Below are positions 1 to 64,000 of a stretch of DNA of 64,000 nucleotides, in pieces. Positions within the stretch are counted from its first letter, which is position 1, and each line of letters starts with the position of its first letter. A program made the position numbers and the translations under genes. Origin of the DNA: Beggiatoa leptomitoformis (lineage in GTDB: Bacteria; Pseudomonadota; Gammaproteobacteria; Beggiatoales; Beggiatoaceae); the NCBI RefSeq assembly GCF_001305575.3, contig NZ_CP012373.2:3048261-3112260 (forward strand), read 5' to 3'. The notes beneath the pieces were generated by a model that was not told the DNA's origin, searched no databases, and worked only from the letters and a program-made list of their open reading frames with translations.

Positions 1-1491
1 TTGAGAAACGGAATCATTATTCCGTAATACTTGTAAAGGTCTATAAATACCGTTGTTTGCTAATGTGGTATAGGCTTGTACTAGTTCAAATAAAGTGACT
101 GCACCATTACCCAATGCTAAGCCATCACCATAAAAATCTGTGTTAGCGGTTAAACTTTGCATTCCTAATTCATGCAGTTGCTTTAGAAAATTATTTGCAC
201 CAACAAATTGAACGGTTCGAATGGCGGGAATATTCAGCGAGTTTCCAAGCGCGTCACGCAGGCGTAATAAACCATAATGGCTACGGCTGTAGTTGCGGTA
301 ATTATGCAAGCCCGCACCAACAGATTCTGCTAAAGGGGAATCGTCGATTAATGTCGCGGCTGTCCATCCCTTTGCGAGTGCCATTGCATACAGTAGTGGT
401 TTGAGTGTCGAACCCGGTTGACGTGGGGTAATAACCGTATCGATGAAGCTGATAGGGACGTTAGGGGAAGAAATCCCGCTATTTACCCATGCTAATACGT
501 TTGCGGTTTGATTATCGACCACCAGCACTGCACCATTGCTAACCCTTTGTTTTTTTAGGTCACTTAATCGTTGGTCTAACAGTGTTTGAATGGATGTTTG
601 AATACTTGCATCAATCGTTGTATATAATCGCCCACGATTTTGCAGTTTATCAACGGGTTGGCTTGTATAAATATGTTGTACAAAATGGGGGGCTTGTATG
701 GGGAGGGGCGGTTGGTGTAATTCTAAAGGGGTTGCTAGTGCTGTTTGATATTCTATTTTGCTGATAATTCCTTGTTCTAGTAGGCGTTGTGCAAGTACTG
801 TTAAGGGTTTTTCAATCTCGCGCGTTCCTCTGCGCAAGTCTAAACGACTTGGTGAGCGAACCAGTACCGATAAGGCCATCATTTCCTTTAAATTGAGCGT
901 ATCTAAATCGCGGTCAAAATAATGTCGTGCCGCTTGTACCACTCCACGCCGTTGGCTGGCATAAGGAATTTGATTTAAGTAAAATTCTAAAATATCTGTT
1001 TTGCTAAATTGTTTTTCTAAATTTGCCGCTTCAAAGCCTTCTACCCAGCGTGACCAGAATGTTCGTGGTCGTGGGTGTAACATTCGCACAACTTGTTCGG
1101 TCATTGTGCTTGCGCCACGCACTACCCGTCCTAGTTTTAAATTTTGGGCGGTTGCATGCCACCGTGCTTGCCAATCCGCACCATGATGTTCATAAAAACG
1201 TTTGTCTTCTGAGAGGATAAAAATTTGTTGTAGTATTTGTGGGATTTTGTGTAGTGGAACAATATCGTTTAAATTCCAGTCGTTTTGATAGGTAATCACC
1301 AGCGGAACGCCATTTTTATCGAGTAATTGCACTTTACGCACATCTGCATTAGCCAGCGATAAAGAAGATGGAAATGGCTGTATTTCGTTGATAGTTAGCC
1401 ATGTTATGCTGATAACGATGAGTAAGCAGAAGAAAATAAAAAAACGAAAAGAACGACGGGTAAATAAGGTGTATAGGTGTGTGCTTAGCAT
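1..1491 (-). CDS. pbpC: Penicillin-binding protein 1C, N-terminal 497 residues (cut by window edge)
   Basis: Bifunctional peptidoglycan glycosyltransferase/transpeptidase-type protein of the inner membrane facing the periplasm. The reading frame opens at ATG 1491 and is still open at base 1. An N-terminal membrane anchor lies at about residues 12-30. The glycosyltransferase domain follows, with the catalytic Glu in EDKRFYEHHG (E95) and the GASTMTEQVVRM motif. The transpeptidase domain begins before the active-site STLK (S361, K364), with an SLN-type second motif in ALGNSLNIPAI. The KTG box and the C-terminal domain would lie outside the window. The order of glycosyltransferase then a short linker to STLK fits PBP1C better than PBP1A/B. 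No alpha-2-macroglobulin partner gene is visible, because its usual place is off the edge or absent. Confidence 0.9.
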   Translation of the reverse strand, partial: MLSTHLYTLFTRRSFRFFIFFCLLIVISITWLTINEIQPFPSSLSLANADVRKVQLLDKNGVPLVITYQNDWNLNDIVPLHKIPQILQQIFILSEDKRFYEHHGADWQARWHATAQNLKLGRVVRGASTMTEQVVRMLHPRPRTFWSRWVEGFEAANLEKQFSKTDILEFYLNQIPYASQRRGVVQAARHYFDRDLDTLNLKEMMALSVLVRSPSRLDLRRGTREIEKPLTVLAQRLLEQGIISKIEYQTALATPLELHQPPLPIQAPHFVQHIYTSQPVDKLQNRGRLYTTIDASIQTSIQTLLDQRLSDLKKQRVSNGAVLVVDNQTANVLAWVNSGISSPNVPISFIDTVITPRQPGSTLKPLLYAMALAKGWTAATLIDDSPLAESVGAGLHNYRNYSRSHYGLLRLRDALGNSLNIPAIRTVQFVGANNFLKQLHELGMQSLTANTDFYGDGLALGNGAVTLFELVQAYTTLANNGIYRPLQVLRNNDSVSQ

Positions 1492-1562
1492 GGTTAATTA
1501 GCGGGCGCGCGATTCGATTATCGATGAGTAACGAGAGTTTAGACGGTTTTTTGATTAAAGAT

Positions 1563-1664
1563 GGTCCGAATCAGCATTTTTAAAATTGACCAATACGGAA
1601 AGTATTCTTTTCGCGTTTTTGTAATTCGGTTAATTTTAAAAATGCCATAAATTCTGATTCAGTC
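1563..1664. repeat. Imperfect inverted repeat, MITE/REP-like
   Basis: The left arm (about 1563-1591) and the right arm (1627-1664) are near reverse complements, apart from an 11-base indel. Both contain a core related to CCGAATCA plus ATTTTTAAAATT. The same core, in the form ATCCGAATCAAAATTTTCAG, occurs at 35945-35964 inside another palindromic element, so this is probably a diverged member of a dispersed family. It lies between two minus-strand genes and may also act as an mRNA hairpin. It is the only content seen between 1492 and 1691. Confidence 0.5.
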
Positions 1665-1691
1665 AAAAAATAATGTATGACCTATTGAGTT

Positions 1692-3611
1692 TTATGCAGA
1701 TTGTCGATTTTGTACGACTTGCCATTTTTTATTTTTTAATAAATAGCCTTGTGTTTTGGTTTTGCCCTTTAAATCGAGTATTCCGCGACTGGTAAATAGG
1801 TATTCTTGACGCAGTAATTGATAAGTGGTTTCACTCACTTGGATACAACCTGCTAATCCTGTGGATTCCATTTGGCTGGCGATGTTTACCGTTTCGCCCC
1901 AAATATCATAATTAAACCGTTTTGTGCCTATCACGCCCGACACAACCGCACCTGTATGGATTCCAATGCGGACATCAAAATTTTCCCCAATCACGGCACG
2001 AAATTGGCGCACAGCATCCCGCATGTCTAACGCTATATCTGCAATGGCTTGTGCATGGTCACGACGAGTAGTCAACACGCCCCCTGCAACCATGTAGGCA
2101 TCACCAATCGTTTTAATTTTTTCTAAGCGATAGGCTTCGGCTAGTTTATCGAAAGTGTTAAAAATTTGATTGAGCAAATCGACAAATTCTTGCGGCGGCA
2201 GGCGATTGGTTAAATTAGTAAATCCAACCAAATCCGCAAATAGAATGGTGCTTTCTTCCACGTATTGGGCAACCGCTTGTTTGCCTGCTTTCACTTGATT
2301 AGCAATGGGGATGGGTAAAACGGTGGTTAGTAGGCGGTCAGTGAGTTGTTTTTCTTGGTGTAGTGTGTCTTCTAATTGTTTACATTCACTGATATTTTCT
2401 ACTGTTCCTTGATAATAAAGTAGGTCGCCATTGGTATCACGCACCGCGTGAATATTTTCTCTAATCCATGCGGTTGACCCGTCTTTGCGGTAAATCTGTG
2501 ATTCTATTTTTTCTGCACTGTTTTGTTTTTTCAGCAGATGAATAATATCACTAAGTTGTTCGGGCGCGACATAGCGTTGATAACCTTTACTAAAGGCGTG
2601 AATTAACGCTGTTGGTGAGTCAAAACCAAAAATACGTGCAAGAGCTGGATTAACCAGTAAATAACGTCCATCCCCCGTGCGTTGAAAAAAACCTTCTTGA
2701 CTGTGTTCAAACAATTGTTGGAATTGATGATGCGCTTGTTGCGCTCCGCGTTGATACGTGCGGAATTTAAAACTGGTAAAACTGATGACTATTAACAAAC
2801 TAGTCAGTAATAGCCCTGTAAAATAATATTGATAAGTTGTTACCCGTTCTCGAGCTTGTTGATAATAGTCACTATATGCCATAAACAAGGGTTCTGTATA
2901 ATAATCAGCGGGTAATGTGACTAATTCTTGTAGTTGAGCATCTAATGCGGGTTTATTCTCTAGTATCAGTTGTACCTGTTGGTGTAGGCGATTGACATCA
3001 TCCGCTGTACCTTGTGTCGTATCGTTAGTATGTGAATCTAGCAATAAACCTTCTAATTCGCCCATCGTACTTTCTACGGTATGTTTTAGGGCTTCATTTG
3101 GCGAATTATCGTAGCGCAACACATCGCGGAGCAATTGCTCTAAGCTTGCCGTGACTAACAGGGAGTTTTTGCGTTGGCTGAGTTTTAGCGTTAATTCGTT
3201 AATCAATGCGGGAAAGTAGGTAAATGAACTTTTATAGCTGGAATCTAGGGATTTAAAGCTTTCTAATAATTGTTTTTTTTGTTTAACGCTGGTTTGTTGC
3301 TCTTCTAAATGATGTGCTAATTGCATCGTTTCTGTTGCCGTTAGAAAATGCGGGAATTGTTTTAAATTTTCTAACAGCGTTAGCAGTATATTTAAAGATT
3401 TATTCAATTCATCATAATGATTAACCAAGCCATAACGCACTTTTAACACGTCCTGATTTAAGCTTGCATAACCTGCTTTAAGCAAGCGTGCATCATTGAT
3501 AAAACGTTCATGTTCTGTAAGGTTAATCGCTTGAATATTAAACCAGAAAAAGGCTAATAGGAATAATATTCCAACGGTAAAAACGGTGTTACGGACTAAT
3601 GCCAGTATCAT
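1692..3611 (-). CDS. Membrane adenylate cyclase with periplasmic DAHL-like sensor and PAS domain
   Basis: Class III nucleotide cyclase predicted to make cAMP from ATP. Order: membrane segment at about 8-28; an all-helical periplasmic region resembling the DAHL sensor domain at about 30-260; a second membrane segment at about 262-284; a PAS domain at about 295-410 with its PAC part; the cyclase domain at about 430-635. Metal-binding aspartates are D460 (ILFADLVGF) and D504 (TIGDAYM). Substrate selectors K498 and D569 (YDIWG) point to ATP rather than GTP. The transition-state Asn is N576, but the Arg expected four residues later is Gln (Q580, in NIASQME), which could lower activity. The start ATG overlaps the stop of the upstream cytochrome gene (ATGA type), so the two are translationally coupled. 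The DAHL assignment is from memory of the family. Confidence 0.85.
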   Translation of the reverse strand: MILALVRNTVFTVGILFLLAFFWFNIQAINLTEHERFINDARLLKAGYASLNQDVLKVRYGLVNHYDELNKSLNILLTLLENLKQFPHFLTATETMQLAHHLEEQQTSVKQKKQLLESFKSLDSSYKSSFTYFPALINELTLKLSQRKNSLLVTASLEQLLRDVLRYDNSPNEALKHTVESTMGELEGLLLDSHTNDTTQGTADDVNRLHQQVQLILENKPALDAQLQELVTLPADYYTEPLFMAYSDYYQQARERVTTYQYYFTGLLLTSLLIVISFTSFKFRTYQRGAQQAHHQFQQLFEHSQEGFFQRTGDGRYLLVNPALARIFGFDSPTALIHAFSKGYQRYVAPEQLSDIIHLLKKQNSAEKIESQIYRKDGSTAWIRENIHAVRDTNGDLLYYQGTVENISECKQLEDTLHQEKQLTDRLLTTVLPIPIANQVKAGKQAVAQYVEESTILFADLVGFTNLTNRLPPQEFVDLLNQIFNTFDKLAEAYRLEKIKTIGDAYMVAGGVLTTRRDHAQAIADIALDMRDAVRQFRAVIGENFDVRIGIHTGAVVSGVIGTKRFNYDIWGETVNIASQMESTGLAGCIQVSETTYQLLRQEYLFTSRGILDLKGKTKTQGYLLKNKKWQVVQNRQSA

Positions 3612-4627
3612 AATGGCTTACCTTGATATTCACCCGTTAGGGTATGAAGAAAATGGACAATAGATTCAATTTGTTCATTAGTGAGCGGTCGCCCTAGTTG
3701 ATAACGTGCCATGATTGCAACAGTCTCTGCTAAGTTGTCGACACTGCCATCATGTAAATACGGGGCGGTTTTGGCGACATTGCGCAAACTAGGCACACGA
3801 AAAACATGTCTATCGGCTTCCTGCCCTGTTAGATTAAATCGTCCATTATCCGCAATGGCATCTTCGCGCTCGGCAAAATAATCCGCTGTTAATCCCATCT
3901 TTTGCAACAAATTACCGCCAATATTGACCCCTTGATGACATCCTACACAACCGACTTGTTTAAATAGTTGATAACCCGCTTTTTCTTGTTCTGTGAGGGC
4001 AGTAGCATCACCCCGTAAAAATTTATCAAACCGCGCATTTGGTGTGTAAAGAGAGCGTTCAAATGTGATAAGTGCGTCTTTTATGCTTTGTTCTGTTATG
4101 CCTACAGTTGGGTAAAGCTGTTGAAACAGGGCTGTATAATCAGTTAATTGCTGTAGTTTTGCAATTAGCGTTTGCCAGTCACTTGCCAATTTATCGGGTG
4201 CGTGCAAGGTATTATCTAAATCATCACTTAATTGCTCAGTGCGTCCGTCCCAATTTAAAAACACATTAAAGCTAACATTATATAAACTGGGAATATTAAT
4301 ATTATTCAATTCACTAGATTTACGTGGTTTATCTGTACTGGTCAGCGGATGACAAGAAACACACGCCATTTTATTTGTTTTTGACAAGCGCGGGTCATAA
4401 AACAATTGCTGTCCTAAGCGCACTTTATCCGCATTCAGTGTGATTTGCTCAGGCAATGGTTGAAGCGGTTCATTAATGAACGCTTGTGTTGTGGGTTTGT
4501 TCAATTTATCAATGCTATCTAGCGAGTGTGTTTGCGATTGTGACAACCACAAATTTAGCCAAATCAGCAACGGCAATAAACTGAGTAAAAACCAAAAAAT
4601 CTGTTGTATCAATTTCCCTATTTGCAT
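3608..4627 (-). CDS. Di-haem cytochrome c peroxidase/MauG family protein, membrane-anchored
   Basis: Periplasmic c-type cytochrome of 339 residues. An N-terminal hydrophobic segment (about 10-28) serves as signal or anchor. Two CXXCH haem sites are visible: CVSCH at 89-93 and CVGCH at 227-231, with the spacing typical of bacterial cytochrome c peroxidases, and the HDGSVDNLAETV stretch near the C terminus is family-like. It would reduce H2O2, or act on a MauG-like oxidative reaction, with electrons from a soluble cytochrome. First gene of a two-gene operon; its last four bases overlap the adenylate cyclase start. The upstream region 4628-4898 is shared with the divergent acetyltransferase gene and must hold both promoters. 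The substrate cannot be told from sequence. Confidence 0.85.
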   Translation of the reverse strand: MQIGKLIQQIFWFLLSLLPLLIWLNLWLSQSQTHSLDSIDKLNKPTTQAFINEPLQPLPEQITLNADKVRLGQQLFYDPRLSKTNKMACVSCHPLTSTDKPRKSSELNNINIPSLYNVSFNVFLNWDGRTEQLSDDLDNTLHAPDKLASDWQTLIAKLQQLTDYTALFQQLYPTVGITEQSIKDALITFERSLYTPNARFDKFLRGDATALTEQEKAGYQLFKQVGCVGCHQGVNIGGNLLQKMGLTADYFAEREDAIADNGRFNLTGQEADRHVFRVPSLRNVAKTAPYLHDGSVDNLAETVAIMARYQLGRPLTNEQIESIVHFLHTLTGEYQGKPL

Positions 4628-4898
4628 AGTGTCAAATTATATAACTAATTTTGTGAAATCGTACTTTTTCTATGACTGCATAAATAATGCCTTACATTTT
4701 GGAGATTGGCACATTTTTTATGGCATACTGCAAGACTCTTATTGCAGTATATGACTGTATTTTTTACCATAAACATTAATAAATAGTTTTCATAATATTG
4801 TGCCATTGTCGTAATTGTTGCAACGCACAAATAAACTTTATTTTTCTGTTATACTAGACGACAAAACAGATTAGGCATAAAAACGGACCATTACACCT

Positions 4899-7577
4899 AT
4901 GAGCAAACACTACCTTAAAACCCTATTCTCTCCAACATCTATCGCTGTCTTTGGCGCAAACAATACAGAAGATTCTGTTGGACAAGTGGTTTTTAAGAAT
5001 CTTCTTGAGGGTGGTTATAAGGGCAAGCTCTATCCGATTAATCCTCAGTTTGACAAGGTATTAGAACAGCCTTGTTATAAAAATCTTAAAAGCTTAGGAC
5101 AACCCGTCGATTTAGCGATTATTACCGCACCAGCCAAAGCAGTAGCCTCCATTATCGAAGATTGTGGCGAACATGATGTTAAAATGGCGGTTATTATTTC
5201 CGCTGGTTTTAGTGAAACAGGCTTGCAAGGGGCTAAATTAGAAAAAAAAGTTGTCGATTTAGCGAAAAAGTATGGTATCCACTTTATTGGTCCTAACTGT
5301 TTAGGATTTATGCGGACGGAAATCAACTTAAATGCAACTTTCTTCAAGAGTAAAGCCAAATCAGGTAATTTAGCCTTAGTTTCACAATCTGGCGCGTTAT
5401 GCGCGGCGGTATTAGACTGGGCTGTACCAAATGACGTAGGGTTTTCTACAGTGGTTTCTATGGGAACATCTGCGGATTTAGACTTTGGTGAAGTCTTAGA
5501 CTTTTTAGTCTCTGACCCAAAAACGCAAGGTATTCTGCTCTATGTTGAAGGCATACACCACGCCCGCAGTTTTATGAGTTCCTTACGGGCAGCCGCGCGT
5601 ATCAAACCCGTACTAGTGATTAAAAGTGGACGACATCAAGCAACTGCAAGGGCCGCAATGTCTCACAGTGGCGCGTTAATTGGCGAGGATGAAGCCTTTG
5701 ATGCGGCATTACAACGAGCAGGTGTTGTGCGTGTAAGTAACTTCGGACAATTATTCTCTGCCGCCAAAACTCTCGCATCGCGTTATAAAGCCAAAGGGAA
5801 TCGCCTCGCCATTGTTACAAACGGCGGTGGCCCCGGTGTCATGGCAACCGACCGCGCAGCAGATTTACAAGTTCCACTGGCGCAACTTGCCCAAACAACT
5901 ATAGACGAATTAAATAAAACCTTGCCCGTAACATGGTCTCATGCGAATCCCATTGATATCATCAGCGATGCAGGACAAGAACGCTATCATCAAGCCGTTT
6001 CCATTTGTTTAAAAGACCCCAATGTTGACGCGGTTTTAGTCATTCTCACCCCACAAGCAATGAGCCATCCCCTAGAAGCGGCACAAGCAATGGTAGAAAT
6101 TGCTGAACAGTCCAGTAAACCAATTCTGGCTTGTTGGATGGGTGGAACGCAAATTGTTGAATGTCGTCGTTTATTCGTTCAATCCCGTATTCCCGAGTTT
6201 CGCACGCCTGAAGCAGCGGTCGAGGCGTTTTACTACTTATCCGCATATCACAGTAATCAACAATTACTATTACAAACACCGTCTTCAATGGGCTATGTAG
6301 AAGCACCTGACATTGAAGGGGCGCGGATGATTATTGAAAGCGTATTAGCAGAACGGCGTAAAATTCTGACAGAAATGGAATCAAAAGCCCTGCTTGGTGC
6401 ATTCCGCATTCCGATTGTCAACACTGCAACAGCACATACTGTGAATGAAGCCATTGTCTTAGCCGCTTCAATGGGTTTTCCTGTCGCGTTAAAAATTAAC
6501 TCTCCTGATATTACCCATAAAAGCGATGTTGGCGGGGTAAAACTCAATTTACAAAACGCCTCAGAAGTGCGCGAAGCCTTCCGCGAAATTATGCAAGGGG
6601 TGAAAGAATCCGCTGCGGATGCCCGTGTTTATGGTGTCACTGTTGGCAAAATGAGCGATAAAGTGCATGGACGTGAACTTTATGTTGGCGTGTTCCGTGA
6701 CCCTGTATTTGGACCTGTTATTAGCTTGGGTATGGGTGGCACCATGGTTGAAGTCATTGCGGATAAAGCCGTGAGTTTACCTCCCTTAAATCGTTATTTA
6801 GCAAGAACAATGATTAATAAAACCCGTGCGGCAAAGTTATTAGAACCCTTTCGCAAAATGCCTGCTGCCAATATAGAAGCGGTAGAAGCGGTTTTATTAC
6901 ATGTCTCTGAAATGGTTTGTGAATTGCCTTGGTTACAAGAAATGGATATTAATCCACTGATTGTTGACGAAAATGGCGCGGTGGCAGTAGATGCGCGCGT
7001 GGTGGTGAATTATTACACACCGGGTGCTGACCGTTATGCACACATGGCAATTTACCCGTATCCCACGCATTTGGTAGAAAAATGGGAATTGCCCGATGGG
7101 ACTGATGTAACAATCCGCCCGATTCGCCCTGAAGATGCGGATATGGAAAAAGGGTTTGTCAAAAATCTATCGGAAGAATCCAAATACTTCCGTTTTATGC
7201 AAAATCTGCATGAATTAACCCCCATTATGGTCGTGCGCTTTACACAAATTGATTATGACCGCGAATTAGCCCTGATTGCCGTTGCACAACACGAAAATGT
7301 TGATGTACAAGTCGGTGTTGCACGTTATTCAACCAATCCCGACGGGGAAACATGCGAATTTGCTCTAGTCGTCTCCGACCAGTGGCAAGGACATGGTTTT
7401 GCACATAAATTAATGACTTCCCTCATGAATGCTGCCCGAAGTAAAGGCTTAAAAATAATTCAAGGGGAAGTATTAAGTAACAACCATAATATGTTAAAAC
7501 TCATGCACAAATTAGGGTTTGCTTGTCATTTAGACGAAGAAGACCGCACAGTTACCCTAGTGAGTCGTGGATTGTAA
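4899..7577 (+). CDS. pat: Pat/PatZ-type protein lysine acetyltransferase (acyl-CoA synthetase-like + GNAT)
   Basis: An 892-residue fusion. The N-terminal two thirds look like an NDP-forming acyl-CoA synthetase: a CoA-binding Rossmann domain (SIAVFGANNTEDSVGQVV at about 13-30), succinyl-CoA ligase-like domains with SHSGALIGEDEAF at about 252-264, then an ATP-grasp domain at about 490-710. The last 170 residues form a GNAT acetyltransferase domain (IRPIRPEDADMEKGF; a VSDQWQGHGFAHKLM acetyl-CoA loop). Length and order match the enterobacterial Pat/YfiQ/PatZ enzymes that acetylate lysines, for example on acetyl-CoA synthetase, using acetyl-CoA. The start ATG is the first in frame after a TATACT-like -10 near 4850. 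It is transcribed alone, divergent from the cytochrome/cyclase operon. Confidence 0.88.
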   Translation: MSKHYLKTLFSPTSIAVFGANNTEDSVGQVVFKNLLEGGYKGKLYPINPQFDKVLEQPCYKNLKSLGQPVDLAIITAPAKAVASIIEDCGEHDVKMAVIISAGFSETGLQGAKLEKKVVDLAKKYGIHFIGPNCLGFMRTEINLNATFFKSKAKSGNLALVSQSGALCAAVLDWAVPNDVGFSTVVSMGTSADLDFGEVLDFLVSDPKTQGILLYVEGIHHARSFMSSLRAAARIKPVLVIKSGRHQATARAAMSHSGALIGEDEAFDAALQRAGVVRVSNFGQLFSAAKTLASRYKAKGNRLAIVTNGGGPGVMATDRAADLQVPLAQLAQTTIDELNKTLPVTWSHANPIDIISDAGQERYHQAVSICLKDPNVDAVLVILTPQAMSHPLEAAQAMVEIAEQSSKPILACWMGGTQIVECRRLFVQSRIPEFRTPEAAVEAFYYLSAYHSNQQLLLQTPSSMGYVEAPDIEGARMIIESVLAERRKILTEMESKALLGAFRIPIVNTATAHTVNEAIVLAASMGFPVALKINSPDITHKSDVGGVKLNLQNASEVREAFREIMQGVKESAADARVYGVTVGKMSDKVHGRELYVGVFRDPVFGPVISLGMGGTMVEVIADKAVSLPPLNRYLARTMINKTRAAKLLEPFRKMPAANIEAVEAVLLHVSEMVCELPWLQEMDINPLIVDENGAVAVDARVVVNYYTPGADRYAHMAIYPYPTHLVEKWELPDGTDVTIRPIRPEDADMEKGFVKNLSEESKYFRFMQNLHELTPIMVVRFTQIDYDRELALIAVAQHENVDVQVGVARYSTNPDGETCEFALVVSDQWQGHGFAHKLMTSLMNAARSKGLKIIQGEVLSNNHNMLKLMHKLGFACHLDEEDRTVTLVSRGL

Positions 7578-7588
7578 GCAATAAAATC

Positions 7589-7659
7589 GGTAGTGCTGAA
7601 AAACATCGCCCCTATTGAAAAAGGGGGATTTTTCACATCCTGCATTCTTCAGCACTACC
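7589..7659. repeat. Palindromic element, possible bidirectional terminator
   Basis: Perfect 12-bp terminal inverted repeats, GGTAGTGCTGAA at 7589-7600 and its complement at 7648-7659. They enclose a second hairpin (CCCC TATTGAAAAA GGGG) and the phrase CACATCCTGCATT. Related phrases (ATCCTGCATTTTTTAGCACTA) occur near 46020-46040, so this is a dispersed family. It sits between convergent genes, where it could end both transcripts. Confidence 0.65.
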
Positions 7660-7683
7660 CATAAAATCAGCTATTCCAACGGG

Positions 7684-8568
7684 TTAAAGCGAAGAAACCC
7701 CTGCGGATTCATTCAGTGCAGAAACTAAATGCAACACACTGATTTCAGGACGACAATTAAAACGCAAGCCGTATAAATTCCCCACGCCACTGGTAATATG
7801 TAAATGCCGTTTACCCAACGGATAAACACCATAGACATACGCTTTATCTAACACCGGTGCAAACGGTGCGCTGTTCGTTAGGGGAATAACAAATTGTCCG
7901 CCATGTGTATGTCCACATAACAGCAAATCCCACGGATAATCCATTAAAAAATCTTTTGTATCAGGGTTATGAGATAATAAAATGGTTAATCTGCGCTGTG
8001 GCGACAACTCAGCAAACGCCTTAAAAGCCTTTTGTGGGTCACATTCTCCCGCCCAAACATCCCCCAAACCAACAAGATTAATAACCTGTTGTGAAACAGT
8101 TAATTGCATCGCTTGATTATGCAATAATCTTATTCCCGCTGTTTGCAATAACGCGCGCACCTCGTCCGTATTTGCATAACCATGATGTTCAATTGCCCAT
8201 TCCCCACCATCATGATTTCCTAAGCAAGCGACAGTCGGCGCGTGATTGCTTAACCGATGCAAGATATCGCTATAACGTTTTGCATCGGTTAAGTGCGTAG
8301 AAATATAATCCCCTGTTAAACAAATACAATCGGCTGGAATTTGTACCGCTAGCGCGCAGGCTTTTTCAATCAAGTCTAGGGAAGCGGCGTTAGACGCATG
8401 AAAATCAGAGAGATGTAAAACCGTTATCGGTTGCATTGCAGGCATATCACAAGGGATAGTCTGTAGGCTGACTTTTAGCCAACGCGGTTCAATAAAATAA
8501 CTGTAGCCTAATCCACTGATTAGCGAACCATAAAACCCCATGCGTAATAATTGGCGGCGCGATAACAT
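7684..8568 (-). CDS. Metallophosphoesterase, calcineurin-like, exported
   Basis: A 294-residue phosphoesterase with the full dinuclear metal signature: D55 and H57 in HLSDFHAS, D87 in LTGDY, N118-H119-D120 in LGNHDGG, then LSHNPD and CGHTHGGQ. The N terminus SRRQLLRMGFYGSLISG resembles a twin-arginine (Tat) signal, as in YkuE-type enzymes, so it is likely exported or membrane-attached. The gene starts 12 bases after the dapE stop, so the two probably share an operon. The substrate is unknown; lipid phosphodiesters are a possibility in this family. Confidence 0.85.
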   Translation of the reverse strand: MLSRRQLLRMGFYGSLISGLGYSYFIEPRWLKVSLQTIPCDMPAMQPITVLHLSDFHASNAASLDLIEKACALAVQIPADCICLTGDYISTHLTDAKRYSDILHRLSNHAPTVACLGNHDGGEWAIEHHGYANTDEVRALLQTAGIRLLHNQAMQLTVSQQVINLVGLGDVWAGECDPQKAFKAFAELSPQRRLTILLSHNPDTKDFLMDYPWDLLLCGHTHGGQFVIPLTNSAPFAPVLDKAYVYGVYPLGKRHLHITSGVGNLYGLRFNCRPEISVLHLVSALNESAGVSSL

Positions 8569-8580
8569 TTAGCGACTCTA

Positions 8581-9714
8581 TTATCCTAATAACTTTTCTA
8601 AAATCCGCTCATAAATGGCAGATAATTTGTCTAATTCTACAATACTCACACATTCATCAATTTTATGAATAGTTTGATTAATAACGCCTAATTCAACAAC
8701 TTGCGTTCCCATTGTCGCAATAAAACGTCCGTCAGACGTGCCACCTGCCGTAGAAAGTTCGGTCGGATACTCACAGATTTCTTCAATCGCGGCTTGTGTC
8801 GCGCTAACTAATTCAGCGGGTGTTGTTAAGAAAGGTAAACCCGATAATCGCCATGTCAGTTCGTAAATTAAACCCTGTTGATTTAACAAGGTTTCTACTT
8901 GTTTTTGTAAATCAAGATGGGTTACTTCGGTACTATAACGAAAGTTAAACATCACCTCTAACGTTGCAGGAATCACATTTTCCGCGCCTGTACCCGCGTG
9001 TAGGTTAGAGATTTGAAACGTAGTTGGGGGAAAAAAAGCGTTGCCATTATCCCACTGCGTCGTGCAAAGTGTGTGTAAGGCTTGAGAAAAACGATGAATA
9101 GGATTGTCAGCAAGATGCGGATAGGCAACATGTCCTTGTATGCCTTTAATGATTAATTTGCCGTTGAGTGAACCCCGTCGCCCATTTTTTACCATATCGC
9201 CCACTTGCTTAATGCTAGAAGGCTCACCAATAATGCACCAGTCTATTTGCGTTTGGCGTTGCTTGAGATGTTCTACTACTTTCACAGTGCCATCAACCGA
9301 AGGGCCTTCTTCATCACTGGTGATAAGAAACCCGATAGACCCTTTATGCGCTGGATTTTTCTGGATAAACCGTTCACACGCGGTGAGCATTGCGGCTAAT
9401 CCCCCTTTCATGTCTGCCGCGCCTCGTCCGTATAACATGCCATCGTGCAAGGTGGGTGTAAAAGGCGGGAAACGCCACGCCTCTAATGAACCTGTCGGCA
9501 CAACATCCGTATGTCCTGCAAAAACCAAAAGGGGTTGTGCTGTACCACGTCTTGCCCAAAAATTATCAACATCCCCAAAACGGAGTGGTTCTATTTCAAA
9601 ACCGAGGGCTTGCAATCGCGCCATCATTAATGCTTGGCAACCCGCATCCGTTGGTGTAACAGAGGGGCGGCTGATTAAGTCTATTGCAAGGTCTAGCGTG
9701 TCAGACATGTTCAT
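8581..9714 (-). CDS. dapE: Succinyl-diaminopimelate desuccinylase
   Basis: Zinc-dependent hydrolase of the lysine/meso-diaminopimelate pathway: N-succinyl-LL-2,6-diaminopimelate to LL-DAP plus succinate, in the cytoplasm. M20-family motifs are present: the metal ligand His in [11 protein letters not shown], the bridging Asp in [10 protein letters not shown], the catalytic Glu pair in TSDEEGPS, and the late His near [11 protein letters not shown]. The N terminus [16 protein letters not shown] aligns with known DapE. ATG 9714 is chosen over the longer frame (9765) because AAGGA lies five bases upstream; ATG 9708 is also possible. It is followed closely by the phosphoesterase gene. Confidence 0.93.
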
Positions 9715-9783
9715 TAATTCCTTATTTAAAAATTTTGGAGGTGCTAAACGGGTAATGTAGCACAACCATTAGGCGTAACGGTT

Positions 9784-10983
9784 TTACCCCACCTTAACCA
9801 CGCCATTCACCGTTAAAGAAAGCGTTTCTAAACTTTCCAAGCCTTCATTATCCACAACTTTCACAGCGATGCAGTGATTCCCAGCATTAAACTTGTGGGT
9901 TTGCTTGCCTTCTTTATCAATCATCTCATCTGCTTTAAAGCCTGCTTCTGCTTCGTAAGAAAAATCCCAAGCATAAAACTCAATGCCTGCTTCGGATTCT
10001 CCCGTGGCAATGAATTCGATTTCTCGTAAGTTTTTCGCATCTAAACCCAAATCATTGAAGACTAGCGTTAGTTTTGGCTTTTTCGCGATGGGGACAAATT
10101 CCTCAACCGTGACCAGTTGAATAATTAAACCTTCTTGATTTTTCAGGCGTGCTACTTCTTGAATTGCGCCTTTACCAAAACTGAAGGCTATCAGCACACC
10201 GACGGGCTTTTGTTCTGCCTTGAGTCTGTCAAATAGATTTTTATCAAAGCGTTCACAGGCGGATTTAAAATTATCCACAACATTACGCCCCACATTGTCA
10301 GAGCGTTTGACTTGAATGGGAACGCCTTCTTTAGTCTTGCCATCTGTACCAGAATCACCGCGCTGTTTGGTGTTTGGCGTGCCGCCGTATTGTTTCACTA
10401 TCCAAGTTTCAAACTCGAAAGCATCTGAATAGCGCAGGGTGTCGTAATCGTATTTGTGCAAATGCAGTGAGAATGGTGCAGAAAATAAGTCTTTCTGTTT
10501 CTGCAAGCGCATTTCTGAGACTTTAACGGCTTGTACAGATTGGTCAATCCCAATCCATTGGCGTTTATGTTTATCTGCCACCGCTACCGTTGTGCCACCA
10601 CCTAAAAATGGGTCAAGAATCACGTCGCCTTCATTGCTTGCACACAATACGATCCTTTCAAGCAATGCTTCAGGTTTTTGTGTTGGATAGCCTATAGCCT
10701 CATTCCCTTTTATGGGGGGAATATCGTCAATGATTGATTGCTGAATTTTCCCTTCACTCAAACTTGAATAGTTTTTATATGAGGGCAGGCTACCTTTGTT
10801 CTTAGCATGAATAATAACTCCTTTTTCATCAAGAAAATCTAATATTTCCAGTAAGTTTAGTTCTGATGAAACGTTTAGCATACTTTTTAAATTATTAGGA
10901 ATAGCCCAATGTCGACCCTTTTCTGTCGGGTTATAGTCTTTCCAAATTTCACCAGAAAAACCATTACGAACACCCGCGCCTGT
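9784..10983 (-). pseudogene. DNA methyltransferase/nuclease fusion, 3' part (split by IS copy 1)
   Basis: Encodes residues 173-571 of a protein whose first 172 residues lie at 11837-12352. Removing the IS and one TA restores an uninterrupted frame of 572 codons. This part carries the beta-class methyltransferase SAM motif DPFLGGGTT (about residue 296), then a PD-(D/E)XK nuclease-like region with GDSGTDG and IQVKRSDN (D386, Q396-K398) as in Mrr-type restriction domains, and a C-terminal beta-rich Ig/PKD-like stretch (HKFNAGNHCIAVKVVDNE). A methylase and nuclease in one chain suggests a single-polypeptide restriction-modification enzyme. A 365-codon frame from ATG 10881 remains open, but it lacks the DPPF motif and is unlikely to be active. 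Confidence 0.85.
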
Positions 10984-10985
10984 TA

Positions 10986-11836
10986 GAGCGTGTCATCAAA
11001 TAGTAAAAAGTGTTATATTATAAATATATACCCAGATATCGCCAAGGATAAAACAATGAGTCGTCGCTATGCCTTAACCGATGAACAATGGTCAAAACTA
11101 GAACCGCTACTCCCTGGGCGTAAAGGACATGTCGGGATGACGGCTAAAGATAACCGCTTGTTTATTGATGCTGTTCTATTCCGTTATCGCAGTGGCATTC
11201 CTTGGCGCGACCTCCCCGAACGCTTTGGTGATTTCCGTGTCGTCCATACCCGCTTCAGTCGTTGGTCTAAAAAAGGTGTCTGGGAACGTGTTTTCAAGAT
11301 ACTAAGTGCCGATGCCGATAATGAATATGCCATGATAGACAGCACAATAGTTAGAGCGCATCAACATAGTAGTGGTGGTGGTGCAGATGAAGCCATTGGA
11401 CGTAGCGCAGGGGGTTTAAGTACCAAGATTAACTCCGTTGTTGACGCACTGGGCAATCCGACCCTTTTTTTTTGACTGCGGGACAGGCAAGCGACCTTGA
11501 AGGGGCTGATGCTCTTATTCCTCAGATAAAGGCAAACGCTTTATTGGCTGATAAGGCTTATGATGCTGATGAACGGGTTAGAGATGTTTTAAAACAGAAA
11601 AGCATAGAACCTGTGATTCCGTTCAGGAAAAATCGTTTAAATCCACCTGACTATGATAAAGTCCTTTATAAGGCACGTTATTTAATCGAGCATTTCTTCG
11701 GTAAATTAAAGCAATACCGCGCCATAGCTACACGATATGATAAACGCGCTAGGAATTTCTTAAGTGGGGTTTATTTGGCTTCTACCTTGATTCTTTTGGC
11801 TTGAACCTTTAACCCTTCTTATTTGATGACAGGCTC
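10986..11836 (+). mobile_element. IS5-family (IS427-like) insertion sequence, copy 1, 851 bp
   Basis: Ends are GAGCGTGTCATCAAATA on the left and the complement of GAGCCTGTCATCAAATA on the right. It is flanked by a TA duplication (10984-10985 and 11837-11838), as in the IS427 group. It carries a two-frame DDE transposase. Its predicted proteins are identical to those of copy 3 (21123-21973), which implies recent movement. Confidence 0.93.
11056..11804 (+). CDS. IS5/IS427-type transposase, two frames joined by -1 frameshift (copy 1)
   Basis: DDE transposase that cuts and pastes the 851-bp element. Frame A starts at ATG 11056, with AAGGA seven bases upstream, reads MSRRYALTDEQWSKLEPLLP and stops at 11475. 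Frame B runs to 11804. They meet at a run of nine T (CCCTTTTTTTTTGACTG), where a -1 slip would join NPTLFF to LTAGQASDL, a join that matches single-frame IS5 transposases. Catalytic residues: first Asp in MIDSTIVRAH (frame A), second Asp in LADKAYDAD and Glu in YLIEHFFGKL (frame B). A longer GTG start at 10990 lies inside the terminal repeat and is unlikely. Confidence 0.9.
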
Positions 11837-12352
11837 TAAGTCAGCACGTTTATATTTTCCGAACTCATCTTCATACTTAAACACTGCTGCATATTTATCT
11901 GAATATCCAACTTTAATTGAGTTAAAGTTATAATTGGATGTTTTAGAATAAAAATATATTGTGTCATGAATCTGTGGAAATCGTTTTGCCGAATTATGGC
12001 TAGAAGTTCTTTTCCATATAAGTTCACTGCGAAAGTTACTATCGTTGAAAACCTTGTCAAGTATCAGCACTCGAATGTAAGCATTTGCGTGGTCATCGCA
12101 ATGCAAGAAAATAGACCCTGTGGGCTTTAGAATGCGGTGCATTTCTTCAACACGTTCTTTTAACCAAGCAATGTAATGGTCAACACCGCCAGACCAGCGG
12201 TCTTCAAAGCTGCGGACTTCGCCCTTGTCGCCCCAGATAACTTCATAGTTACGATTAGAGAAAAACGGGGGGTCTAAATAGATTAAATCGACGGATTCGG
12301 ATTCAAGGCTTTTCAGAATTTCTAAATTGTCGCCTAGGATAAGTCTGTTCAT
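11837..12352 (-). pseudogene. DNA methyltransferase/nuclease fusion, 5' part
   Basis: The first 172 codons of the enzyme broken by IS copy 1. It holds the beta-class N4/N6 methyltransferase catalytic motif DPPF at residues 27-30, in VDLIYLDPPFFSNRNYE, and target-recognition sequence after it. The frame meets the IS at codon L172 (TTA, which includes the duplicated TA). Beyond it the reading frame runs only a few codons into the IS before a stop. The original start at ATG 12352 is intact, so a truncated catalytic fragment might still be made. Confidence 0.85.
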
Positions 12353-12481
12353 TGGGTGAGCTTTCGTGAGTGAAAGCGTGGGATTTTAACACGGTGGGCG
12401 AATCTTTTTATAAAACATACTTGTTTTTAGTGTTAAATAACGCACATTTAACAATGTTATTTTCACGCAAAGGACATGGTT

Positions 12482-12541
12482 ATGCCAAAATTTACGCAAG
12501 CTGATTTATTGAACCCAACATCGTTTGATTGGAAAAGAGTA
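12482..12541 (+). pseudogene. 5' head of a lost gene, divergent from the methyltransferase
   Basis: ATG 12482 has an ideal ribosome site (AAAGGA, seven bases upstream) and reads MPKFTQADLLNPTSFDWKR. The sequence then changes into unrelated bases, and the frame ends at 12646 without resembling a protein. The position suggests the start of a partner or neighbouring gene whose body was deleted. The family is not recognised. Confidence 0.4.
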
Positions 12542-12560
12542 GTAAACCTTAATCTTCGGG

Positions 12561-12800
12561 TTAATCTGAGGGGCTTTTTTTCGTTCTGCGAGAGGTTTCG
12601 ATTTCTCGCAAGCTTTTCGCGATTGGGACAAATTTCTCAATATTAAAAATTGATATATTACAATCGGCTAGTTCATAACAATTACTTGTAGTAGCAGATA
12701 TAGAAGAAGATAACGCGCTACTTCCGTAAAAAGCTAAAAAGGGCTGTTCACACAGCCCTAACCACTCATTACAAAATCGATAATATTTTTTAGTGTCCTT
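12561..12800 (-). pseudogene. Relic of a gene related to the methyltransferase/nuclease fusion
   Basis: An open frame of 80 codons with no start, between stops at 12801-12803 and 12561-12563. Its end, IEKFVPIAKSLREIET, matches EEFVPIAKK...NLREIEF of the enzyme at 9784-10983 at near-identical DNA. The relic lacks 48 bases that in the other gene lie between two GCGAAA words, as expected for a slippage deletion. The upstream part (WLGLCEQPFLAFYG) has no counterpart that I recognise. A GGGCTGT/ACAGCCC hairpin lies at 12741-12758. Confidence 0.55.
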
Positions 12801-12869
12801 CTACTCATCTGCTGTTTTTTTCGATAAACCTTTTATTTTTTGACGCTGTCAAAATGATATTTGTGCATA

Positions 12870-12875
12870 TATAAT
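12870..12875 (+). promoter_or_regulatory. Candidate -10 box (TATAAT) of the RNA gene
   Basis: A perfect TATAAT hexamer lies seven to eight bases before the first stem of the candidate RNA. A TTGACG at 12840-12845 is too far upstream (24 bases) to be an ideal -35, and nothing closer matches well. Confidence 0.4.
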
Positions 12876-12877
12876 GA

Positions 12878-13035
12878 GACTATGAGACGCGATAGTCGGT
12901 GTCCCTTAATTGGGTAGCTCTCACGACACCACTTTAAAAGTGGTTTCCACCAAAGTGTGGTTATAATCAAGATGCCCGACAGCAAAATTAGAATTGTTTG
13001 GAGCTGGACGAACCCCCTAATTTAGGGGGTTTTTG
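12878..13035 (+). ncRNA. Candidate structured non-coding RNA, family not recognised
   Basis: No reading frame covers this stretch, but it is dense in complementary arms. They include GACTAT (12878-12883) with ATAGTC (12892-12897), GGTGTC (12898-12903) with GACACC (12925-12930), ACTT with AAGT around 12931-12941, CCAC with GTGG around 12948-12960, and a strong terminator (ACCCCCTAA/TTTAGGGGGT then T-run) at 13011-13035. Alternative long-range pairing of GTCGG (12896-12900) with CCGAC (about 12976-12980) is possible. A TATAAT lies just upstream. It does not look like 6S, SRP, tmRNA, RNase P or a common riboswitch to me. Neighbours are restriction-gene relics and a small orphan protein on the other strand. 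Confidence 0.5.
13011..13035 (+). terminator. Rho-independent terminator of the candidate RNA
   Basis: ACCCCCTAA / TTTAGGGGGT stem followed by TTTTT. Confidence 0.8.
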
Positions 13036-13198
13036 CTTTGTATAGTTTTTATTTTAAATATTTTGATAGCAATATACAAAACTTAGTGGAACTACCTCTA
13101 ACATCATTGGGACGGTTTGTACGAAAATGAGCACTACGTACCCACAATTCTAGGGAAGGATTTCTATTAGATTTATAATCCAGTTTCATACAAATATA

Positions 13199-13585
13199 CT
13201 AACCATCATGCCCACCCTGATTACTGGATTGTTCCTGTCTATAGATAATTTCATGGGAATTTCCTTGTAAACACCCCTTGTAATTCAATCCTCTTATAAT
13301 ATCAGGAAGAGATTTTGAAAACTCCCAACGTTTAGGGCAAAAGACACGCTCTTCCTTTGTACCATCCTTTCTTGTTTCTATACGAAATACAGGCTCTTTT
13401 CCACCGTCTTCTTGTTTTTTTGTATAACAGTGATATGAAAACTCGACCCTTACGTCTATATTTTTTATTTCATTGTCTAGTTTTACCTCAAAACTGGTTT
13501 GAAACCCTTTAAGGTGAGATATGTCATACTCTTCACCTGTATCTGGATTTACCCACTTTCTACCTTCTTCACTTTTTTTATGCAC
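13199..13585 (-). CDS. Small conserved-looking hypothetical protein
   Basis: A 128-residue soluble protein, probably from GTG 13585 (GTG CAT AAA). The N terminus GRKWVNPDTGEEYDISHLKG, a middle VEFSYHCYTKK and the later ERVFCPKRWEFSKSLPDII recall small accessory proteins labelled in some genomes as stationary-phase growth adaptation proteins. That is a recollection, and no biochemical role can be inferred. Three cysteines and one CPKRW motif are the most distinctive points. It begins about ten bases after the stop of an older relic frame, so it may once have been the second gene of a pair. The C-terminal QEQSSNQGGHDG tail looks disordered. Confidence 0.55.
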   Translation of the reverse strand: MHKKSEEGRKWVNPDTGEEYDISHLKGFQTSFEVKLDNEIKNIDVRVEFSYHCYTKKQEDGGKEPVFRIETRKDGTKEERVFCPKRWEFSKSLPDIIRGLNYKGCLQGNSHEIIYRQEQSSNQGGHDG

Positions 13586-13951
13586 TCAAATTAATCCATA
13601 TCGCGCGTTATCTCGGCACTATAAATTAAAGTCACTTCTTCAACAATGCTTCCTTTTCGCTGTCTTGCGATTGCCTGCACTGGTTGCTGTGGTGTAAAAC
13701 GGTCATTTTTATGTGCTATTTAGCTTGTACGCACACACACTTATTTCCTCATTGCCAGCACGATAAACAGGCTTAATACCCAAAACAGAACCAATTCAAA
13801 AATGAGTGTATGCAAAAAATCATGCCTTAATCGTTGAATAACGAATAGGAAGTAGAGATATGTTACTGGATTTATAACGTATAGTCGTTACACTCTAGTG
13901 GTTGTATTCACAATAGAAACCTATTACTATCCAATCAAGAGGCTCTCTACA
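13586..13951. other. Region without intact gene; two minus-strand relic frames
   Basis: On the minus strand, a start-less frame ending near 13597 reads IARQRKGSIVEEVTLIYSAE and stops ten bases before the orphan gene. Upstream of it, another start-less frame (about 13750-13880) encodes a hydrophobic stretch ending LSLFIVLAMRK. Both look like C-terminal remains of deleted genes. The promoter of the PilZ gene must lie in the last hundred bases. Confidence 0.35.
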
Positions 13952-14299
13952 ATGCAAGATCGTCATAAACCACGTAGCCAATTAACCAGTTATTTAGATG
14001 TGATAGACCCTATTTCTGCACAAATTATGGGCTATTTGGGTGATGTGTCGAAAGAAGGGATGATGATATTGACGGAGCAAGCCGTTAATTTACATGATGT
14101 TCATGAGTTAGCATTACGTATGCCTCAGCAAGCCTCCTTTCATAAGCAATGGGTGACTGTTAAAGCAGAAGTCCGTTGGATTCGTGAGAATGCGTTTAAT
14201 CCACATTTACGACGTGTTGGTTTTCGTTTTTTACATGTCGCACCTGAAGATGTACCATTATTGGAAATCTTAGCCCATTCTTTAGCGCAAAATGGTTAG
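13952..14299 (+). CDS. PilZ-domain protein, predicted c-di-GMP binder
   Basis: A 115-residue single-domain protein. The PilZ signature is present: RHKPR at residues 4-8 (RxxxR) and a DVSKEGM turn at about 30-36 (D/NxSxxG). It is likely a cytoplasmic c-di-GMP receptor that acts by protein contact. ATG 13952 is used because RxxxR then sits at the very N terminus and AGAGG lies nine bases upstream; the longer frame from 13898 adds unrelated residues. The membrane glycosyltransferase 56 bases downstream may be cotranscribed, which would suggest c-di-GMP control of an envelope glycan, but this is only positional. Confidence 0.8.
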   Translation: MQDRHKPRSQLTSYLDVIDPISAQIMGYLGDVSKEGMMILTEQAVNLHDVHELALRMPQQASFHKQWVTVKAEVRWIRENAFNPHLRRVGFRFLHVAPEDVPLLEILAHSLAQNG

Positions 14300-14355
14300 A
14301 ATTTATAGTTAATTCAATTTATAAAAACCACTTTTATGCAGGTATCTTTATTCTT

Positions 14356-16026
14356 ATGTCCACTGTCAATCAGTCTATTTTTTTGGATAGAAAAGTTTTT
14401 TATACTGTTATATTGATTAGTTTTATCGTAGTAATAGCTGTTCTTAAACTTACCCCTTTTGGTGCAGCTTCTACAACGGATTCTTTTACTTATATCGAAG
14501 CTGCCGAAAATTTTAAACAGGGTAAGGGGGTAATATTAGATAGTTATGCAATGGGTCAAGAAGGGGAAGCTGTGCCTTTTACAACGTGGCCGCCTTTATA
14601 TCCGATGGTTATTGCCGCTTTTCTTGCCGATAATACGCTTCCTTTTTACAGTGTTGCTCAATTGTCATTACTTCTTTTGTTAATCAGTGTATTGAGTTTT
14701 TTCTTTTTAATTAAAAAAGTTGCGGGGTATCCATTAGCCATCATTGGAGCGACTGTATTTTTAACCGCTAGTTCAACGGTTTTAATTTTTACCTACGCAT
14801 GGAGTGAAACTTTATTCACGGCTTTATTGATTTTGGCTTGTTGGAGTTTGGTTTATTGCATAGAGGCGGCGCAAAAAGAGGCGGTTTTAGCACATTTGGG
14901 ATATTTGTGTTTGTTAACCTTGTGCGTACTCGGCTTGTTTTACACCCGTTATGCGGGATTGTGGTTAGGGGTGTTAATCCCTGCGACATGGTTAGTCTTA
15001 CCTAATAAAGGTAAGTGGTTTACAGCTTATTTTGTAGCGAGTGTCGTTTATGCAGGATTTGTTGGTTATTTGTTGTGGCGCAATTATTTACTGGTAGGAG
15101 ATATATCAGGCGGGGAATTTAACAGCGAATACAATGAACCCCTGCGAATTGCAATACGCCCTATTTCCACAACCAGTTTTTTGGATAGGGTGATAGAAAT
15201 GCAGAATGCACTTTTAGCGTTATTACCCGTTAATACGTCTATTATTTTTCTTGTGTTACTCTTTTGTCTTGCTGGCATGAGTGCCTTTTTAACATGGCGA
15301 TTCAGTACGGTCTCGTTAATAAATAATGAAGCGGTCGCCTATTATGGAAAAAAGCTTATTTTTATTAGTTTTCTGGGGATTGTGTCTTATATTGGTGGAT
15401 TTATTTATATGGGACTTGTCAAAAGTCTTCCTACTTACGAATTGCGTTATATAGGCTTATTAACGCCGCTATTCGTCATTATTTTACTCTTTAGCCTAGC
15501 GTATGCTTGCCAAGCACAGAATAGGGTGATTGGTATGATAACAACGGGGTTAGTCAGTTTCTTGATGATAAGTATGATATTTCAGGGGGGAATATATTAT
15601 AAAAATGCGATTGTTCATTGGAATACGCAGCCATTGATGCTTTATCCAACGGATGTAACAGAGAAAGACTATTTTTTCAATGGAACATTACCCCTTGAAA
15701 TAAATTCACATTACAAACTTTTACAGCAAATTTCCAAGCAAAGCGTAGATTCTCCTTTATTCTTTGTCGAACGACCGCGTTTCATTCGGTTATCGGCCAT
15801 TTACCCAGCGGTAAAACTCTTTCCTATCGAGATTAATGATTACACTATTAATCAGTTGAATCATTATACGGATAAATCTGCTTATATCCTGTTATTCGCA
15901 CAAACGGAAATTCAGAAGTTAGAGAAGTATTACGGTACAGAAAAATTCATACAATTACCCTATAACAAAGATTATTTTGAAAAAATTGGCGTTTTTCTGT
16001 TGCCATTACCATTGCCATTGCGTTAG
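14356..16026 (+). CDS. GT39/ArnT-like polytopic membrane glycosyltransferase
   Basis: A 556-residue protein with about ten to twelve hydrophobic segments, the first at about 15-33. The first extracytoplasmic loop carries an acidic motif (TTDSFTYIEAA, D42) followed by PFTTWPPLYP, as in GT-C enzymes of the dolichyl-phosphate mannosyltransferase/ArnT kind. These transfer a sugar from a polyprenyl-phosphate donor to a lipid or protein acceptor on the periplasmic side. The C-terminal third is a soluble domain. Acceptor and sugar cannot be inferred. It follows the PilZ gene closely, and a hairpin downstream (16038-16057) probably ends the transcript. Confidence 0.72.
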   Translation: MSTVNQSIFLDRKVFYTVILISFIVVIAVLKLTPFGAASTTDSFTYIEAAENFKQGKGVILDSYAMGQEGEAVPFTTWPPLYPMVIAAFLADNTLPFYSVAQLSLLLLLISVLSFFFLIKKVAGYPLAIIGATVFLTASSTVLIFTYAWSETLFTALLILACWSLVYCIEAAQKEAVLAHLGYLCLLTLCVLGLFYTRYAGLWLGVLIPATWLVLPNKGKWFTAYFVASVVYAGFVGYLLWRNYLLVGDISGGEFNSEYNEPLRIAIRPISTTSFLDRVIEMQNALLALLPVNTSIIFLVLLFCLAGMSAFLTWRFSTVSLINNEAVAYYGKKLIFISFLGIVSYIGGFIYMGLVKSLPTYELRYIGLLTPLFVIILLFSLAYACQAQNRVIGMITTGLVSFLMISMIFQGGIYYKNAIVHWNTQPLMLYPTDVTEKDYFFNGTLPLEINSHYKLLQQISKQSVDSPLFFVERPRFIRLSAIYPAVKLFPIEINDYTINQLNHYTDKSAYILLFAQTEIQKLEKYYGTEKFIQLPYNKDYFEKIGVFLLPLPLPLR

Positions 16027-16037
16027 TTCGGCAACTG

Positions 16038-16057
16038 GGGACGAATAAAATCGTCCC
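16038..16057. terminator. Hairpin between convergent genes
   Basis: GGGACGA (16038-16044) pairs with TCGTCCC (16051-16057) around a six-base loop. There are AT-rich flanks on both sides, so it could serve both strands. Confidence 0.65.
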
Positions 16058-16064
16058 TATACAA

Positions 16065-16367
16065 TTATTTATTTTGTACTAACACCCAAGGTTTAACCAC
16101 GACCGCCCATAATTGTGTGTTATTTTCATACCATTCTTTTGCTTGCTCGTCACGCACTTTGCCAACTTTTTCCGCCTGCATCCAGTCAGCTAACAGGGCT
16201 TTATTATCCTTAGACATTTCTAAAGCAACCTGTACTAAATCCAAGTCACTACTGACAAAAATCAATACGCCACTGGCAAAAAAACGTTGTAATTCTTGCC
16301 ATGCAATCCGTGAGGTTTCTAAATTGACTTTTGCCTGAATAAGCGAGTTATCTTGTTCCATCATCAT
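16065..16367 (-). CDS. DUF2288 family protein
   Basis: About 100 residues, soluble, no known function. The body (EQDNSLIQAKVNLETSRIAW, VSSDLDLVQVA, NTQLWAVVVKPWVL) matches what I remember of DUF2288. Three ATG codons in a row (16367, 16364, 16361) are candidate starts and no clear ribosome site precedes them; the frame also extends back over the end of rsmD, so coupling to rsmD translation is likely. Last gene of the three-gene run 17638-16065. Confidence 0.72.
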   Translation of the reverse strand: MMMEQDNSLIQAKVNLETSRIAWQELQRFFASGVLIFVSSDLDLVQVALEMSKDNKALLADWMQAEKVGKVRDEQAKEWYENNTQLWAVVVKPWVLVQNK

Positions 16368-16390
16368 ATTATTAAGGTTTATATTAAGTT

Positions 16391-16969
16391 TTAGAATTGA
16401 ATCAATGACGCACAAACTTGTTTAGTCATTAACTGTTTAATCAGCGTACTACCTTGTGGTAAATCGGGCATGACTGTTTCACGCGACTGTTCTATATATA
16501 ACAAAGCGTTTGGTGCAAGCCAGCCATTTGTTAAAGTCTGTAAACAAGAGGTTAGTACATCACTGCTAAATGGGGGGTCAAGAAAAACAATGTTAAATGG
16601 TGTCGGTTGATTGGCTAAATAACGCAACGCATCTGCTTGAATAACTTCTACTTGTTTAGCATTAAATACGCTTGCCTGCTGTTGCAAATGATGAACAATA
16701 TCGCGTTCACGCTCCACCAAAACCACTGATTGCGCACCACGTGAAGCCGCTTCAAACCCTAATGCACCTGTTCCTGCAAATAAATCTAAACAGCGACTAG
16801 CAGGCAGACGCAAGGCTAACCAATTAAATAACGTTTCTCGTACCCTATCTGCGGTGGGGCGTAAGTCAGGTTTATCTAATACGGATAATTTACGTCCACG
16901 CCATTCCCCCGCGATAATGCGAATTTTGCCTGTCGGTTGTTTGTGGGCAGTCATGGTTAATTTTGCCAT
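16391..16969 (-). CDS. rsmD: 16S rRNA (guanine966-N2)-methyltransferase
   Basis: A 192-residue SAM-dependent enzyme that methylates G966 of 16S rRNA in the 30S subunit. Typical features: GEWRGRKLSVLD then RPTADRVRETLFNWL near the N terminus, SAM motif LDLFAGTGALGFEAASRG at about 61-78, and catalytic motif VFLDPPF at about 128-134. The start codon abuts the stop of the upstream unknown gene, and its end overlaps the DUF2288 frame, so the three genes appear to be one operon. Confidence 0.95.
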   Translation of the reverse strand: MAKLTMTAHKQPTGKIRIIAGEWRGRKLSVLDKPDLRPTADRVRETLFNWLALRLPASRCLDLFAGTGALGFEAASRGAQSVVLVERERDIVHHLQQQASVFNAKQVEVIQADALRYLANQPTPFNIVFLDPPFSSDVLTSCLQTLTNGWLAPNALLYIEQSRETVMPDLPQGSTLIKQLMTKQVCASLIQF

Positions 16970-17638
16970 TTATTTTTTAGTGATTAATAATGCAATAGTT
17001 TGTAAAATATGTTTTTTTGCCGCCATAATGTGCAAACGTGCTTGAATTGTACCTGTGTTCCATGATGTTTCGGTGGTTTCAGCAATATCTAGGGCATGTA
17101 AAGCAGTCGCTAACTGTTGCTGTATCATATTATTACTATTAGTTTTATTGCCAATCATTGGACTGGGGATTGAAGGGACACACACGCTTGCATCAGGACT
17201 GATTTCATCCATAACCCTGTCAAAAGAAGATAGTTTTATGGCAGGGGGGACAATATCCGTTGCCTCTCTTTCTGCATACGGAACAAAATTTCTTTCTTGT
17301 TCTGTCAGATGTTTTAGTAGCCAATGATGCACGGTTGTTAAATTTGCCTCGGAAATGTTCCAGACGGCAAAGCTTTCTGTCAACTGTGTGGGGCGGTTTT
17401 GTGCATCAATGAATAATTCACTGATTAAACAGCGAATACCTGTGAAATAACCAAGAATAGGTTCATCAGAAAAGGCTTCAAACCCCGTTGCGTCAAAGAA
17501 TTCTAAACTGGGTTCATCTTCATAATAGGTTAATGCGTCATCATCTCCATAATTTTCTGACTTACGAAGAATTTTAACGGAAAAACGTCGTCCATCATCA
17601 TTATAAAAAATCAGGAAATTGGTGTGCATAATGGGCAA
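16970..17638 (-). CDS. Hypothetical protein
   Basis: A 222-residue soluble protein, not recognised. The N-terminal half is acidic and beta-like (FLIFYNDDGRRFSVKILRKS, then DDDALTYYEDEPSLEFFD). The C-terminal 50 residues look helical (ATALHALDIAETTETSWNTG) and end in a basic-hydrophobic tail. No signal peptide or membrane segment is present. It lies directly upstream of rsmD with no gap, so it is probably cotranscribed, but its role need not be linked to rRNA. Confidence 0.6.
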   Translation of the reverse strand: MPIMHTNFLIFYNDDGRRFSVKILRKSENYGDDDALTYYEDEPSLEFFDATGFEAFSDEPILGYFTGIRCLISELFIDAQNRPTQLTESFAVWNISEANLTTVHHWLLKHLTEQERNFVPYAEREATDIVPPAIKLSSFDRVMDEISPDASVCVPSIPSPMIGNKTNSNNMIQQQLATALHALDIAETTETSWNTGTIQARLHIMAAKKHILQTIALLITKK

Positions 17639-17666
17639 TGAATGGCAAAAAGAATCATCAGAAACA

Positions 17667-17695
17667 GACCTGTTAGCGTAAGCAGATAACAGGTC
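17667..17695 (-). terminator. Hairpin after the 85-residue hypothetical gene
   Basis: Perfect nine-base stem GACCTGTTA/TAACAGGTC with an eleven-base loop. No strong T-run, so it may be a weak terminator or mRNA stabiliser. Confidence 0.5.
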
Positions 17696-17707
17696 ATTAT
17701 AAGGTAT

Positions 17708-17965
17708 TTAGTAATAGTCGTTTAGACGATTCACAATATTTTCGATAGCGTGGTCAGTACTGCCTTTTACAGGAAAATCTTTGCCTAGCTTTTGTACGTA
17801 TAGAATCGCATCGGGTTTGGGTCTGCCCGTTAATTTTACTAGAAACTCTTCAAACTGCCCTAACTGCACGTCAGCATAGACTTTACCTTGTAATTCGGCG
17901 GCATCTTTTGCACTAAGACTTTTTAAAAAAGCACGTAATTGTAATTTTTGCTTATCGGTCAACAT
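17708..17965 (-). CDS. Small hypothetical protein
   Basis: 85 residues, soluble, mostly helical. It begins MLTDKQKLQLRAFLKSLSAK and ends HAIENIVNRLNDYY. Not recognised. It has its own hairpin downstream and lies in a monocistronic position between the aldo/keto reductase and the rsmD operon. The composition looks like a real protein (no repeats, balanced residues). Confidence 0.55.
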   Translation of the reverse strand: MLTDKQKLQLRAFLKSLSAKDAAELQGKVYADVQLGQFEEFLVKLTGRPKPDAILYVQKLGKDFPVKGSTDHAIENIVNRLNDYY

Positions 17966-18105
17966 ATTGTTTTATCCAATGTTGCATTCTGCATCCACAT
18001 GATTAGCAGACGAATACCTAACCATTAGGCATCTGGTGCGATTATACCAGTCATTTTGTCATGTTAAGGGTAAAAATCAGCAAGGTATCTTTTTACAAAA
18101 ATAAA

Positions 18106-18138
18106 ACGGATAACACCGTTCAAAACGATGCTATCCGT
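18106..18138 (-). terminator. Hairpin downstream of the aldo/keto reductase
   Basis: ACGGATA (18106-18112) pairs with TATCCGT (18132-18138), with smaller complementary words inside (AACACCGTT/AACGATG). On the minus strand it is followed by TTTTATTTTTG. Confidence 0.6.
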
Positions 18139-18198
18139 GTTAATGGCTTAAATTTATTAAAGGCAATATATACAGCGGTTTAACAAAACAGGTTGTTT

Positions 18199-19185
18199 TT
18201 AATTATTCAACATCTTCATTCTTTCTGCGGGATAGCGCGTGCCTTGCACTTTTTCAGGACGGATGATGGATTCTAAGGCATTAATCAGCTCATCCGTCAG
18301 TGTTACTTTTAAGCTATTAATATTATCCAGTAAATACTTTAATCGTTTTGTTCCGGGAATTGGCACAATATCTTCACCTTTTGCCAGTACCCATGCGAGA
18401 GCGAGTTGTGCGGTTGTGCAACCCAGTTTAGTGGCGATTTGGGTTACATCATCCAGCAGTTTTTTATTTTTGCCGAAGTTATCGCCTTCAAAACGTGGAT
18501 TAAAACGACGAAAATCATTTTGCGCCAACGCATCAATGGAATTAATTGCTCCCGTTAAAAAGCCTCTCCCTAATGGACTGTAAGCAACAAGTGAAATGCC
18601 TAATTCGCGCAGCGTGGGCAATATTTCTTGTTCTATATCACGTGTCCACAAAGAATATTCTGTTTGCAATGCGGTTAGTGGATGAACTTGATGAGCGCGG
18701 CGGATGGTTTCTGCTTTTGCTTCTGACAAGCCGATATAGCGCACTTTTCCTGCATGGACTAATTCCGCCATCGCACCGACCGTGTCTTCTATAGGAACAG
18801 TCAAGTCCACACGGTGTTGATAATATAAATCAATGGTTTCTACCCCTAAGCGTTTCAAACTTGCGTCGCAGGCTTGTTTTACATAATCAGGTGTGCCACA
18901 AATTGACCGTGAGGTGCTGTTTTTTTCACGCACGATACCAAATTTAGTCGCAATGATAACCTTGTCGCGGCAGTTTTTAATCGCTTTACCGACTAATTCT
19001 TCATTATGTCCACCGCCATACATATCTGCCGTGTCTAACAGGGTAATGCCGTTGTCTAACGCGCTCTGAATAACTTTTAGCGATTCATTATCATCTGTGT
19101 CGCCATAAAACTCACTCATCCCCATACATCCTAAACCCATTGCGCTAACAACAAGCCCTTGATTACCTAGTTTTCTTTGTTCCAT
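18199..19185 (-). CDS. Aldo/keto reductase
   Basis: A 328-residue NADPH-dependent (beta/alpha)8-barrel oxidoreductase of the YakC/IolS-like group. The catalytic tetrad is complete: D51 (LLDTADMYG), Y56, K81 (IATKFG) and H124 (YYQHRVD). The cofactor region near the C terminus reads [16 protein letters not shown]. It reduces small aldehydes or ketones; the substrate is not predictable. It is transcribed alone. The preceding 150 bases are AT-rich, with TATACGGTGTAGTTTATACG just upstream, a small imperfect palindrome that could be an operator. Confidence 0.9.
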
Positions 19186-19806
19186 GATACTATCCTTAAT
19201 AAAAGTAAACTATACGGTGTAGTTTATACGCTTTATGAAAAGAATCAAGATGAATTCTTGTTACAATCTACTATTTATTTTGGTGGTACTAAAGGAATTG
19301 TAAAATTAAAATAAGAAAACTTGAAGAAATAGAAGAATCTCCGAGAGAATTAAATTGTCCTATCAGAAAGTTCTCCCCAGTAAACGGCATAAAGCGGTCA
19401 GCAGAGTTGGTTTTGCAATAATCTAGCGTACTCAAAATCGTCATTGATATTCTTAAAAAATCATGATGATAAGTAGTAACTCATTTCTTAATCTCGCAGG
19501 AATTCATTGTACCCTCTGTCGTCAGCCATTTTAACGCCTCCTTAGACTTGAAAACGAAGTACGCACTCCACCCAATCATTCCAAATCCAATAATAAAGAG
19601 AACAATGCCACCCGTTATGTCCATCATCCTTTATCCTTCTAATTCTTCGGAATAGTTGGTTAGATGCTATCAATTTGCTATAACAACCCGTTAGTTAATT
19701 ACTGAATGGACGCAAGGCATTGAAAGCGGTTTAACTTTGTTGAAATAACTTGAATGAAGTCTCTATTCTGTATCAAAAAAATGTTTTTTGCACATTTTTT
19801 ATTGTG
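19186..19806. other. Intergenic region with one small candidate gene
   Basis: Apart from the 48-residue frame at 19481-19627 I see no gene. Start-less fragments in other frames downstream of that small frame (for example NINDDFEYARLLQNQL) suggest decay of a longer gene. Confidence 0.4.
19481..19627 (-). CDS. 48-residue membrane protein, possible truncated DUF3592 protein
   Basis: Starts at ATG 19627 after a good ribosome site (GAAGGATAAAGG). One membrane segment (IVLFIIGFGMIGWSAYFVF) is followed by KSKEALKWLTTEGTMNSCEI. The membrane segment followed by a W-x-x-T-E-G-T motif is how DUF3592 proteins begin, but those are usually over 120 residues, and here a TGA ends the frame at 19481. Either a genuine short protein or the head of a decayed gene; the bases after the stop keep fragments of open frame. 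Confidence 0.45.
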   Translation of the reverse strand: MMDITGGIVLFIIGFGMIGWSAYFVFKSKEALKWLTTEGTMNSCEIKK

Positions 19807-19900
19807 TTATTTCAATCCCAAAGGACCAAACATTTTTGGAGGGTTGCCTCCTAACATTTGTTGACCCGTTGATAAAGTTGGAGGCTGATTTGACATATTA
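19807..19900 (-). pseudogene. Fused DUF2442/antitoxin-like gene, segment 3 (C terminus)
   Basis: Encodes the last 30 or so residues (SNQPPTLSTGQQMLGG ... MFGPLGLK, stop TAA 19807-19809). It is the tail of a gene cut by IS copies 2 and 3. Joining 22088-21974, 21120-20752 and 19898-19807 gives 576 bases, exactly 192 codons with no internal stop. The proline/glycine-rich tail looks flexible. Confidence 0.8.
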
Positions 19901-20751
19901 GAGCCTGTCATCAAATAAGAAGGGTTAAAGGTTCAAGCTAAAAGAATCAAGGTAGAAGCCAAATAAACCCCACTTAAGAAATTCCTAGCGCGTTTATCAT
20001 ATCGTGTAGCTATTGCACGATATTGCTTTAATTTACCAAAGAAATGCTCGATTAAATAACGTGCCTTATAAAGAGCTTTATCATAATCAGGTGGATTTAA
20101 ACGATTTTTCCTGAACGGAATCACAGGTTCTATGCCTTGCTGTTTTAAAACATCTCTAACCCGTTCATCTGCATCATAAGCCTTATCAGCCAATAAAGCG
20201 TTTGCCTTTATCTGAGGAATAAGAGCATCAGCCCCTTCAAGGTCGCTTGCCTGTCCCGCAGTCAAAAAAAAAGGGTCGGATTGCCCAGTGCGTCAACAAC
20301 GGAGTTAATCTTGGTACTTAAACCCCCTGCGCTACGTCCAATGGCTTCATCTGCGCCACCACCACTACTATGTTGATGCGCTCTAACTATTGTGCTGTCT
20401 ATCATGGCATATTCATTATCGGCATCGGCACTTAGTATCTTGAAAACACGTTCCCAGACACCTTTCTTAGACCAACGACTGAAGCGGGTATGGACGACAC
20501 GGAAATCACCAAAGCGTTCGGGGAGGTCGCGCCAAGGAATGCCACTGCGATAACGGAATAGAACAGCATCAATAAACAAGCGGTTATCTTTAGCCGTCAT
20601 CCCGACATGTCCTTTACGCCCAGGGAGTAGCGGTTCTAGTTTTGACCATTGTTCATCGGTTAAGGCATAGCGACGACTCATTGTTTTATCCTTGGCGATA
20701 TCTGGGTATATGATTATAATATAACATTTTTTACTATTTGATGACACGCCC
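19901..20751 (-). mobile_element. IS5-family (IS427-like) insertion sequence, copy 2, 851 bp
   Basis: Same length and organisation as copies 1 and 3 but inverted, flanked by TA (19899-19900 and 20752-20753). One end reads GGGCGTGTC instead of GAGCGTGTC, and the transposase differs at a few residues (N12 to I, KS to QG, V to A), so this is an older or separate lineage. It interrupts the antitoxin-like gene near its 3' end. Confidence 0.93.
19933..20681 (-). CDS. IS5/IS427-type transposase, two frames (copy 2)
   Basis: Frame A starts at ATG 20681 and ends at 20262; frame B ends at 19933. The nine-T slip site is intact, and the first Asp, second Asp and Glu are all present. It differs from copies 1 and 3 in frame B at KQQGIEP and DKALYK, changes unlikely to inactivate it. 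Confidence 0.9.
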
Positions 20752-21122
20752 TAGCGATTTGTATAATGCTATGCGCGATTTTTACAATAGTTTCCCATTT
20801 AGGAGAACCTGAAGAAGCCAGCGATTTATAAGCACTAGAACGGCTTTTAATTCCTGACTCTTTAATTAATGAAGACATTCCTATCTGGTCTGCATAACTT
20901 TTTAAAGCCGCTTGTAAAATACTGGGGTCATCTTCTATTAAAGAATCTTGAAAAGCGGCTGTAATAATTGCTAATGGGTCATGTGGATTAATATAAATTT
21001 TATTCATAATATGAGAAATAGCTATTTCTTTTAAATAGTTAGGATTTATATAAGTATCATGACCCCAGCATAATGTGCCATTTGTCAAAGAAAAATTTAA
21101 AAACTGATTTACAAACGTATTA
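20752..21122 (-). pseudogene. Fused DUF2442/antitoxin-like gene, segment 2
   Basis: The middle of the doubly interrupted gene. On the minus strand it first completes a DUF2442-like domain (NGTLCWGHDTYINPNYLKEI) and runs without a stop into an HTH-type antitoxin domain like HigA2/addiction-module antidotes (DDPSILQAALKSYADQIGMS, ESGIKSRSSAYKSLASSGSP). A start at M of MNKIYINPHD would give the antitoxin domain alone, so the fusion could also be read as two coupled products. It is bounded by IS copy 2 and IS copy 3 in inverted orientation. Confidence 0.8.
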
Positions 21123-21973
21123 GAGCGTGTCATCAAATAGTAAAAAGTGTTATATTATAAATATATACCCAGATATCGCCAAGGATAAAACAATGAGTCG
21201 TCGCTATGCCTTAACCGATGAACAATGGTCAAAACTAGAACCGCTACTCCCTGGGCGTAAAGGACATGTCGGGATGACGGCTAAAGATAACCGCTTGTTT
21301 ATTGATGCTGTTCTATTCCGTTATCGCAGTGGCATTCCTTGGCGCGACCTCCCCGAACGCTTTGGTGATTTCCGTGTCGTCCATACCCGCTTCAGTCGTT
21401 GGTCTAAAAAAGGTGTCTGGGAACGTGTTTTCAAGATACTAAGTGCCGATGCCGATAATGAATATGCCATGATAGACAGCACAATAGTTAGAGCGCATCA
21501 ACATAGTAGTGGTGGTGGTGCAGATGAAGCCATTGGACGTAGCGCAGGGGGTTTAAGTACCAAGATTAACTCCGTTGTTGACGCACTGGGCAATCCGACC
21601 CTTTTTTTTTGACTGCGGGACAGGCAAGCGACCTTGAAGGGGCTGATGCTCTTATTCCTCAGATAAAGGCAAACGCTTTATTGGCTGATAAGGCTTATGA
21701 TGCTGATGAACGGGTTAGAGATGTTTTAAAACAGAAAAGCATAGAACCTGTGATTCCGTTCAGGAAAAATCGTTTAAATCCACCTGACTATGATAAAGTC
21801 CTTTATAAGGCACGTTATTTAATCGAGCATTTCTTCGGTAAATTAAAGCAATACCGCGCCATAGCTACACGATATGATAAACGCGCTAGGAATTTCTTAA
21901 GTGGGGTTTATTTGGCTTCTACCTTGATTCTTTTGGCTTGAACCTTTAACCCTTCTTATTTGATGACAGGCTC
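21123..21973 (+). mobile_element. IS5-family (IS427-like) insertion sequence, copy 3, 851 bp
   Basis: The encoded proteins are identical to those of copy 1. TA duplication at 21121-21122 and 21974-21975. It interrupts the DUF2442 part of the fused gene after codon 38. Together with copy 2 it forms an inverted pair around 371 bases. Confidence 0.93.
21193..21941 (+). CDS. IS5/IS427-type transposase, two frames (copy 3)
   Basis: Frame A runs from ATG 21193 to 21612 and frame B to 21941, joined by the nine-T slip site at about 21600-21610. All catalytic residues are present. Protein sequence is the same as copy 1. Confidence 0.9.
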
Positions 21974-22088
21974 TAAAGGGATGACTAGAAAAAATATCTT
22001 TTAAATCGACAATTCCTTCAAAACCATCGCTAAACGCTAAGGCTAGTCTAAAATCTTCTATATAATCTACATCAATAATTTGGAGCAT
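21974..22088 (-). pseudogene. Fused DUF2442/antitoxin-like gene, segment 1 (N terminus)
   Basis: Starts at ATG 22088 with GAGG eight bases upstream and encodes MLQIIDVDYIEDFRLALAF and SDGFEGIVDLKDIF, the usual opening of DUF2442 proteins (small partners of DUF4160, often next to toxin-antitoxin genes). IS copy 3 enters after SSHPF. Promoter and start are intact, so a 63-codon truncated frame ending inside the IS could still be translated. Confidence 0.8.
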
Positions 22089-22104
22089 TTTATAAAACCT
22101 CTAT

Positions 22105-22223
22105 TTGCTCGTTACCAAGTTTCACTGGGTAATGCCTACTCGCCAAGCTCTGCTTGGCTTGCACTTGAACGCTTCAATCTTAAGTCTGCTTGTATTCGGC
22201 AAGCAGAGCTTGGTAACGAGCAA
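22105..22223. repeat. Palindromic repeat, copy 1 (119 bp)
   Basis: Ends TTGCTCGTTACCAAG and its complement CTTGGTAACGAGCAA. The inside is rich in AAGCTCTGCTTGG-type words that pair with AAGCAGAGCTTGG. A second copy lies at 22854-23001, beyond the membrane protein gene. Confidence 0.8.
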
Positions 22224-22253
22224 TATGTTGAGGCTAACCCAACGACGGCAAAA

Positions 22254-22769
22254 ATGAAAACATTTTCTAACAGGTTCTTCTACTCCGCCCTACTGCTGCT
22301 GTGTTTAATGCCTCTTTCAGTGTCTGCGGATGTGGTGTGGCCTGCGCTTTATCTTGAAGAACGGTTAATGTCGTTGGAATTTATCGGCTTAGGATTGCTT
22401 GTTGAACTCATTGTTATCTGTGGCGTGTTTAAATTTTCGCTGCCACTGGCTTTGTTGGCTGACATTGTCGCGAATGCCGCTTCGAGCATATTAGGAATTA
22501 TCTTAATTCCCTTATCGGGTATAGTGTGGGAGATATTTCCAGGGATGATTATTAATTATATTTTTCATTGGGGCACGTTTAACCCTGTGGGATGGGGAGC
22601 GAGTTTTGTGCTGGCGTGTCTAGTCAATGTCGCATTAGAAGGCTATATCTTAAAACATGTTTTCAAACAATCTTTTAATAGAAAAACATTCTTTTGGTTG
22701 TTATTCGCAAATGCCTGTAGCGTTGGTATTGCTTTCGCAAGTTTATGGTGGGAGCCACCGATTTTGTAA
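22254..22769 (+). CDS. Unrecognised membrane protein with signal peptide
   Basis: 171 residues from ATG 22254. The longer frame from 22080 runs through the palindromic repeat and is rejected. Residues 1-25 form a signal peptide (RFFYSALLLLCLMPLSVSA), followed by DVVWPALYLEERLMS. Then come four hydrophobic segments separated by short loops, ending WWEPPIL. Small residues and glycine are common, as in channel-like or transporter subunits. No family recognised. It is framed on both sides by copies of the same palindromic repeat, which suggests that it moved or was bracketed as a cassette. Confidence 0.6.
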   Translation: MKTFSNRFFYSALLLLCLMPLSVSADVVWPALYLEERLMSLEFIGLGLLVELIVICGVFKFSLPLALLADIVANAASSILGIILIPLSGIVWEIFPGMIINYIFHWGTFNPVGWGASFVLACLVNVALEGYILKHVFKQSFNRKTFFWLLFANACSVGIAFASLWWEPPIL

Positions 22770-22853
22770 GTCTGATAGAATGCAGCACTCCGCCACATCC
22801 CACAGCAAAAACTTAAGGCAACGCACTTTCCAAACTTAATAAATCTTCCAAGG

Positions 22854-23001
22854 TTACTCGTTACCAAGTTTCACTTGGTAATGCCTACTCGCCAAGCTCT
22901 GCTTGGCTGGTACTTGAACGCTTCAATCTCTAAGTATGCTTGTATTCGGCAAGCGGAGCTTGCAAGGCAGGCATTACCAAGCAGAGCTTGGTAACGAGCA
23001 A
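22854..23001. repeat. Palindromic repeat, copy 2 (148 bp)
   Basis: Same terminal arms as the copy at 22105-22223 (TTACTCGTTACCAAG and CTTGGTAACGAGCAA). Most of the inside is nearly identical, with an additional GCAAGGCAGGCATTACCAAG block near the right end. Confidence 0.8.
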
Positions 23002-23053
23002 AATGGAGAGGATCAAACTAGTGCATGACGCTGCCCTGAAAGACCTATCCTAT

Positions 23054-23452
23054 TTATTTCGTTTCAGGATACTCTTTTTCTATATATTCTTTTATTCTGT
23101 TATCCATTTCAGTATGTTGCTTATCTTGCTCATTTATTGGTTGCTCTGCCAACAAATTACGCATAGAAGGAGTAATCTGCTCATGCCATTCTTTTATATC
23201 AGAACGATCGAATAGAGTATTAGTATCCACATTGTAGAAAAGTTCTTTACTTATCAGTATCTGCTGAACAATCCACATATGTTTTCCTTTAAAATTAAAC
23301 TCAAAGCCCTCAAGAGAACATTTGCTAAAGCAATGCACAAAACAAAAATGAGCATAATAGCTATTTGATTTTAAAAATAAGCAATAATGTGTTTTTTTGT
23401 CATTCTTGATAAGAAACTCAAATTTGTCACTACATATACTATTACTATACAT
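23054..23452 (-). CDS. Hypothetical protein
   Basis: 132 residues, start ATG 23452 with AGAGG upstream. The N-terminal 60 residues are rich in Cys, Phe and Tyr (HYCLFLKSNSYYAHFCFVHC). The C-terminal half is more regular (QQILISKELFYNVDTNTLFD, then a charged helix ending EYIEKEYPETK). No family recognised. Base composition is AT-rich like the surrounding accessory DNA. It may be a small foreign gene; the plus-strand frames over it are shadows. Confidence 0.45.
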   Translation of the reverse strand: MYSNSICSDKFEFLIKNDKKTHYCLFLKSNSYYAHFCFVHCFSKCSLEGFEFNFKGKHMWIVQQILISKELFYNVDTNTLFDRSDIKEWHEQITPSMRNLLAEQPINEQDKQHTEMDNRIKEYIEKEYPETK

Positions 23453-23483
23453 ATATACACATCCTCTAGTAAAAGTGATAATA

Positions 23484-23507
23484 AAAGGAGCGATTTCTCG
23501 CCCCTTT
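23484..23507 (-). terminator. Rho-independent terminator of groESL
   Basis: Ten-base stem AAAGGGGCGA / TCGCTCCTTT (one G-T wobble) with a GAAA loop, followed by TTTTATTAT on the minus strand. It lies 32 bases after the groEL stop. Confidence 0.85.
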
Positions 23508-23538
23508 AAATTTCAATCTAACCCCAAAAACCTCGAGA

Positions 23539-25179
<1,641 letters not shown>

Positions 25180-25226
25180 TTAATGAATACGGTATATAGT
25201 TGGTGTAATTGAAGTTTATAAGTAGA

Positions 25227-25538
25227 TTACGCGGCTTTGGCGTGTTTCTTTTCGTCTAAAACTGCCATGATGTCGGATTCACGCATAATGACGACTTCTT
25301 CATCACCAATTTTGACTTCGGTGCCTGAGTATTTGCCAAACAGGACGATGTCGCCAACTTTGACATCTAACGGACGGACTTTGCCATCTTCTAAGATTTG
25401 ACCGTTACCAACCGCCAAGACTTTGCCTCGAATAGGTTTTTCTGTCGCGCTGTCAGGAATGACGATGCCACCAGCGGTTTTACGTTCTTCTTCTACTCGT
25501 TTGATAACAACACGGTCTTGTAAAGGACGGATTTGCAT
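25227..25538 (-). CDS. groS: Co-chaperonin GroES (10 kDa)
   Basis: 103 residues from ATG 25538 ([20 protein letters not shown]), chosen because GAGGAG lies ten bases upstream and the N terminus then matches GroES; the longer frame from 25568 adds ten residues. The mobile loop ([15 protein letters not shown]) and the roof region are present. The tail EKKHAKAA is a little longer than in E. coli. First gene of the operon, with CIRCE and heat-shock promoter upstream. Confidence 0.97.
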
Positions 25539-25601
25539 AGTCAATATCTCCTCAATACGAAATGACAATTGTTAGTAAAAATTAAAACGGATGTGATGAG
25601 T

Positions 25602-25628
25602 TTAGCACTCACCTGTAACGAGTGCTAA
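25602..25628. promoter_or_regulatory. CIRCE operator (HrcA binding site)
   Basis: Perfect TTAGCACTC-N9-GAGTGCTAA, the consensus HrcA operator, upstream of groES. Confidence 0.97.
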
Positions 25629-25629
25629 T

Positions 25630-25656
25630 AATAGGGGAATAAATTCGAATTTCAAG
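25630..25656 (-). promoter_or_regulatory. Sigma-32-type heat-shock promoter of groESL
   Basis: On the minus strand CTTGAAA (25656-25650), a 12-base spacer, then CCCCTATT (25637-25630), close to the sigma-32 consensus. It lies just upstream of CIRCE, so the operon appears to be under both positive (sigma-32) and negative (HrcA) heat control. Confidence 0.75.
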
Positions 25657-25847
25657 GGAATAAAGTATGACAAATTTGTATAGAATACATTGACGGCTGA
25701 TAGTGTAAATGGTGTAGAATCAGTATGTTATTTATAGAGTGGGTTGGTGGGATTAGTAAGAATAGCTTTATTAAACATTATGTTATGCAAATTAAATTTT
25801 TATCTTCTCTTACTTGATGCAACATTATTTCAGCGAGTTTTATTGTT

Positions 25848-26375
25848 ATGAAAAACAGGTTCATCTATCAGGATATTGAACGGCGATTGAGTTATCTCGT
25901 TGGGTTAATTGTATTATTTGGTTTGATTCAAGGATGCAGTCAGTTGAATTGGCAGTGGATTCAATCGCAGTTTCAAACTTTACATCCTCATCAGACAGAT
26001 AAGGGATTATTGTTGGTGTTAGAGTCGGTTTATTTTACGGCAGATGGAACGGCGTTAACGCCTGAAGCAAGTGGTATTTTAGATGCCTTAACGGAGACAA
26101 TTAAAAAAAATTCTGACGGTAATATTGCGATTGATGGTTATACAGATAGTAGTGGAGGGGTAGGTTACAATTTGTGGTTATCTAAGCAGAGAGCTGAACA
26201 GGTAAAATTGGCGTTGGTTGCGCGTGGTATTGACGCGAATAAAATCGTGACCGAAGGCTTTGGACAAGCCAGCCCCATTGCGAGTAATGCAACGCTTGAA
26301 GGACGACAGAAAAATCGGCGGGTAGAAATTATTATTCTTAACGTTATAGATATTCCTTATCAAAAAAAGAAATAA
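25848..26375 (+). CDS. OmpA-family lipoprotein
   Basis: 175 residues. A hydrophobic N-terminal segment (about 15-29) ends in a lipobox-like LIQGC (C30), so it is probably lipidated; Gln at -2 is unusual for a lipobox. The C-terminal domain (about 60-170) is OmpA-like and binds peptidoglycan: VYFTADGTALTPEAS, then DGYTDSSGGVGYN and SKQRAEQVKLAL, ending GRQKNRRVEI. It probably tethers the outer membrane to the wall or forms part of an envelope complex. The next gene, znuB, starts 26 bases downstream, so cotranscription is possible. Confidence 0.82.
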   Translation: MKNRFIYQDIERRLSYLVGLIVLFGLIQGCSQLNWQWIQSQFQTLHPHQTDKGLLLVLESVYFTADGTALTPEASGILDALTETIKKNSDGNIAIDGYTDSSGGVGYNLWLSKQRAEQVKLALVARGIDANKIVTEGFGQASPIASNATLEGRQKNRRVEIIILNVIDIPYQKKK

Positions 26376-26401
26376 CTTTTAAAGTTTATGTGAAATAAAT
26401 C

Positions 26402-27199
26402 ATGATAATAGAAACTTTTGTATGGCGTGCACTTATTGGTGGTATTGGCGTTGCTTTGATTGCTGGCCCTTTGGGTTGTTTTGTGGTCTGGCGACGCATG
26501 GCGTATTTTGGCGATACTTTGTCACATTCTGCCTTGTTAGGGATTGCCTTGGGAATTTTGTTTAAGGTTAATTTAAATCTTGGGGTGATGAGTATTTGTT
26601 TATTAATTGCCTTATTACTCAGTTTATTACAGCAACAAAAGCGATTAACAACCGATACATTATTGGGGATTTTATCGCATAGCATGTTATCGCTTGGGCT
26701 GGTTGTTGTTGCGTTTATGGACGGTGTACGGATTGATTTATATAGTTATTTATTTGGTGATTTGTTAGCTGTGACGCAAAGCGATTTGTATTGGATTTAT
26801 GGTGGGGGAAGTTTGGTTTTGTTGGGAACGGTTTGGCTGTGGCAGTCTTTGTTATCTATCACGATTCATGAAGAGCTGGCAGAAGTGGAAGGCGTGCCTG
26901 TGGTGTGGGTGCGGTTATTTTTGATGTTAATGATAGCGTTAGTCATTGCAGTGGCCATGAAAGTGGTTGGTATTTTATTAATTACGTCTTTATTAATTAT
27001 TCCCCCCGCAACCGCACGCTGGTTTGCCCGTACACCTGAACAAATGGCGATTATTGCCAGCGTATTGGGTTGCTTGGCCGTTTTAGGTGGGGTTTTTATG
27101 TCTTTACAATGGGATACACCGACAGGCCCCTCAGTTGTTGTAACGGCAACCGCAATGTTTATGTTGACATTGTTTTTACCAAAAGGGCGAATTGTTTAA
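26402..27199 (+). CDS. znuB: Zinc ABC transporter permease
   Basis: 265-residue inner-membrane protein with seven to eight hydrophobic segments. The opening AGPLGCFVVWRRMAYFGDTL and the following SHSALLGIALG are diagnostic of the ZnuB/MntB metal permease family; the histidine-poor loops and LLITSLLIIPPATAR fit too. It moves Zn2+ (possibly Mn2+) into the cytoplasm with ZnuA and ZnuC, neither of which is adjacent here, so the permease is either split from its partners or they lie elsewhere. No Zur box was identified. Confidence 0.85.
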   Translation: MIIETFVWRALIGGIGVALIAGPLGCFVVWRRMAYFGDTLSHSALLGIALGILFKVNLNLGVMSICLLIALLLSLLQQQKRLTTDTLLGILSHSMLSLGLVVVAFMDGVRIDLYSYLFGDLLAVTQSDLYWIYGGGSLVLLGTVWLWQSLLSITIHEELAEVEGVPVVWVRLFLMLMIALVIAVAMKVVGILLITSLLIIPPATARWFARTPEQMAIIASVLGCLAVLGGVFMSLQWDTPTGPSVVVTATAMFMLTLFLPKGRIV

Positions 27200-27446
27200 A
27201 GCGGGTCATGGATTAAATAGTGCTAAACATAAGCTATTTAAAATAGTAACTTGGCTATTTAGTGCGTAAAACTCCATCTTTTCTAAGAAGTTGTAAAATT
27301 GCGTAGAAATTATCACTTTTTCATCAATGTTTATAACGCATCCGCGTCACCTTGAATGGTAAACGACAAAAATCGACGGTATAAGTTATTGACAAAATCC
27401 AATACAATAAAAACTTTTCTATAAACACCCTACTGGTTGTGACGAA

Positions 27447-30278
27447 ATGACAGTGAAAGACTATAAAGATACGTTGAATTTACCAAAAACCAATTTTTCC
27501 ATGAAAGCAAATCTGCCACAGCGTGAGCCTGAGATGTTGGCACAGTGGGAAAATATTAATTTATATCAACTGGTTCGTGATGCAAGTGCAGGTCGTCCTA
27601 AGTTTATACTTCATGATGGCCCTCCTTATGCTAACGGTGATATTCACATTGGTCACGCTGTCAACAAAATTTTAAAAGATATTATAGTCAAAGCACGGAC
27701 ACTGGCGGGCTATGACGCGCCTTATATTCCGGGTTGGGACTGTCACGGATTGCCCATTGAATTACAAGTAGAAAAAAAATTCGGCAAAGCAGGACACAAA
27801 GTCGAAGCGCGGGCTTTTCGCGGTAAGTGCCGCGATTACGCGACACAACAAATCAATAATCAACGCAAAGACTTTAAACGCTTAGGCATTATCGGCGATT
27901 GGGAACATCCTTATTTGACGATGGATTACCAAACCGAAGCGAACATTATTCGCGCACTGGGTAAAATTATTGATGCAGGACATGTCTATAAAGGCTTTAA
28001 ACCTGTGCATTGGTGCGTCGATTGCGCTTCTGCCCTTGCTGAAGCAGAAGTGGAACATGAAAATAAAACCTCTCTTGCGATTGATGTGCGCTTTACTGTT
28101 TTAGATGAGCCTGCATTGCTGTCTCGCTGTCATCATGTACCTGAGCATAACGGCAGTGGCACAATTTCCGTCGTGATTTGGACAACCACCCCATGGACAT
28201 TGCCCGCCAATCAAGCCGTAACGCTTAATCCAGAATTTGAATACGCATTGGTGCAATGCGAAGGACAATATGGCAAGGAACGCCTGATTATTGCTGAAAA
28301 ATTGTTAAGCGCGACTATGATGCGTTATAACATTGAACAATATCATGTTGTTGCTTATTGTAAAGGTGCTGACTTAGAAGGGATTTTATTACAACATCCG
28401 TTCTATGACCGCCAAGTACCGATTATTTTAGGTACACACGTTACAGCCGAAGCAGGTACAGGCTCAGTACATACCGCACCCGGTCATGGTCAAGAAGATT
28501 ATGTTGTCGGGCAAAAATATCATTTACCTATTGATAATCCTGTTGATGGTTCAGGCAAATTTTTACCTGATACGCCAATTTTTGCGGGTGAATCCGTTTA
28601 TTCAGCCGACCCTCATGTGATTGAAGTGTTAAAAGCACAAGGGAAATTGTTGCATGAACAACGGATTACACATAGTTATCCTCACTGTTGGCGACATAAA
28701 ACCCCGATTATTTTCCGTGCAACCCCGCAATGGTTTATTAGCATGGATAAGAAATCGTTACGTGAGCAAACGCTTAGTGCTATTAAAACCGTACAGTTTA
28801 CGCCCGATTGGGGGCAACAACGGATTGAAGGGATGATAACGAATCGCCCTGATTGGTGTATTTCGCGTCAACGCACATGGGGCGTACCGATTACGCTTTT
28901 CATCCACAAAAAAACAGGCGATTTACACCCACAAACCCAAGCATTATTGGAAAAAGTTGCTCAATTGGTGGAAAAATCGGGCATAGATGCGTGGTTTGAT
29001 TTAGAACTCACCGATTTTTTAGGTGCGGATGTCGCACTCTACGATAAAGTTACGGACACGCTGGATGTCTGGTTCGATTCAGGCACAACCCATTATTCAG
29101 TATTAGAAACCCGTTCTGAATTAACCATGCCTGCAGATTTGTATTTAGAAGGCTCAGACCAACATCGCGGTTGGTTTCATTCTTCAATTTTATCTTCTGT
29201 TGCGATGCGTGATGGCGCGCCCCCCTATAAAGGCGTGTTGACGCATGGTTTTACTGTGGATGCACAAGGGCGGAAAATGTCCAAGTCGTTGGGCAATGTC
29301 ATTGCACCGCAAGAAATTATGAAGAGTTTAGGGGCGGACATTTTACGGCTTTGGGTGGCGGCAACAGATTATCGTGGAGAAATTACGGTTTCTGACGAAA
29401 TTTTAAAACGCATTGCGGATGCCTACCGCCGCTTACGCAATACTGCACGGTTTTTACTGGCTAATTTGGATGGCTTTAACCCTGAGATTGATATGGTTAG
29501 CCCTGAAAATATGTTGGCGTTAGACCGTTGGGCGGTTGACCGTGCCTATCAAGTGCAACAAACCGTTATTAAAGCCTATGAAGAGTATAACTTTAATATT
29601 ATTTATCAAACGGTTCACCATTTTTGCGCAATGGAGATGGGCGGGATTTATTTAGACATTATTAAAGACCGTCAATACACAATGCAAACCAACAGTATAG
29701 GCAGACGCTCGGCACAAACCGCGCTTTATCATATTGTTGAAGCACTAACCCGTTGGCTTGCACCGATTTTAAGTTTTACCACTGATGAAATTTGGCAACA
29801 CATTCCCGGTAAACACGGTGTATCTGTGCAGTTAGAAACATGGTACACAGGGTTATTTCCGTTAGCTGTTGATGCTAAGGTTAATGCGCAAGCATGGGAA
29901 CACATTTTTGCGGTGCGTGATTTTGTGGGTAAGGAACTGGAAAAATTGCGGATTGCGGGCAAAATAGGGGCTTCGTTAGAAGCGGAAGTCGATATTTACT
30001 GTGATGGTGAGTTATACACGCAACTAACCGCTGTCGAAAACGAATTACGCTTTGCGTTTATTACCTCTTGTGCAACGGTTTATCCGCGCAGTGCGAAACC
30101 TGTGGAGGCAGTAGATGGAGAAGGCTTTGCTATCGTTGCCCGTCCAACGAGTCATAAAAAATGCGTCCGTTGTTGGCATTATTGTGATGATATTGGTAGT
30201 CATGCAGAACACCCCGATTTATGCGGTCGGTGCGTAGAGAATGTGGCAGGTGCTGGAGAAAAGCGGGTTTATGCGTAG
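27447..30278 (+). CDS. ileS: Isoleucyl-tRNA synthetase
   Basis: A 943-residue class I aminoacyl-tRNA synthetase charging tRNA-Ile. The HIGH motif is H67-H70 (NGDIHIGH). The CP1 editing domain has the threonine-rich [12 protein letters not shown]. The KMSKS loop is in [10 protein letters not shown]. The C-terminal zinc finger is [10 protein letters not shown] followed by CGRCVEN. Length matches the bacterial type with C-terminal zinc site. It is monocistronic here: the usual downstream lspA is absent and a terminator follows. A TTGACA at 27389-27394 has no well-spaced -10. Confidence 0.98.
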
Positions 30279-30297
30279 TTGAGTGGGATATAAAAAT

Positions 30298-30321
30298 GGG
30301 ACAGAGAATCGTATCTGTCCC
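30298..30321 (+). terminator. Rho-independent terminator of ileS
   Basis: GGGACAGA / TCTGTCCC stem with eight-base loop, followed by TTAATTTT, 20 bases after the ileS stop. Confidence 0.85.
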
Positions 30322-30398
30322 TTAATTTTGACTAGAAAGCAGTAAAAAAGGTTGCTATTAATAAGCCTTATTTTAAACACATCTTTTAACTACTATGC

Positions 30399-30569
30399 TA
30401 TAGCTAACGCACTTTAAAATGATTATTTGTAGGGTGGAATAGGCGCAAGCCGTATTCCACAACAGTGCAAGCTTTCTGCATAAACTCAGCTATTTTTGGC
30501 GTTTTATGGTGGAATACGCTACGCTATTCCACCCTACATTAAGCTGCTTTTTAAGTTGCGTTAGCTATA
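30399..30569. repeat. Nested palindromic element (MITE-like, 171 bp)
   Basis: Outer arms TATAGCTAACGCACTTTAAA and the near-complement at 30549-30569. Inner arms TGTAGGGTGGAATAGGCGCA (from 30429) and the complement ending CTATTCCACCCTACA near 30539. Two nested inverted repeats and no gene. The inner word is a type often dispersed in bacterial genomes. Confidence 0.75.
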
Positions 30570-30583
30570 ATTAAAGAGCATGG

Positions 30584-31201
30584 TTAAAACCGTAGGACAA
30601 CTGAAGTAATATTACTCGCCGTCAGTTGATTACGAACTTGATTAAGTATCGTTAAATCGTCAAAAGGGCCTAAACGTACTCGATACCAAACACCTGTATT
30701 GTCTAGCGCAGCTTCTTCAATGTTTGCAATCAAGCCTAATGATGCTAAATGTACTTTTAACCCTTCCGCCTCACGTTTATCCCTAAATGACCCTGCTTGT
30801 AATAGATAAGTCCCCGGTGTTTGTACCGTTGGCGGTGTTGCCTCTTCTGCAAGCGAATTATTATCATTGGCTTGCGTTGTAGTCTGTAATACAGACGGCT
30901 GTTTTAACACATCATAAAACTCAAAATGTGTGGGTGGTACGGGGCGTTTTTCTGCGGCAACCACGGTTGCTGGCGGTGTTGCTGCAACAGATGTTGGGGA
31001 TTTTTCAGGTTTGTCTGTTGCCTTTGATGAATCTGATGGGGGTGTTTCAGTAGTTGGCGCGTGTGTCAAATAGGGCGCAATTTCTCGTAAATAGACAAGA
31101 AACGATAAAAATATGCCGAGTAGAATTCCCCCTAAAAACCATGCCCAAGGTGGGCATGATTGGACATCTTCACGGCGTAAGCGGCGTTGATTTCCTGCCA
31201 C
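30584..31201 (-). CDS. SPOR-domain (FtsN-like) protein
   Basis: 205 residues: short basic cytoplasmic N terminus, one membrane segment at about 19-40, a proline/threonine-rich linker, and a C-terminal SPOR domain at about 128-205 (TYLLQAGSFRDKREAEGLK, GVWYRVRLGPFDD). SPOR domains bind denuded septal glycan, so it is likely a divisome protein like FtsN. It begins one base after the argS stop, a common argS-ftsN order, and is cotranscribed with argS. Confidence 0.85.
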   Translation of the reverse strand: MAGNQRRLRREDVQSCPPWAWFLGGILLGIFLSFLVYLREIAPYLTHAPTTETPPSDSSKATDKPEKSPTSVAATPPATVVAAEKRPVPPTHFEFYDVLKQPSVLQTTTQANDNNSLAEEATPPTVQTPGTYLLQAGSFRDKREAEGLKVHLASLGLIANIEEAALDNTGVWYRVRLGPFDDLTILNQVRNQLTASNITSVVLRF

Positions 31202-31202
31202 G

Positions 31203-32972
31203 TTACATTACCTCGGGAGCGGATACTCCAATGATAGCTAAACCATTTTGTAACACTTGTTGCACCGCTTTGATTAGACTTAAACGGGCATTACGTAAGG
31301 CTTCATCATCCACAATGAAAATATACGTATTGTAGTAAGCATGAAAGTCTTGTGCCACTTCACGCAAGTAGTAGGTAATTTGGTGCGGTTCATAATTACG
31401 TGCGGCACTTTCTACCATTTCAGGATAACGTGATAGGGTTGTTAATAAGGTCTGTTCATGGCTGGTATCTAAACAGTTTAAATCGGCTTGTTCTAAAGAC
31501 CATGTAAGATTTTTTTCTTGTAGCTGTCTAAAAACGCTACAAATTCTTGCATGAGCGTATTGTATATAATAGACAGGATTTTCATTAGAGTTAGATTTAG
31601 CTAATTCTAGGTCGAAATCTAGGTGTTGTTCGGATTTACGTTGAATATAAAAGAATCTGGCAGCATCTTTGCCAACTTCTTCACGTAATTCACGTAAGGT
31701 GACAAACTCACCACTGCGTGTTGACATTTGCACCCGTTCAGTTCCCCGATAAAGGGTTGCAAATTGGACTAGTAAAACGGTTAAACAATCGGGGTTTAAG
31801 CCTAATGCAGACATTGCGGCTTTTACCCGTGGAATATAGCCGTGATGGTCTGCGCCCCAAACGTTGATAATTTGTTGAAAACCACGTTCTACTTTATTGA
31901 AATGGTAGGCAACATCTGAAGCAAAGTAGGTGGCTTGTCCATTATCACGCACTAAAACGCGGTCTTTTTCGTCGCCAAAATCACTGGAGCGAAACCATAA
32001 TGCGCCTTCTTTTTCATAGGTGTAGCCATTAGCAATCAGTTTTTCAATGCCGCGTTGAACAGTTCCATCTTCAACAAGGCTATATTCTGAAAACCAGTGG
32101 TCATAATTAACCCCAAATTCTTCAAGGTCGGCACGAATATCAGCCAAAATGGTCTCTAAACCCCGTTTAAAAACCACGCGGTAATCTGTCGCGCCAAGTA
32201 GTGTTTTTGCACGTTCAACCAGTGCATCAATGTGGATTTCTTTGTCTCCCCCTTGGGGTTCATCAGCGGGAATATCAGCGAAAACGGCGGCAGCGGGGCG
32301 ATGGTAGGCATTTTGATGATATCTGTATAATTCATTTGCAATATCATATATATATTTGCCTTTATAGCCATTGGATGGGAAGGTGAATGCTTCACCACAC
32401 AATTCTAAGTAACGTAACCAAACGCTTGTGCCAAGAATATCCATTTGTCGCCCTGCGTCATTGACGTAATATTCACGGGTGACGTTGTAACCTGCAGTTG
32501 TTAATAGGGTTGAGAGTGCTGCGCCATAGGCTGCACCGCGTCCGTGTCCTACATGTAGAGGACCTGTTGGGTTCGCGGAGACAAACTCAACCATGACTGA
32601 TTTTCCCGCGCCTAATTGGGAATAGCCATATTGAGACTTTGTTGTAAGAATTGTTTTAACAACATTAAGATAGGCATTCTTGGCTAAGAATACGTTAATA
32701 AATCCTGCCCCTGCAATTTCAATTTTTTCAATCCATTCTACATGTGGTAATACAGCCAGTAGTTGGGTGGCGATGTCTCGCGGGCGACTTTTTAGCGGTT
32801 TTGCCAACATCAGGGCGATATTGGATGCAAAATCCCCATGTAGTGGGTCGCGGGTACGCTCAATTTGGGGGGTGGGTAAAGTAGTATCAGCAGGAATAAC
32901 CCCAGTGGCTTGTAGGGTTTGCAAGGCTTCATTAATTAATTGTTGTAACTGAACTTTCAAGGTGTTCCTCAT
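31203..32972 (-). CDS. argS: Arginyl-tRNA synthetase
   Basis: A 589-residue class I synthetase. The HIGH-type motif is in [16 protein letters not shown]. As in many ArgRS, the KMSKS lysine motif is replaced ([12 protein letters not shown]). The N-terminal Add-1 domain and the C-terminal DALR anticodon-binding helices ([11 protein letters not shown] to the end) are present. Upstream of the SPOR gene in one operon. Confidence 0.97.
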
Positions 32973-33161
32973 TTATTTTTTAGCATAAAACTTGCCCCGT
33001 TATGATTAAAATGACAGGGGTTAATTATTCTATAGTTTGCCATAAATCCAACGTTTTTTATTCTGCTTACATAGAATAGTTATGTTGTGGTCGTAGTGCG
33101 AATAACCCCATTTGTAGCGGCGTTGTCGGTCTGCTGATTTAGATAATTCTTTGGGATTTTA

Positions 33162-34385
33162 TTACCATAATGACCATAAATAGTCGACGGATTGTTGAAA
33201 CCAATTGCCTGTAGCAACGGTTGTTAAGGCGATAATTGGACGTTCTGTGATAACTTGATTGGCTAAACGAACGGTTAAACGGCCATAAGTAGTGCCTGCT
33301 GTTACGGGGGCAACAATCTTGCTGTTGAGTTGGATTGCCGCGCCTAATTGGGCGTATTGTCCTTTAGGAATAGTAATATATAAAGGGTTAGCGAGTCCTA
33401 AAGCAATTTGGCTAGCTTCGCCTTGCCATACTCTTTCATTACGTAGGGTTTGTTGTGCTTTGTAAAGTTGGTAGGTTTCAAAAAATCGAAAGCCATATTC
33501 AAGCATTTTTTGGTTTTCATCAGCGCGTTCGGTTCTGCCCGCTGTTCCCATAACTACGCCAATTAAGCGCATGTCGCCGCGTTTAGCCGAGGCAATTAAA
33601 CAGTAACCTGCAGTTTCGGTATAACCTGTTTTAACGCCATCGACGGTTGGGTCACGCCATAACAATAAATTGCGGTTAGTTTGGGTGATGTTGTTGTAGG
33701 CAAATTCTTTTTCTGAGTAGTATTTATAATATTCAGGAAAATCACGGATTAAATATTTTGCCATGTAGGCAAGGTCACGGGTGGTGCTGTAGTGGTTTTC
33801 TGTTGGTAAGCCTGTGGTATTGGCATAATGGGTATTTGTCAGTGCTAACGCTTGGGCTTTACGATTCATCAAATCGACAAAGGTTTCTTCAGAACTGCTG
33901 ACATATTCGGCAAGTGCAACACTGGCATCATTGCCCGATTGAATAATCATGCCCTTAATGAGCAATTCCAGCGGAACACGGCTATTTACCTCAACATACA
34001 TGCGAGACCCCGCCATTTTCCATGCTTTTTCGCTGATGGGAACTTCATCCGTTAATTTGACACGTCCTGCTTTAAGGGCTTCGAAAACAATATAAGCTGT
34101 CATTAGCTTTGTGAGGCTTGCAGGGTCAATGCGCTCATTTGTCCCTTTTTCCATCAGGATAGTGTCACTGTGAAAATCAAGCAGGATAAAGTTGCGTGCA
34201 GATAGTGTCGGCGGTGTAGGTACTTGGTTAGCAATGGATTCAGCATGGCTTATTAAGGGGGAATAGAGTAATCCCAATAATAGGACATTATAAAATCTTT
34301 GCAAAATCATGGTAATGGTCGCTTGATAGTTAGGATAAAAAGAGTATTTATTTGTCTTTGCGGGATTAATGCTGTGTTGTGTCAT
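33162..34385 (-). CDS. dacA: D-alanyl-D-alanine carboxypeptidase (PBP5/6 type)
   Basis: Periplasmic low-molecular-mass PBP that trims the terminal D-Ala from peptidoglycan stems. SxxK is S90-K93 (DPASLTKLMTAY), SGN is S150-N152 (IQSGNDASVAL), KTG is in DGVKTGYTETAG, and the C-terminal beta domain (PBP5_C) is followed by an amphipathic end (WFQQSVDYLWSLW) that would bind the membrane. The frame from ATG 34385 overlaps the rlpA stop (TAATG), suggesting coupling. ATG 34310 would give a more normal signal peptide (ILQRFYNVLLLGLLYSPLIS) but has no ribosome site either. Part of the rlpA-mltB wall cluster. Confidence 0.93.
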   Translation of the reverse strand: MTQHSINPAKTNKYSFYPNYQATITMILQRFYNVLLLGLLYSPLISHAESIANQVPTPPTLSARNFILLDFHSDTILMEKGTNERIDPASLTKLMTAYIVFEALKAGRVKLTDEVPISEKAWKMAGSRMYVEVNSRVPLELLIKGMIIQSGNDASVALAEYVSSSEETFVDLMNRKAQALALTNTHYANTTGLPTENHYSTTRDLAYMAKYLIRDFPEYYKYYSEKEFAYNNITQTNRNLLLWRDPTVDGVKTGYTETAGYCLIASAKRGDMRLIGVVMGTAGRTERADENQKMLEYGFRFFETYQLYKAQQTLRNERVWQGEASQIALGLANPLYITIPKGQYAQLGAAIQLNSKIVAPVTAGTTYGRLTVRLANQVITERPIIALTTVATGNWFQQSVDYLWSLW

Positions 34386-34870
34386 TAGGGATTGTTGAGT
34401 AAACGGACTTCAACAAGACGATTTGTCTGACCAACCAGTCCTAAACGTTTGGCAGCATCATGTGCAAGGCGAATCAGTGTGCGATTATCTGTTAATCTGT
34501 CATTAATAGTGACGATAACACTGCGCCCTGTCTGTAAGTAGGTAACTTGTACACGACTGTTTAAAGGAAGTGTCGCATGGGCAGCCGTCATCTTATATAA
34601 ATCATAGATTTCACCACTCGCTGTTTGCATTCCATGCGCGCTTAAGTCGTACCAAGTGGCATTGCCACGCATGTGATAAGCGTCTGCATAAGCAATGCTT
34701 GGGGTTGGCGTAATGGTGGATGGTAGCGGAGCAACGGTTTGTTTACTTGGAGTCGGGGTTGATGCGCGCTTAGTGGGAATGACAGCGGGCGTAGGCGTTG
34801 TACTTGCGCAACTGCTCACGCTAAGCGTTAGAATGATAAGCAAACTACATAAGTTATTGGATTTGTCCAT
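34385..34870 (-). CDS. rlpA: RlpA-like septal ring lytic transglycosylase (lipoprotein)
   Basis: 161 residues from ATG 34870; the longer frame (34951) runs back over mltB and is rejected. Signal peptide with lipobox SVSSC, a Thr/Pro-rich linker, then a double-psi beta-barrel domain (MRGNATWYDLSAHGMQTAS, AAHATLPLNS, VTINDRL), which retains the His and Asp thought to be catalytic. No SPOR domain follows, so this is a short form. It cleaves or binds denuded glycan at the septum. It overlaps the mltB stop and runs into dacA. Confidence 0.85.
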   Translation of the reverse strand: MDKSNNLCSLLIILTLSVSSCASTTPTPAVIPTKRASTPTPSKQTVAPLPSTITPTPSIAYADAYHMRGNATWYDLSAHGMQTASGEIYDLYKMTAAHATLPLNSRVQVTYLQTGRSVIVTINDRLTDNRTLIRLAHDAAKRLGLVGQTNRLVEVRLLNNP

Positions 34871-35855
34871 AATACAAGGTTGCAATTTCGGTAGCGAGTT
34901 GGTAAACCGCCATCGCGTAGCGGCTGCTGTGATTGTAGCGAGTAATGACATAAAAGTTATTTAATCCAAACCAATATGCCATTCCCTGTTCTGTTTCTAG
35001 GTCTATTACTAAACCTTGCGTCTGGTCAGGTAAGTTCCCATAAAAAAGCAATCCATTTTGCTTTAACCAACCGAGTGAATAATTGGGTTTAAAATCTAAC
35101 GCGACTAAGTTTTTTACTGCGTCAGGACGCACTTGTGTTGCAATCATGACGGGTTGTTTGCTTTGCCAACCATGTTGTTTAAAATAATTTGCAACACTGC
35201 CAACCGCATCTGTTGGATTTGACCAAATATTACGGTGTCCATCATTGTCAAAATCAACGGCAAATTCACGAAAACTGCTGGGCATAAATTGTCCCAACCC
35301 CATTGCGCCAGCATACGAGCCTTTAAGCGATAAGGGGTCTATATGTTCTTCACGGGTAAAAAGCAAATAATCTTCTAATTCACCCCGAAAATAATCGGCG
35401 CGGCGCGGATAATTAAATGCCAGCGTTGTCAGTGCATCTAAAATGCGATAGCTGCCCATGTTTTGTCCATAATTGGTTTCTACCCCAATGATAGCAACCA
35501 AAAACTCCGCAGGTACGCCATACGTTTGCTCGGCATAACGCAAAGCAACCGCATTTTCTCGCCAAAATGCAACGCCTCCATTAATACGATCATCATTAAT
35601 AAAGATTTTGCGATACACATACCAAGGGCGCGCTTTTCCCGATTTAGGTGGTGTAATCGCTTTTAAAATGCTTTGCTTAACTTCTGTTTGGGCTAGTAAT
35701 TTACTGAGATAGTTATAGTCAAACCCGTGACGGTTCACCATTTCCGTAATAAACTCTGTTTGCGAGCTTGCAAACGTTGCAATACTTTGTACACAAAGCG
35801 CAAATAATAATCCATAAGGTAATAAGAAGTTTGTTATAAAACGCATGTTAATCAC
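34854..35855 (-). CDS. mltB: Lytic murein transglycosylase B
   Basis: 333-residue periplasmic muramidase-like enzyme that cuts the MurNAc-GlcNAc bond to form 1,6-anhydroMurNAc. Signal peptide at 1-30, catalytic Glu E126 in IIGVETNYGQ, then YPRRADYFRGELEDYLL and the GSYAGAMGLGQFMPSSF motif. No cysteine lipobox, so it is more like a soluble MltB (SltB) form. It overlaps rlpA by 17 bases. Confidence 0.92.
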   Translation of the reverse strand: MINMRFITNFLLPYGLLFALCVQSIATFASSQTEFITEMVNRHGFDYNYLSKLLAQTEVKQSILKAITPPKSGKARPWYVYRKIFINDDRINGGVAFWRENAVALRYAEQTYGVPAEFLVAIIGVETNYGQNMGSYRILDALTTLAFNYPRRADYFRGELEDYLLFTREEHIDPLSLKGSYAGAMGLGQFMPSSFREFAVDFDNDGHRNIWSNPTDAVGSVANYFKQHGWQSKQPVMIATQVRPDAVKNLVALDFKPNYSLGWLKQNGLLFYGNLPDQTQGLVIDLETEQGMAYWFGLNNFYVITRYNHSSRYAMAVYQLATEIATLYYGQIQ

Positions 35856-35903
35856 TGTGGCTAGTGGGTAAATGGCAGATAATTATAAAAATAAACATAG
35901 GAA

Positions 35904-36060
35904 GTGCTAAAGAAGTAAGGATAAATTGCTTTTCTGATAAGAGATTATCCGAATCAAAATTTTCAGGATTAACAGAATATCAATACAGTCATTTTTATAG
36001 CGGTCAATGTTAGAAATCCTGACTAGAGAATGATTGCAATTTATCCTTCTTGTTTAGCAC
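35904..36060. repeat. MITE-like palindromic element (157 bp)
   Basis: Terminal inverted repeats of about 26 bases (GTGCTAAAGAAGTAAGGATA at 35904 and, reversed, GTGCTAAACAAGAAGGATAA at 36060), differing at a few positions. Inside lies GAGATTATCCGAATCAAAAT and TTTCAGGATTAACAG, a word shared in diverged form with 1563-1664. It separates rodA from mltB. Confidence 0.75.
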
Positions 36061-36099
36061 AACCAAAATGCGTTGTTACGGATAAAGAAATAAGGATTT

Positions 36100-37194
36100 T
36101 TAGGAAGATAATAAACGTTTATGCGTATGTACTCCCATGACTAAACCAAATCCTGCCATTAAAGTAACAACCGATGTTCCGCCATAACTAATCATTGGTA
36201 ACGGTACACCGACAACTGGAAATATACCAGTTACCATTCCCATATTAACAAATATATACACAAAAAAAGTAAGGATAAGGCTACCCGCTAGTAAGCGTGA
36301 AAAACTGCCTTGTGCTTGAGAGGCGATAATCATGCCACGTGTGAGGATAAAAATATAAATACTCAATAACAATAAAATACCTAACAGTCCAAACTCCTCT
36401 GAATACACGGCAAAAATAAAATCTGTGGAACGTTCTGGCAAAAATTCTAAATGGGACTGTGTTCCGTTTAACCAACCTTTCCCATAAATACCACCTGAAC
36501 CAATAGCAATTTGCGATTGAATAATATGATAACCCGTTCCTAACGGGTCTGCTTCTGGGTTAAGCAAGGTAAATACGCGTTGTCGTTGATAATCATGCAT
36601 CACATTCCATAAGGCATAACCCGCAACTGGTGCAAGCGCAAGTAAACCAAAAATTAACCGCCAAGGAATCCCCCCCAATAACAACACAAATGTGCCTGCC
36701 GCACCGACCAATAATGCTGTCCCCAAATCAGGCTGTTTCGCAATTAATAACATGGGAATAGCAATTAATAAGGTTGCAATACTCAAGCGAAAATAGGTAG
36801 GTGGTAACGGGCGGTCAGCAATAAACCAGACTATCATTAACGGTACTGCTAATTTCATTAATTCAGAGGGTTGAAAACGGACGATACCAAAATCTAGCCA
36901 CCGTTGCGCCCCCTTACTGATATCACCAACAATAAACACGGCAACTAACATAGTAACCCCTACTAAATAAATCCACGGAACCCAACGCATAAGCTGTTGT
37001 GGATGTATTTGGGCAATGGCAAACATGACAATAAATCCTAAAAAAATCCGCAAGGCTTGTTTAAACACAAGGTCTAAGTCCTGTCCATCCGCGCTATAAA
37101 CAACAACTAACCCAATAGATGCAAGAATAATTAAGCCAAATAACATCTGCTTATCTAAGTGCATAAAATGGGTTGTATTCAGATTAGTTTGCAT
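36100..37194 (-). CDS. rodA: Rod-shape peptidoglycan polymerase RodA
   Basis: 364-residue SEDS-family membrane glycosyltransferase with about ten membrane segments that polymerises lipid II for side-wall growth with PBP2. Family motifs include KGAQRWLDFGIVRFQPSELM, FLPERSTDFIFAVYSEE and the C-terminal PMISYGGTSVV. PBP2 (mrdA), which usually precedes rodA, is not in the 700 bases upstream, so the pair is separated in this genome. Confidence 0.95.
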   Translation of the reverse strand: MQTNLNTTHFMHLDKQMLFGLIILASIGLVVVYSADGQDLDLVFKQALRIFLGFIVMFAIAQIHPQQLMRWVPWIYLVGVTMLVAVFIVGDISKGAQRWLDFGIVRFQPSELMKLAVPLMIVWFIADRPLPPTYFRLSIATLLIAIPMLLIAKQPDLGTALLVGAAGTFVLLLGGIPWRLIFGLLALAPVAGYALWNVMHDYQRQRVFTLLNPEADPLGTGYHIIQSQIAIGSGGIYGKGWLNGTQSHLEFLPERSTDFIFAVYSEEFGLLGILLLLSIYIFILTRGMIIASQAQGSFSRLLAGSLILTFFVYIFVNMGMVTGIFPVVGVPLPMISYGGTSVVTLMAGFGLVMGVHTHKRLLSS

Positions 37195-37892
37195 AATTCA
37201 AGGTGAAAATAACAATGGGAAAATGTCCATTGTACAGTTGATAAATGTGCTTTGTCTGGATGAGCGGACGAAGCGTTACAGAAGGTGGTACTAAATAAGG
37301 CGATTGATAACGTAAGTAAAGACAGGGAATTGCCCATTAATATTTGGACATAGCGAATTTTCTCATCCTCACAACATTAAGGTGGAAAAATTTTCATCTG
37401 AAATAAATCATTCACAGGCATCTTTTATACCGAGTCTCATTCAATACGCAATCTATATAAAAGTAATAATATTACTAAATGTAAAAACCCCTATTTATGA
37501 ATTTGACGAAATAGCAAATAAACGCATTTGTCTCTTACTAATTTGTTATAAATTAAACTTATTTTTAAAAAAATATTATTTATGGGTAATTTAAATTTTT
37601 TACGCCCTTTTGCTGAGTAAAACAGAAGGTTTTTAAGAACTGGAAAATGACTGGAAAATAACCATGTAACCATTGAATTATCAAGAATCACCACAGCTTA
37701 ATTCAGACAAATATGAGATGATAGTTAAAATCATAGAATAGGGAGTTCAGATTATAAAATACTAATTCATTGACTAATGATATATAAATTGAGTTGCTGA
37801 TAAATCAGATTATTTTATTTCTATAAGTTTTTTCTATTAGCAAAAATGTTATGACGATAAGCGCGCAAAACACGCTTAATGAGATTTTCATC
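37195..37892. other. Intergenic region with no supported gene
   Basis: AT-rich, low-complexity. A 70-residue plus-strand frame (37382-37594) and a 67-residue minus-strand frame overlap each other and have the composition of random AT-rich DNA. The promoters of rodA (minus) and the FixJ-type gene (plus) should be here; I see no clear boxes. Confidence 0.5.
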
Positions 37893-38498
37893 ATGAATTC
37901 TGATTTTGTCGTATATGTTGTTGACGATGATAAACCTATCCTAAAAGCAGTCGAGTATGTGCTGACCAAAGAGGGCTTTAATACTGAATTGTTTGCTTCT
38001 ACAGATGAATTTTTAAATCATTACATTGCTGAGAAAATGGGGTGTTTATTTTTGGATGTAAACATGCCTGATATGAATGGATTGGAATTTCAAAAAATAC
38101 TTAAAAAGCAAGAAATTGAAATCCCTGTTGTCATGATGACCGCACATGGCAATATACCAATGGCGGTATCTGCACTTAAAGCAGGTGCGTTAGACTTTGT
38201 AGAAAAACCGTTTAATACAGAAAAGTTAGTGAGTTGTGTAAAAGAGTGTTTAGAATATTGTTTATCACATTTTTCCTTAGATATACAACGGCATAATACC
38301 ACTCTATTACTAAAAAAATTAACTTCTCGCGAGCAGGAAGTGATGAACTATTTATGTGAAGGTTGCACAAGCAAAGAAATCGGTAATTTGTTAAATATCA
38401 GCAGTAGAACCGCAGAACATCATCGCATGATACTCATGCACAAACTACAAGTTAAATCAGTGATTGAGCTAGTTAAATTAGTGGAAATAGTTAAGTAA
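37893..38498 (+). CDS. FixJ/TtrR-type response regulator
   Basis: 201 residues from ATG 37893. Receiver domain (about 5-120) with acidic pocket VVDDDK, phospho-acceptor Asp in LFLDVNMPDMNG, Thr in MMTAHG and Lys in EKPFN. Then a LuxR-type helix-turn-helix (about 135-195: LTSREQEVMNYLCEG, TSKEIGNLLNISSRTAEHHR). It should activate transcription when phosphorylated. No partner kinase is adjacent; the nearest kinase gene is the CHASE protein at 43694-45523. A longer frame from 37851 is possible but less family-like. Confidence 0.85.
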   Translation: MNSDFVVYVVDDDKPILKAVEYVLTKEGFNTELFASTDEFLNHYIAEKMGCLFLDVNMPDMNGLEFQKILKKQEIEIPVVMMTAHGNIPMAVSALKAGALDFVEKPFNTEKLVSCVKECLEYCLSHFSLDIQRHNTTLLLKKLTSREQEVMNYLCEGCTSKEIGNLLNISSRTAEHHRMILMHKLQVKSVIELVKLVEIVK

Positions 38499-38592
38499 AT
38501 ACTTTCGTACTCTCATTTTTTAGTATTGTTATTATCACTGTTTTGACCCCTACAATCCTAAGCATTGTCCGCCCTGTCAAAAAACAGCCAAT

Positions 38593-38629
38593 ATTTCAGT
38601 TTACTGTCTTTCTAAAAGTAAACTGAAAT
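38593..38629. promoter_or_regulatory. Perfect 12-bp inverted repeat
   Basis: ATTTCAGTTTAC (38593-38604) and GTAAACTGAAAT (38618-38629) around a 13-base loop. It lies 95 bases after the FixJ-type gene and 205 bases before the next gene. No T-run follows, so it is as likely an operator as a terminator. Confidence 0.5.
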
Positions 38630-38834
38630 AACGCATTTTAATTTTGCAATTTCACCATTTTCTACTACGCTTGATTTCGTTAGACCTTTTTTTAACCCCA
38701 TTAACTTCAGGAGTCATTATCATGAGATGCACAATGCTAATCCCCCCACCAAATCATTGCCTTGTCAATACATCACTTAAGTTTTATCCCAACTGGATGC
38801 GTTATCGAATATCGCAGAACTTACGAGAATTATT

Positions 38835-39773
38835 ATGGACAAAAAGACATTGGATGAGGTTGTTGAGTGCTTGGAACAAGAAAAAACCCGTTTCGATTAC
38901 TTTAAAGATGGCTATGCTATCCGCCTATTGAGTTATGTTGCTGGAAAAGGCAAGAAAATTGCCGATATTAAACAAACACCTTACGCTCGTTTACTCGACA
39001 AACCGCTGGTTAAACCACTTTTAGCACAAGCAGGCGATGGCATATTATCTGCCGATTTGCTCGCCTTGGCTTATCTTGAAACCCCTTACACTTTTCTACT
39101 AACTCTTGCGTCATGGGGCGGCGATAATCGTCGTTGGCAACAAACATCCCGCAATGGTTATAACCTTGTCTTACAACTCAATTTTTCCAATCAACATGCT
39201 GTCCTCTATCAGCATTTAGTAAAACCAACCCGTAACGTTGCTTTTAATTACTATTCACATCCAAGTATGCACACGGCAAAAAATGGTTTTTTCCGTGAAA
39301 CCCTTGCATGGGCACGGATTGACTTTGATTTTGCAACAAATGAAGCTTTAATAGAAGAAATTCAATGTGATTGGATTAAACGCGCACAAGATACCTTAGA
39401 CCATATTTTGTGGAGTGAGGAAAAAGCAGGACGGATTCGTCCCACGAATATAAAAGGTAGTACGGAAGCCTTACAAACTTACATGAAAACCGTTTTAAAA
39501 CCGTATATTCAACTGTGGGATGAAGCCGTTTTAATGGCAGCTATTACCTACATTCGGGAAGAATTGGGCATTAAAACTATTTTTTATCATGACTATATGA
39601 CGGGTAGTCAGTTAAAGAATTGTGAACCCCCTCGTTCTTTATATACAACATTACCGCGTCGTTTTTGTTTTCAACTAACAGAGGATGCACCGCAATTTTT
39701 ACAACAAGACAAACCGTTTCAAAAGGCTATACGAAAGGTGAAAACGCCACATTGGTTTGTCTTATCCTTTTAA
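38835..39773 (+). CDS. Hypothetical protein, 312 residues
   Basis: A soluble protein with no signal or membrane segment, beginning MDKKTLDEVVECLEQEKTRF. Not recognised. Distinctive stretches are TRNVAFNYYSHPSMHTAKNG, a conserved-looking EEIQCDWIKRAQ and the C-terminal LYTTLPRRFCFQL. The length and dense mixed alpha/beta composition argue for a real enzyme or binding protein. It stands alone between a regulator gene with an inverted repeat upstream and a terminator downstream. The start has only a weak ribosome site (GAGA). Confidence 0.65.
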   Translation: MDKKTLDEVVECLEQEKTRFDYFKDGYAIRLLSYVAGKGKKIADIKQTPYARLLDKPLVKPLLAQAGDGILSADLLALAYLETPYTFLLTLASWGGDNRRWQQTSRNGYNLVLQLNFSNQHAVLYQHLVKPTRNVAFNYYSHPSMHTAKNGFFRETLAWARIDFDFATNEALIEEIQCDWIKRAQDTLDHILWSEEKAGRIRPTNIKGSTEALQTYMKTVLKPYIQLWDEAVLMAAITYIREELGIKTIFYHDYMTGSQLKNCEPPRSLYTTLPRRFCFQLTEDAPQFLQQDKPFQKAIRKVKTPHWFVLSF

Positions 39774-39795
39774 TTTTCAAATAGTAATTAATGCA

Positions 39796-39814
39796 GGGTG
39801 GGTGATGCCCACCC
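39796..39814. terminator. Bidirectional hairpin between convergent genes
   Basis: GGGTGGG (39796-39802) pairs with CCCACCC (39808-39814) with a TGATG loop. Confidence 0.7.
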
Positions 39815-39866
39815 GACTTTATTCATTATTTGATAATATGCTTAGTTTTTAACTGTAATCAAATAA

Positions 39867-42182
39867 TTAGCTAGGCATATTTGATGATACAACCAGTTGT
39901 TCAGGTACTTCAATACGGGGTTTTGCACGGGCGACAGCAACCGCTGTCATGTTGATTAAACCGCGAACGGTGATTGAGGGGGTAACAACATGCGCCGGTA
40001 AATCGGCACCAATTAGGATAGGGCCAATGGAAACGCCGCCCCCTAATATTTTAAACATGTTAAAGGTGATATTTGCCGCATCTAAGTTGGGCATAATTAA
40101 TAAATTAGCTTGTCCTGTGAGGCGTGAGTTGGGGAAACGTTCTAGCCGAATTTCTTCTGATAATGCGGCATCTGCGTGCATTTCACCTTCTACTTCTAGG
40201 CTTGGCGCACGTTCTGCTAATAGTTGCAGTGCTTCGCGCATTTTGGTTGCGGTTGGCGTATCACGGCGTGTTCCAAAATTAGAATGTGATAGGAGGGCGA
40301 TTTTTGGCACAATCCCAAAACGACGTACTTCATCTGCGCATAAGATGGTGGTTTCTGCAATGGTTTCTGCACTGGGGTCGAAAGAAACTTGGGTGTCAGA
40401 AATAAAGAATGTTCCCGCAGGCATGATGAGAATATTCATTGTGGATAAGTCTTGAATGCCGGGGGCTTTGCCAATTATTTCTTTAATATGTTGTAAATGT
40501 TGATGAAAACGTCCAACTGTACCACAAATCATAGAGTCCACATCACCCAATTTCAGCATCATGGCGGCAATGGCTGTACTGTCAGTGCGTAAGACTGTGC
40601 GGGCTTCACTCGGGGACACACCCAAGCGTTCAGTAATACTATGGTAGGTTTTCCAGTATTGGTTAAAGCGTGCATCACTGTGAATATTAACTAAATCAAA
40701 ATCACGTTCAGGACGCATCCGTAATCCTAGTTTTTTCAGTCGCATTTCAACAACTTCTGGGCGACCGAGTAAGACGGGACGGGCAAGCCCTTCATGGATT
40801 ACTTCTTGTACGGCTTGTAAAACACGTTCTTCTTCCCCTTCTGCATAAACAACGCGCTGTGAGGCCTTACGCGCCCGTTCGAACACGGGTTTCATGATTA
40901 ACCCTGAACGGAAGACGAATTGATTCAGTTTGTCTTTGTAGGCTTCAAAGTCGGTAATGGGACGGGTTGCAACACCGCTATCCATCGCCGCTTTGGCAAC
41001 GGCTGGGGCAATTTTGACGATAAGACGGGGGTCAAATGGTTTAGGAATGAGGTATTCTGCGCCAAAATCTAAAATTTGGTCGCCGTATGCGGAGCGCACA
41101 ATGTCTGAGGGTTCTGCCATTGCTAATTCGGCAATTGCGTTCACACATGCGCGCTTCATTTCTTCATTAATTTCTGTCGCGCCTACATCTAACGCACCAC
41201 GAAACATGAAGGGGAAACATAGGACGTTGTTGACTTGATTAGGATAATCGGAACGACCAGTGGCAATAATCGCATCGGGACGTACGGCCTTCACTTCTTC
41301 AGGCATGATTTCGGGCGTTGGATTAGCAAGGGCTAAAATTAATGGACTGTATGCCATTTTTTTAACCATTTCGGCTTTTAATACGCCACCTGCGGATAAT
41401 CCTAAGAAAATATCTGCACCTGTAATAATGTCGTCTAGTGTGCGGGCATCGGTTTTTTGTGCATAACGGGCTTTGTAGGGGTCCATCTCGCTACTCCGAC
41501 CTTCATAGACTACACCAGCTAAATCAGTTACATAGATATTTTCTACAGGCATCCCTAGTGTAACAAGTAGATTTAAACAAGCTAATGCGGCAGAGCCTGC
41601 GCCTGCGGTAACGAGTTTTATTTCTTTAATGTCTTTTTTAACCACTTTTAAGCCACTAATCACGGCTGCGGCAACGACAATGGCTGTGCCATGTTGGTCA
41701 TCATGAAACACAGGAATTTTCATTCGTTCCCGTAGGGCTTTTTCGATGATGAAGCATTCAGGGGCCTTAATATCTTCTAAATTAATTCCACCAAAGGTTG
41801 GTTCTAAACGTGCGACTGTATCAATCAGGGCTTGTGGGTCGCGTTCATCAATTTCTATATCGAATACGTCAATATCGGCAAACTTTTTGAATAAAACAGC
41901 TTTACCTTCCATCACGGGTTTAGAAGCCAAACTACCAATTGCACCTAATCCCAACACGGCTGTACCATTGGTGATAACACCAACAAGGTTTGCTCTGCTG
42001 GTGTAGAGGGCGGCATTATTTGGGTCTTTAACAATTTCTTCACAGGCAAAAGCAACACCCGGTGAGTACGCAAGGGCTAAATCCCGCTGGGTTGCTAGTG
42101 GTTTGGTTGGGGTAATGGTTAATTTACCGGGTTTTGGTAAACGGTGATAATTTAACGCTGTTTCACGTAAGTCATTCGGCAT
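39867..42182 (-). CDS. maeB: NADP-dependent malic enzyme with phosphotransacetylase-like domain
   Basis: 771 residues from ATG 42182, chosen because GGAG lies eight bases upstream and the N terminus ([20 protein letters not shown]) then matches MaeB; the frame to 42413 is an unlikely extension. The N-terminal malic domain ([40 protein letters not shown]) and NAD(P)-binding domain ([16 protein letters not shown]) convert malate to pyruvate, CO2 and NADPH. The C-terminal third resembles phosphate acetyltransferase ([20 protein letters not shown]); in MaeB it is regulatory, sensing acetyl-CoA. The length is typical (E. coli MaeB about 759). Confidence 0.95.
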
Positions 42183-42472
42183 GGAAGAATCTCCAGATTT
42201 TTTTAGTTCTATGTCATTATGGTTTATCGCATCGTTCGCATATAACAAGCGGAATTTAAATGCTAAACCATTATTGCCAATCCAATGGGATAGGGTGATG
42301 GTGTTGAGACTGATTGATGTTTGTCTATAAAACTTCAAGTGGATAGGATGAATTAAATACGCACATTGCATTTTAAGACTGGTGTCTAACATAATAGCGG
42401 GTATGCTCAACACATCATTTTTAACGATATACTTCTACTACTAAAATAAAACAATTGATGACGAGGGAGAAA

Positions 42473-42919
42473 ATGATAACCAATATTCTAGTTGCCATAG
42501 ATGGTTCGGAACATGCGCTAAAAGCATTTGATTTAGCTTGTGATTTTGCGGTTAAATATGCAGCGCAAATAACGGCTATTTATGTTATCGAAAATTTTGA
42601 AATTCCACCCGAACTGCGGCATTTTGCAGAGGTTGAACATTTGTCAACAGATGCTTATACGCTACATTATAAAGTTATCAGTGAAAATGTGACATCTAAA
42701 GCAAAGAAACTTGCATTAGAAAAAGGGGTTTCTGATTTGAAAACTATTATTTTAGAAGGGAATCCTGCGCATAAAATTCTCGAGTTTGCCGAAAATAACG
42801 CTATTGATACTATCATCATGGGGAGTCGAGGATTAGGAACATTTAAAGGGTTTATACAAGGTAGTGTGTCTAATAAAGTTAGTCATCTTGCACGATGTAC
42901 TTGTATTTCTGTGAAATAA
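42473..42919 (+). CDS. Universal stress protein (UspA family)
   Basis: 148 residues from ATG 42473, preceded by GAGGGAG. Single Usp domain: ITNILVAIDGSEHALKAF at the N terminus and the ATP-binding loop MGSRGLGTFKGFIQGSVS near the C terminus, so it belongs to the nucleotide-binding class. Cytoplasmic stress protein of unknown detailed role. It diverges from maeB and is followed 22 bases later by a methyltransferase gene that may be cotranscribed. Confidence 0.88.
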   Translation: MITNILVAIDGSEHALKAFDLACDFAVKYAAQITAIYVIENFEIPPELRHFAEVEHLSTDAYTLHYKVISENVTSKAKKLALEKGVSDLKTIILEGNPAHKILEFAENNAIDTIIMGSRGLGTFKGFIQGSVSNKVSHLARCTCISVK

Positions 42920-42941
42920 CTTAAAAGGTTAGCTAATTTCT

Positions 42942-43610
42942 ATGCACCGTGTTCCCGAACCAGAATTAATGCTTGATGATGAACAAGCCCGTGCTTACGC
43001 TAGAGCCGATTTTGAGGACCCACATTCGCTATTTGTACAACGATTTGCCGATGTTTTTCTTGATGCACAAATTGTGGGATATGTTTTAGATTTAGGGTGT
43101 GGGGCGGGTGATATTAGTCGTCGTTTTGCACAACGTTATCCACATTGTCAAATACATGGAGTGGATGGTTCAAGTGCTATGTTGAAGTATGGGCGCGAAA
43201 TGTTGGTGCATTATGACTTGGAGAAGCGGATTCAATTGTTGGAAGGGTATTTACCCGGTGCGCAATTGCCTGAAGCACAGTATGACGTGATTATCTCTAA
43301 TTCTTTGCTGCATCATCTTGTGCAACCTATGGTGTTGTGGGAAACAATTAAGGCAAAAGCGAAAGCCGATGGCTTTATTTTTATTATGGATTTCATGCGT
43401 CCAGAAAGTTTTCGTCAAGCAGAAATTATGGTGCAACATTACGCAGGTTCAGAACCATCTGTTTTACGTCGTGATTTTTATAATTCATTACTTGCAGCGT
43501 ATCGTATTGATGAAGTGAATGAACAGTTAAAACAAGCAGATTTGGATTATTTGAAATTACATGAAGTGAGTGACCGTCATTTTGTTGTGATGGGACGGTT
43601 TCAGGGATAA
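42942..43610 (+). CDS. Class I SAM-dependent methyltransferase
   Basis: 222 residues with a Rossmann methyltransferase fold: motif I VLDLGCGAGDISRRFA at about 48-63, HGVDGSSAMLKYGREM, motif IV YDVIISNSLLHHL. The substrate is unknown; it resembles small-molecule or quinone/lipid methylases (UbiE-like group) more than nucleic acid enzymes. It follows the stress protein gene closely. Confidence 0.82.
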   Translation: MHRVPEPELMLDDEQARAYARADFEDPHSLFVQRFADVFLDAQIVGYVLDLGCGAGDISRRFAQRYPHCQIHGVDGSSAMLKYGREMLVHYDLEKRIQLLEGYLPGAQLPEAQYDVIISNSLLHHLVQPMVLWETIKAKAKADGFIFIMDFMRPESFRQAEIMVQHYAGSEPSVLRRDFYNSLLAAYRIDEVNEQLKQADLDYLKLHEVSDRHFVVMGRFQG

Positions 43611-43693
43611 GACAAAAACGATAGATTTTAATACGACTATAAATCGTAGGTGCAAATAAATTTACACCTACTTTTTAGGATAAACATTAGCAC

Positions 43694-45523
43694 TTAAGTT
43701 GGCAGGTATAAGTTAAACGCAGTACCTTCTTGTTCGGCATTGTCTATATCAATAGAAATACTACCGTTCATCAATCGCCATAAGTGCGCACTAATCAACA
43801 ACCCCATGCGAATGCCCTTCTCTGATGTGGCCGTTTCTGCCCGACTGAGCCGTTCTAAAAAGCGATCGCGTTGTTCTGCTGTCATCATATTTTTTAAATG
43901 GGACTTAATTGAAAAGTGAATACCCATTTGATTTTCATTAAGTTGCTTGCGTTTTACTTCAAACAGTATTTTGCTGCCGTCACTTAAATCTGACATGTGA
44001 TTTAAGAGATTAATTAAGATTTGATGTAAGCGTGTGGAATCCGTTTGAATTTGACCAATATCAGCAGGGCAACCGATTTGTAAGTTGTTATGATTCTTCT
44101 TCACTAACGGTGTTGCGATATTGGCAACCTCACGCATTATTTCTGCAACATCATACATACCCAAACGCAGTTCAATTTTACCCGACTTAATTTTGGATAA
44201 ATCTAAAATACCCTCACTGAGTGAAAGCAGGTATTTTGCAGAAGTATGAATCTTACTAATATCTTGCGATATGGTTTGACTTTCTAAATCGCTGGATTCT
44301 TCAGTAAGTAATTCACTATAACCAATAATCGCATTAAGTGGGGTTCGTAACTGATGGCTCATATTTGCCAAAAAGTTAGACTGCGATTGATTTGCTTCCT
44401 CTGCCAATTCTGCAAGACGATAGGCGCGATGGATAGAGGCGTAAAAATAGCCTGCAAATAAACTGGTAATCAATAAACCCAAGAACAACATTCCCAAGGC
44501 CTGCCAGCCTTCACCTGTTACCAAATAATAACCGGGAGAGGGGGTACATACGACTTCCCACGAATATCCTGCACTGTTGAACCGATTGATGGTTTGAAAC
44601 GCGGGTGGGGCTTCGCTAAATAATTCTTCTTCTGTTAAACGACTAAGAATATCATCCTCAATTTCACCGGGATAATAGTAAAGAAATTGTGAGGTTGCAG
44701 TTTCATTAACTTGAAAAACCCGAATGTCAATGGGTCTTGGTTCAAGATAACTTGCCATTTCAATATCTAAAATATCGCCTAACTGATAAATCCCAACAAC
44801 AAATCCTTGTAAGGCTTCACGACGTTTTTCAATACTGTCTATGACAACATTTTGACGATAAATAGGTAGAAAAATAGCCAATCCATATAAATTAGAATCA
44901 TCTACAAACATTGTATCGGGAATAGCTTGAATCTCGCCTGAGTCTCTTACCGCTTGTAATACTTTAGCAACCGCAGGATAACTGCCTATATCAAATCCTA
45001 ACCCATTTAAATTACGTCGTGCAGGCTCAACATATAAGAAAGGGTAATATTCATCTCGTGCTGTTGCGGGAATCATGCGACTTTTTTCAGTCACTTCTAC
45101 GCTATCATATTGTTCAATTTGATAATTTGCTTGTTTTTGACGAGCTTGTTGTTCAAAATCCGTTTTACCCTCTGCGGCAACCCGTGGTACCCACGTGACT
45201 ACTTTTAAAGCAGGATGTTGTGTGAGTAAATTTTGTGAAAAACGGCTGAATGTCGCCTGATCGATATTATTTGCATTTGCGCGAAAAAGGCTTTGAAAAG
45301 TTTCTAAAATTTTCCAATTTAACGCAAATGCACGTTCAATGGCTAAAGCGCGGTCTTCTGCAGGTTTGGTAAAATCATTCTGAATTTTCCGCTGTTCCCA
45401 CGCTAACGTTATATAATACATAACAATAGATAACGCAACGCCTATAGTAAGCGTGAGGATAACGGGCATGTAACGTTGCCATATTAAAATACTTGTATTA
45501 ACTATCTTCTTTTGTAATTCCAT
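43694..45523 (-). CDS. CHASE-domain hybrid-like sensor histidine kinase with degenerate ATPase domain
   Basis: 609 residues from ATG 45523 (GGAG seven bases upstream). Two membrane segments (about 15-38 and 335-358) bracket a periplasmic CHASE domain (AEDRALAIERAFALNWKILE, LKVVTWVPRV). The cytoplasmic part has the His phospho-acceptor motif in MSHQLRTPLNAIIGYSE (about residue 395) and an HATPase-like region. The N box (QILINLLNHM) is present, but the DxGxG (G1) box is missing, the equivalent stretch reading HFSIKSHLKNMM, and the G2 box is weak (GIRMGLLISAHLW). It may bind ATP poorly and act as a pseudokinase or phosphatase. No receiver domain; no partner adjacent. Confidence 0.82.
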   Translation of the reverse strand: MELQKKIVNTSILIWQRYMPVILTLTIGVALSIVMYYITLAWEQRKIQNDFTKPAEDRALAIERAFALNWKILETFQSLFRANANNIDQATFSRFSQNLLTQHPALKVVTWVPRVAAEGKTDFEQQARQKQANYQIEQYDSVEVTEKSRMIPATARDEYYPFLYVEPARRNLNGLGFDIGSYPAVAKVLQAVRDSGEIQAIPDTMFVDDSNLYGLAIFLPIYRQNVVIDSIEKRREALQGFVVGIYQLGDILDIEMASYLEPRPIDIRVFQVNETATSQFLYYYPGEIEDDILSRLTEEELFSEAPPAFQTINRFNSAGYSWEVVCTPSPGYYLVTGEGWQALGMLFLGLLITSLFAGYFYASIHRAYRLAELAEEANQSQSNFLANMSHQLRTPLNAIIGYSELLTEESSDLESQTISQDISKIHTSAKYLLSLSEGILDLSKIKSGKIELRLGMYDVAEIMREVANIATPLVKKNHNNLQIGCPADIGQIQTDSTRLHQILINLLNHMSDLSDGSKILFEVKRKQLNENQMGIHFSIKSHLKNMMTAEQRDRFLERLSRAETATSEKGIRMGLLISAHLWRLMNGSISIDIDNAEQEGTAFNLYLPT

Positions 45524-45556
45524 GAGTATGCTCCAAACCAGTTCATGTTGTCTCAT

Positions 45557-46105
45557 CGTTTTTTAGCCGCTATTCTCATGTTGGCAAAATTTATACCAAA
45601 CATTGATATATTAAACGGATATTACTTTTAGTACACGGTTTGTGGGTAGTTTATCTTATTTTACTACGAGAATAAGCGAACAGACTGCTACAATTTATTT
45701 TTATTCTATTTCCTCATGACCAAAATGCTGACAAACTGTCAATGAAATGAAGTTTCTTTATAGACAAGGAGATAAGCATCATAAAACACTATATAAAAAG
45801 AGTATTTACATTTTAGTAATCTCACCTTATTAAAATATAGAGTGTTTTTTTAGTCTAAGGCGAGTGGTCTTGTGTTTTGACTTATTTGCATCCTCTGTTT
45901 TACTGGGTAGTGGTCAATAATGAGGGCAACACCTTCCCCTTTAGAAAAAGAAGATTTGAGGGGATTTATCTTGAAAATACGCTAAATTCCCTCTTTTTCA
46001 AAGACGGGAATCTTTTTTATCCTGCATTTTTTAGCACTAGCCTTATATTTATTGAGCGTTGAGCAGATTGCTCAATTTCTTTTTCACTTAAAATTTATTA
46101 TAACA
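45557..46105. other. Intergenic region with a degenerate palindromic element
   Basis: From about 45905 to 46040 there is GGTAGTGGTCAATAATGAGG at one end and the words CTTTTTTATCCTGCATTTTT and TTAGCACTAGCC at the other, a decayed version of the element at 7589-7659, with internal hairpin arms (CCCCTTTAGAAAAAG and CTCTTTTTCAAAGACGGG). The rest is AT-rich and has no gene. The 61-residue frame (45877-46062) lies inside the repeat and is rejected. Confidence 0.5.
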
Positions 46106-47125
46106 ATGACTTATACTGTCTATCTTCGCCCAAGCAATCAGCATTTTACTGTCGCACCACAGGAAACGTTATTAACTGCGGCACTAAAACATAATTTGTT
46201 ACTGCCTTACAATTGTCGTGGTGGCAGTTGTGGCGCGTGTAAAGCAACCTTACTGAGTGGACAAATTAGTTATCTTGAGCAACCAACATGCGGGGATAAA
46301 ATTAATTCTGCACAAGGTGATATTTTATTATGTCAAGCCATTGCAAACACTGACCTTGAAATTAACAGCACTCTCATTTCCAGAGTATGTGAAATTTCAG
46401 ATATAAAAAGAATGCCTTGTCGAGTAGAAAGGCTGCATAAATTGTCTAATGATGTTATGCAACTGTGGCTTAAAATTCCTGAGCATGAATCCCTTTACTT
46501 TCAAGCGGGACAATATTTAGACGTGGTGTTGAAAGACGGACGGCGACGGAGTTTTTCAATTGCGTCCACCGCAACAGAACTTCCCTTGTTAGAGTTGCAT
46601 ATCCGTCGTGTAAATGACGGGTCTTTTACGCAAACTGTTTTTGATACAATGAAAGTAAAGGATATTTTACGAATAGAGTTGCCGTTAGGTATGTTTTTCC
46701 TACGTCATGATACCTTACTACCCATTTTGTTCGTTGCGGGTGGAACAGGTTTCGCACCTGTAAAAGCCATGATTCAACAAGCAATTATGGAAAATAGACA
46801 GCGCGAAATGGTATTTTATTGGGGGGTGCGTAGTAAACAGGATTTGTATATGCACGCAGAAATAGTGGCATGGACAAAAACATATTCGTTTATTCGTTAT
46901 ATTCCCGTACTATCAGACCCATTACCCGAAGACAATTGGCAGGGTAAAACAGGGTTAGTCCATGAAGTTGTATCACAGGATATTCCACACTTAGTGGATT
47001 ATGTGGTGTACGCCAGTGGCCCGCCCGTAATGGTTGCGGCTGCCCATCAACAGTTTTTAGCACAGGGCTTGCCCGCAGAGCAGTTTTATTCTGACCCATT
47101 TGAATTTGCGAAGGATAAGAAATAG
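46106..47125 (+). CDS. Ferredoxin-NAD(P)H oxidoreductase, CDP-6-deoxy-glucoseen reductase-like
   Basis: 339 residues from ATG 46106. N-terminal plant-type [2Fe-2S] ferredoxin domain with C37, C42, C45 (YNCRGGSCGACKATL) and C76 (ILLCQA), then an FAD domain (RRRSFSIAST) and an NAD(P) domain (ILFVAGGTGFAPVKAM). This layout is shared by CDP-6-deoxy-delta-3,4-glucoseen reductase (AscD-type) and phenol/toluene monooxygenase reductases. With no deoxysugar or oxygenase genes next to it, the partner is unknown. The terminator downstream shows it is monocistronic. Confidence 0.85.
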   Translation: MTYTVYLRPSNQHFTVAPQETLLTAALKHNLLLPYNCRGGSCGACKATLLSGQISYLEQPTCGDKINSAQGDILLCQAIANTDLEINSTLISRVCEISDIKRMPCRVERLHKLSNDVMQLWLKIPEHESLYFQAGQYLDVVLKDGRRRSFSIASTATELPLLELHIRRVNDGSFTQTVFDTMKVKDILRIELPLGMFFLRHDTLLPILFVAGGTGFAPVKAMIQQAIMENRQREMVFYWGVRSKQDLYMHAEIVAWTKTYSFIRYIPVLSDPLPEDNWQGKTGLVHEVVSQDIPHLVDYVVYASGPPVMVAAAHQQFLAQGLPAEQFYSDPFEFAKDKK

Positions 47126-47263
47126 GGGCAAGTTATTTTTATATCAGAGTCGGTGTTGAGAATTTTGACAGAGCTTGTTGTTGCTTTGGCTAACAAAACG
47201 GGCACAAAGCTTAGTTTCTATGGAAAATAAGCTAGTAGGTTTGACTATACCAAAAAGCGGGCT

Positions 47264-47302
47264 AATGCCGTATAAGAAAGGTTTTCTCATACGGCATTTT
47301 TT
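47264..47302 (+). terminator. Rho-independent terminator
   Basis: AATGCCGTAT (47264-47273) pairs with ATACGGCATT (47289-47298), followed by TTTTT, 139 bases after the reductase stop. Confidence 0.8.
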
Positions 47303-47362
47303 AATACTAATCATGCTAAACCAAAAATCAATTCTCTTTTCGGTGGTGCTAAAGAAGCCGTG

Positions 47363-47501
47363 ATAAGAAGGGTTAAAGGTTCAAGCCAAAAGAATCAAGG
47401 TAGAAACCAAATAAACCCCACTTAAGAAATTCCTAGCGCGTTTATCATATCGTGTAGCTATTGCACGATATTGCTTTAATTTACCAAAGAAATGCTCGAT
47501 T
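47363..47501 (-). mobile_element. Right-end fragment of the 851-bp IS
   Basis: 139 bases matching the transposase C-terminal end of the full copies, and closest to copy 2 (TTGCACGATATTG is shared). It breaks off exactly where the IS630-type relic begins. No left end or terminal repeat. Confidence 0.8.
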
Positions 47502-47826
47502 TCAACAGATTTCCGTAAATAAAGTATTAAAAGTGAAACAAGAAGAAAATCTCACCATAGCAGCGGTAGCGAAATGCTTTCAAATAGCCATCGCAAGCGT
47601 CGTCAGGTGGAGCAAAGTATTGGAAGCCAAAGGGACACGTAACAGACCAACTAAAATAGACATGGAAGCCCTAAAACAAGATGTTGCGTTATATCCTGAT
47701 GCTTACCATCATGAACGCGCAGTACGGTTTGGAATAACTGAGGGAGGAATTCGCCATGCATTAAAACGTCTAGGGATTAGCCGTAAAAAAAAACCTCTTA
47801 ATCTTTTTATAGTATGGTTGCTATAG
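47502..47826 (+). pseudogene. Truncated IS630-type transposase orfA
   Basis: KVLKVKQEENLTIAAVAKCF and VVRWSKVLEAKGTRNRP are the helix-turn-helix N-terminal part of an IS630-family transposase. The usual start (STDFRK before KVLKVKQ) is present just upstream but shifted by one base, and the catalytic half is missing: the frame ends LNLFIVWLL after GISRKKK. The IS5 fragment abuts its 5' side. A dead, chimeric remnant. Confidence 0.75.
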
Positions 47827-47841
47827 ATTACGCAAGTTATT

Positions 47842-48744
47842 TTATTCAAACGTGTTGTTATCCATCATCAGTCTTAAAGATTGTACTAAATCGGTTAACG
47901 GTATTTGTAGCATTTTATTTAAGCTTAAGGCTTGCATCGGTTTGAGTGACAGCCGTAAATGCGTCGGATTTTGAATAAACCGCCGTAAACTCTGCATAAG
48001 GCTGGCATCAAATGGGAGTTTGGTTTGGGCGAGTCCTGTTTGTATGGTTTGAATGAGTTTTTCTTGGAGCAAATCAATAGTTGTATCATTACGTTGCGCC
48101 CATAAACCCCATAGTTGTTTGAGCAAGCCTTGTTCGGAAAAACTCAGGGTTAATTCTGCTAGGGCTATTTGTTGTGCCGAGCGTTGGAGTTGTGCGGGTG
48201 GGGGAACATTCTCTAGGGTGGTTTGTAGTTGTAATTTACCCCATGAACCCCCGTCTATTAGGGCTTGTAAACGGATTTGTTGTTCTGTTTGTCGAATTGC
48301 TTGGATATCCACGTCAGCGTTGAAAGATAAATAGCCTAAGCGGCGTAATTCTGTCGGTGTTACATAGTAAGGCGCGTAACCAAATAAGTTTAACCAGACA
48401 GGTATGGGGGGGGCTGCGTCATTGAGGGGAATTTGTAGCCCTGAAAGGTGGATTTGTGCATTTTCAGGTAATTGTTGCGGGTTATACCATTGATAAACTC
48501 GATAAAGTGTGACTTGCGTAATGTGAATGTCTTGTAGCGTGGGGGTGTCTATCGTGAGGTTTTCTAGCTGAATAGCCCCTGTAATGCTTAGGTGGGCTTG
48601 TTGATAGCGGATATTAGCTTGAGGGAAATTTGTGTTTAAGGTGTTGGCAATACTGTTATTTAACCAATGGTCTATATAGGCTTTCCCACCGCCAAGTATT
48701 GCTGTGAGCAATAATAAAACGGTGAGGAATGGGTTTTTCCACAT
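47842..48744 (-). CDS. Hypothetical membrane-anchored periplasmic protein
   Basis: 300 residues. An N-terminal signal anchor (FLTVLLLLTAILGGGKAYID) is followed by a beta-rich region with amphipathic strands (ANIRYQQAHLSITGAIQLEN) that recalls AsmA/YdgA-like envelope proteins, but I do not recognise the family with confidence. The C-terminal third is more helical. It lies 69 bases after efp on the same strand and may be cotranscribed with it. Confidence 0.6.
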   Translation of the reverse strand: MWKNPFLTVLLLLTAILGGGKAYIDHWLNNSIANTLNTNFPQANIRYQQAHLSITGAIQLENLTIDTPTLQDIHITQVTLYRVYQWYNPQQLPENAQIHLSGLQIPLNDAAPPIPVWLNLFGYAPYYVTPTELRRLGYLSFNADVDIQAIRQTEQQIRLQALIDGGSWGKLQLQTTLENVPPPAQLQRSAQQIALAELTLSFSEQGLLKQLWGLWAQRNDTTIDLLQEKLIQTIQTGLAQTKLPFDASLMQSLRRFIQNPTHLRLSLKPMQALSLNKMLQIPLTDLVQSLRLMMDNNTFE

Positions 48745-48813
48745 TGTGCAACAACGCTTGGGTAGATAGATAAAGGTAGGTTGGTTATTTGACCAACCCC
48801 CATAAAAAGCACT

Positions 48814-49383
48814 TTATTTATTTACACGTGCTAAATACTCGTTGGTGCGGGTATCCACACGGATTAAATCGCCTACGTTTAAGAATAAGGGAACGCGCAC
48901 CGTTGCACCTGTTTCTAAGGTTGCGGTTTTGCTACCACCACCTGAGGTATCACCACGAATACCTGGTTCTGTATCGCTAATCGCTAAGACAACGAAATTG
49001 GGCGGGCTAACACCAATGGGCGCGCCATTCCATAACATAACGGTACATTCTTCTTGTCCTTTTAACCATTTAATGGCATCAACGACAATAGAGGCATCAG
49101 CGGCAAATTGTTCAAAGGTTTCAGGCACCATAAAATGGTAAAACTCGCCGTCGTTGTACACATATTGCATTTGTGTTTCAACGACATCAGCCCCTTCTAG
49201 GGTATCACCTGATTTAAATGTCCGTTCTAAAATACGTCCTGTTCTTAAATTTCGCAATCTAACACGGTTAAAGGCTTGACCTTTACCGGGTTTTACAAAT
49301 TCGTTTTCTACAATGGCACAAGGGTCATTTTCGAACATGACTTTAAGTCCAGACTTAAATTCACTCGTACTGAAAACAGCCAT
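48814..49383 (-). CDS. efp: Translation elongation factor P
   Basis: 189 residues. Rescues ribosomes stalled on polyproline stretches. The modified lysine position is K34 ([10 protein letters not shown]), as in E. coli, so beta-lysylation by EpmA is likely; epmA/epmB are not in this window. KOW-like N-terminal barrel and two OB domains ([36 protein letters not shown]). Confidence 0.97.
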
Positions 49384-49528
49384 AAAAACTCCCTAAACAG
49401 TGAGATGTTTATAATTATTTGCTTTAATAAATCGGTGTGACGCAATCAATTTACGCGGATGGTAAAATCGGGTCACAATAAAAATGCGCTATAGAAAAAT
49501 GGGTTTCTATAGCGCACTCTGTAAAACT

Positions 49529-49602
49529 TGGCTGGGGGACTAGGATTCGAACCTAGGTTGATGGAGTCAGAGTCCATAGTCCTGCCACTAGACGATCCCC
49601 CA
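49529..49602 (-). tRNA. glnV: tRNA-Gln (anticodon CTG)
   Basis: 74 bases on the minus strand: acceptor TGGGGGA / TCCCCCA, D-arm with TAGTGGCAGG, anticodon stem-loop TGGA-CTCTGAC-TCCA (CUG), T-arm with GGTTCGAATCC, discriminator G and an encoded CCA. Only tRNA seen in the window. Confidence 0.95.
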
Positions 49603-49665
49603 ATACAGCAAACAGTTATTTGTATTGCGCATGAATCGCAGTAAATAACTGTTGACTGATAAATA

Positions 49666-50058
49666 TTAACGTTTTGAGTACTGTGGACGCTTACGTGCTT
49701 TACGCAAGCCAACCTTTTTCCGTTCCACTTCACGAGAATCGCGGGTTACAAAACCTGCTTTACGTAAGGGAGAGCGTAAGGTTTCGTCATACTCAATTAA
49801 CGCGCGCGTTAAACCGTGACGAATCGCGCCAGCTTGTCCTGTGTTTCCGCCACCTTCCACTGATACTAAAATATCAAATTTATCTTTTAGTTCAGTAATA
49901 TCTAATGGTTGACGGACAACCATACGAGCGGTTTCACGACCAAAATATTCATCTAAGGGACGGTCGTTGACAATAATCTTGCCTTCACCAGCTCTTAAGT
50001 AAACCCGTGCAGTGGAGCTTTTGCGCCGTCCTGTACCATAATATTGGGTTATTGCCAT
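49666..50058 (-). CDS. rpsI: 30S ribosomal protein S9
   Basis: 130 residues with the typical opening [20 protein letters not shown] and the C-terminal [12 protein letters not shown] tail that reaches the P-site tRNA. Second gene of rplM-rpsI, three bases after rplM. Confidence 0.98.
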
Positions 50059-50061
50059 ACA

Positions 50062-50496
50062 TTAACCTTTTAAATTTAATGCGATAGGTTGTTGCGCGGT
50101 GTGGTTATGCTCAGTTCCCGCAAACACTTTTAATTTACGAAACATATCACGCCCTAAAGGACCTTTCGGTAACATTCCTTTAACGGCGATTTCAATTAAA
50201 CGTTCTGGGGCTTTTTCTTTGAGCTTGTCAAAACGAATACCTTTAATACCGCCGGTGTACCCACTATGGTGGTAATACATTTTCGACGTTGCTTTGTTAC
50301 CTGTGACTTGAATTTTCTCGGCATTAATAATGACGATATAATCACCTGTATCAACATGCGGTGTGTATTCTGGCTTATGTTTACCACGCAAACGTTTGGC
50401 AACCTCAGTAGCTAATCTACCTAACACCATATTATCTGCATCGATGACATACCAGTCCCGCTTGACGGTCTCAGGTCTGGCACTAAATGTTCTCAC
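50062..50496 (-). CDS. rplM: 50S ribosomal protein L13
   Basis: 144 residues starting at GTG 50496 ([12 protein letters not shown]). The ATG at 50511 in the same frame is part of GGAGGG, the ribosome-binding site itself, and cannot be the start. Signature [20 protein letters not shown] and [10 protein letters not shown] are present. Confidence 0.96.
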
Positions 50497-50609
50497 TGGT
50501 AATCCCTCCAACGGGAAAGATGAAATCTGTTGCTTTTAAAAAAAACCTGAATTTTAGAATTTATCTATCTGACTGTCAATCGTAAATCAGCTTTTATCTT
50601 GAATTTACG

Positions 50610-52313
50610 TTAAAATAAAAAGTACCGTTGTGCCAATGGCAAGACTTCAGCGGGTTTGCAGGTTAGCAATTCCCCATCGGCACGGACTTGGTAAGTTTGT
50701 GCATTGACTTCAATCAGCGGTTGATAATGGTTATGAATCATATTGGCTTTGCTAATGGTGCGACAATTTTCTACCGCAACTAAACGTTTGTTTAAGCCTA
50801 TGTGTCGACCAATGTCTTGTTGTAATGCTGCTTGGGAAACAAAGGTTACGGAGGTTGCATGTCGCGCTCCACCTAACGCACCAAACATGTAGCGATAATG
50901 CACAGGTTGTGGGGTAGGGATGGAAGCATTGGGGTCGCCCATGTGTGCGGCAACAATAGCACCGCCTTTGAGTATCATAGCAGGTTTAACCCCAAAAAAT
51001 GCGGGTTTCCATAAAACTAAATCGGCTAGCTTTCCCACTTCTATTGAGCCAACTTCGTGAGCAATACCTTGTGCTATCGCAGGATTTATTGTGTATTTGG
51101 CTATATAGCGTTTAACGCGGAAATTATCATGTAAGCTATTATCTTCTGCTAAATTACCGCGTTGTACCTTCATTTTATGTGCCGTTTGCCATGTACGGGT
51201 AATCACTTCACCGACGCGACCCATTGCTTGTGAATCGGAGGAAATCATCGAAAACGCGCCTAAATCGTGCAAAATATCTTCCGCAGCGATGGTTTCACGC
51301 CGAATGCGTGATTCTGCAAATGCAACATCTTCGGGAATTGCAGGGTCTAAATGGTGGCAAACCATGAGCATATCTAAATGCTCGTCTATTGTGTTGATAG
51401 TATAAGGACGGGTTGGATTGGTTGAGGAGGGTAAAACGTTTTTTTGTCCACAAAGTTTAATAATATCAGGTGCATGTCCGCCACCTGCACCTTCGGTATG
51501 GTAGGCATGAATCACCCGATGTTTAAACGCCGCAATGGTATCTTCCACAAAGCCCGATTCGTTCAAGGTATCCGTATGAATTGCTACTTGAATATCATAT
51601 TCTTCTGCCACGTCTAGGCAGTTATCAATGGCTGCGGGTGTTGTTCCCCAGTCTTCATGCAGTTTTAGACCCATTGCACCCGCTTCAACCTGTTCGCGCA
51701 ACGGGTCGGGTAAACTGGCGTTACCTTTACCTAAAAAGCCAATATTCATTGGTAACGCATCAGACGCTTGCAACATGCGGTGAATATGCCATACACCTGA
51801 TGTACACGTGGTTGCATTTGTTCCCGCCGCAGGACCTGTGCCACCGCCTATCATTGTCGTGATGCCTGACATAATCGCATCATCAATCTGTTGTGGACAA
51901 ATAAAATGAATATGGGAGTCAATTCCACCAGCCGTTACAATTAATCCTTCACCTGCAATTACTTCTGTTCCCGCGCCTAAAATAATATCAACGGATGGCT
52001 GTATATCAGGATTACCCGCTTTACCAATCGCATAAATCCGCCCATTTTTTAACCCAATATCGGCTTTAATAATGCCCCAGTAGTCAATAATCAGGGCATT
52101 AGTAATCACTGTGTCAACAACATCAGCACTGCTCGCTTGTCCTTGTCCCATGCCGTCACGAATAACTTTACCGCCACCAAATTTAACTTCTTCCCCATAA
52201 ATCGTGCGGTCAGCCTCGACTTGAATCCATAATTCTGTATCGGCTAAACGAATTCTATCGCCAACAGTTGCACCATACATTTCTGCATAAGCACGCCGTG
52301 AAATGGTAGCCAC
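50610..52313 (-). CDS. ureC: Urease subunit alpha
   Basis: 567 residues, GTG start 52313 overlapping the ureB stop (TAGTG). All nickel and catalytic residues fall at the standard positions: H134, H136, carbamylated K217, H246, H272, C319, H320, D360. Hydrolyses urea to ammonia and CO2 in the cytoplasm. Nickel loading requires UreD/E/F/G, none of which are in this window. Confidence 0.97.
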
Positions 52314-52618
52314 TATAATGCCCCCATGATTTTCGCGTTAAAGCCATAAACCTGCCGTTTTCCTGCAAAGGCAACTAAAGCGACTTCTCGCGTTTGCCCC
52401 GGTTCAAAACGAATTGCTGTTCCTGCGGGAATATTCAGACGAAAACCGCGTGTTGTCTCGCGGTCAAAGTGCAAAGCCGTATTTGTTTCATAAAAATGAT
52501 AATGTGAGCCAACTTGAATTGGACGGTCGCCTGTATTTGCAACCGTGATACAACGGGTTTCCCGTTTTGTGTTTAATTCAATTTCACCACTTTGTACAAT
52601 TATTTCGCCCGGAATCAT
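52313..52618 (-). CDS. ureB: Urease subunit beta
   Basis: 101 residues, with the usual [13 protein letters not shown] core. First visible gene of the urease pair; the upstream ureA (gamma) gene that normally precedes it is absent. AAGGAGAA lies just before the ATG. Confidence 0.93.
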
Positions 52619-52740
52619 TGTTATATTCTCCTTGGTTTATTTTGTTGTGAGTTATCCAGTTAGGCGGTTTCTATGGGTATATCTAGGGCTTAGGCTTTAA
52701 AAGCATAGTTTAATTGTGGTCTAAAAACCAAATCTAAATA

Positions 52741-52780
52741 AAAAGACCCTCTCAACGTATCATTGAGAAGGTCTTTTTTT
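52741..52780. terminator. Bidirectional terminator between divergent genes
   Basis: AAAAGACC and GGTCTTTT arms plus CTCTCAA / TTGAGA, followed by TTTTTTT on the plus strand and TTTTATTT on the minus strand. Confidence 0.75.
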
Positions 52781-52794
52781 AGCGCGTAATATTA

Positions 52795-52882
52795 GAATGT
52801 GTCATCAAATAGAGGGGGTTAAAAGTTCAAGCCAAAAGAATCAGGGTAGAAACCAAATAACCTTACTTAAGAAACTCTTAGC
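52795..52882 (-). mobile_element. Right-end remnant of the 851-bp IS (degraded)
   Basis: GAATGTGTCATCAAATAG followed by GTTCAAGCCAAAAGAATCAG and CTTACTTAAGAAACTCTTAGC, all diverged matches to the right end of the full copies. It preserves the TTA target context. Oldest of the five IS traces in the window. Confidence 0.75.
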
Positions 52883-53182
52883 ATGATGATTATTTGCAGT
52901 TAATTATTTGTTTTTAACATAATTTATTGATTGGCTTAATTTAAAGTCTTATAAAATACAATTTTTACATACCAACGTAGTAGGTATTTTGCAGGTATAA
53001 AAATTGTCAGGGAGATAAACCATGTATTTATACACCAGATTTTTATTCAATAATGTTTGATTTTATGGAGGGTTACTAAAATATGCAGTGGTAATGCTAT
53101 TATTGGCATAACGGATAAAATTGCTATTTGCCGTTTTTTATCTATTCATTACCTCTATCAATGACAATAAAAAGATAATCGC

Positions 53183-54304
53183 ATGAATCAGCTAGATCAA
53201 TATTATATGGCACGCGCCCTACAACTTGCCGAGCAGGGTTTATGGTCAACCGATCCAAACCCGCGCGTGGGTTGTGTGATTGTGCGTGATGGAGAAATCG
53301 TGGGTGAAGGTTGGCATGAAGTCGCGGGCGAACCCCATGCAGAAGTTCATGCCTTACAAATGGCTAAAGAAAAAGCACAAGGGGCAACTTGCTACGTTAC
53401 CCTAGAGCCTTGTTGTCATCATGGACGCACACCACCCTGTACCGATGCATTGATTAAAGCAGGGATTACCCGCGTGGTTGCAGCCTCTACCGACCCCAAT
53501 CCGATTGTTGCAAGTAAGGGAATAGAACAATTAAATAAAGCAGGTATTGTGGTTAATGTTGGGGTGTTAGGTTCTCAAGCTGAACAATTAAATCCCGGTT
53601 TTTTTATGCGGATGCGACGCAATCGTCCCTATATTCGTTGTAAATTAGCCATGAGTTTAGATGGTAGAACTGCGATGGCATCAGGCGAAAGTCAATGGAT
53701 TACTTCGCAAGATGCGCGTCGTGATGTGCAGGGATTACGGGCGCGCAGTTCGGCAGTGATGACGGGAGCAGGTACAATTCTCGCGGATAATCCTCGCATG
53801 ACAGTGAGAGAAACGGAATTACCACAACATTTATATAAACCGAAAATTATTCGCCAACCCATTCGCGCCATTGTCGATGCACATTTAAGTTGCACCCCTT
53901 CCGCCCGTATTTTTGAAAAACCGGGGCAAGTAGTCATTTTTACCGCGTCAAGCAATGAAACAATTAAAACTATGTTAGAAACAGCGGGCGCACATGTTTT
54001 TTCTTTACCTCGTGGCACAAAAGGCGATATTGATTTACAAGAAATGTGCTACCGTCTAGCAACCGATTTTCATGTGAATGAATTATTATTAGAAACAGGT
54101 GCAACCTTAAGTGGTTCAATGTTAAAAGCGGGCTTAATTGATGAAATTATTATCTATATGGCACCCGTGTTAATGGGCAATAAAGCGCGTGGTTTGTTCA
54201 ACTTGCCTGAAATTGAATTGATGAAACAACGCTTATCGTTAAACATTACTGATATTCGTGCAATTGGTTGTGATTGGCGGATTACGGCACAACCTGCCTT
54301 TTAA
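53183..54304 (+). CDS. ribD: Riboflavin biosynthesis deaminase/reductase
   Basis: 373-residue bifunctional enzyme: N-terminal deaminase with zinc ligands H52, C77 and C86 and catalytic E54 (EPHAEVHALQM, LEPCCHHGRTPPC), then an NADPH-dependent reductase (MSLDGRTAMASGESQWI). Converts 2,5-diamino-6-ribosylamino-pyrimidinone phosphate to the ribitylamino compound. It stands alone here, away from ribE/ribBA/ribH. Confidence 0.95.
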   Translation: MNQLDQYYMARALQLAEQGLWSTDPNPRVGCVIVRDGEIVGEGWHEVAGEPHAEVHALQMAKEKAQGATCYVTLEPCCHHGRTPPCTDALIKAGITRVVAASTDPNPIVASKGIEQLNKAGIVVNVGVLGSQAEQLNPGFFMRMRRNRPYIRCKLAMSLDGRTAMASGESQWITSQDARRDVQGLRARSSAVMTGAGTILADNPRMTVRETELPQHLYKPKIIRQPIRAIVDAHLSCTPSARIFEKPGQVVIFTASSNETIKTMLETAGAHVFSLPRGTKGDIDLQEMCYRLATDFHVNELLLETGATLSGSMLKAGLIDEIIIYMAPVLMGNKARGLFNLPEIELMKQRLSLNITDIRAIGCDWRITAQPAF

Positions 54305-54383
54305 AATCAGACCTTCTGGATTGTTACACTCTGGAAGGTCAATTATCTAATCGTAAAATATGCAGCATCATATTGAAGTATAA

Positions 54384-55316
54384 ATGTCACGCATTACACC
54401 GCCTGCCCCACCCCACGCTGACACAGAAGACAGTTATCTCGCTTCCCTTAGTGATTTGATGGTTGGTTTACTCTTTATTTTTATCATTATCTTAATGGCA
54501 TTTGCCTTAAACTATCGTCAAGCAGAAAGCACTTCTAACGCAGAGACAATTAAACAACAAGCTGAAAAACAAAGGTTAATTGCAGAAACCCAAATACAAC
54601 AGCAAAAACGGGTGCAATTAGTTCAAGAAACTGAAAAACTTCGCAAAGAACAGCAAAGCCTTAGCCAACAAACCACACAGCTAGTTGAAGAAAAACAACG
54701 CTTAGAAACGATTATTGTCCGCTTAACAGATAATAATGCCGTCCGTCGTACTTTGTTAAGGGATATTGAACGGGATTTACAAAATCGCGGGGTGCGGGTG
54801 TTCATTGATGAAAAAAATGGTATTTTACGTTTGCCTGAAGAACTATTATTTGCTTCTGCACAAGCTAATTTTCGTCCCAGTGGTGAACAAGCAATTAAAC
54901 AACTTTCCTTTGTTTTAGCTGAAATTTTACCTTGTTATAGCCAAACCGCTACGGTTATACAACCCCAATGTAACCAACGTAGTGAGTCTCGTTTAGAAGC
55001 TGTTTTTATTGAAGGACATACGGATAATCAGCCGATTAATACCCCACAATTTAAAGATAACTGGGCATTGGCTAACGCCCGCGCAATCAACACCTACCAA
55101 GCCCTGATAAATCACGCCCCTCTGCTTGATACCCTGCAAAACGGACAAGCGCAAGCACTTTTAAGTGTGAGTGTTTACGAAGCCCGTCGCCCTGTTGCCG
55201 ACCAAGACAGTGAAGAAGGCAGACGACAAAACCGACGGATTGACTTACGATTTTTAATGGCATCCCCCCCACCCGAATTAGTAGAACACGCCGCCCAGCG
55301 ATTGCGTGCAGAATAA
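54384..55316 (+). CDS. Orphan MotB/ZorB-like stator protein with OmpA domain
   Basis: 310 residues: short cytoplasmic N terminus, one membrane segment at about 24-45 (SDLMVGLLFIFIIILMAFAL) that starts with an Asp in the place of the proton-binding Asp of MotB (D24), a long charged coiled coil at about 55-115 (EKLRKEQQSLSQQTTQLVEE), and a C-terminal OmpA-like peptidoglycan-binding domain (FIEGHTDNQPINTPQFKDNW, EGRRQNRRIDLRF). This is the ZorB-type layout of Zorya antiphage stators and of MotB-like proteins. No MotA/ZorA partner gene is next to it: ribD is upstream and ccoS/fabI downstream. It might pair with a distant MotA-like protein. Confidence 0.75.
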   Translation: MSRITPPAPPHADTEDSYLASLSDLMVGLLFIFIIILMAFALNYRQAESTSNAETIKQQAEKQRLIAETQIQQQKRVQLVQETEKLRKEQQSLSQQTTQLVEEKQRLETIIVRLTDNNAVRRTLLRDIERDLQNRGVRVFIDEKNGILRLPEELLFASAQANFRPSGEQAIKQLSFVLAEILPCYSQTATVIQPQCNQRSESRLEAVFIEGHTDNQPINTPQFKDNWALANARAINTYQALINHAPLLDTLQNGQAQALLSVSVYEARRPVADQDSEEGRRQNRRIDLRFLMASPPPELVEHAAQRLRAE

Positions 55317-55387
55317 TCCCCTACTTGAGAAATGTTATTTAACACACAATTGTATAATCGCCGCTACCTTTAGGTTAATACTACAGT

Positions 55388-55567
55388 ATGGACATCCTTT
55401 ATCTACTTATCCCTTTATCACTCGTCCTTATTTCGCTCATTATCGGTACATTTCTCTGGGCAATACACTCAGGTCAATTTGATGATTTAGAAGGGCCTGC
55501 CCATGAAATTTTGATGGATAAAGACGATATCATCCCGCCCAAAACCACAGCGATAGATAAACAATAG
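55388..55567 (+). CDS. ccoS: cbb3-type cytochrome oxidase assembly protein CcoS
   Basis: 59-residue membrane protein: one hydrophobic segment (ILYLLIPLSLVLISLIIG) followed by the diagnostic FLWAIHSGQFDDLEGPAHEI stretch, then an acidic/prolyl tail. CcoS is needed to insert haem b and copper into the CcoN subunit of cbb3 oxidase. Here it stands apart from ccoNOPQ and ccoGHI, so an oxidase must be encoded elsewhere. It is too short for most automatic calls. Confidence 0.9.
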   Translation: MDILYLLIPLSLVLISLIIGTFLWAIHSGQFDDLEGPAHEILMDKDDIIPPKTTAIDKQ

Positions 55568-55741
55568 ATAGCTAGAAAAAACAAATCTACCCCTGATGCA
55601 ATATCCGTGTCATTCATTTCTTGTATTTTAAAATAATAACGTATAAAACTCTCTATTGTTGCTCTGCAATATAACGTTTAGAATGATTTTAAATTATCCA
55701 ATCTACATGTATGTTTTCTTATATTAAATGGAGTTATTTGC

Positions 55742-56515
55742 ATGAACCCTTCAAATTTTCTAGCGGGTAAAAAAGGCTTAGTAGTCGGTATTGCCAATGC
55801 GCAAAGTATTGCTTATGGTTGCGCCCGTGCATTTCGGGATTGGGGGGCTGAAGTCGCCATTACCTACTTGAATGAAAAAGCAAAACCACATGTTGAATCA
55901 CTGGCTAAAGAGTTAGAAGCTCCGCTCTTTTTACCTTGTGATGTCAGCCAAGAAGGTGAATTAGAATCCGTTTTTGCTGCAATTGAACAAAAATGGGGTA
56001 AATTAGATTTTCTTCTGCACTCCATTGCCTTCGCCCCTCGTGATGACTTACACGGGCGCGTTGTAGATTGCTCACGCGATGGTTTTTTAGTTGCAATGGA
56101 TATTTCTTGCCACTCATTTATTCGCATGGCAAAGCTCTCCGAACCCCTGATGAAAGATGGCGGTTGCCTTTTAACCATGAGCTACTTCGGTGCAGAACGT
56201 GTCGTAGAAAATTACAACCTCATGGGACCTGTTAAAGCCGCTTTAGAAAGTACCAGCCGTTATTTAGCCGCTGAACTTGGCGCGAAAGGCATTCGTGTTC
56301 ATGCCATTTCCCCCGGCCCTTTAAAAACCCGCGCTGCTTCTGGCATTGCCCACTTTGATGAATTAATTGAAAAAGCCACCGAGCGTGCACCACAACATCA
56401 ATTAGTGACTATTGAAGACGTGGGTGGCATTTGCGCCTACCTAGTCAGTGACATGGCAAAAGCCATTACAGGCAACCGTGTTTATGTTGATGCGGGTTAC
56501 CATATTGTCGGCTAA
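55742..56515 (+). CDS. fabI: Enoyl-ACP reductase (NADH)
   Basis: 257-residue SDR-family enzyme for the last step of fatty acid elongation. NAD-binding GIANAQSIAYGCA (16-28), catalytic Y158 and K165 (ENYNLMGPVKAAL) and a second Tyr at 148. First of a run fabI - maoC/pta - ackA. Confidence 0.95.
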   Translation: MNPSNFLAGKKGLVVGIANAQSIAYGCARAFRDWGAEVAITYLNEKAKPHVESLAKELEAPLFLPCDVSQEGELESVFAAIEQKWGKLDFLLHSIAFAPRDDLHGRVVDCSRDGFLVAMDISCHSFIRMAKLSEPLMKDGGCLLTMSYFGAERVVENYNLMGPVKAALESTSRYLAAELGAKGIRVHAISPGPLKTRAASGIAHFDELIEKATERAPQHQLVTIEDVGGICAYLVSDMAKAITGNRVYVDAGYHIVG

Positions 56516-56527
56516 TTAATTGTTATT

Positions 56528-56558
56528 GTAACGATTGTTGCAGAAAAACAATCGTTAC
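56528..56558. other. Perfect hairpin between fabI and the maoC/pta gene
   Basis: GTAACGATTGTT (56528-56539) and AACAATCGTTAC (56547-56558) with a seven-base loop. No T-run. It could process or stabilise an operon transcript. Confidence 0.6.
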
Positions 56559-56587
56559 TCAAGCACATAACGTGAGAATAAAAAACT

Positions 56588-58000
56588 ATGCATGAAGCGA
56601 CACAACAAGACATTAGCAACAAGACCTTTGACGAAATTCAAATCGGTGAATCTGCCAATGTCTCCCGTACACTAACCTATGAAGATATTAACGTTTTTGC
56701 AATGGCATCAGGGGATTTAAACCCCACCCACTTAGACTTTGACTATGTTCATCAACAACATGAAAATAACAAAGTCACTGGACACAGCATGTGGAATGGT
56801 GCGCTGATTTCTGGACTACTAGGCACACAACTGCCCGGACCTGGAACAATTTACAAAGGGCAGAACTTAGTTTTTCACAACTACCTAACCCTAGGCGATA
56901 CCGTCACCTTAACCATCACAGTTAAAAGCAAAAACCATCAAGACCACAGCATTATTTTTGATTGTTTAAGCACCAACCAACGCGGGGAAACCGTTTGCAC
57001 AGGGGTTGCAGAAGTCATTGCACCCACTGAAAAAATTATCCGCACTGCCATTGCCTTACCCGAATTGCAAATCAACAATCCCGGCGCGCAATTACAACGT
57101 TTGGTTGCAATGACCCACAAATACGAACCCATTCGTATGGCTGTTGTGCATCCTGTTGACCGTAACTCCCTATTTGGTGCAATTGAAGCCGCTAAAGCTA
57201 ACCTGATTATTCCTTACCTCGTTGGGCCTAAAGCCAAAATCATAGCGGTTGCCCAAGAAGATGGGGTAGATATTACAGGCTACAACTTTGTGGATACCGA
57301 ACACAGCCATGAAGCGGCTACCGTTGCGGTTGCAATGGCACGTTCAGGCGAAGTTGATGCCATTATGAAAGGCAGTTTACACACCGATGAACTGATGGGT
57401 GCAGCCGTCCAACGTGGCACAGGCATCGCCACTGCACGGCGTATGAGCCATGTATTTGTGCTTGATGTTCCCTCCTATCCTCGTCCACTCTTTGTTACTG
57501 ATGCGGCCATCAACATAGACCCAACGTTAGAAGATAAACGTGACATCGTGCAGAATGCCATCGAACTCGCCCATGCATTAGGCGTTCCTCAGCCCAAAAT
57601 TGCCTTACTATCAGCCGTAGAAACCATTAACCCCAAAATGCGCTCCACTTTAGAAGCGGCTGCGATTTGCAAAATGGCCGACCGCAAACAAATTGTTGGC
57701 GGTGTTATTGATGGACCTTTAGCCTTTGATAACGCAGTTTCTATGGAAGCAGCAAGAATCAAAGGAATTATTTCCCCCGTTGCAGGACAAGCTGATATCC
57801 TTGTTGCACCAGATTTAGAAGCGGGTAACATGGTTGCCAAACAACTCGAATACATGGCAGAAGCCCAGTCTTCAGGCATTGTTTTAGGGGCGCGTGTTCC
57901 TATCGCCCTCACCAGCCGTGCCGATTCCGTCCTAAGTCGCATGGCATCTTGTGCCTTAGCCCTTCTCCTCGTTCGAAACAAGGCAAAAGTAATTCCATGA
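56588..58000 (+). CDS. Bifunctional MaoC-like enoyl-CoA hydratase/phosphate acyltransferase
   Basis: 470 residues. The N-terminal MaoC domain (about 10-150: FAMASGDLNPTHLDFDYVHQ, GHSMWNGALISGLLG) should hydrate enoyl-CoA. The C-terminal phosphotransacetylase/phosphotransbutyrylase domain (about 170-470: AVVHPVDRNSLFGAIEAA, LVGPKAKI, VAPDLEAGNM) exchanges CoA for phosphate. Its last four bases overlap the ackA start (ATGA), so both products are made in step and acyl-phosphate can pass to the kinase for ATP. It may act on acetyl-, propionyl- or butyryl-CoA, for example during polyhydroxyalkanoate turnover. Confidence 0.92.
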   Translation: MHEATQQDISNKTFDEIQIGESANVSRTLTYEDINVFAMASGDLNPTHLDFDYVHQQHENNKVTGHSMWNGALISGLLGTQLPGPGTIYKGQNLVFHNYLTLGDTVTLTITVKSKNHQDHSIIFDCLSTNQRGETVCTGVAEVIAPTEKIIRTAIALPELQINNPGAQLQRLVAMTHKYEPIRMAVVHPVDRNSLFGAIEAAKANLIIPYLVGPKAKIIAVAQEDGVDITGYNFVDTEHSHEAATVAVAMARSGEVDAIMKGSLHTDELMGAAVQRGTGIATARRMSHVFVLDVPSYPRPLFVTDAAINIDPTLEDKRDIVQNAIELAHALGVPQPKIALLSAVETINPKMRSTLEAAAICKMADRKQIVGGVIDGPLAFDNAVSMEAARIKGIISPVAGQADILVAPDLEAGNMVAKQLEYMAEAQSSGIVLGARVPIALTSRADSVLSRMASCALALLLVRNKAKVIP

Positions 58001-59175
58001 GTCAAAACGCCATCCTCGTGATTAATGCAGGCTCTTCCAGCATTAAATTTTCCTTATTCGCCATCAATGAAGGCGAAGAACAAGCACTAGAACTTATCTA
58101 TCGTGGCAACATGTCTGGTTTAGGGACACATGCCCATTTTGTAGCCAAAAATGCGATAGGCTTAAAACTACTTGAAGAAGATTTAGGGACAGCCACCCAC
58201 GAAGCTGCGTTTACCCGTTTACTGAGTTGGATGGAAGAACGTGACGATGGTTTAACACTTTATGCAGTTGGACATCGCGTTGTACACGGCGGAGTGACCT
58301 TTACCAAACCCGTAGAAGTCACACCCGAAATTTTCCAACAGCTAGAAGCACTGGGTTCACTCGCGCCCCTGCACCAACCGCATAACCTTGCACCGATTCA
58401 AGTGTTAGACAAACTGAAGGGACATTTACCACAAGTTGCCTGCTTTGATACCGCGTTCCATACCACGCAAACATTAACAGCACAACGCTTTGGCATTCCT
58501 CGTGAATACACCGAACAAGGTATAAAACGCTATGGATTTCATGGACTATCCTATGAATACATTGCACAAAAAATGCCTTCAGTGGTTGGTAAATTACCAG
58601 AAAAAGTCGTGGTTGCTCATTTAGGCAATGGTTCTAGCATGTGCGCAATACGCAACGGCAAAAGCGTTGCCTCCACTATGGGTTTTACCGCGCTAGACGG
58701 ACTACCGATGGGAACACGTACAGGTGCGATTGACGCGGGTGTCATCCTCCATTTCTTAAATCAAGGCATGGACGTAAAAGAGCTAACCAAACTCCTTTAC
58801 AACCGCTCAGGCTTATTAGGCGTGTCGGGCATCAGCAACGACATGGAAACCCTCTTAGCCAGCGATTCCCCCCATGCGAAAGAAGCCATAGACTACTTCA
58901 TCTATCGCATTGGTTGTGAACTAGGTTCAATGACTTCTACTATCAATGGAATAGATGCTCTAGTCTTTACCGCAGGCATTGGCGAATATGCCAGTCTTAT
59001 CCGTGCGGGCGTGTGCGAAAAAGCAGAATGGTTAGGTATAAAACTTAATCCCGAAGCGAATGCTAAACATGCGTCATGTATTAGCACCCCTGACAGCCGT
59101 GTTTCAGTCTGGGTAATTCCTACCAACGAAGAAAAAATGATTGCACAACACACCTTGCGAATACTAAAGGGATAG
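57997..59175 (+). CDS. ackA: Acetate (acyl) kinase
   Basis: 392 residues from ATG 57997, overlapping the upstream stop; the longer frame from 57949 is rejected. Acyl-phosphate + ADP to carboxylate + ATP. Motifs: VINAGSSSIKFSLF, the substrate Arg/His in GHRVVHGG, FDTAFH, ATP loop HLGNGSSMCAI. Butyrate kinase-like specificity cannot be excluded given its partner. Confidence 0.95.
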   Translation: MSQNAILVINAGSSSIKFSLFAINEGEEQALELIYRGNMSGLGTHAHFVAKNAIGLKLLEEDLGTATHEAAFTRLLSWMEERDDGLTLYAVGHRVVHGGVTFTKPVEVTPEIFQQLEALGSLAPLHQPHNLAPIQVLDKLKGHLPQVACFDTAFHTTQTLTAQRFGIPREYTEQGIKRYGFHGLSYEYIAQKMPSVVGKLPEKVVVAHLGNGSSMCAIRNGKSVASTMGFTALDGLPMGTRTGAIDAGVILHFLNQGMDVKELTKLLYNRSGLLGVSGISNDMETLLASDSPHAKEAIDYFIYRIGCELGSMTSTINGIDALVFTAGIGEYASLIRAGVCEKAEWLGIKLNPEANAKHASCISTPDSRVSVWVIPTNEEKMIAQHTLRILKG

Positions 59176-59203
59176 GTTTGTAATCATATAGTCAGTTATT
59201 CAG

Positions 59204-59234
59204 TTTGACACAGAGCGATTAGTGCTGTGTCAAA
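59204..59234. terminator. Hairpin between convergent ackA and rpn genes
   Basis: TTTGACACAG (59204-59213) pairs with CTGTGTCAAA (59225-59234). Short AT-rich flanks but no long T-run. Confidence 0.55.
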
Positions 59235-59260
59235 CACATACTATTCTCTCGTTATACGTT

Positions 59261-60076
59261 TCATTTTACCTTAGAAAAAGCGGATAAATCTGTAATAATT
59301 AACCCCGTATATTTCAGCACGGTTTCAATAGACATTCCATCAGCCAACATAACTCGTGCAGTTTCCAAACGAGCTTGTTTATCACCTTCTTGTTTTCCTT
59401 CCTCTTTAAACCGCTGTTTTGCCTTTTCCCATGCGGCTTCATCCTTAATTTGCGCCAGCGTGTCTCTATCAATATTCAGTTTACGAATAATGTCTAAAAT
59501 TGCTTGAAACATCTTTTCTGAATAATTATTTTCTTCTAATTTGCCATCTAATGAATCTTCTATTAACTCTAACCACCGTTTGATTTTTGGCGGCGTTTTA
59601 TCATTCACCAAGCGAGGACAAAGAAAGACTAAACGATGTGGATAAATAGATAATTTGCACCCACGTTCATCCGTTGGGTTCATATCACTGACGGCACAAC
59701 TAAAGTCGACACTGCCATCACGTGGAACACTGGTTAAAACAACGATGGTGTAAACGGTTCGTTCAAAATTATATTCTTGAAAACTGCCTATCTGTTCGAC
59801 CAAACTCACCAGATGGTAGTATAAAAAACGGTCAAAAAAGTCTTCTTCTTTGATATGTTGAATTTCAACGACTATTCGTTGTTCTATGTCCTCAGCGAAT
59901 AAATCATATTTGCTACGCACAAACCCGACGGGATTAGGATATTCATATTCGGTATGAACTTTATCAATATGAATATTAATATCTAATACATCATTAACAA
60001 ATTGGGTAAAGGTTTCAGGTTGACCAAAAGCTTGCTTAAATATCGCGCCGTATTTTAGGGGGACAACTTCTATCAC
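59261..60076 (-). CDS. Rpn-family PD-(D/E)XK nuclease, tandem copy A
   Basis: 271 residues, GTG start (GTG ATA GAA) with AGGAG seven bases upstream. Residues 1-230 are almost identical to copies B and C and hold a PD-(D/E)XK_2 nuclease core: D58 (SKYDLFAEDI), E71 and Q73 (VVEIQH). The C-terminal tail from about 230 differs: EEGKQEGDKQARLETARVML, ending TDLSAFSKVK. At the place where B and C have an internal ATG it has AAA. Rpn proteins are DNases first named for promoting recombination, and E. coli members have been reported to protect against phage. Last gene of the tandem operon, ten bases after copy B. Confidence 0.85.
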   Translation of the reverse strand: MIEVVPLKYGAIFKQAFGQPETFTQFVNDVLDINIHIDKVHTEYEYPNPVGFVRSKYDLFAEDIEQRIVVEIQHIKEEDFFDRFLYYHLVSLVEQIGSFQEYNFERTVYTIVVLTSVPRDGSVDFSCAVSDMNPTDERGCKLSIYPHRLVFLCPRLVNDKTPPKIKRWLELIEDSLDGKLEENNYSEKMFQAILDIIRKLNIDRDTLAQIKDEAAWEKAKQRFKEEGKQEGDKQARLETARVMLADGMSIETVLKYTGLIITDLSAFSKVK

Positions 60077-60086
60077 AAGGAAACTC

Positions 60087-60221
60087 CTATGGTATTTTGA
60101 ACAAAGCGGATAAATCAGCCACGGCTAATCCTGTTAATTCTGCGGTTTCTTCCAGACTGAAGCCTTTTTCGCGTAGTTTTCGTGCAGTTTCCAAACGAGC
60201 TCGTTTATCACCTTCTTCCAT
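60087..60221 (-). CDS. Candidate intragenic small protein (C-terminal part of Rpn copy B)
   Basis: 44 residues, same frame as copy B, from ATG 60221 in TTTAAGGAAGAAGGTATGG: AAGGA sits seven bases before the ATG. It contains the helical tail that in E. coli RpnA is reported to be made separately as a small inhibitor of the long nuclease. Inferred from the ribosome site and position only. Confidence 0.5.
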   Translation of the reverse strand: MEEGDKRARLETARKLREKGFSLEETAELTGLAVADLSALFKIP

Positions 60222-60902
60222 ACCTTCTTCCTTAAACCGCTGTTTTGCCTTTTCCCATGCAGCTTCATCCTTAATTTGCGCAAGTATGTCTCTATCAATA
60301 TTCAGTTTACGAATAATGTCTAAAATTGCTTGAAACATCTTTTCTGAATAATTATTTTCTTCTAGTTTGCCATCTAATGAATCTTCTATTAACTCTAACC
60401 ACCGTTTGATTTTTGGTGGGGTTTTATCATTCACCAAGCGCGGACAAAGAAAGACTAAACGATGTGGATAAATAGATAATTTACGTCCACGTTCATCAAT
60501 TGGGTTCATATCACTAACGGCACAACTAAAGTCGACACTGCCATCACGTGGAACACTGGTTAAAACAACGATGGTGTAAACGGTTCGTTCAAAATTATAT
60601 TCTTGAAAACTACCTATCTGTTCGACCAAACTCACCAGATGGTAGTATAAAAAACGGTCAAAAAAGTCTTCTTCTTTGATATGTTGAATTTCAACGACTA
60701 TTCGTTGTTCTATGTCCTCAGCGAATAAATCATATTTGCTACGCACAAACCCGACAGGATTAGGATATTCATATTCGGTATGAACTTTATCAATATGAAT
60801 ATTAATATCTAATACATCATTAACAAATTGGGTAAAGGTTTCAGGTTGACCAAAGGCTTGCTTAAATATCGCGCCGTATTTTAGGGGGACAACTTCTATC
60901 AC
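60087..60902 (-). CDS. Rpn-family PD-(D/E)XK nuclease, tandem copy B
   Basis: 271 residues, GTG start with AGGAG upstream, identical in its nuclease core to copy C. The tail EEGMEEGDKRARLETARKLR, ending LTGLAVADLSALFKIP, is shared with copy C. Inside the gene, AAGGA then ATG (60221) seven bases on could start a 44-residue C-terminal protein. Middle gene; ten-base gaps on both sides indicate one transcript. Confidence 0.85.
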   Translation of the reverse strand: MIEVVPLKYGAIFKQAFGQPETFTQFVNDVLDINIHIDKVHTEYEYPNPVGFVRSKYDLFAEDIEQRIVVEIQHIKEEDFFDRFLYYHLVSLVEQIGSFQEYNFERTVYTIVVLTSVPRDGSVDFSCAVSDMNPIDERGRKLSIYPHRLVFLCPRLVNDKTPPKIKRWLELIEDSLDGKLEENNYSEKMFQAILDIIRKLNIDRDILAQIKDEAAWEKAKQRFKEEGMEEGDKRARLETARKLREKGFSLEETAELTGLAVADLSALFKIP

Positions 60903-60912
60903 AAGGAAACTC

Positions 60913-61071
60913 CTATGGTATTTTGAACAAAGCGGATAAATCAGCCACGGCTAATCCTGTTAATTCTGCGGTTTCTTCCAGACTGAAGCCTTTTTCGCGT
61001 AGTTTTCGTGCGGTTTCTAAGCGAGCTTGTTTATCACCCTCTTCTTTTCCTATTTGTAAGCCCTCTTCCAT
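60913..61071 (-). CDS. Candidate intragenic small protein (C-terminal part of Rpn copy C)
   Basis: 52 residues from ATG 61071, preceded by AAGGAGGAGGGT, an even stronger ribosome site than in copy B. Same role hypothesis as for copy B. Confidence 0.5.
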   Translation of the reverse strand: MEEGLQIGKEEGDKQARLETARKLREKGFSLEETAELTGLAVADLSALFKIP

Positions 61072-61752
61072 ACCCTCCTCCTTAAACCGCTGTTTTGCCT
61101 TTTCCCATGCAGCTTCATCCTTAATTTGCGCCAGTATGTCTCTATCAATATTCAGTTTACGAATAATGTCTAAAATTGCTTGAAACATCTTTTCTGAATA
61201 ATTATTTTCTTCTAATTTGCCATCTAATGAATCTTCTATTAACTCTAACCATCGTTTGATTTTTGGCGGCGTTTTATCATTCACCAAGCGCGGACAAAGA
61301 AAGACTAAACGATGTGGATAAATAGATAATTTACGTCCACGTTCATCAATTGGGTTCATATCACTAACGGCACAACTAAAGTCGACACTGCCATCACGTG
61401 GAACACTGGTTAAAACAACGATGGTGTAAACGGTTCGTTCAAAATTATATTCTTGAAAACTGCCTATCTGTTCGACCAAACTTACCAGATGGTAGTATAA
61501 AAAACGGTCAAAAAAGTCTTCTTCTTTGATATGTTGAATTTCAACGACAATTCGTTGTTCTATGTCCTCAGCGAATAAATCATATTTGCTACGCACAAAT
61601 CCGACTGGATTAGGATATTCATATTCGGTATGAACTTTATCAATATGAATATTAATGTCTAATACATCATTAACAAATTGGGTAAAGGTTTCAGGTTGAC
61701 CAAAGGCTTGCTTAAATATCGCGCCGTATTTTAGGGGGACAACTTCTATCAT
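60913..61752 (-). CDS. Rpn-family PD-(D/E)XK nuclease, tandem copy C
   Basis: 279 residues, ATG start (the other two use GTG); first gene of the operon. Same nuclease core. Its tail has an in-frame eight-residue expansion of the Glu/Gly-rich linker (MEEGLQIGKEEGDKQ). Upstream lies a 224-base gap shared with the divergent GTPase gene. Confidence 0.85.
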   Translation of the reverse strand: MIEVVPLKYGAIFKQAFGQPETFTQFVNDVLDINIHIDKVHTEYEYPNPVGFVRSKYDLFAEDIEQRIVVEIQHIKEEDFFDRFLYYHLVSLVEQIGSFQEYNFERTVYTIVVLTSVPRDGSVDFSCAVSDMNPIDERGRKLSIYPHRLVFLCPRLVNDKTPPKIKRWLELIEDSLDGKLEENNYSEKMFQAILDIIRKLNIDRDILAQIKDEAAWEKAKQRFKEEGMEEGLQIGKEEGDKQARLETARKLREKGFSLEETAELTGLAVADLSALFKIP

Positions 61753-61864
61753 TTTGGAGTCTCTATCTTATATTTTGTGGACAAAACGATTCTAGTATAA
61801 CCAATACATTATTTTCAGTAGCGTTAAGTACATTACATTGTGGCTATTTTTATTAGGAGAAACG

Positions 61865-61906
61865 ATGATATGTAAACCCACCACTTTGCTATCTCATTTG
61901 TCGTGA
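61865..61906 (+). other. 13-codon upstream reading frame with strong ribosome site
   Basis: TTAGGAGAAACGATG leads into MICKPTTLLSHLS and a stop at 61904. It lies 70 bases before the GTPase start. Could be a leader peptide or a decoy; too short to judge. Confidence 0.3.
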
Positions 61907-61976
61907 CAAGTTTGAAAAAAAACGGTAAGATTTTGACCTTGTTTAAATTTTTGAGCAAATATATTTAGGATAAGCC

Positions 61977-64000
61977 ATGAGTATTCAAGATAAACAAAGG
62001 GAATTTACAGTATCTTTACAATCACTTGTTAAGTACATACAAAATCGATTAGACGAGATTGAAAGTAATTTTGAAAAGGCAAAGCTTAAAGAACCTGCTT
62101 GTCAAGAGGTTTACAGTCAGACGTGGAAACCTAGATTAAAAAAATTACGTGATAAAGCAGAGCAACTACAAAGATTAACCGCTATTCGCCCCAGCCTTTG
62201 TGTTATGGGTAAACAAAATCAAGGTAAGACGAGTTTGTTACAAAGTTGGTTAGGAAATGCAATCGGTGGTATTCAAGAAATGTCTTACTTACCTGTTGGT
62301 GATTCTGACACAACAGCTTGTTTAGTTCGTTTAACAAAGGGAAGTTCGTTTCCCGATGAGCCTTCTACACATTATCTCCATGTGGAATTATTTCCTACCG
62401 ACTTTGAACCGACAATTCAAAGACCTACACTTCGCTTGCAAAAAAAAACCATTCGTTTGTTGCGCACAGTGGATGAACCCATACGGATAGATAAACCTTT
62501 TCATGTTTGTCGTTTCCCTGTCTTGCCTGAAGATGATGATTTTTATTTGGAAGAACATAATCATCTTTCCTATAAAATAAGCGAAACAGGTAACATTCAA
62601 TTATCTGACATACAATGGCATATCAAGCAAGTCACGATTCCTGTTGCTCTACCTGCTCAAAAGTTGAGTATTGCCGAACAAACCATAGATACTTTGGACA
62701 TTATTGATGCCCCCGGTGCGGATTCGATGAATCTTGTTGGCAATTATTCTGAGTGGAAAAAAACTAAAAACACTGCCGTTTTTACCAGTGCTACACATGA
62801 AATTGACGTATTACTCATTGTTTGTTCCTCCGACCCTGCCGCTATGGCAATTGGTGGGCAATTTCAAGACACCGTATGGTCACCTTGGCAAAAACGATGT
62901 CAAGGACAAGGAAATGGACGCTTGTTATTGAGCTTTACTCATGCAGCGGTCTTGTTTAAAAAAATAAGTAACACGCTTAAAAAAGAGGATACTGAAAGGG
63001 AAATTGCAAAAAATCCCAATCAGTCCAAAGAATATGTAAAAAACTATGCGGAAACAAATTTTTATAGCACTATTTTTAAGAATGTCATTTCACCGTTGAT
63101 GAGTGCGGAGAGGGATGAACAACCCCTTATCTCTACTGATTTAGCAACATGGCCTCCCATATTCTTTTTTGAACGACATGAGGAGGACTTGGAACAATTT
63201 GATATTCAAGCTGATTGTGCAGAACAAGTAAGCAGTCAGCTATGTCAACGACTAGAAGAGTATGGTGATGCTGCTCATGAAGATAGTACATTGCCATGGG
63301 GTGAACGCTGTGTGTTGAGACTGGTAAAGGACTGGTCTGATTGTAATGTCATTGACCCATCAGAACGGCGATGTATTCAAAAATGGTTAATTCACGTACT
63401 TGTTGCTTTGCTTGATCCAAACAATCGTGGTTTTAAGTTGTTTACCAAAACAATTACAAATTATGCAACCGTCGGTCCGATTGCAAACAATCATTGTAGT
63501 GAAAGAAAGCGACACGCAGATGATTTATGTCGTCAATTTGATGATTTTTTGAGTGAAATTAATCAACCGCAAAATCGTATTAATGCAATTAATGAACTCA
63601 ACACAGTTAAAGAATTCTTAAAAAGTATATGGGTTGTAAAAGATGGGTTACTCGGGATACAACCATTTCGCTTAGGTAATGTGTGTCGTTCTCGAATTGC
63701 TAGTGTTGAAGAAACGATTAAAAATCCACTTTCCACACAGCCCTCTTTTGAATATAACGATATTATTCAAGATGTCGTTGATGATGCTGTTGATCAGCTA
63801 AAGGCGATTACTTCTACAACTGCGGATGTAAAAGATAAGTTAAAACGCGCTCTAAAAGAATGTCTGATTGAAGATTATGCGTTAGTTATGTTTAAGAAAC
63901 ATAATGAATACATCATCAAAACCAAAGTAGAGCGACTGAAACGCTTGCAAAGCATTTGTTTGGAACGTCTTGTGAGAGTAATGGCATATTTGGTTGATGC
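61977..64000 (+). CDS. Large dynamin-like GTPase, N-terminal 674 residues (runs off window)
   Basis: Starts at ATG 61977 with AGGA seven bases upstream and is open to the window end, so the full protein exceeds 674 residues. After a helical lead (about 1-70) comes a P-loop GKQNQGKTS (G78-S86), a switch-I-like DSDTTACL (about 109-116), the G3 motif DIIDAPGADS (D244-G247) and a possible G4 region after LLIVCSSDP. Long helical segments follow (from about 430). This is the organisation of bacterial dynamin-like or related membrane-acting GTPases; some of these belong to defence systems. It diverges from the Rpn operon. No transmembrane segment seen in the visible part; the C terminus, where a membrane paddle would be, is missing. 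Confidence 0.7.
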   Translation, partial: MSIQDKQREFTVSLQSLVKYIQNRLDEIESNFEKAKLKEPACQEVYSQTWKPRLKKLRDKAEQLQRLTAIRPSLCVMGKQNQGKTSLLQSWLGNAIGGIQEMSYLPVGDSDTTACLVRLTKGSSFPDEPSTHYLHVELFPTDFEPTIQRPTLRLQKKTIRLLRTVDEPIRIDKPFHVCRFPVLPEDDDFYLEEHNHLSYKISETGNIQLSDIQWHIKQVTIPVALPAQKLSIAEQTIDTLDIIDAPGADSMNLVGNYSEWKKTKNTAVFTSATHEIDVLLIVCSSDPAAMAIGGQFQDTVWSPWQKRCQGQGNGRLLLSFTHAAVLFKKISNTLKKEDTEREIAKNPNQSKEYVKNYAETNFYSTIFKNVISPLMSAERDEQPLISTDLATWPPIFFFERHEEDLEQFDIQADCAEQVSSQLCQRLEEYGDAAHEDSTLPWGERCVLRLVKDWSDCNVIDPSERRCIQKWLIHVLVALLDPNNRGFKLFTKTITNYATVGPIANNHCSERKRHADDLCRQFDDFLSEINQPQNRINAINELNTVKEFLKSIWVVKDGLLGIQPFRLGNVCRSRIASVEETIKNPLSTQPSFEYNDIIQDVVDDAVDQLKAITSTTADVKDKLKRALKECLIEDYALVMFKKHNEYIIKTKVERLKRLQSICLERLVRVMAYLVD

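Follow-up and report, generated by a model that had tools for sequence, protein, structure and literature searches.

What is the element that lies between a broken DNA methylase gene and an HtrC-like gene in Beggiatoa leptomitoformis, and with which RNAs should it be grouped? The window analysed here is a stretch of 64,000 nt, part of a single 4.27-Mb contig; the genome from which it comes is labelled G000 in our comparisons. An initial annotation, made from the letters alone, had proposed a structured RNA at this place, and this proposal is borne out: positions 12882-13036(+) are a free-standing small-RNA gene with a promoter, a pseudoknotted core and a terminator, and it has covarying homologues. 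We have very little doubt that both the gene and its RNA family are real. The features are compiled in Table 1.

Table 1. Features of the RNA gene and the gene facing it (positions within the window)
Feature	Position	Strand	Evidence or remark
Palindrome TTTTGAC-GCT-GTCAAAA, perfect, over the -35	12838..12854	.	TTGAC-N6-GTCAA also precedes the RNA in 4 further loci
-35-like hexamer CTGTCA	12846..12851	+	18 nt upstream of TATAAT
-10 hexamer TATAAT	12870..12875	+	near the start of P0
Small RNA gene (sroH-like, HtrC-associated RNA)	12882..13036	+	covariance model R1 and homologues
P0, 5' arm, one bulge	12883..12890	+	descriptor, 0 of 150 shuffles as good in the window; homologous P0 covaries
P1, 5' arm, inside the P0 loop (pseudoknot)	12895..12899	+	2 of 5 P1 pairs altered on both sides
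P2 hairpin (GUCC/GGGU)	12901..12915	+	covaries in type-2 members
P0, 3' arm	12917..12923	+	descriptor; covariation in homologues
P3 hairpin	12928..12944	+	2 of 6 pairs altered on both sides; pairing in 100% of cells
P4 hairpin	12947..12960	+	3 of 7 pairs altered on both sides; pairing in 82.1% of cells
Conserved segment AUA..CAAG before the P1 3' arm	12963..12971	+	invariant columns, alignment A5 (5 sequences)
P1, 3' arm	12976..12980	+	as for the P1 5' arm
Intrinsic terminator	13010..13032	+	10-bp stem and T tail; also present in the three homologues of alignment A4
HtrC/YjaZ-family gene, convergent with the RNA	13049..13585	-	in-frame TAG at 13199-13201; frame runs on to TAA at 13049-13051

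The perfect -10 box noticed in the initial annotation is present, and together with the -35-like hexamer it matches the consensus at 10 of 12 positions. Promoter-like sites are not commoner in this region than expected by chance (12 found, 13.7 expected), therefore the promoter of the window RNA rests on its position and conservation and not on the scan. The strong terminator had been recognized correctly as well, and so had the lack of a reading frame: the ORF scan of the window returned no frame of at least 60 aa with a start codon that overlaps the RNA. When the 156 nt are folded alone, z is -2.11 and 6 of 200 shuffles are as good. With the terminator taken away the values are z -0.41 and 60 of 200, and three homologues without their terminators (z -1.23, -0.54 and -0.13) fold no better than shuffled sequences. 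The several stems claimed for this stretch are within the range of chance in a single sequence and become significant by the comparison of homologues; the argument that stems kept in decaying DNA imply function is insufficient by itself.

No Rfam family reaches its gathering threshold at 12882-13036, and the weak matches at E ≤ 10, a rimP leader (0.053), PyrR (0.16-0.42) and the RAGATH-1 hammerhead (0.17), lie far below their gathering scores and were rejected. At the DNA level G000 contains one full copy, and close homologues in 57 genomes, phages and plasmids amounted to short pieces covering 16-59 query bases. On a Spongiibacter plasmid a 17-nt near-match is located downstream of an HtrC-like gene (44.9% identity) and on the opposite strand, and the stretch around it can be read as a complete homologue of the RNA, terminator included (fold z -3.86 with the terminator kept). 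Next to it, at L031:3392-3502(-), a tRNA-like match carries some 40 additional bases in its anticodon region. An Ahniella plasmid gave a weak blastn match (E 6) to the Spongiibacter RNA, which was accepted because it is situated beside the plasmid's relative of the HtrC-like gene and can be read as a full RNA. A pattern scan over the contigs of 84,980 species yielded a single stretch, which belongs to Microbulbifer and likewise stands tail-to-tail with a gene of this protein family. In viral sequences 41 plus 3 stretches matched the patterns, none of which continued as the RNA when inspected by eye, and the long pattern had no match.

The window RNA and these three, the W-type members, form alignment A4, in which P1, P2, P3, P4 and the terminator were scored. 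Standard pairs fill 92.4% of the 118 cells, compared with 36.8-53.4% in slid controls. The changes between homologues keep the stems, as the covariance check suggested in the initial annotation would have it: 9 of 31 pairs are altered on both sides, and compensatory changes occur in four of the five scored helices. The covariation score of 0.355 was reached by none of 500 column shuffles (slid versions, 0.048-0.161). Four of the five measures were reached by 0 or 1 of 500 shuffles and the fifth, 'further pair types', by 67. P2 is invariant in the four members and hence uninformative here, and P0 was left unscored because the position of its bulge moves. The single-sequence z of -0.41 would fit chance stems next to a terminator in decaying DNA; against four covarying homologues and a covariance model with further matches, this explanation is hardly credible.

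This covariance model, R1, was built from A4. It scores the window RNA, one of its own training members, with 119.7 bits (12881-13036). At E ≤ 0.01 it detects the RNA in at least 5 of 369 genomes of the class, own genome included; as nine candidates were scored per genome, this is a lower bound. At E ≤ 0.1 there are 3 of 42 genomes of the family, again with our own. Five of the six other R1 loci (L090, L092, L093, L094 and L095, the last being identical in place with L036) have an HtrC-like gene adjoining tail-to-tail; the sixth, L091:1501-1622, is a family RNA in a genome without any HtrC match, that is, an orphan. Among 14 plasmid loci, R1 recognizes L101 strongly (8.3e-7) and L032 moderately (5.5e-4), both at the expected place, and it does not find sroH or the IncN-type RNAs. 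As three of the four training members had been detected by way of the protein, the model owes something to it, whereas no protein entered into the search itself.

P0 was located with a helix-order descriptor in the window, Spongiibacter and Ahniella sequences. Since its loop contains the 5' arm of P1, the two helices form a pseudoknot. Comparative support for P0 comes from the nine members of a type-2 set (alignment A9), in which P0 and P2 were scored: 10 of 11 pairs are altered on both sides and 91.8% of cells are paired, slid versions reaching 24.5-45.5%. For P0 by itself these values are 6 of 6 pairs and 94.4%, a count favoured by keeping out L119 and L092, where P0 could not be placed by eye; L090 was kept in despite its poorly fitting P0. 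'Further pair types' was reached by 143 of 500 shuffles. For the descriptor test, 38 loci were reduced to 33, plus the window, by leaving out the duplicates L109-L112 and L117, for which the script found no terminator. The order P0-P1-P2-P0'-P3-P1' followed by a terminator is satisfied by the window RNA, and for the window, a Serratia plasmid (L032) and an sroH member (L100) none of 150 shuffles was as good. Two more sroH members, L104 and L122, were equalled by 2 and 6 of 150, respectively. Over the 34 loci the combined Fisher value is 1e-8, with related loci counted apart although not all are independent; 7 loci beat all shuffles and 9 score zero, including L088, one of the members used for training, while elsewhere the best solution sometimes falls away from the RNA. 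Two further elements, a short hairpin before P1' (P5) and a lengthening of P1 by GUC/GAC, were rejected for too-short loops or broken pairs.

The ORF at 13199-13585 on the minus strand has plasmid relatives in 184 records at E ≤ 1, and HtrC-family relatives occur in 661 plasmid records at E ≤ 0.001, where some are called 'heat-shock protein' and some 'stationary phase growth adaptation protein'. From seven HtrC relatives, E. coli excluded, we built a profile (A8). Five of the seven match the NCBIfam family HtrC/YjaZ (NF007263, 'stationary phase growth adaptation protein'), the best at 2.5e-19. The window copy, which has the internal stop, obtains 19.7 bits (E 0.00067) and L088 12.8 bits, both far below the curated cut-off of 324 bits. 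Among 14 control genomes E. coli matches this family, likewise below the cut-off. In the other direction, A8 matches YjaZ of E. coli H7 at E 2e-24. Judged by these profile comparisons, the protein family facing the window RNA includes E. coli YjaZ/HtrC. Pfam gave no match for the window or the Spongiibacter copy and PADLOC none for the window copy. StbC of IncW plasmids was considered as a name for the protein and dropped. For the minus-strand pseudogene upstream no plasmid match was found.

The protein was found in 6 of 369 genomes of the class and 8 of 398 of the phylum, own genome included in both. Without G000, the remaining 368 class genomes contain the RNA in 4 cases (DNA-only search), the protein in 5 and both, adjacent to each other, in 3 (hypergeometric 4.8e-6). 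This linkage holds over RNA subtypes which share little sequence, and one of the plasmid loci is situated among phage tail genes. Reading of the loci revealed no recognizable RNA downstream of the HtrC gene in L103 and L118, and in L034, L038, L085, L119, L120, L121 and L123 an RNA could not be placed with confidence beside it.

The connection to a known RNA came from the downstream stretches of 14 plasmid HtrC copies, which were read by eye. Those of L097, L100 and L104 are Rfam sroH (RF00372), L100 with 144.3 bits; comparable layouts built from different sequences are seen in L087, L099 and L102, which form one group, and in L098 and L105, which form another. In E. coli H7, sroH (1472-1632(+), 201.1 bits) faces yjaZ (1634-2173(-)) and ends 1 nt from the yjaZ stop codon, with thiH and rpoC as the outer neighbours of the pair. 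A match to the sroH query exists in 3714 of 5426 E. coli genomes, the neighbourhood having been read in one of them. sroH and the window RNA have in common the convergent position to an HtrC/YjaZ gene, the terminator, a length of about 150-160 nt and, by the same descriptor, the order of P0, P1, P2 and P3. They differ in sequence: RF00372 is absent among the matches of the window RNA at E ≤ 10, and shared ancestry is therefore derived from place, partner and architecture. On this basis the window RNA probably belongs with sroH, and we infer a common ancestry of the two; our conclusion is that it is a subtype, divergent in sequence, of a class of sroH-like RNAs associated with HtrC. The statement in the initial annotation that no known RNA matched is true as regards Rfam models. 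Relatives do exist in E. coli sroH and the plasmid RNAs, recognizable by partner, orientation and helix order.

sroH itself was reportedly described about 2003. In its Rfam consensus the terminator hairpin alone is marked, and P0 and P1 are invariant over 6 aligned sroH rows, which makes these rows uninformative on covariation of the two helices. Within the open-licence literature of PMC we found no paper that treats sroH together with htrC. One study calls SroH under-characterised, with one confirmed target, kbl (PMC6172242); in another it appears in a phenotype table (PMC4606813), and in a third it shows the lowest conservation among 34 expressed sRNAs with orthologues in both E. coli and K. 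pneumoniae (PMC3415461).

Of 19 hand-located members of the class, 10 have a best promoter-like site that stops 7-9 nt short of P0, and in the other 9 it is 25-47 nt upstream. The motif TTGAC-N3 or N6-GTCAA precedes the RNA in 5 of 35 loci; 236,625 scanned bases contain 6 matches in total, those included. This suggests that the palindrome may be a repressor site, possibly an operator shared by some members.

What could the pair be doing? Two HtrC relatives with a mutual identity of 22% were modelled with AlphaFold2 (mean pLDDT 69.1 and 64.9, pTM 0.68 and 0.61). Foldseek against solved structures gave no match at E ≤ 0.001 for model 1. With VIA-align its top 13 rows are all toxin-antitoxin entries (Z 6.0-3.6), 11 named HigB, RelE, YoeB or ParE and 2 titled 'Toxin-Antitoxin module', the best being 8a0x_C (Z 6.0, rmsd 5.5, 99 aligned). 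For model 2 the best entry is 7vd7_A (Z 4.8, rmsd 3.3, 83 aligned), and its top 20 (Z 4.8-3.7) are toxin-antitoxin or ribonuclease-toxin structures, mostly with names of the RelE, HigB, YoeB or ParE kind. The two exceptions are a conserved hypothetical protein and a Cami1-ribosome entry, Cami1 being an effector with a RelE domain. All Z values are below 8, a range where a shared arrangement may be due to chance, and both models used three-sequence alignments of the same three sequences, so that the comparison is a lead only. As a best guess from the models, the HtrC-type protein may be an RNase of RelE/HigB-like fold. A ToxN-type fold was not recognized in the fold-search lists, which is no evidence against one.

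This lead, the plasmid setting and the knotted RNA are the reasons why we rank first, tentatively, an RNA-controlled pair resembling toxin-antitoxin systems; we infer that the RNA and HtrC products act jointly. The locus is a two-gene convergent module in which an RNA gene of about 155 nt faces an HtrC-family gene. The 5' part of the RNA folds into a nested pseudoknot, with P0 closed round the 5' arm of P1, the hairpins P2, P3 and P4, and a terminator at the end. The knotted RNA would bind the HtrC-type protein and keep it inhibited, as an RNA antitoxin does a protein toxin, and the pair might help plasmids and other mobile DNA to persist. Having each to follow a protein of its own, the RNAs would diverge fast. 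An interrupted protein gene beside an intact RNA, as in this genome, would be expected if such a pair loses its protein first. A bolder version, to which we give somewhat less credence, makes sroH and the window RNA subtypes of one diverse mobile class of pseudoknotted antitoxins that neutralise cognate RelE-fold HtrC RNases encoded tail-to-tail, one copy having become settled on the chromosome of many E. coli.

Several observations do not favour a toxin. yjaZ of E. coli H7 is annotated as a heat-shock protein, and htrC is said to be needed at high temperature, its loss being linked to heat sensitivity and not to relief from a toxin. With the type III RNAs ToxI, CptI and TenpI the RNAs of this class share the pseudoknot and the place beside a small protein gene on plasmids. 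Known type III loci are same-strand repeat arrays ahead of the toxin, whereas we found one full, convergent copy with a longer unit, and a protein without a recognized toxin family; single copy and convergence count against the antitoxin reading.

Other functions have to be weighed on the same data. A trans-acting regulatory sRNA with mRNA targets of its own, merely travelling with HtrC, is on the unlikely side: sroH has been studied as an sRNA with kbl as confirmed target (PMC6172242), but the linkage to HtrC persists across subtypes of little shared sequence, mainly helices are conserved where a base-pairing seed would be expected, and sroH ranks last in conservation among the 34 shared sRNAs (PMC3415461). 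That the 3' ends nearly meet, the window RNA ending at 13036 before the stop codon at 13049-13051 and sroH at 1632 before the yjaZ end at 1634, and that the terminator stem is palindromic, would agree with an RNA that regulates the HtrC gene in cis as an antisense or provides it with a shared terminator. RNA and coding sequence overlap neither in the window nor in E. coli H7, though, and a covarying pseudoknot 5' of the terminator would be superfluous for antisense action or termination; we regard this role as quite unlikely. The same linkage and structure, together with the plasmid contexts including the one among phage tail genes, could also be explained by an RNA that does not inhibit HtrC but acts as its cofactor, the two forming a ribonucleoprotein for defence or stress in which the RNA is scaffold, guide or substrate. 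This seems improbable to a similar degree, for a guide-like conserved part is absent, the linker before the terminator varying among homologues in length and sequence, and the window copy has no PADLOC match.

HDV-like ribozymes have nested pseudoknot helices in the order found here, P0a-P1a-P2-P0b-P3/P4-P1b. Nevertheless a self-cleaving ribozyme is very improbable: cmscan at E ≤ 10 lists no HDV family for the window RNA or sroH, the window RNA has an extra hairpin and a longer joining segment before the 3' arm of P1, and a promoter-like site immediately before P0, as in the 10 members mentioned above, leaves little to be cleaved off.

If the RNA-controlled toxin-antitoxin-like pair is real, it would be a new, convergent kind of such systems. 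Seen as the RNA partner in a widespread pair with a protein, the orphan E. coli sRNA sroH gains a structural model beyond its terminator. The pair also suggests a reason for the poor sequence conservation of sroH and turns its function into a direct question: does it bind and inhibit YjaZ/HtrC?

The initial annotation had described the surroundings of the RNA as decayed, which holds in part. An IS4/5-type transposase (10990-11804) divides the DNA methylase gene (9784-12352, minus) into two pieces, and the HtrC-like gene contains the TAG. The frame of the transposase is itself broken into two overlapping ORFs where a long run of T occurs, much like a programmed frameshift, and a nearly identical 110-aa second half is found at 19933-20265(-). 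Between methylase and RNA there are two further terminator-like hairpins, at 12553-12572(+) and 12740-12759(-). The 556-aa ORF at 14356-16026(+) reads like a membrane protein and has no Pfam match. Elsewhere in the window, at 51878-52160(+), Rfam assigns the 5' ureB sRNA family, which is known from Helicobacter (88.6 bits, E 1.3e-21); here the model may be catching the ureB coding sequence.
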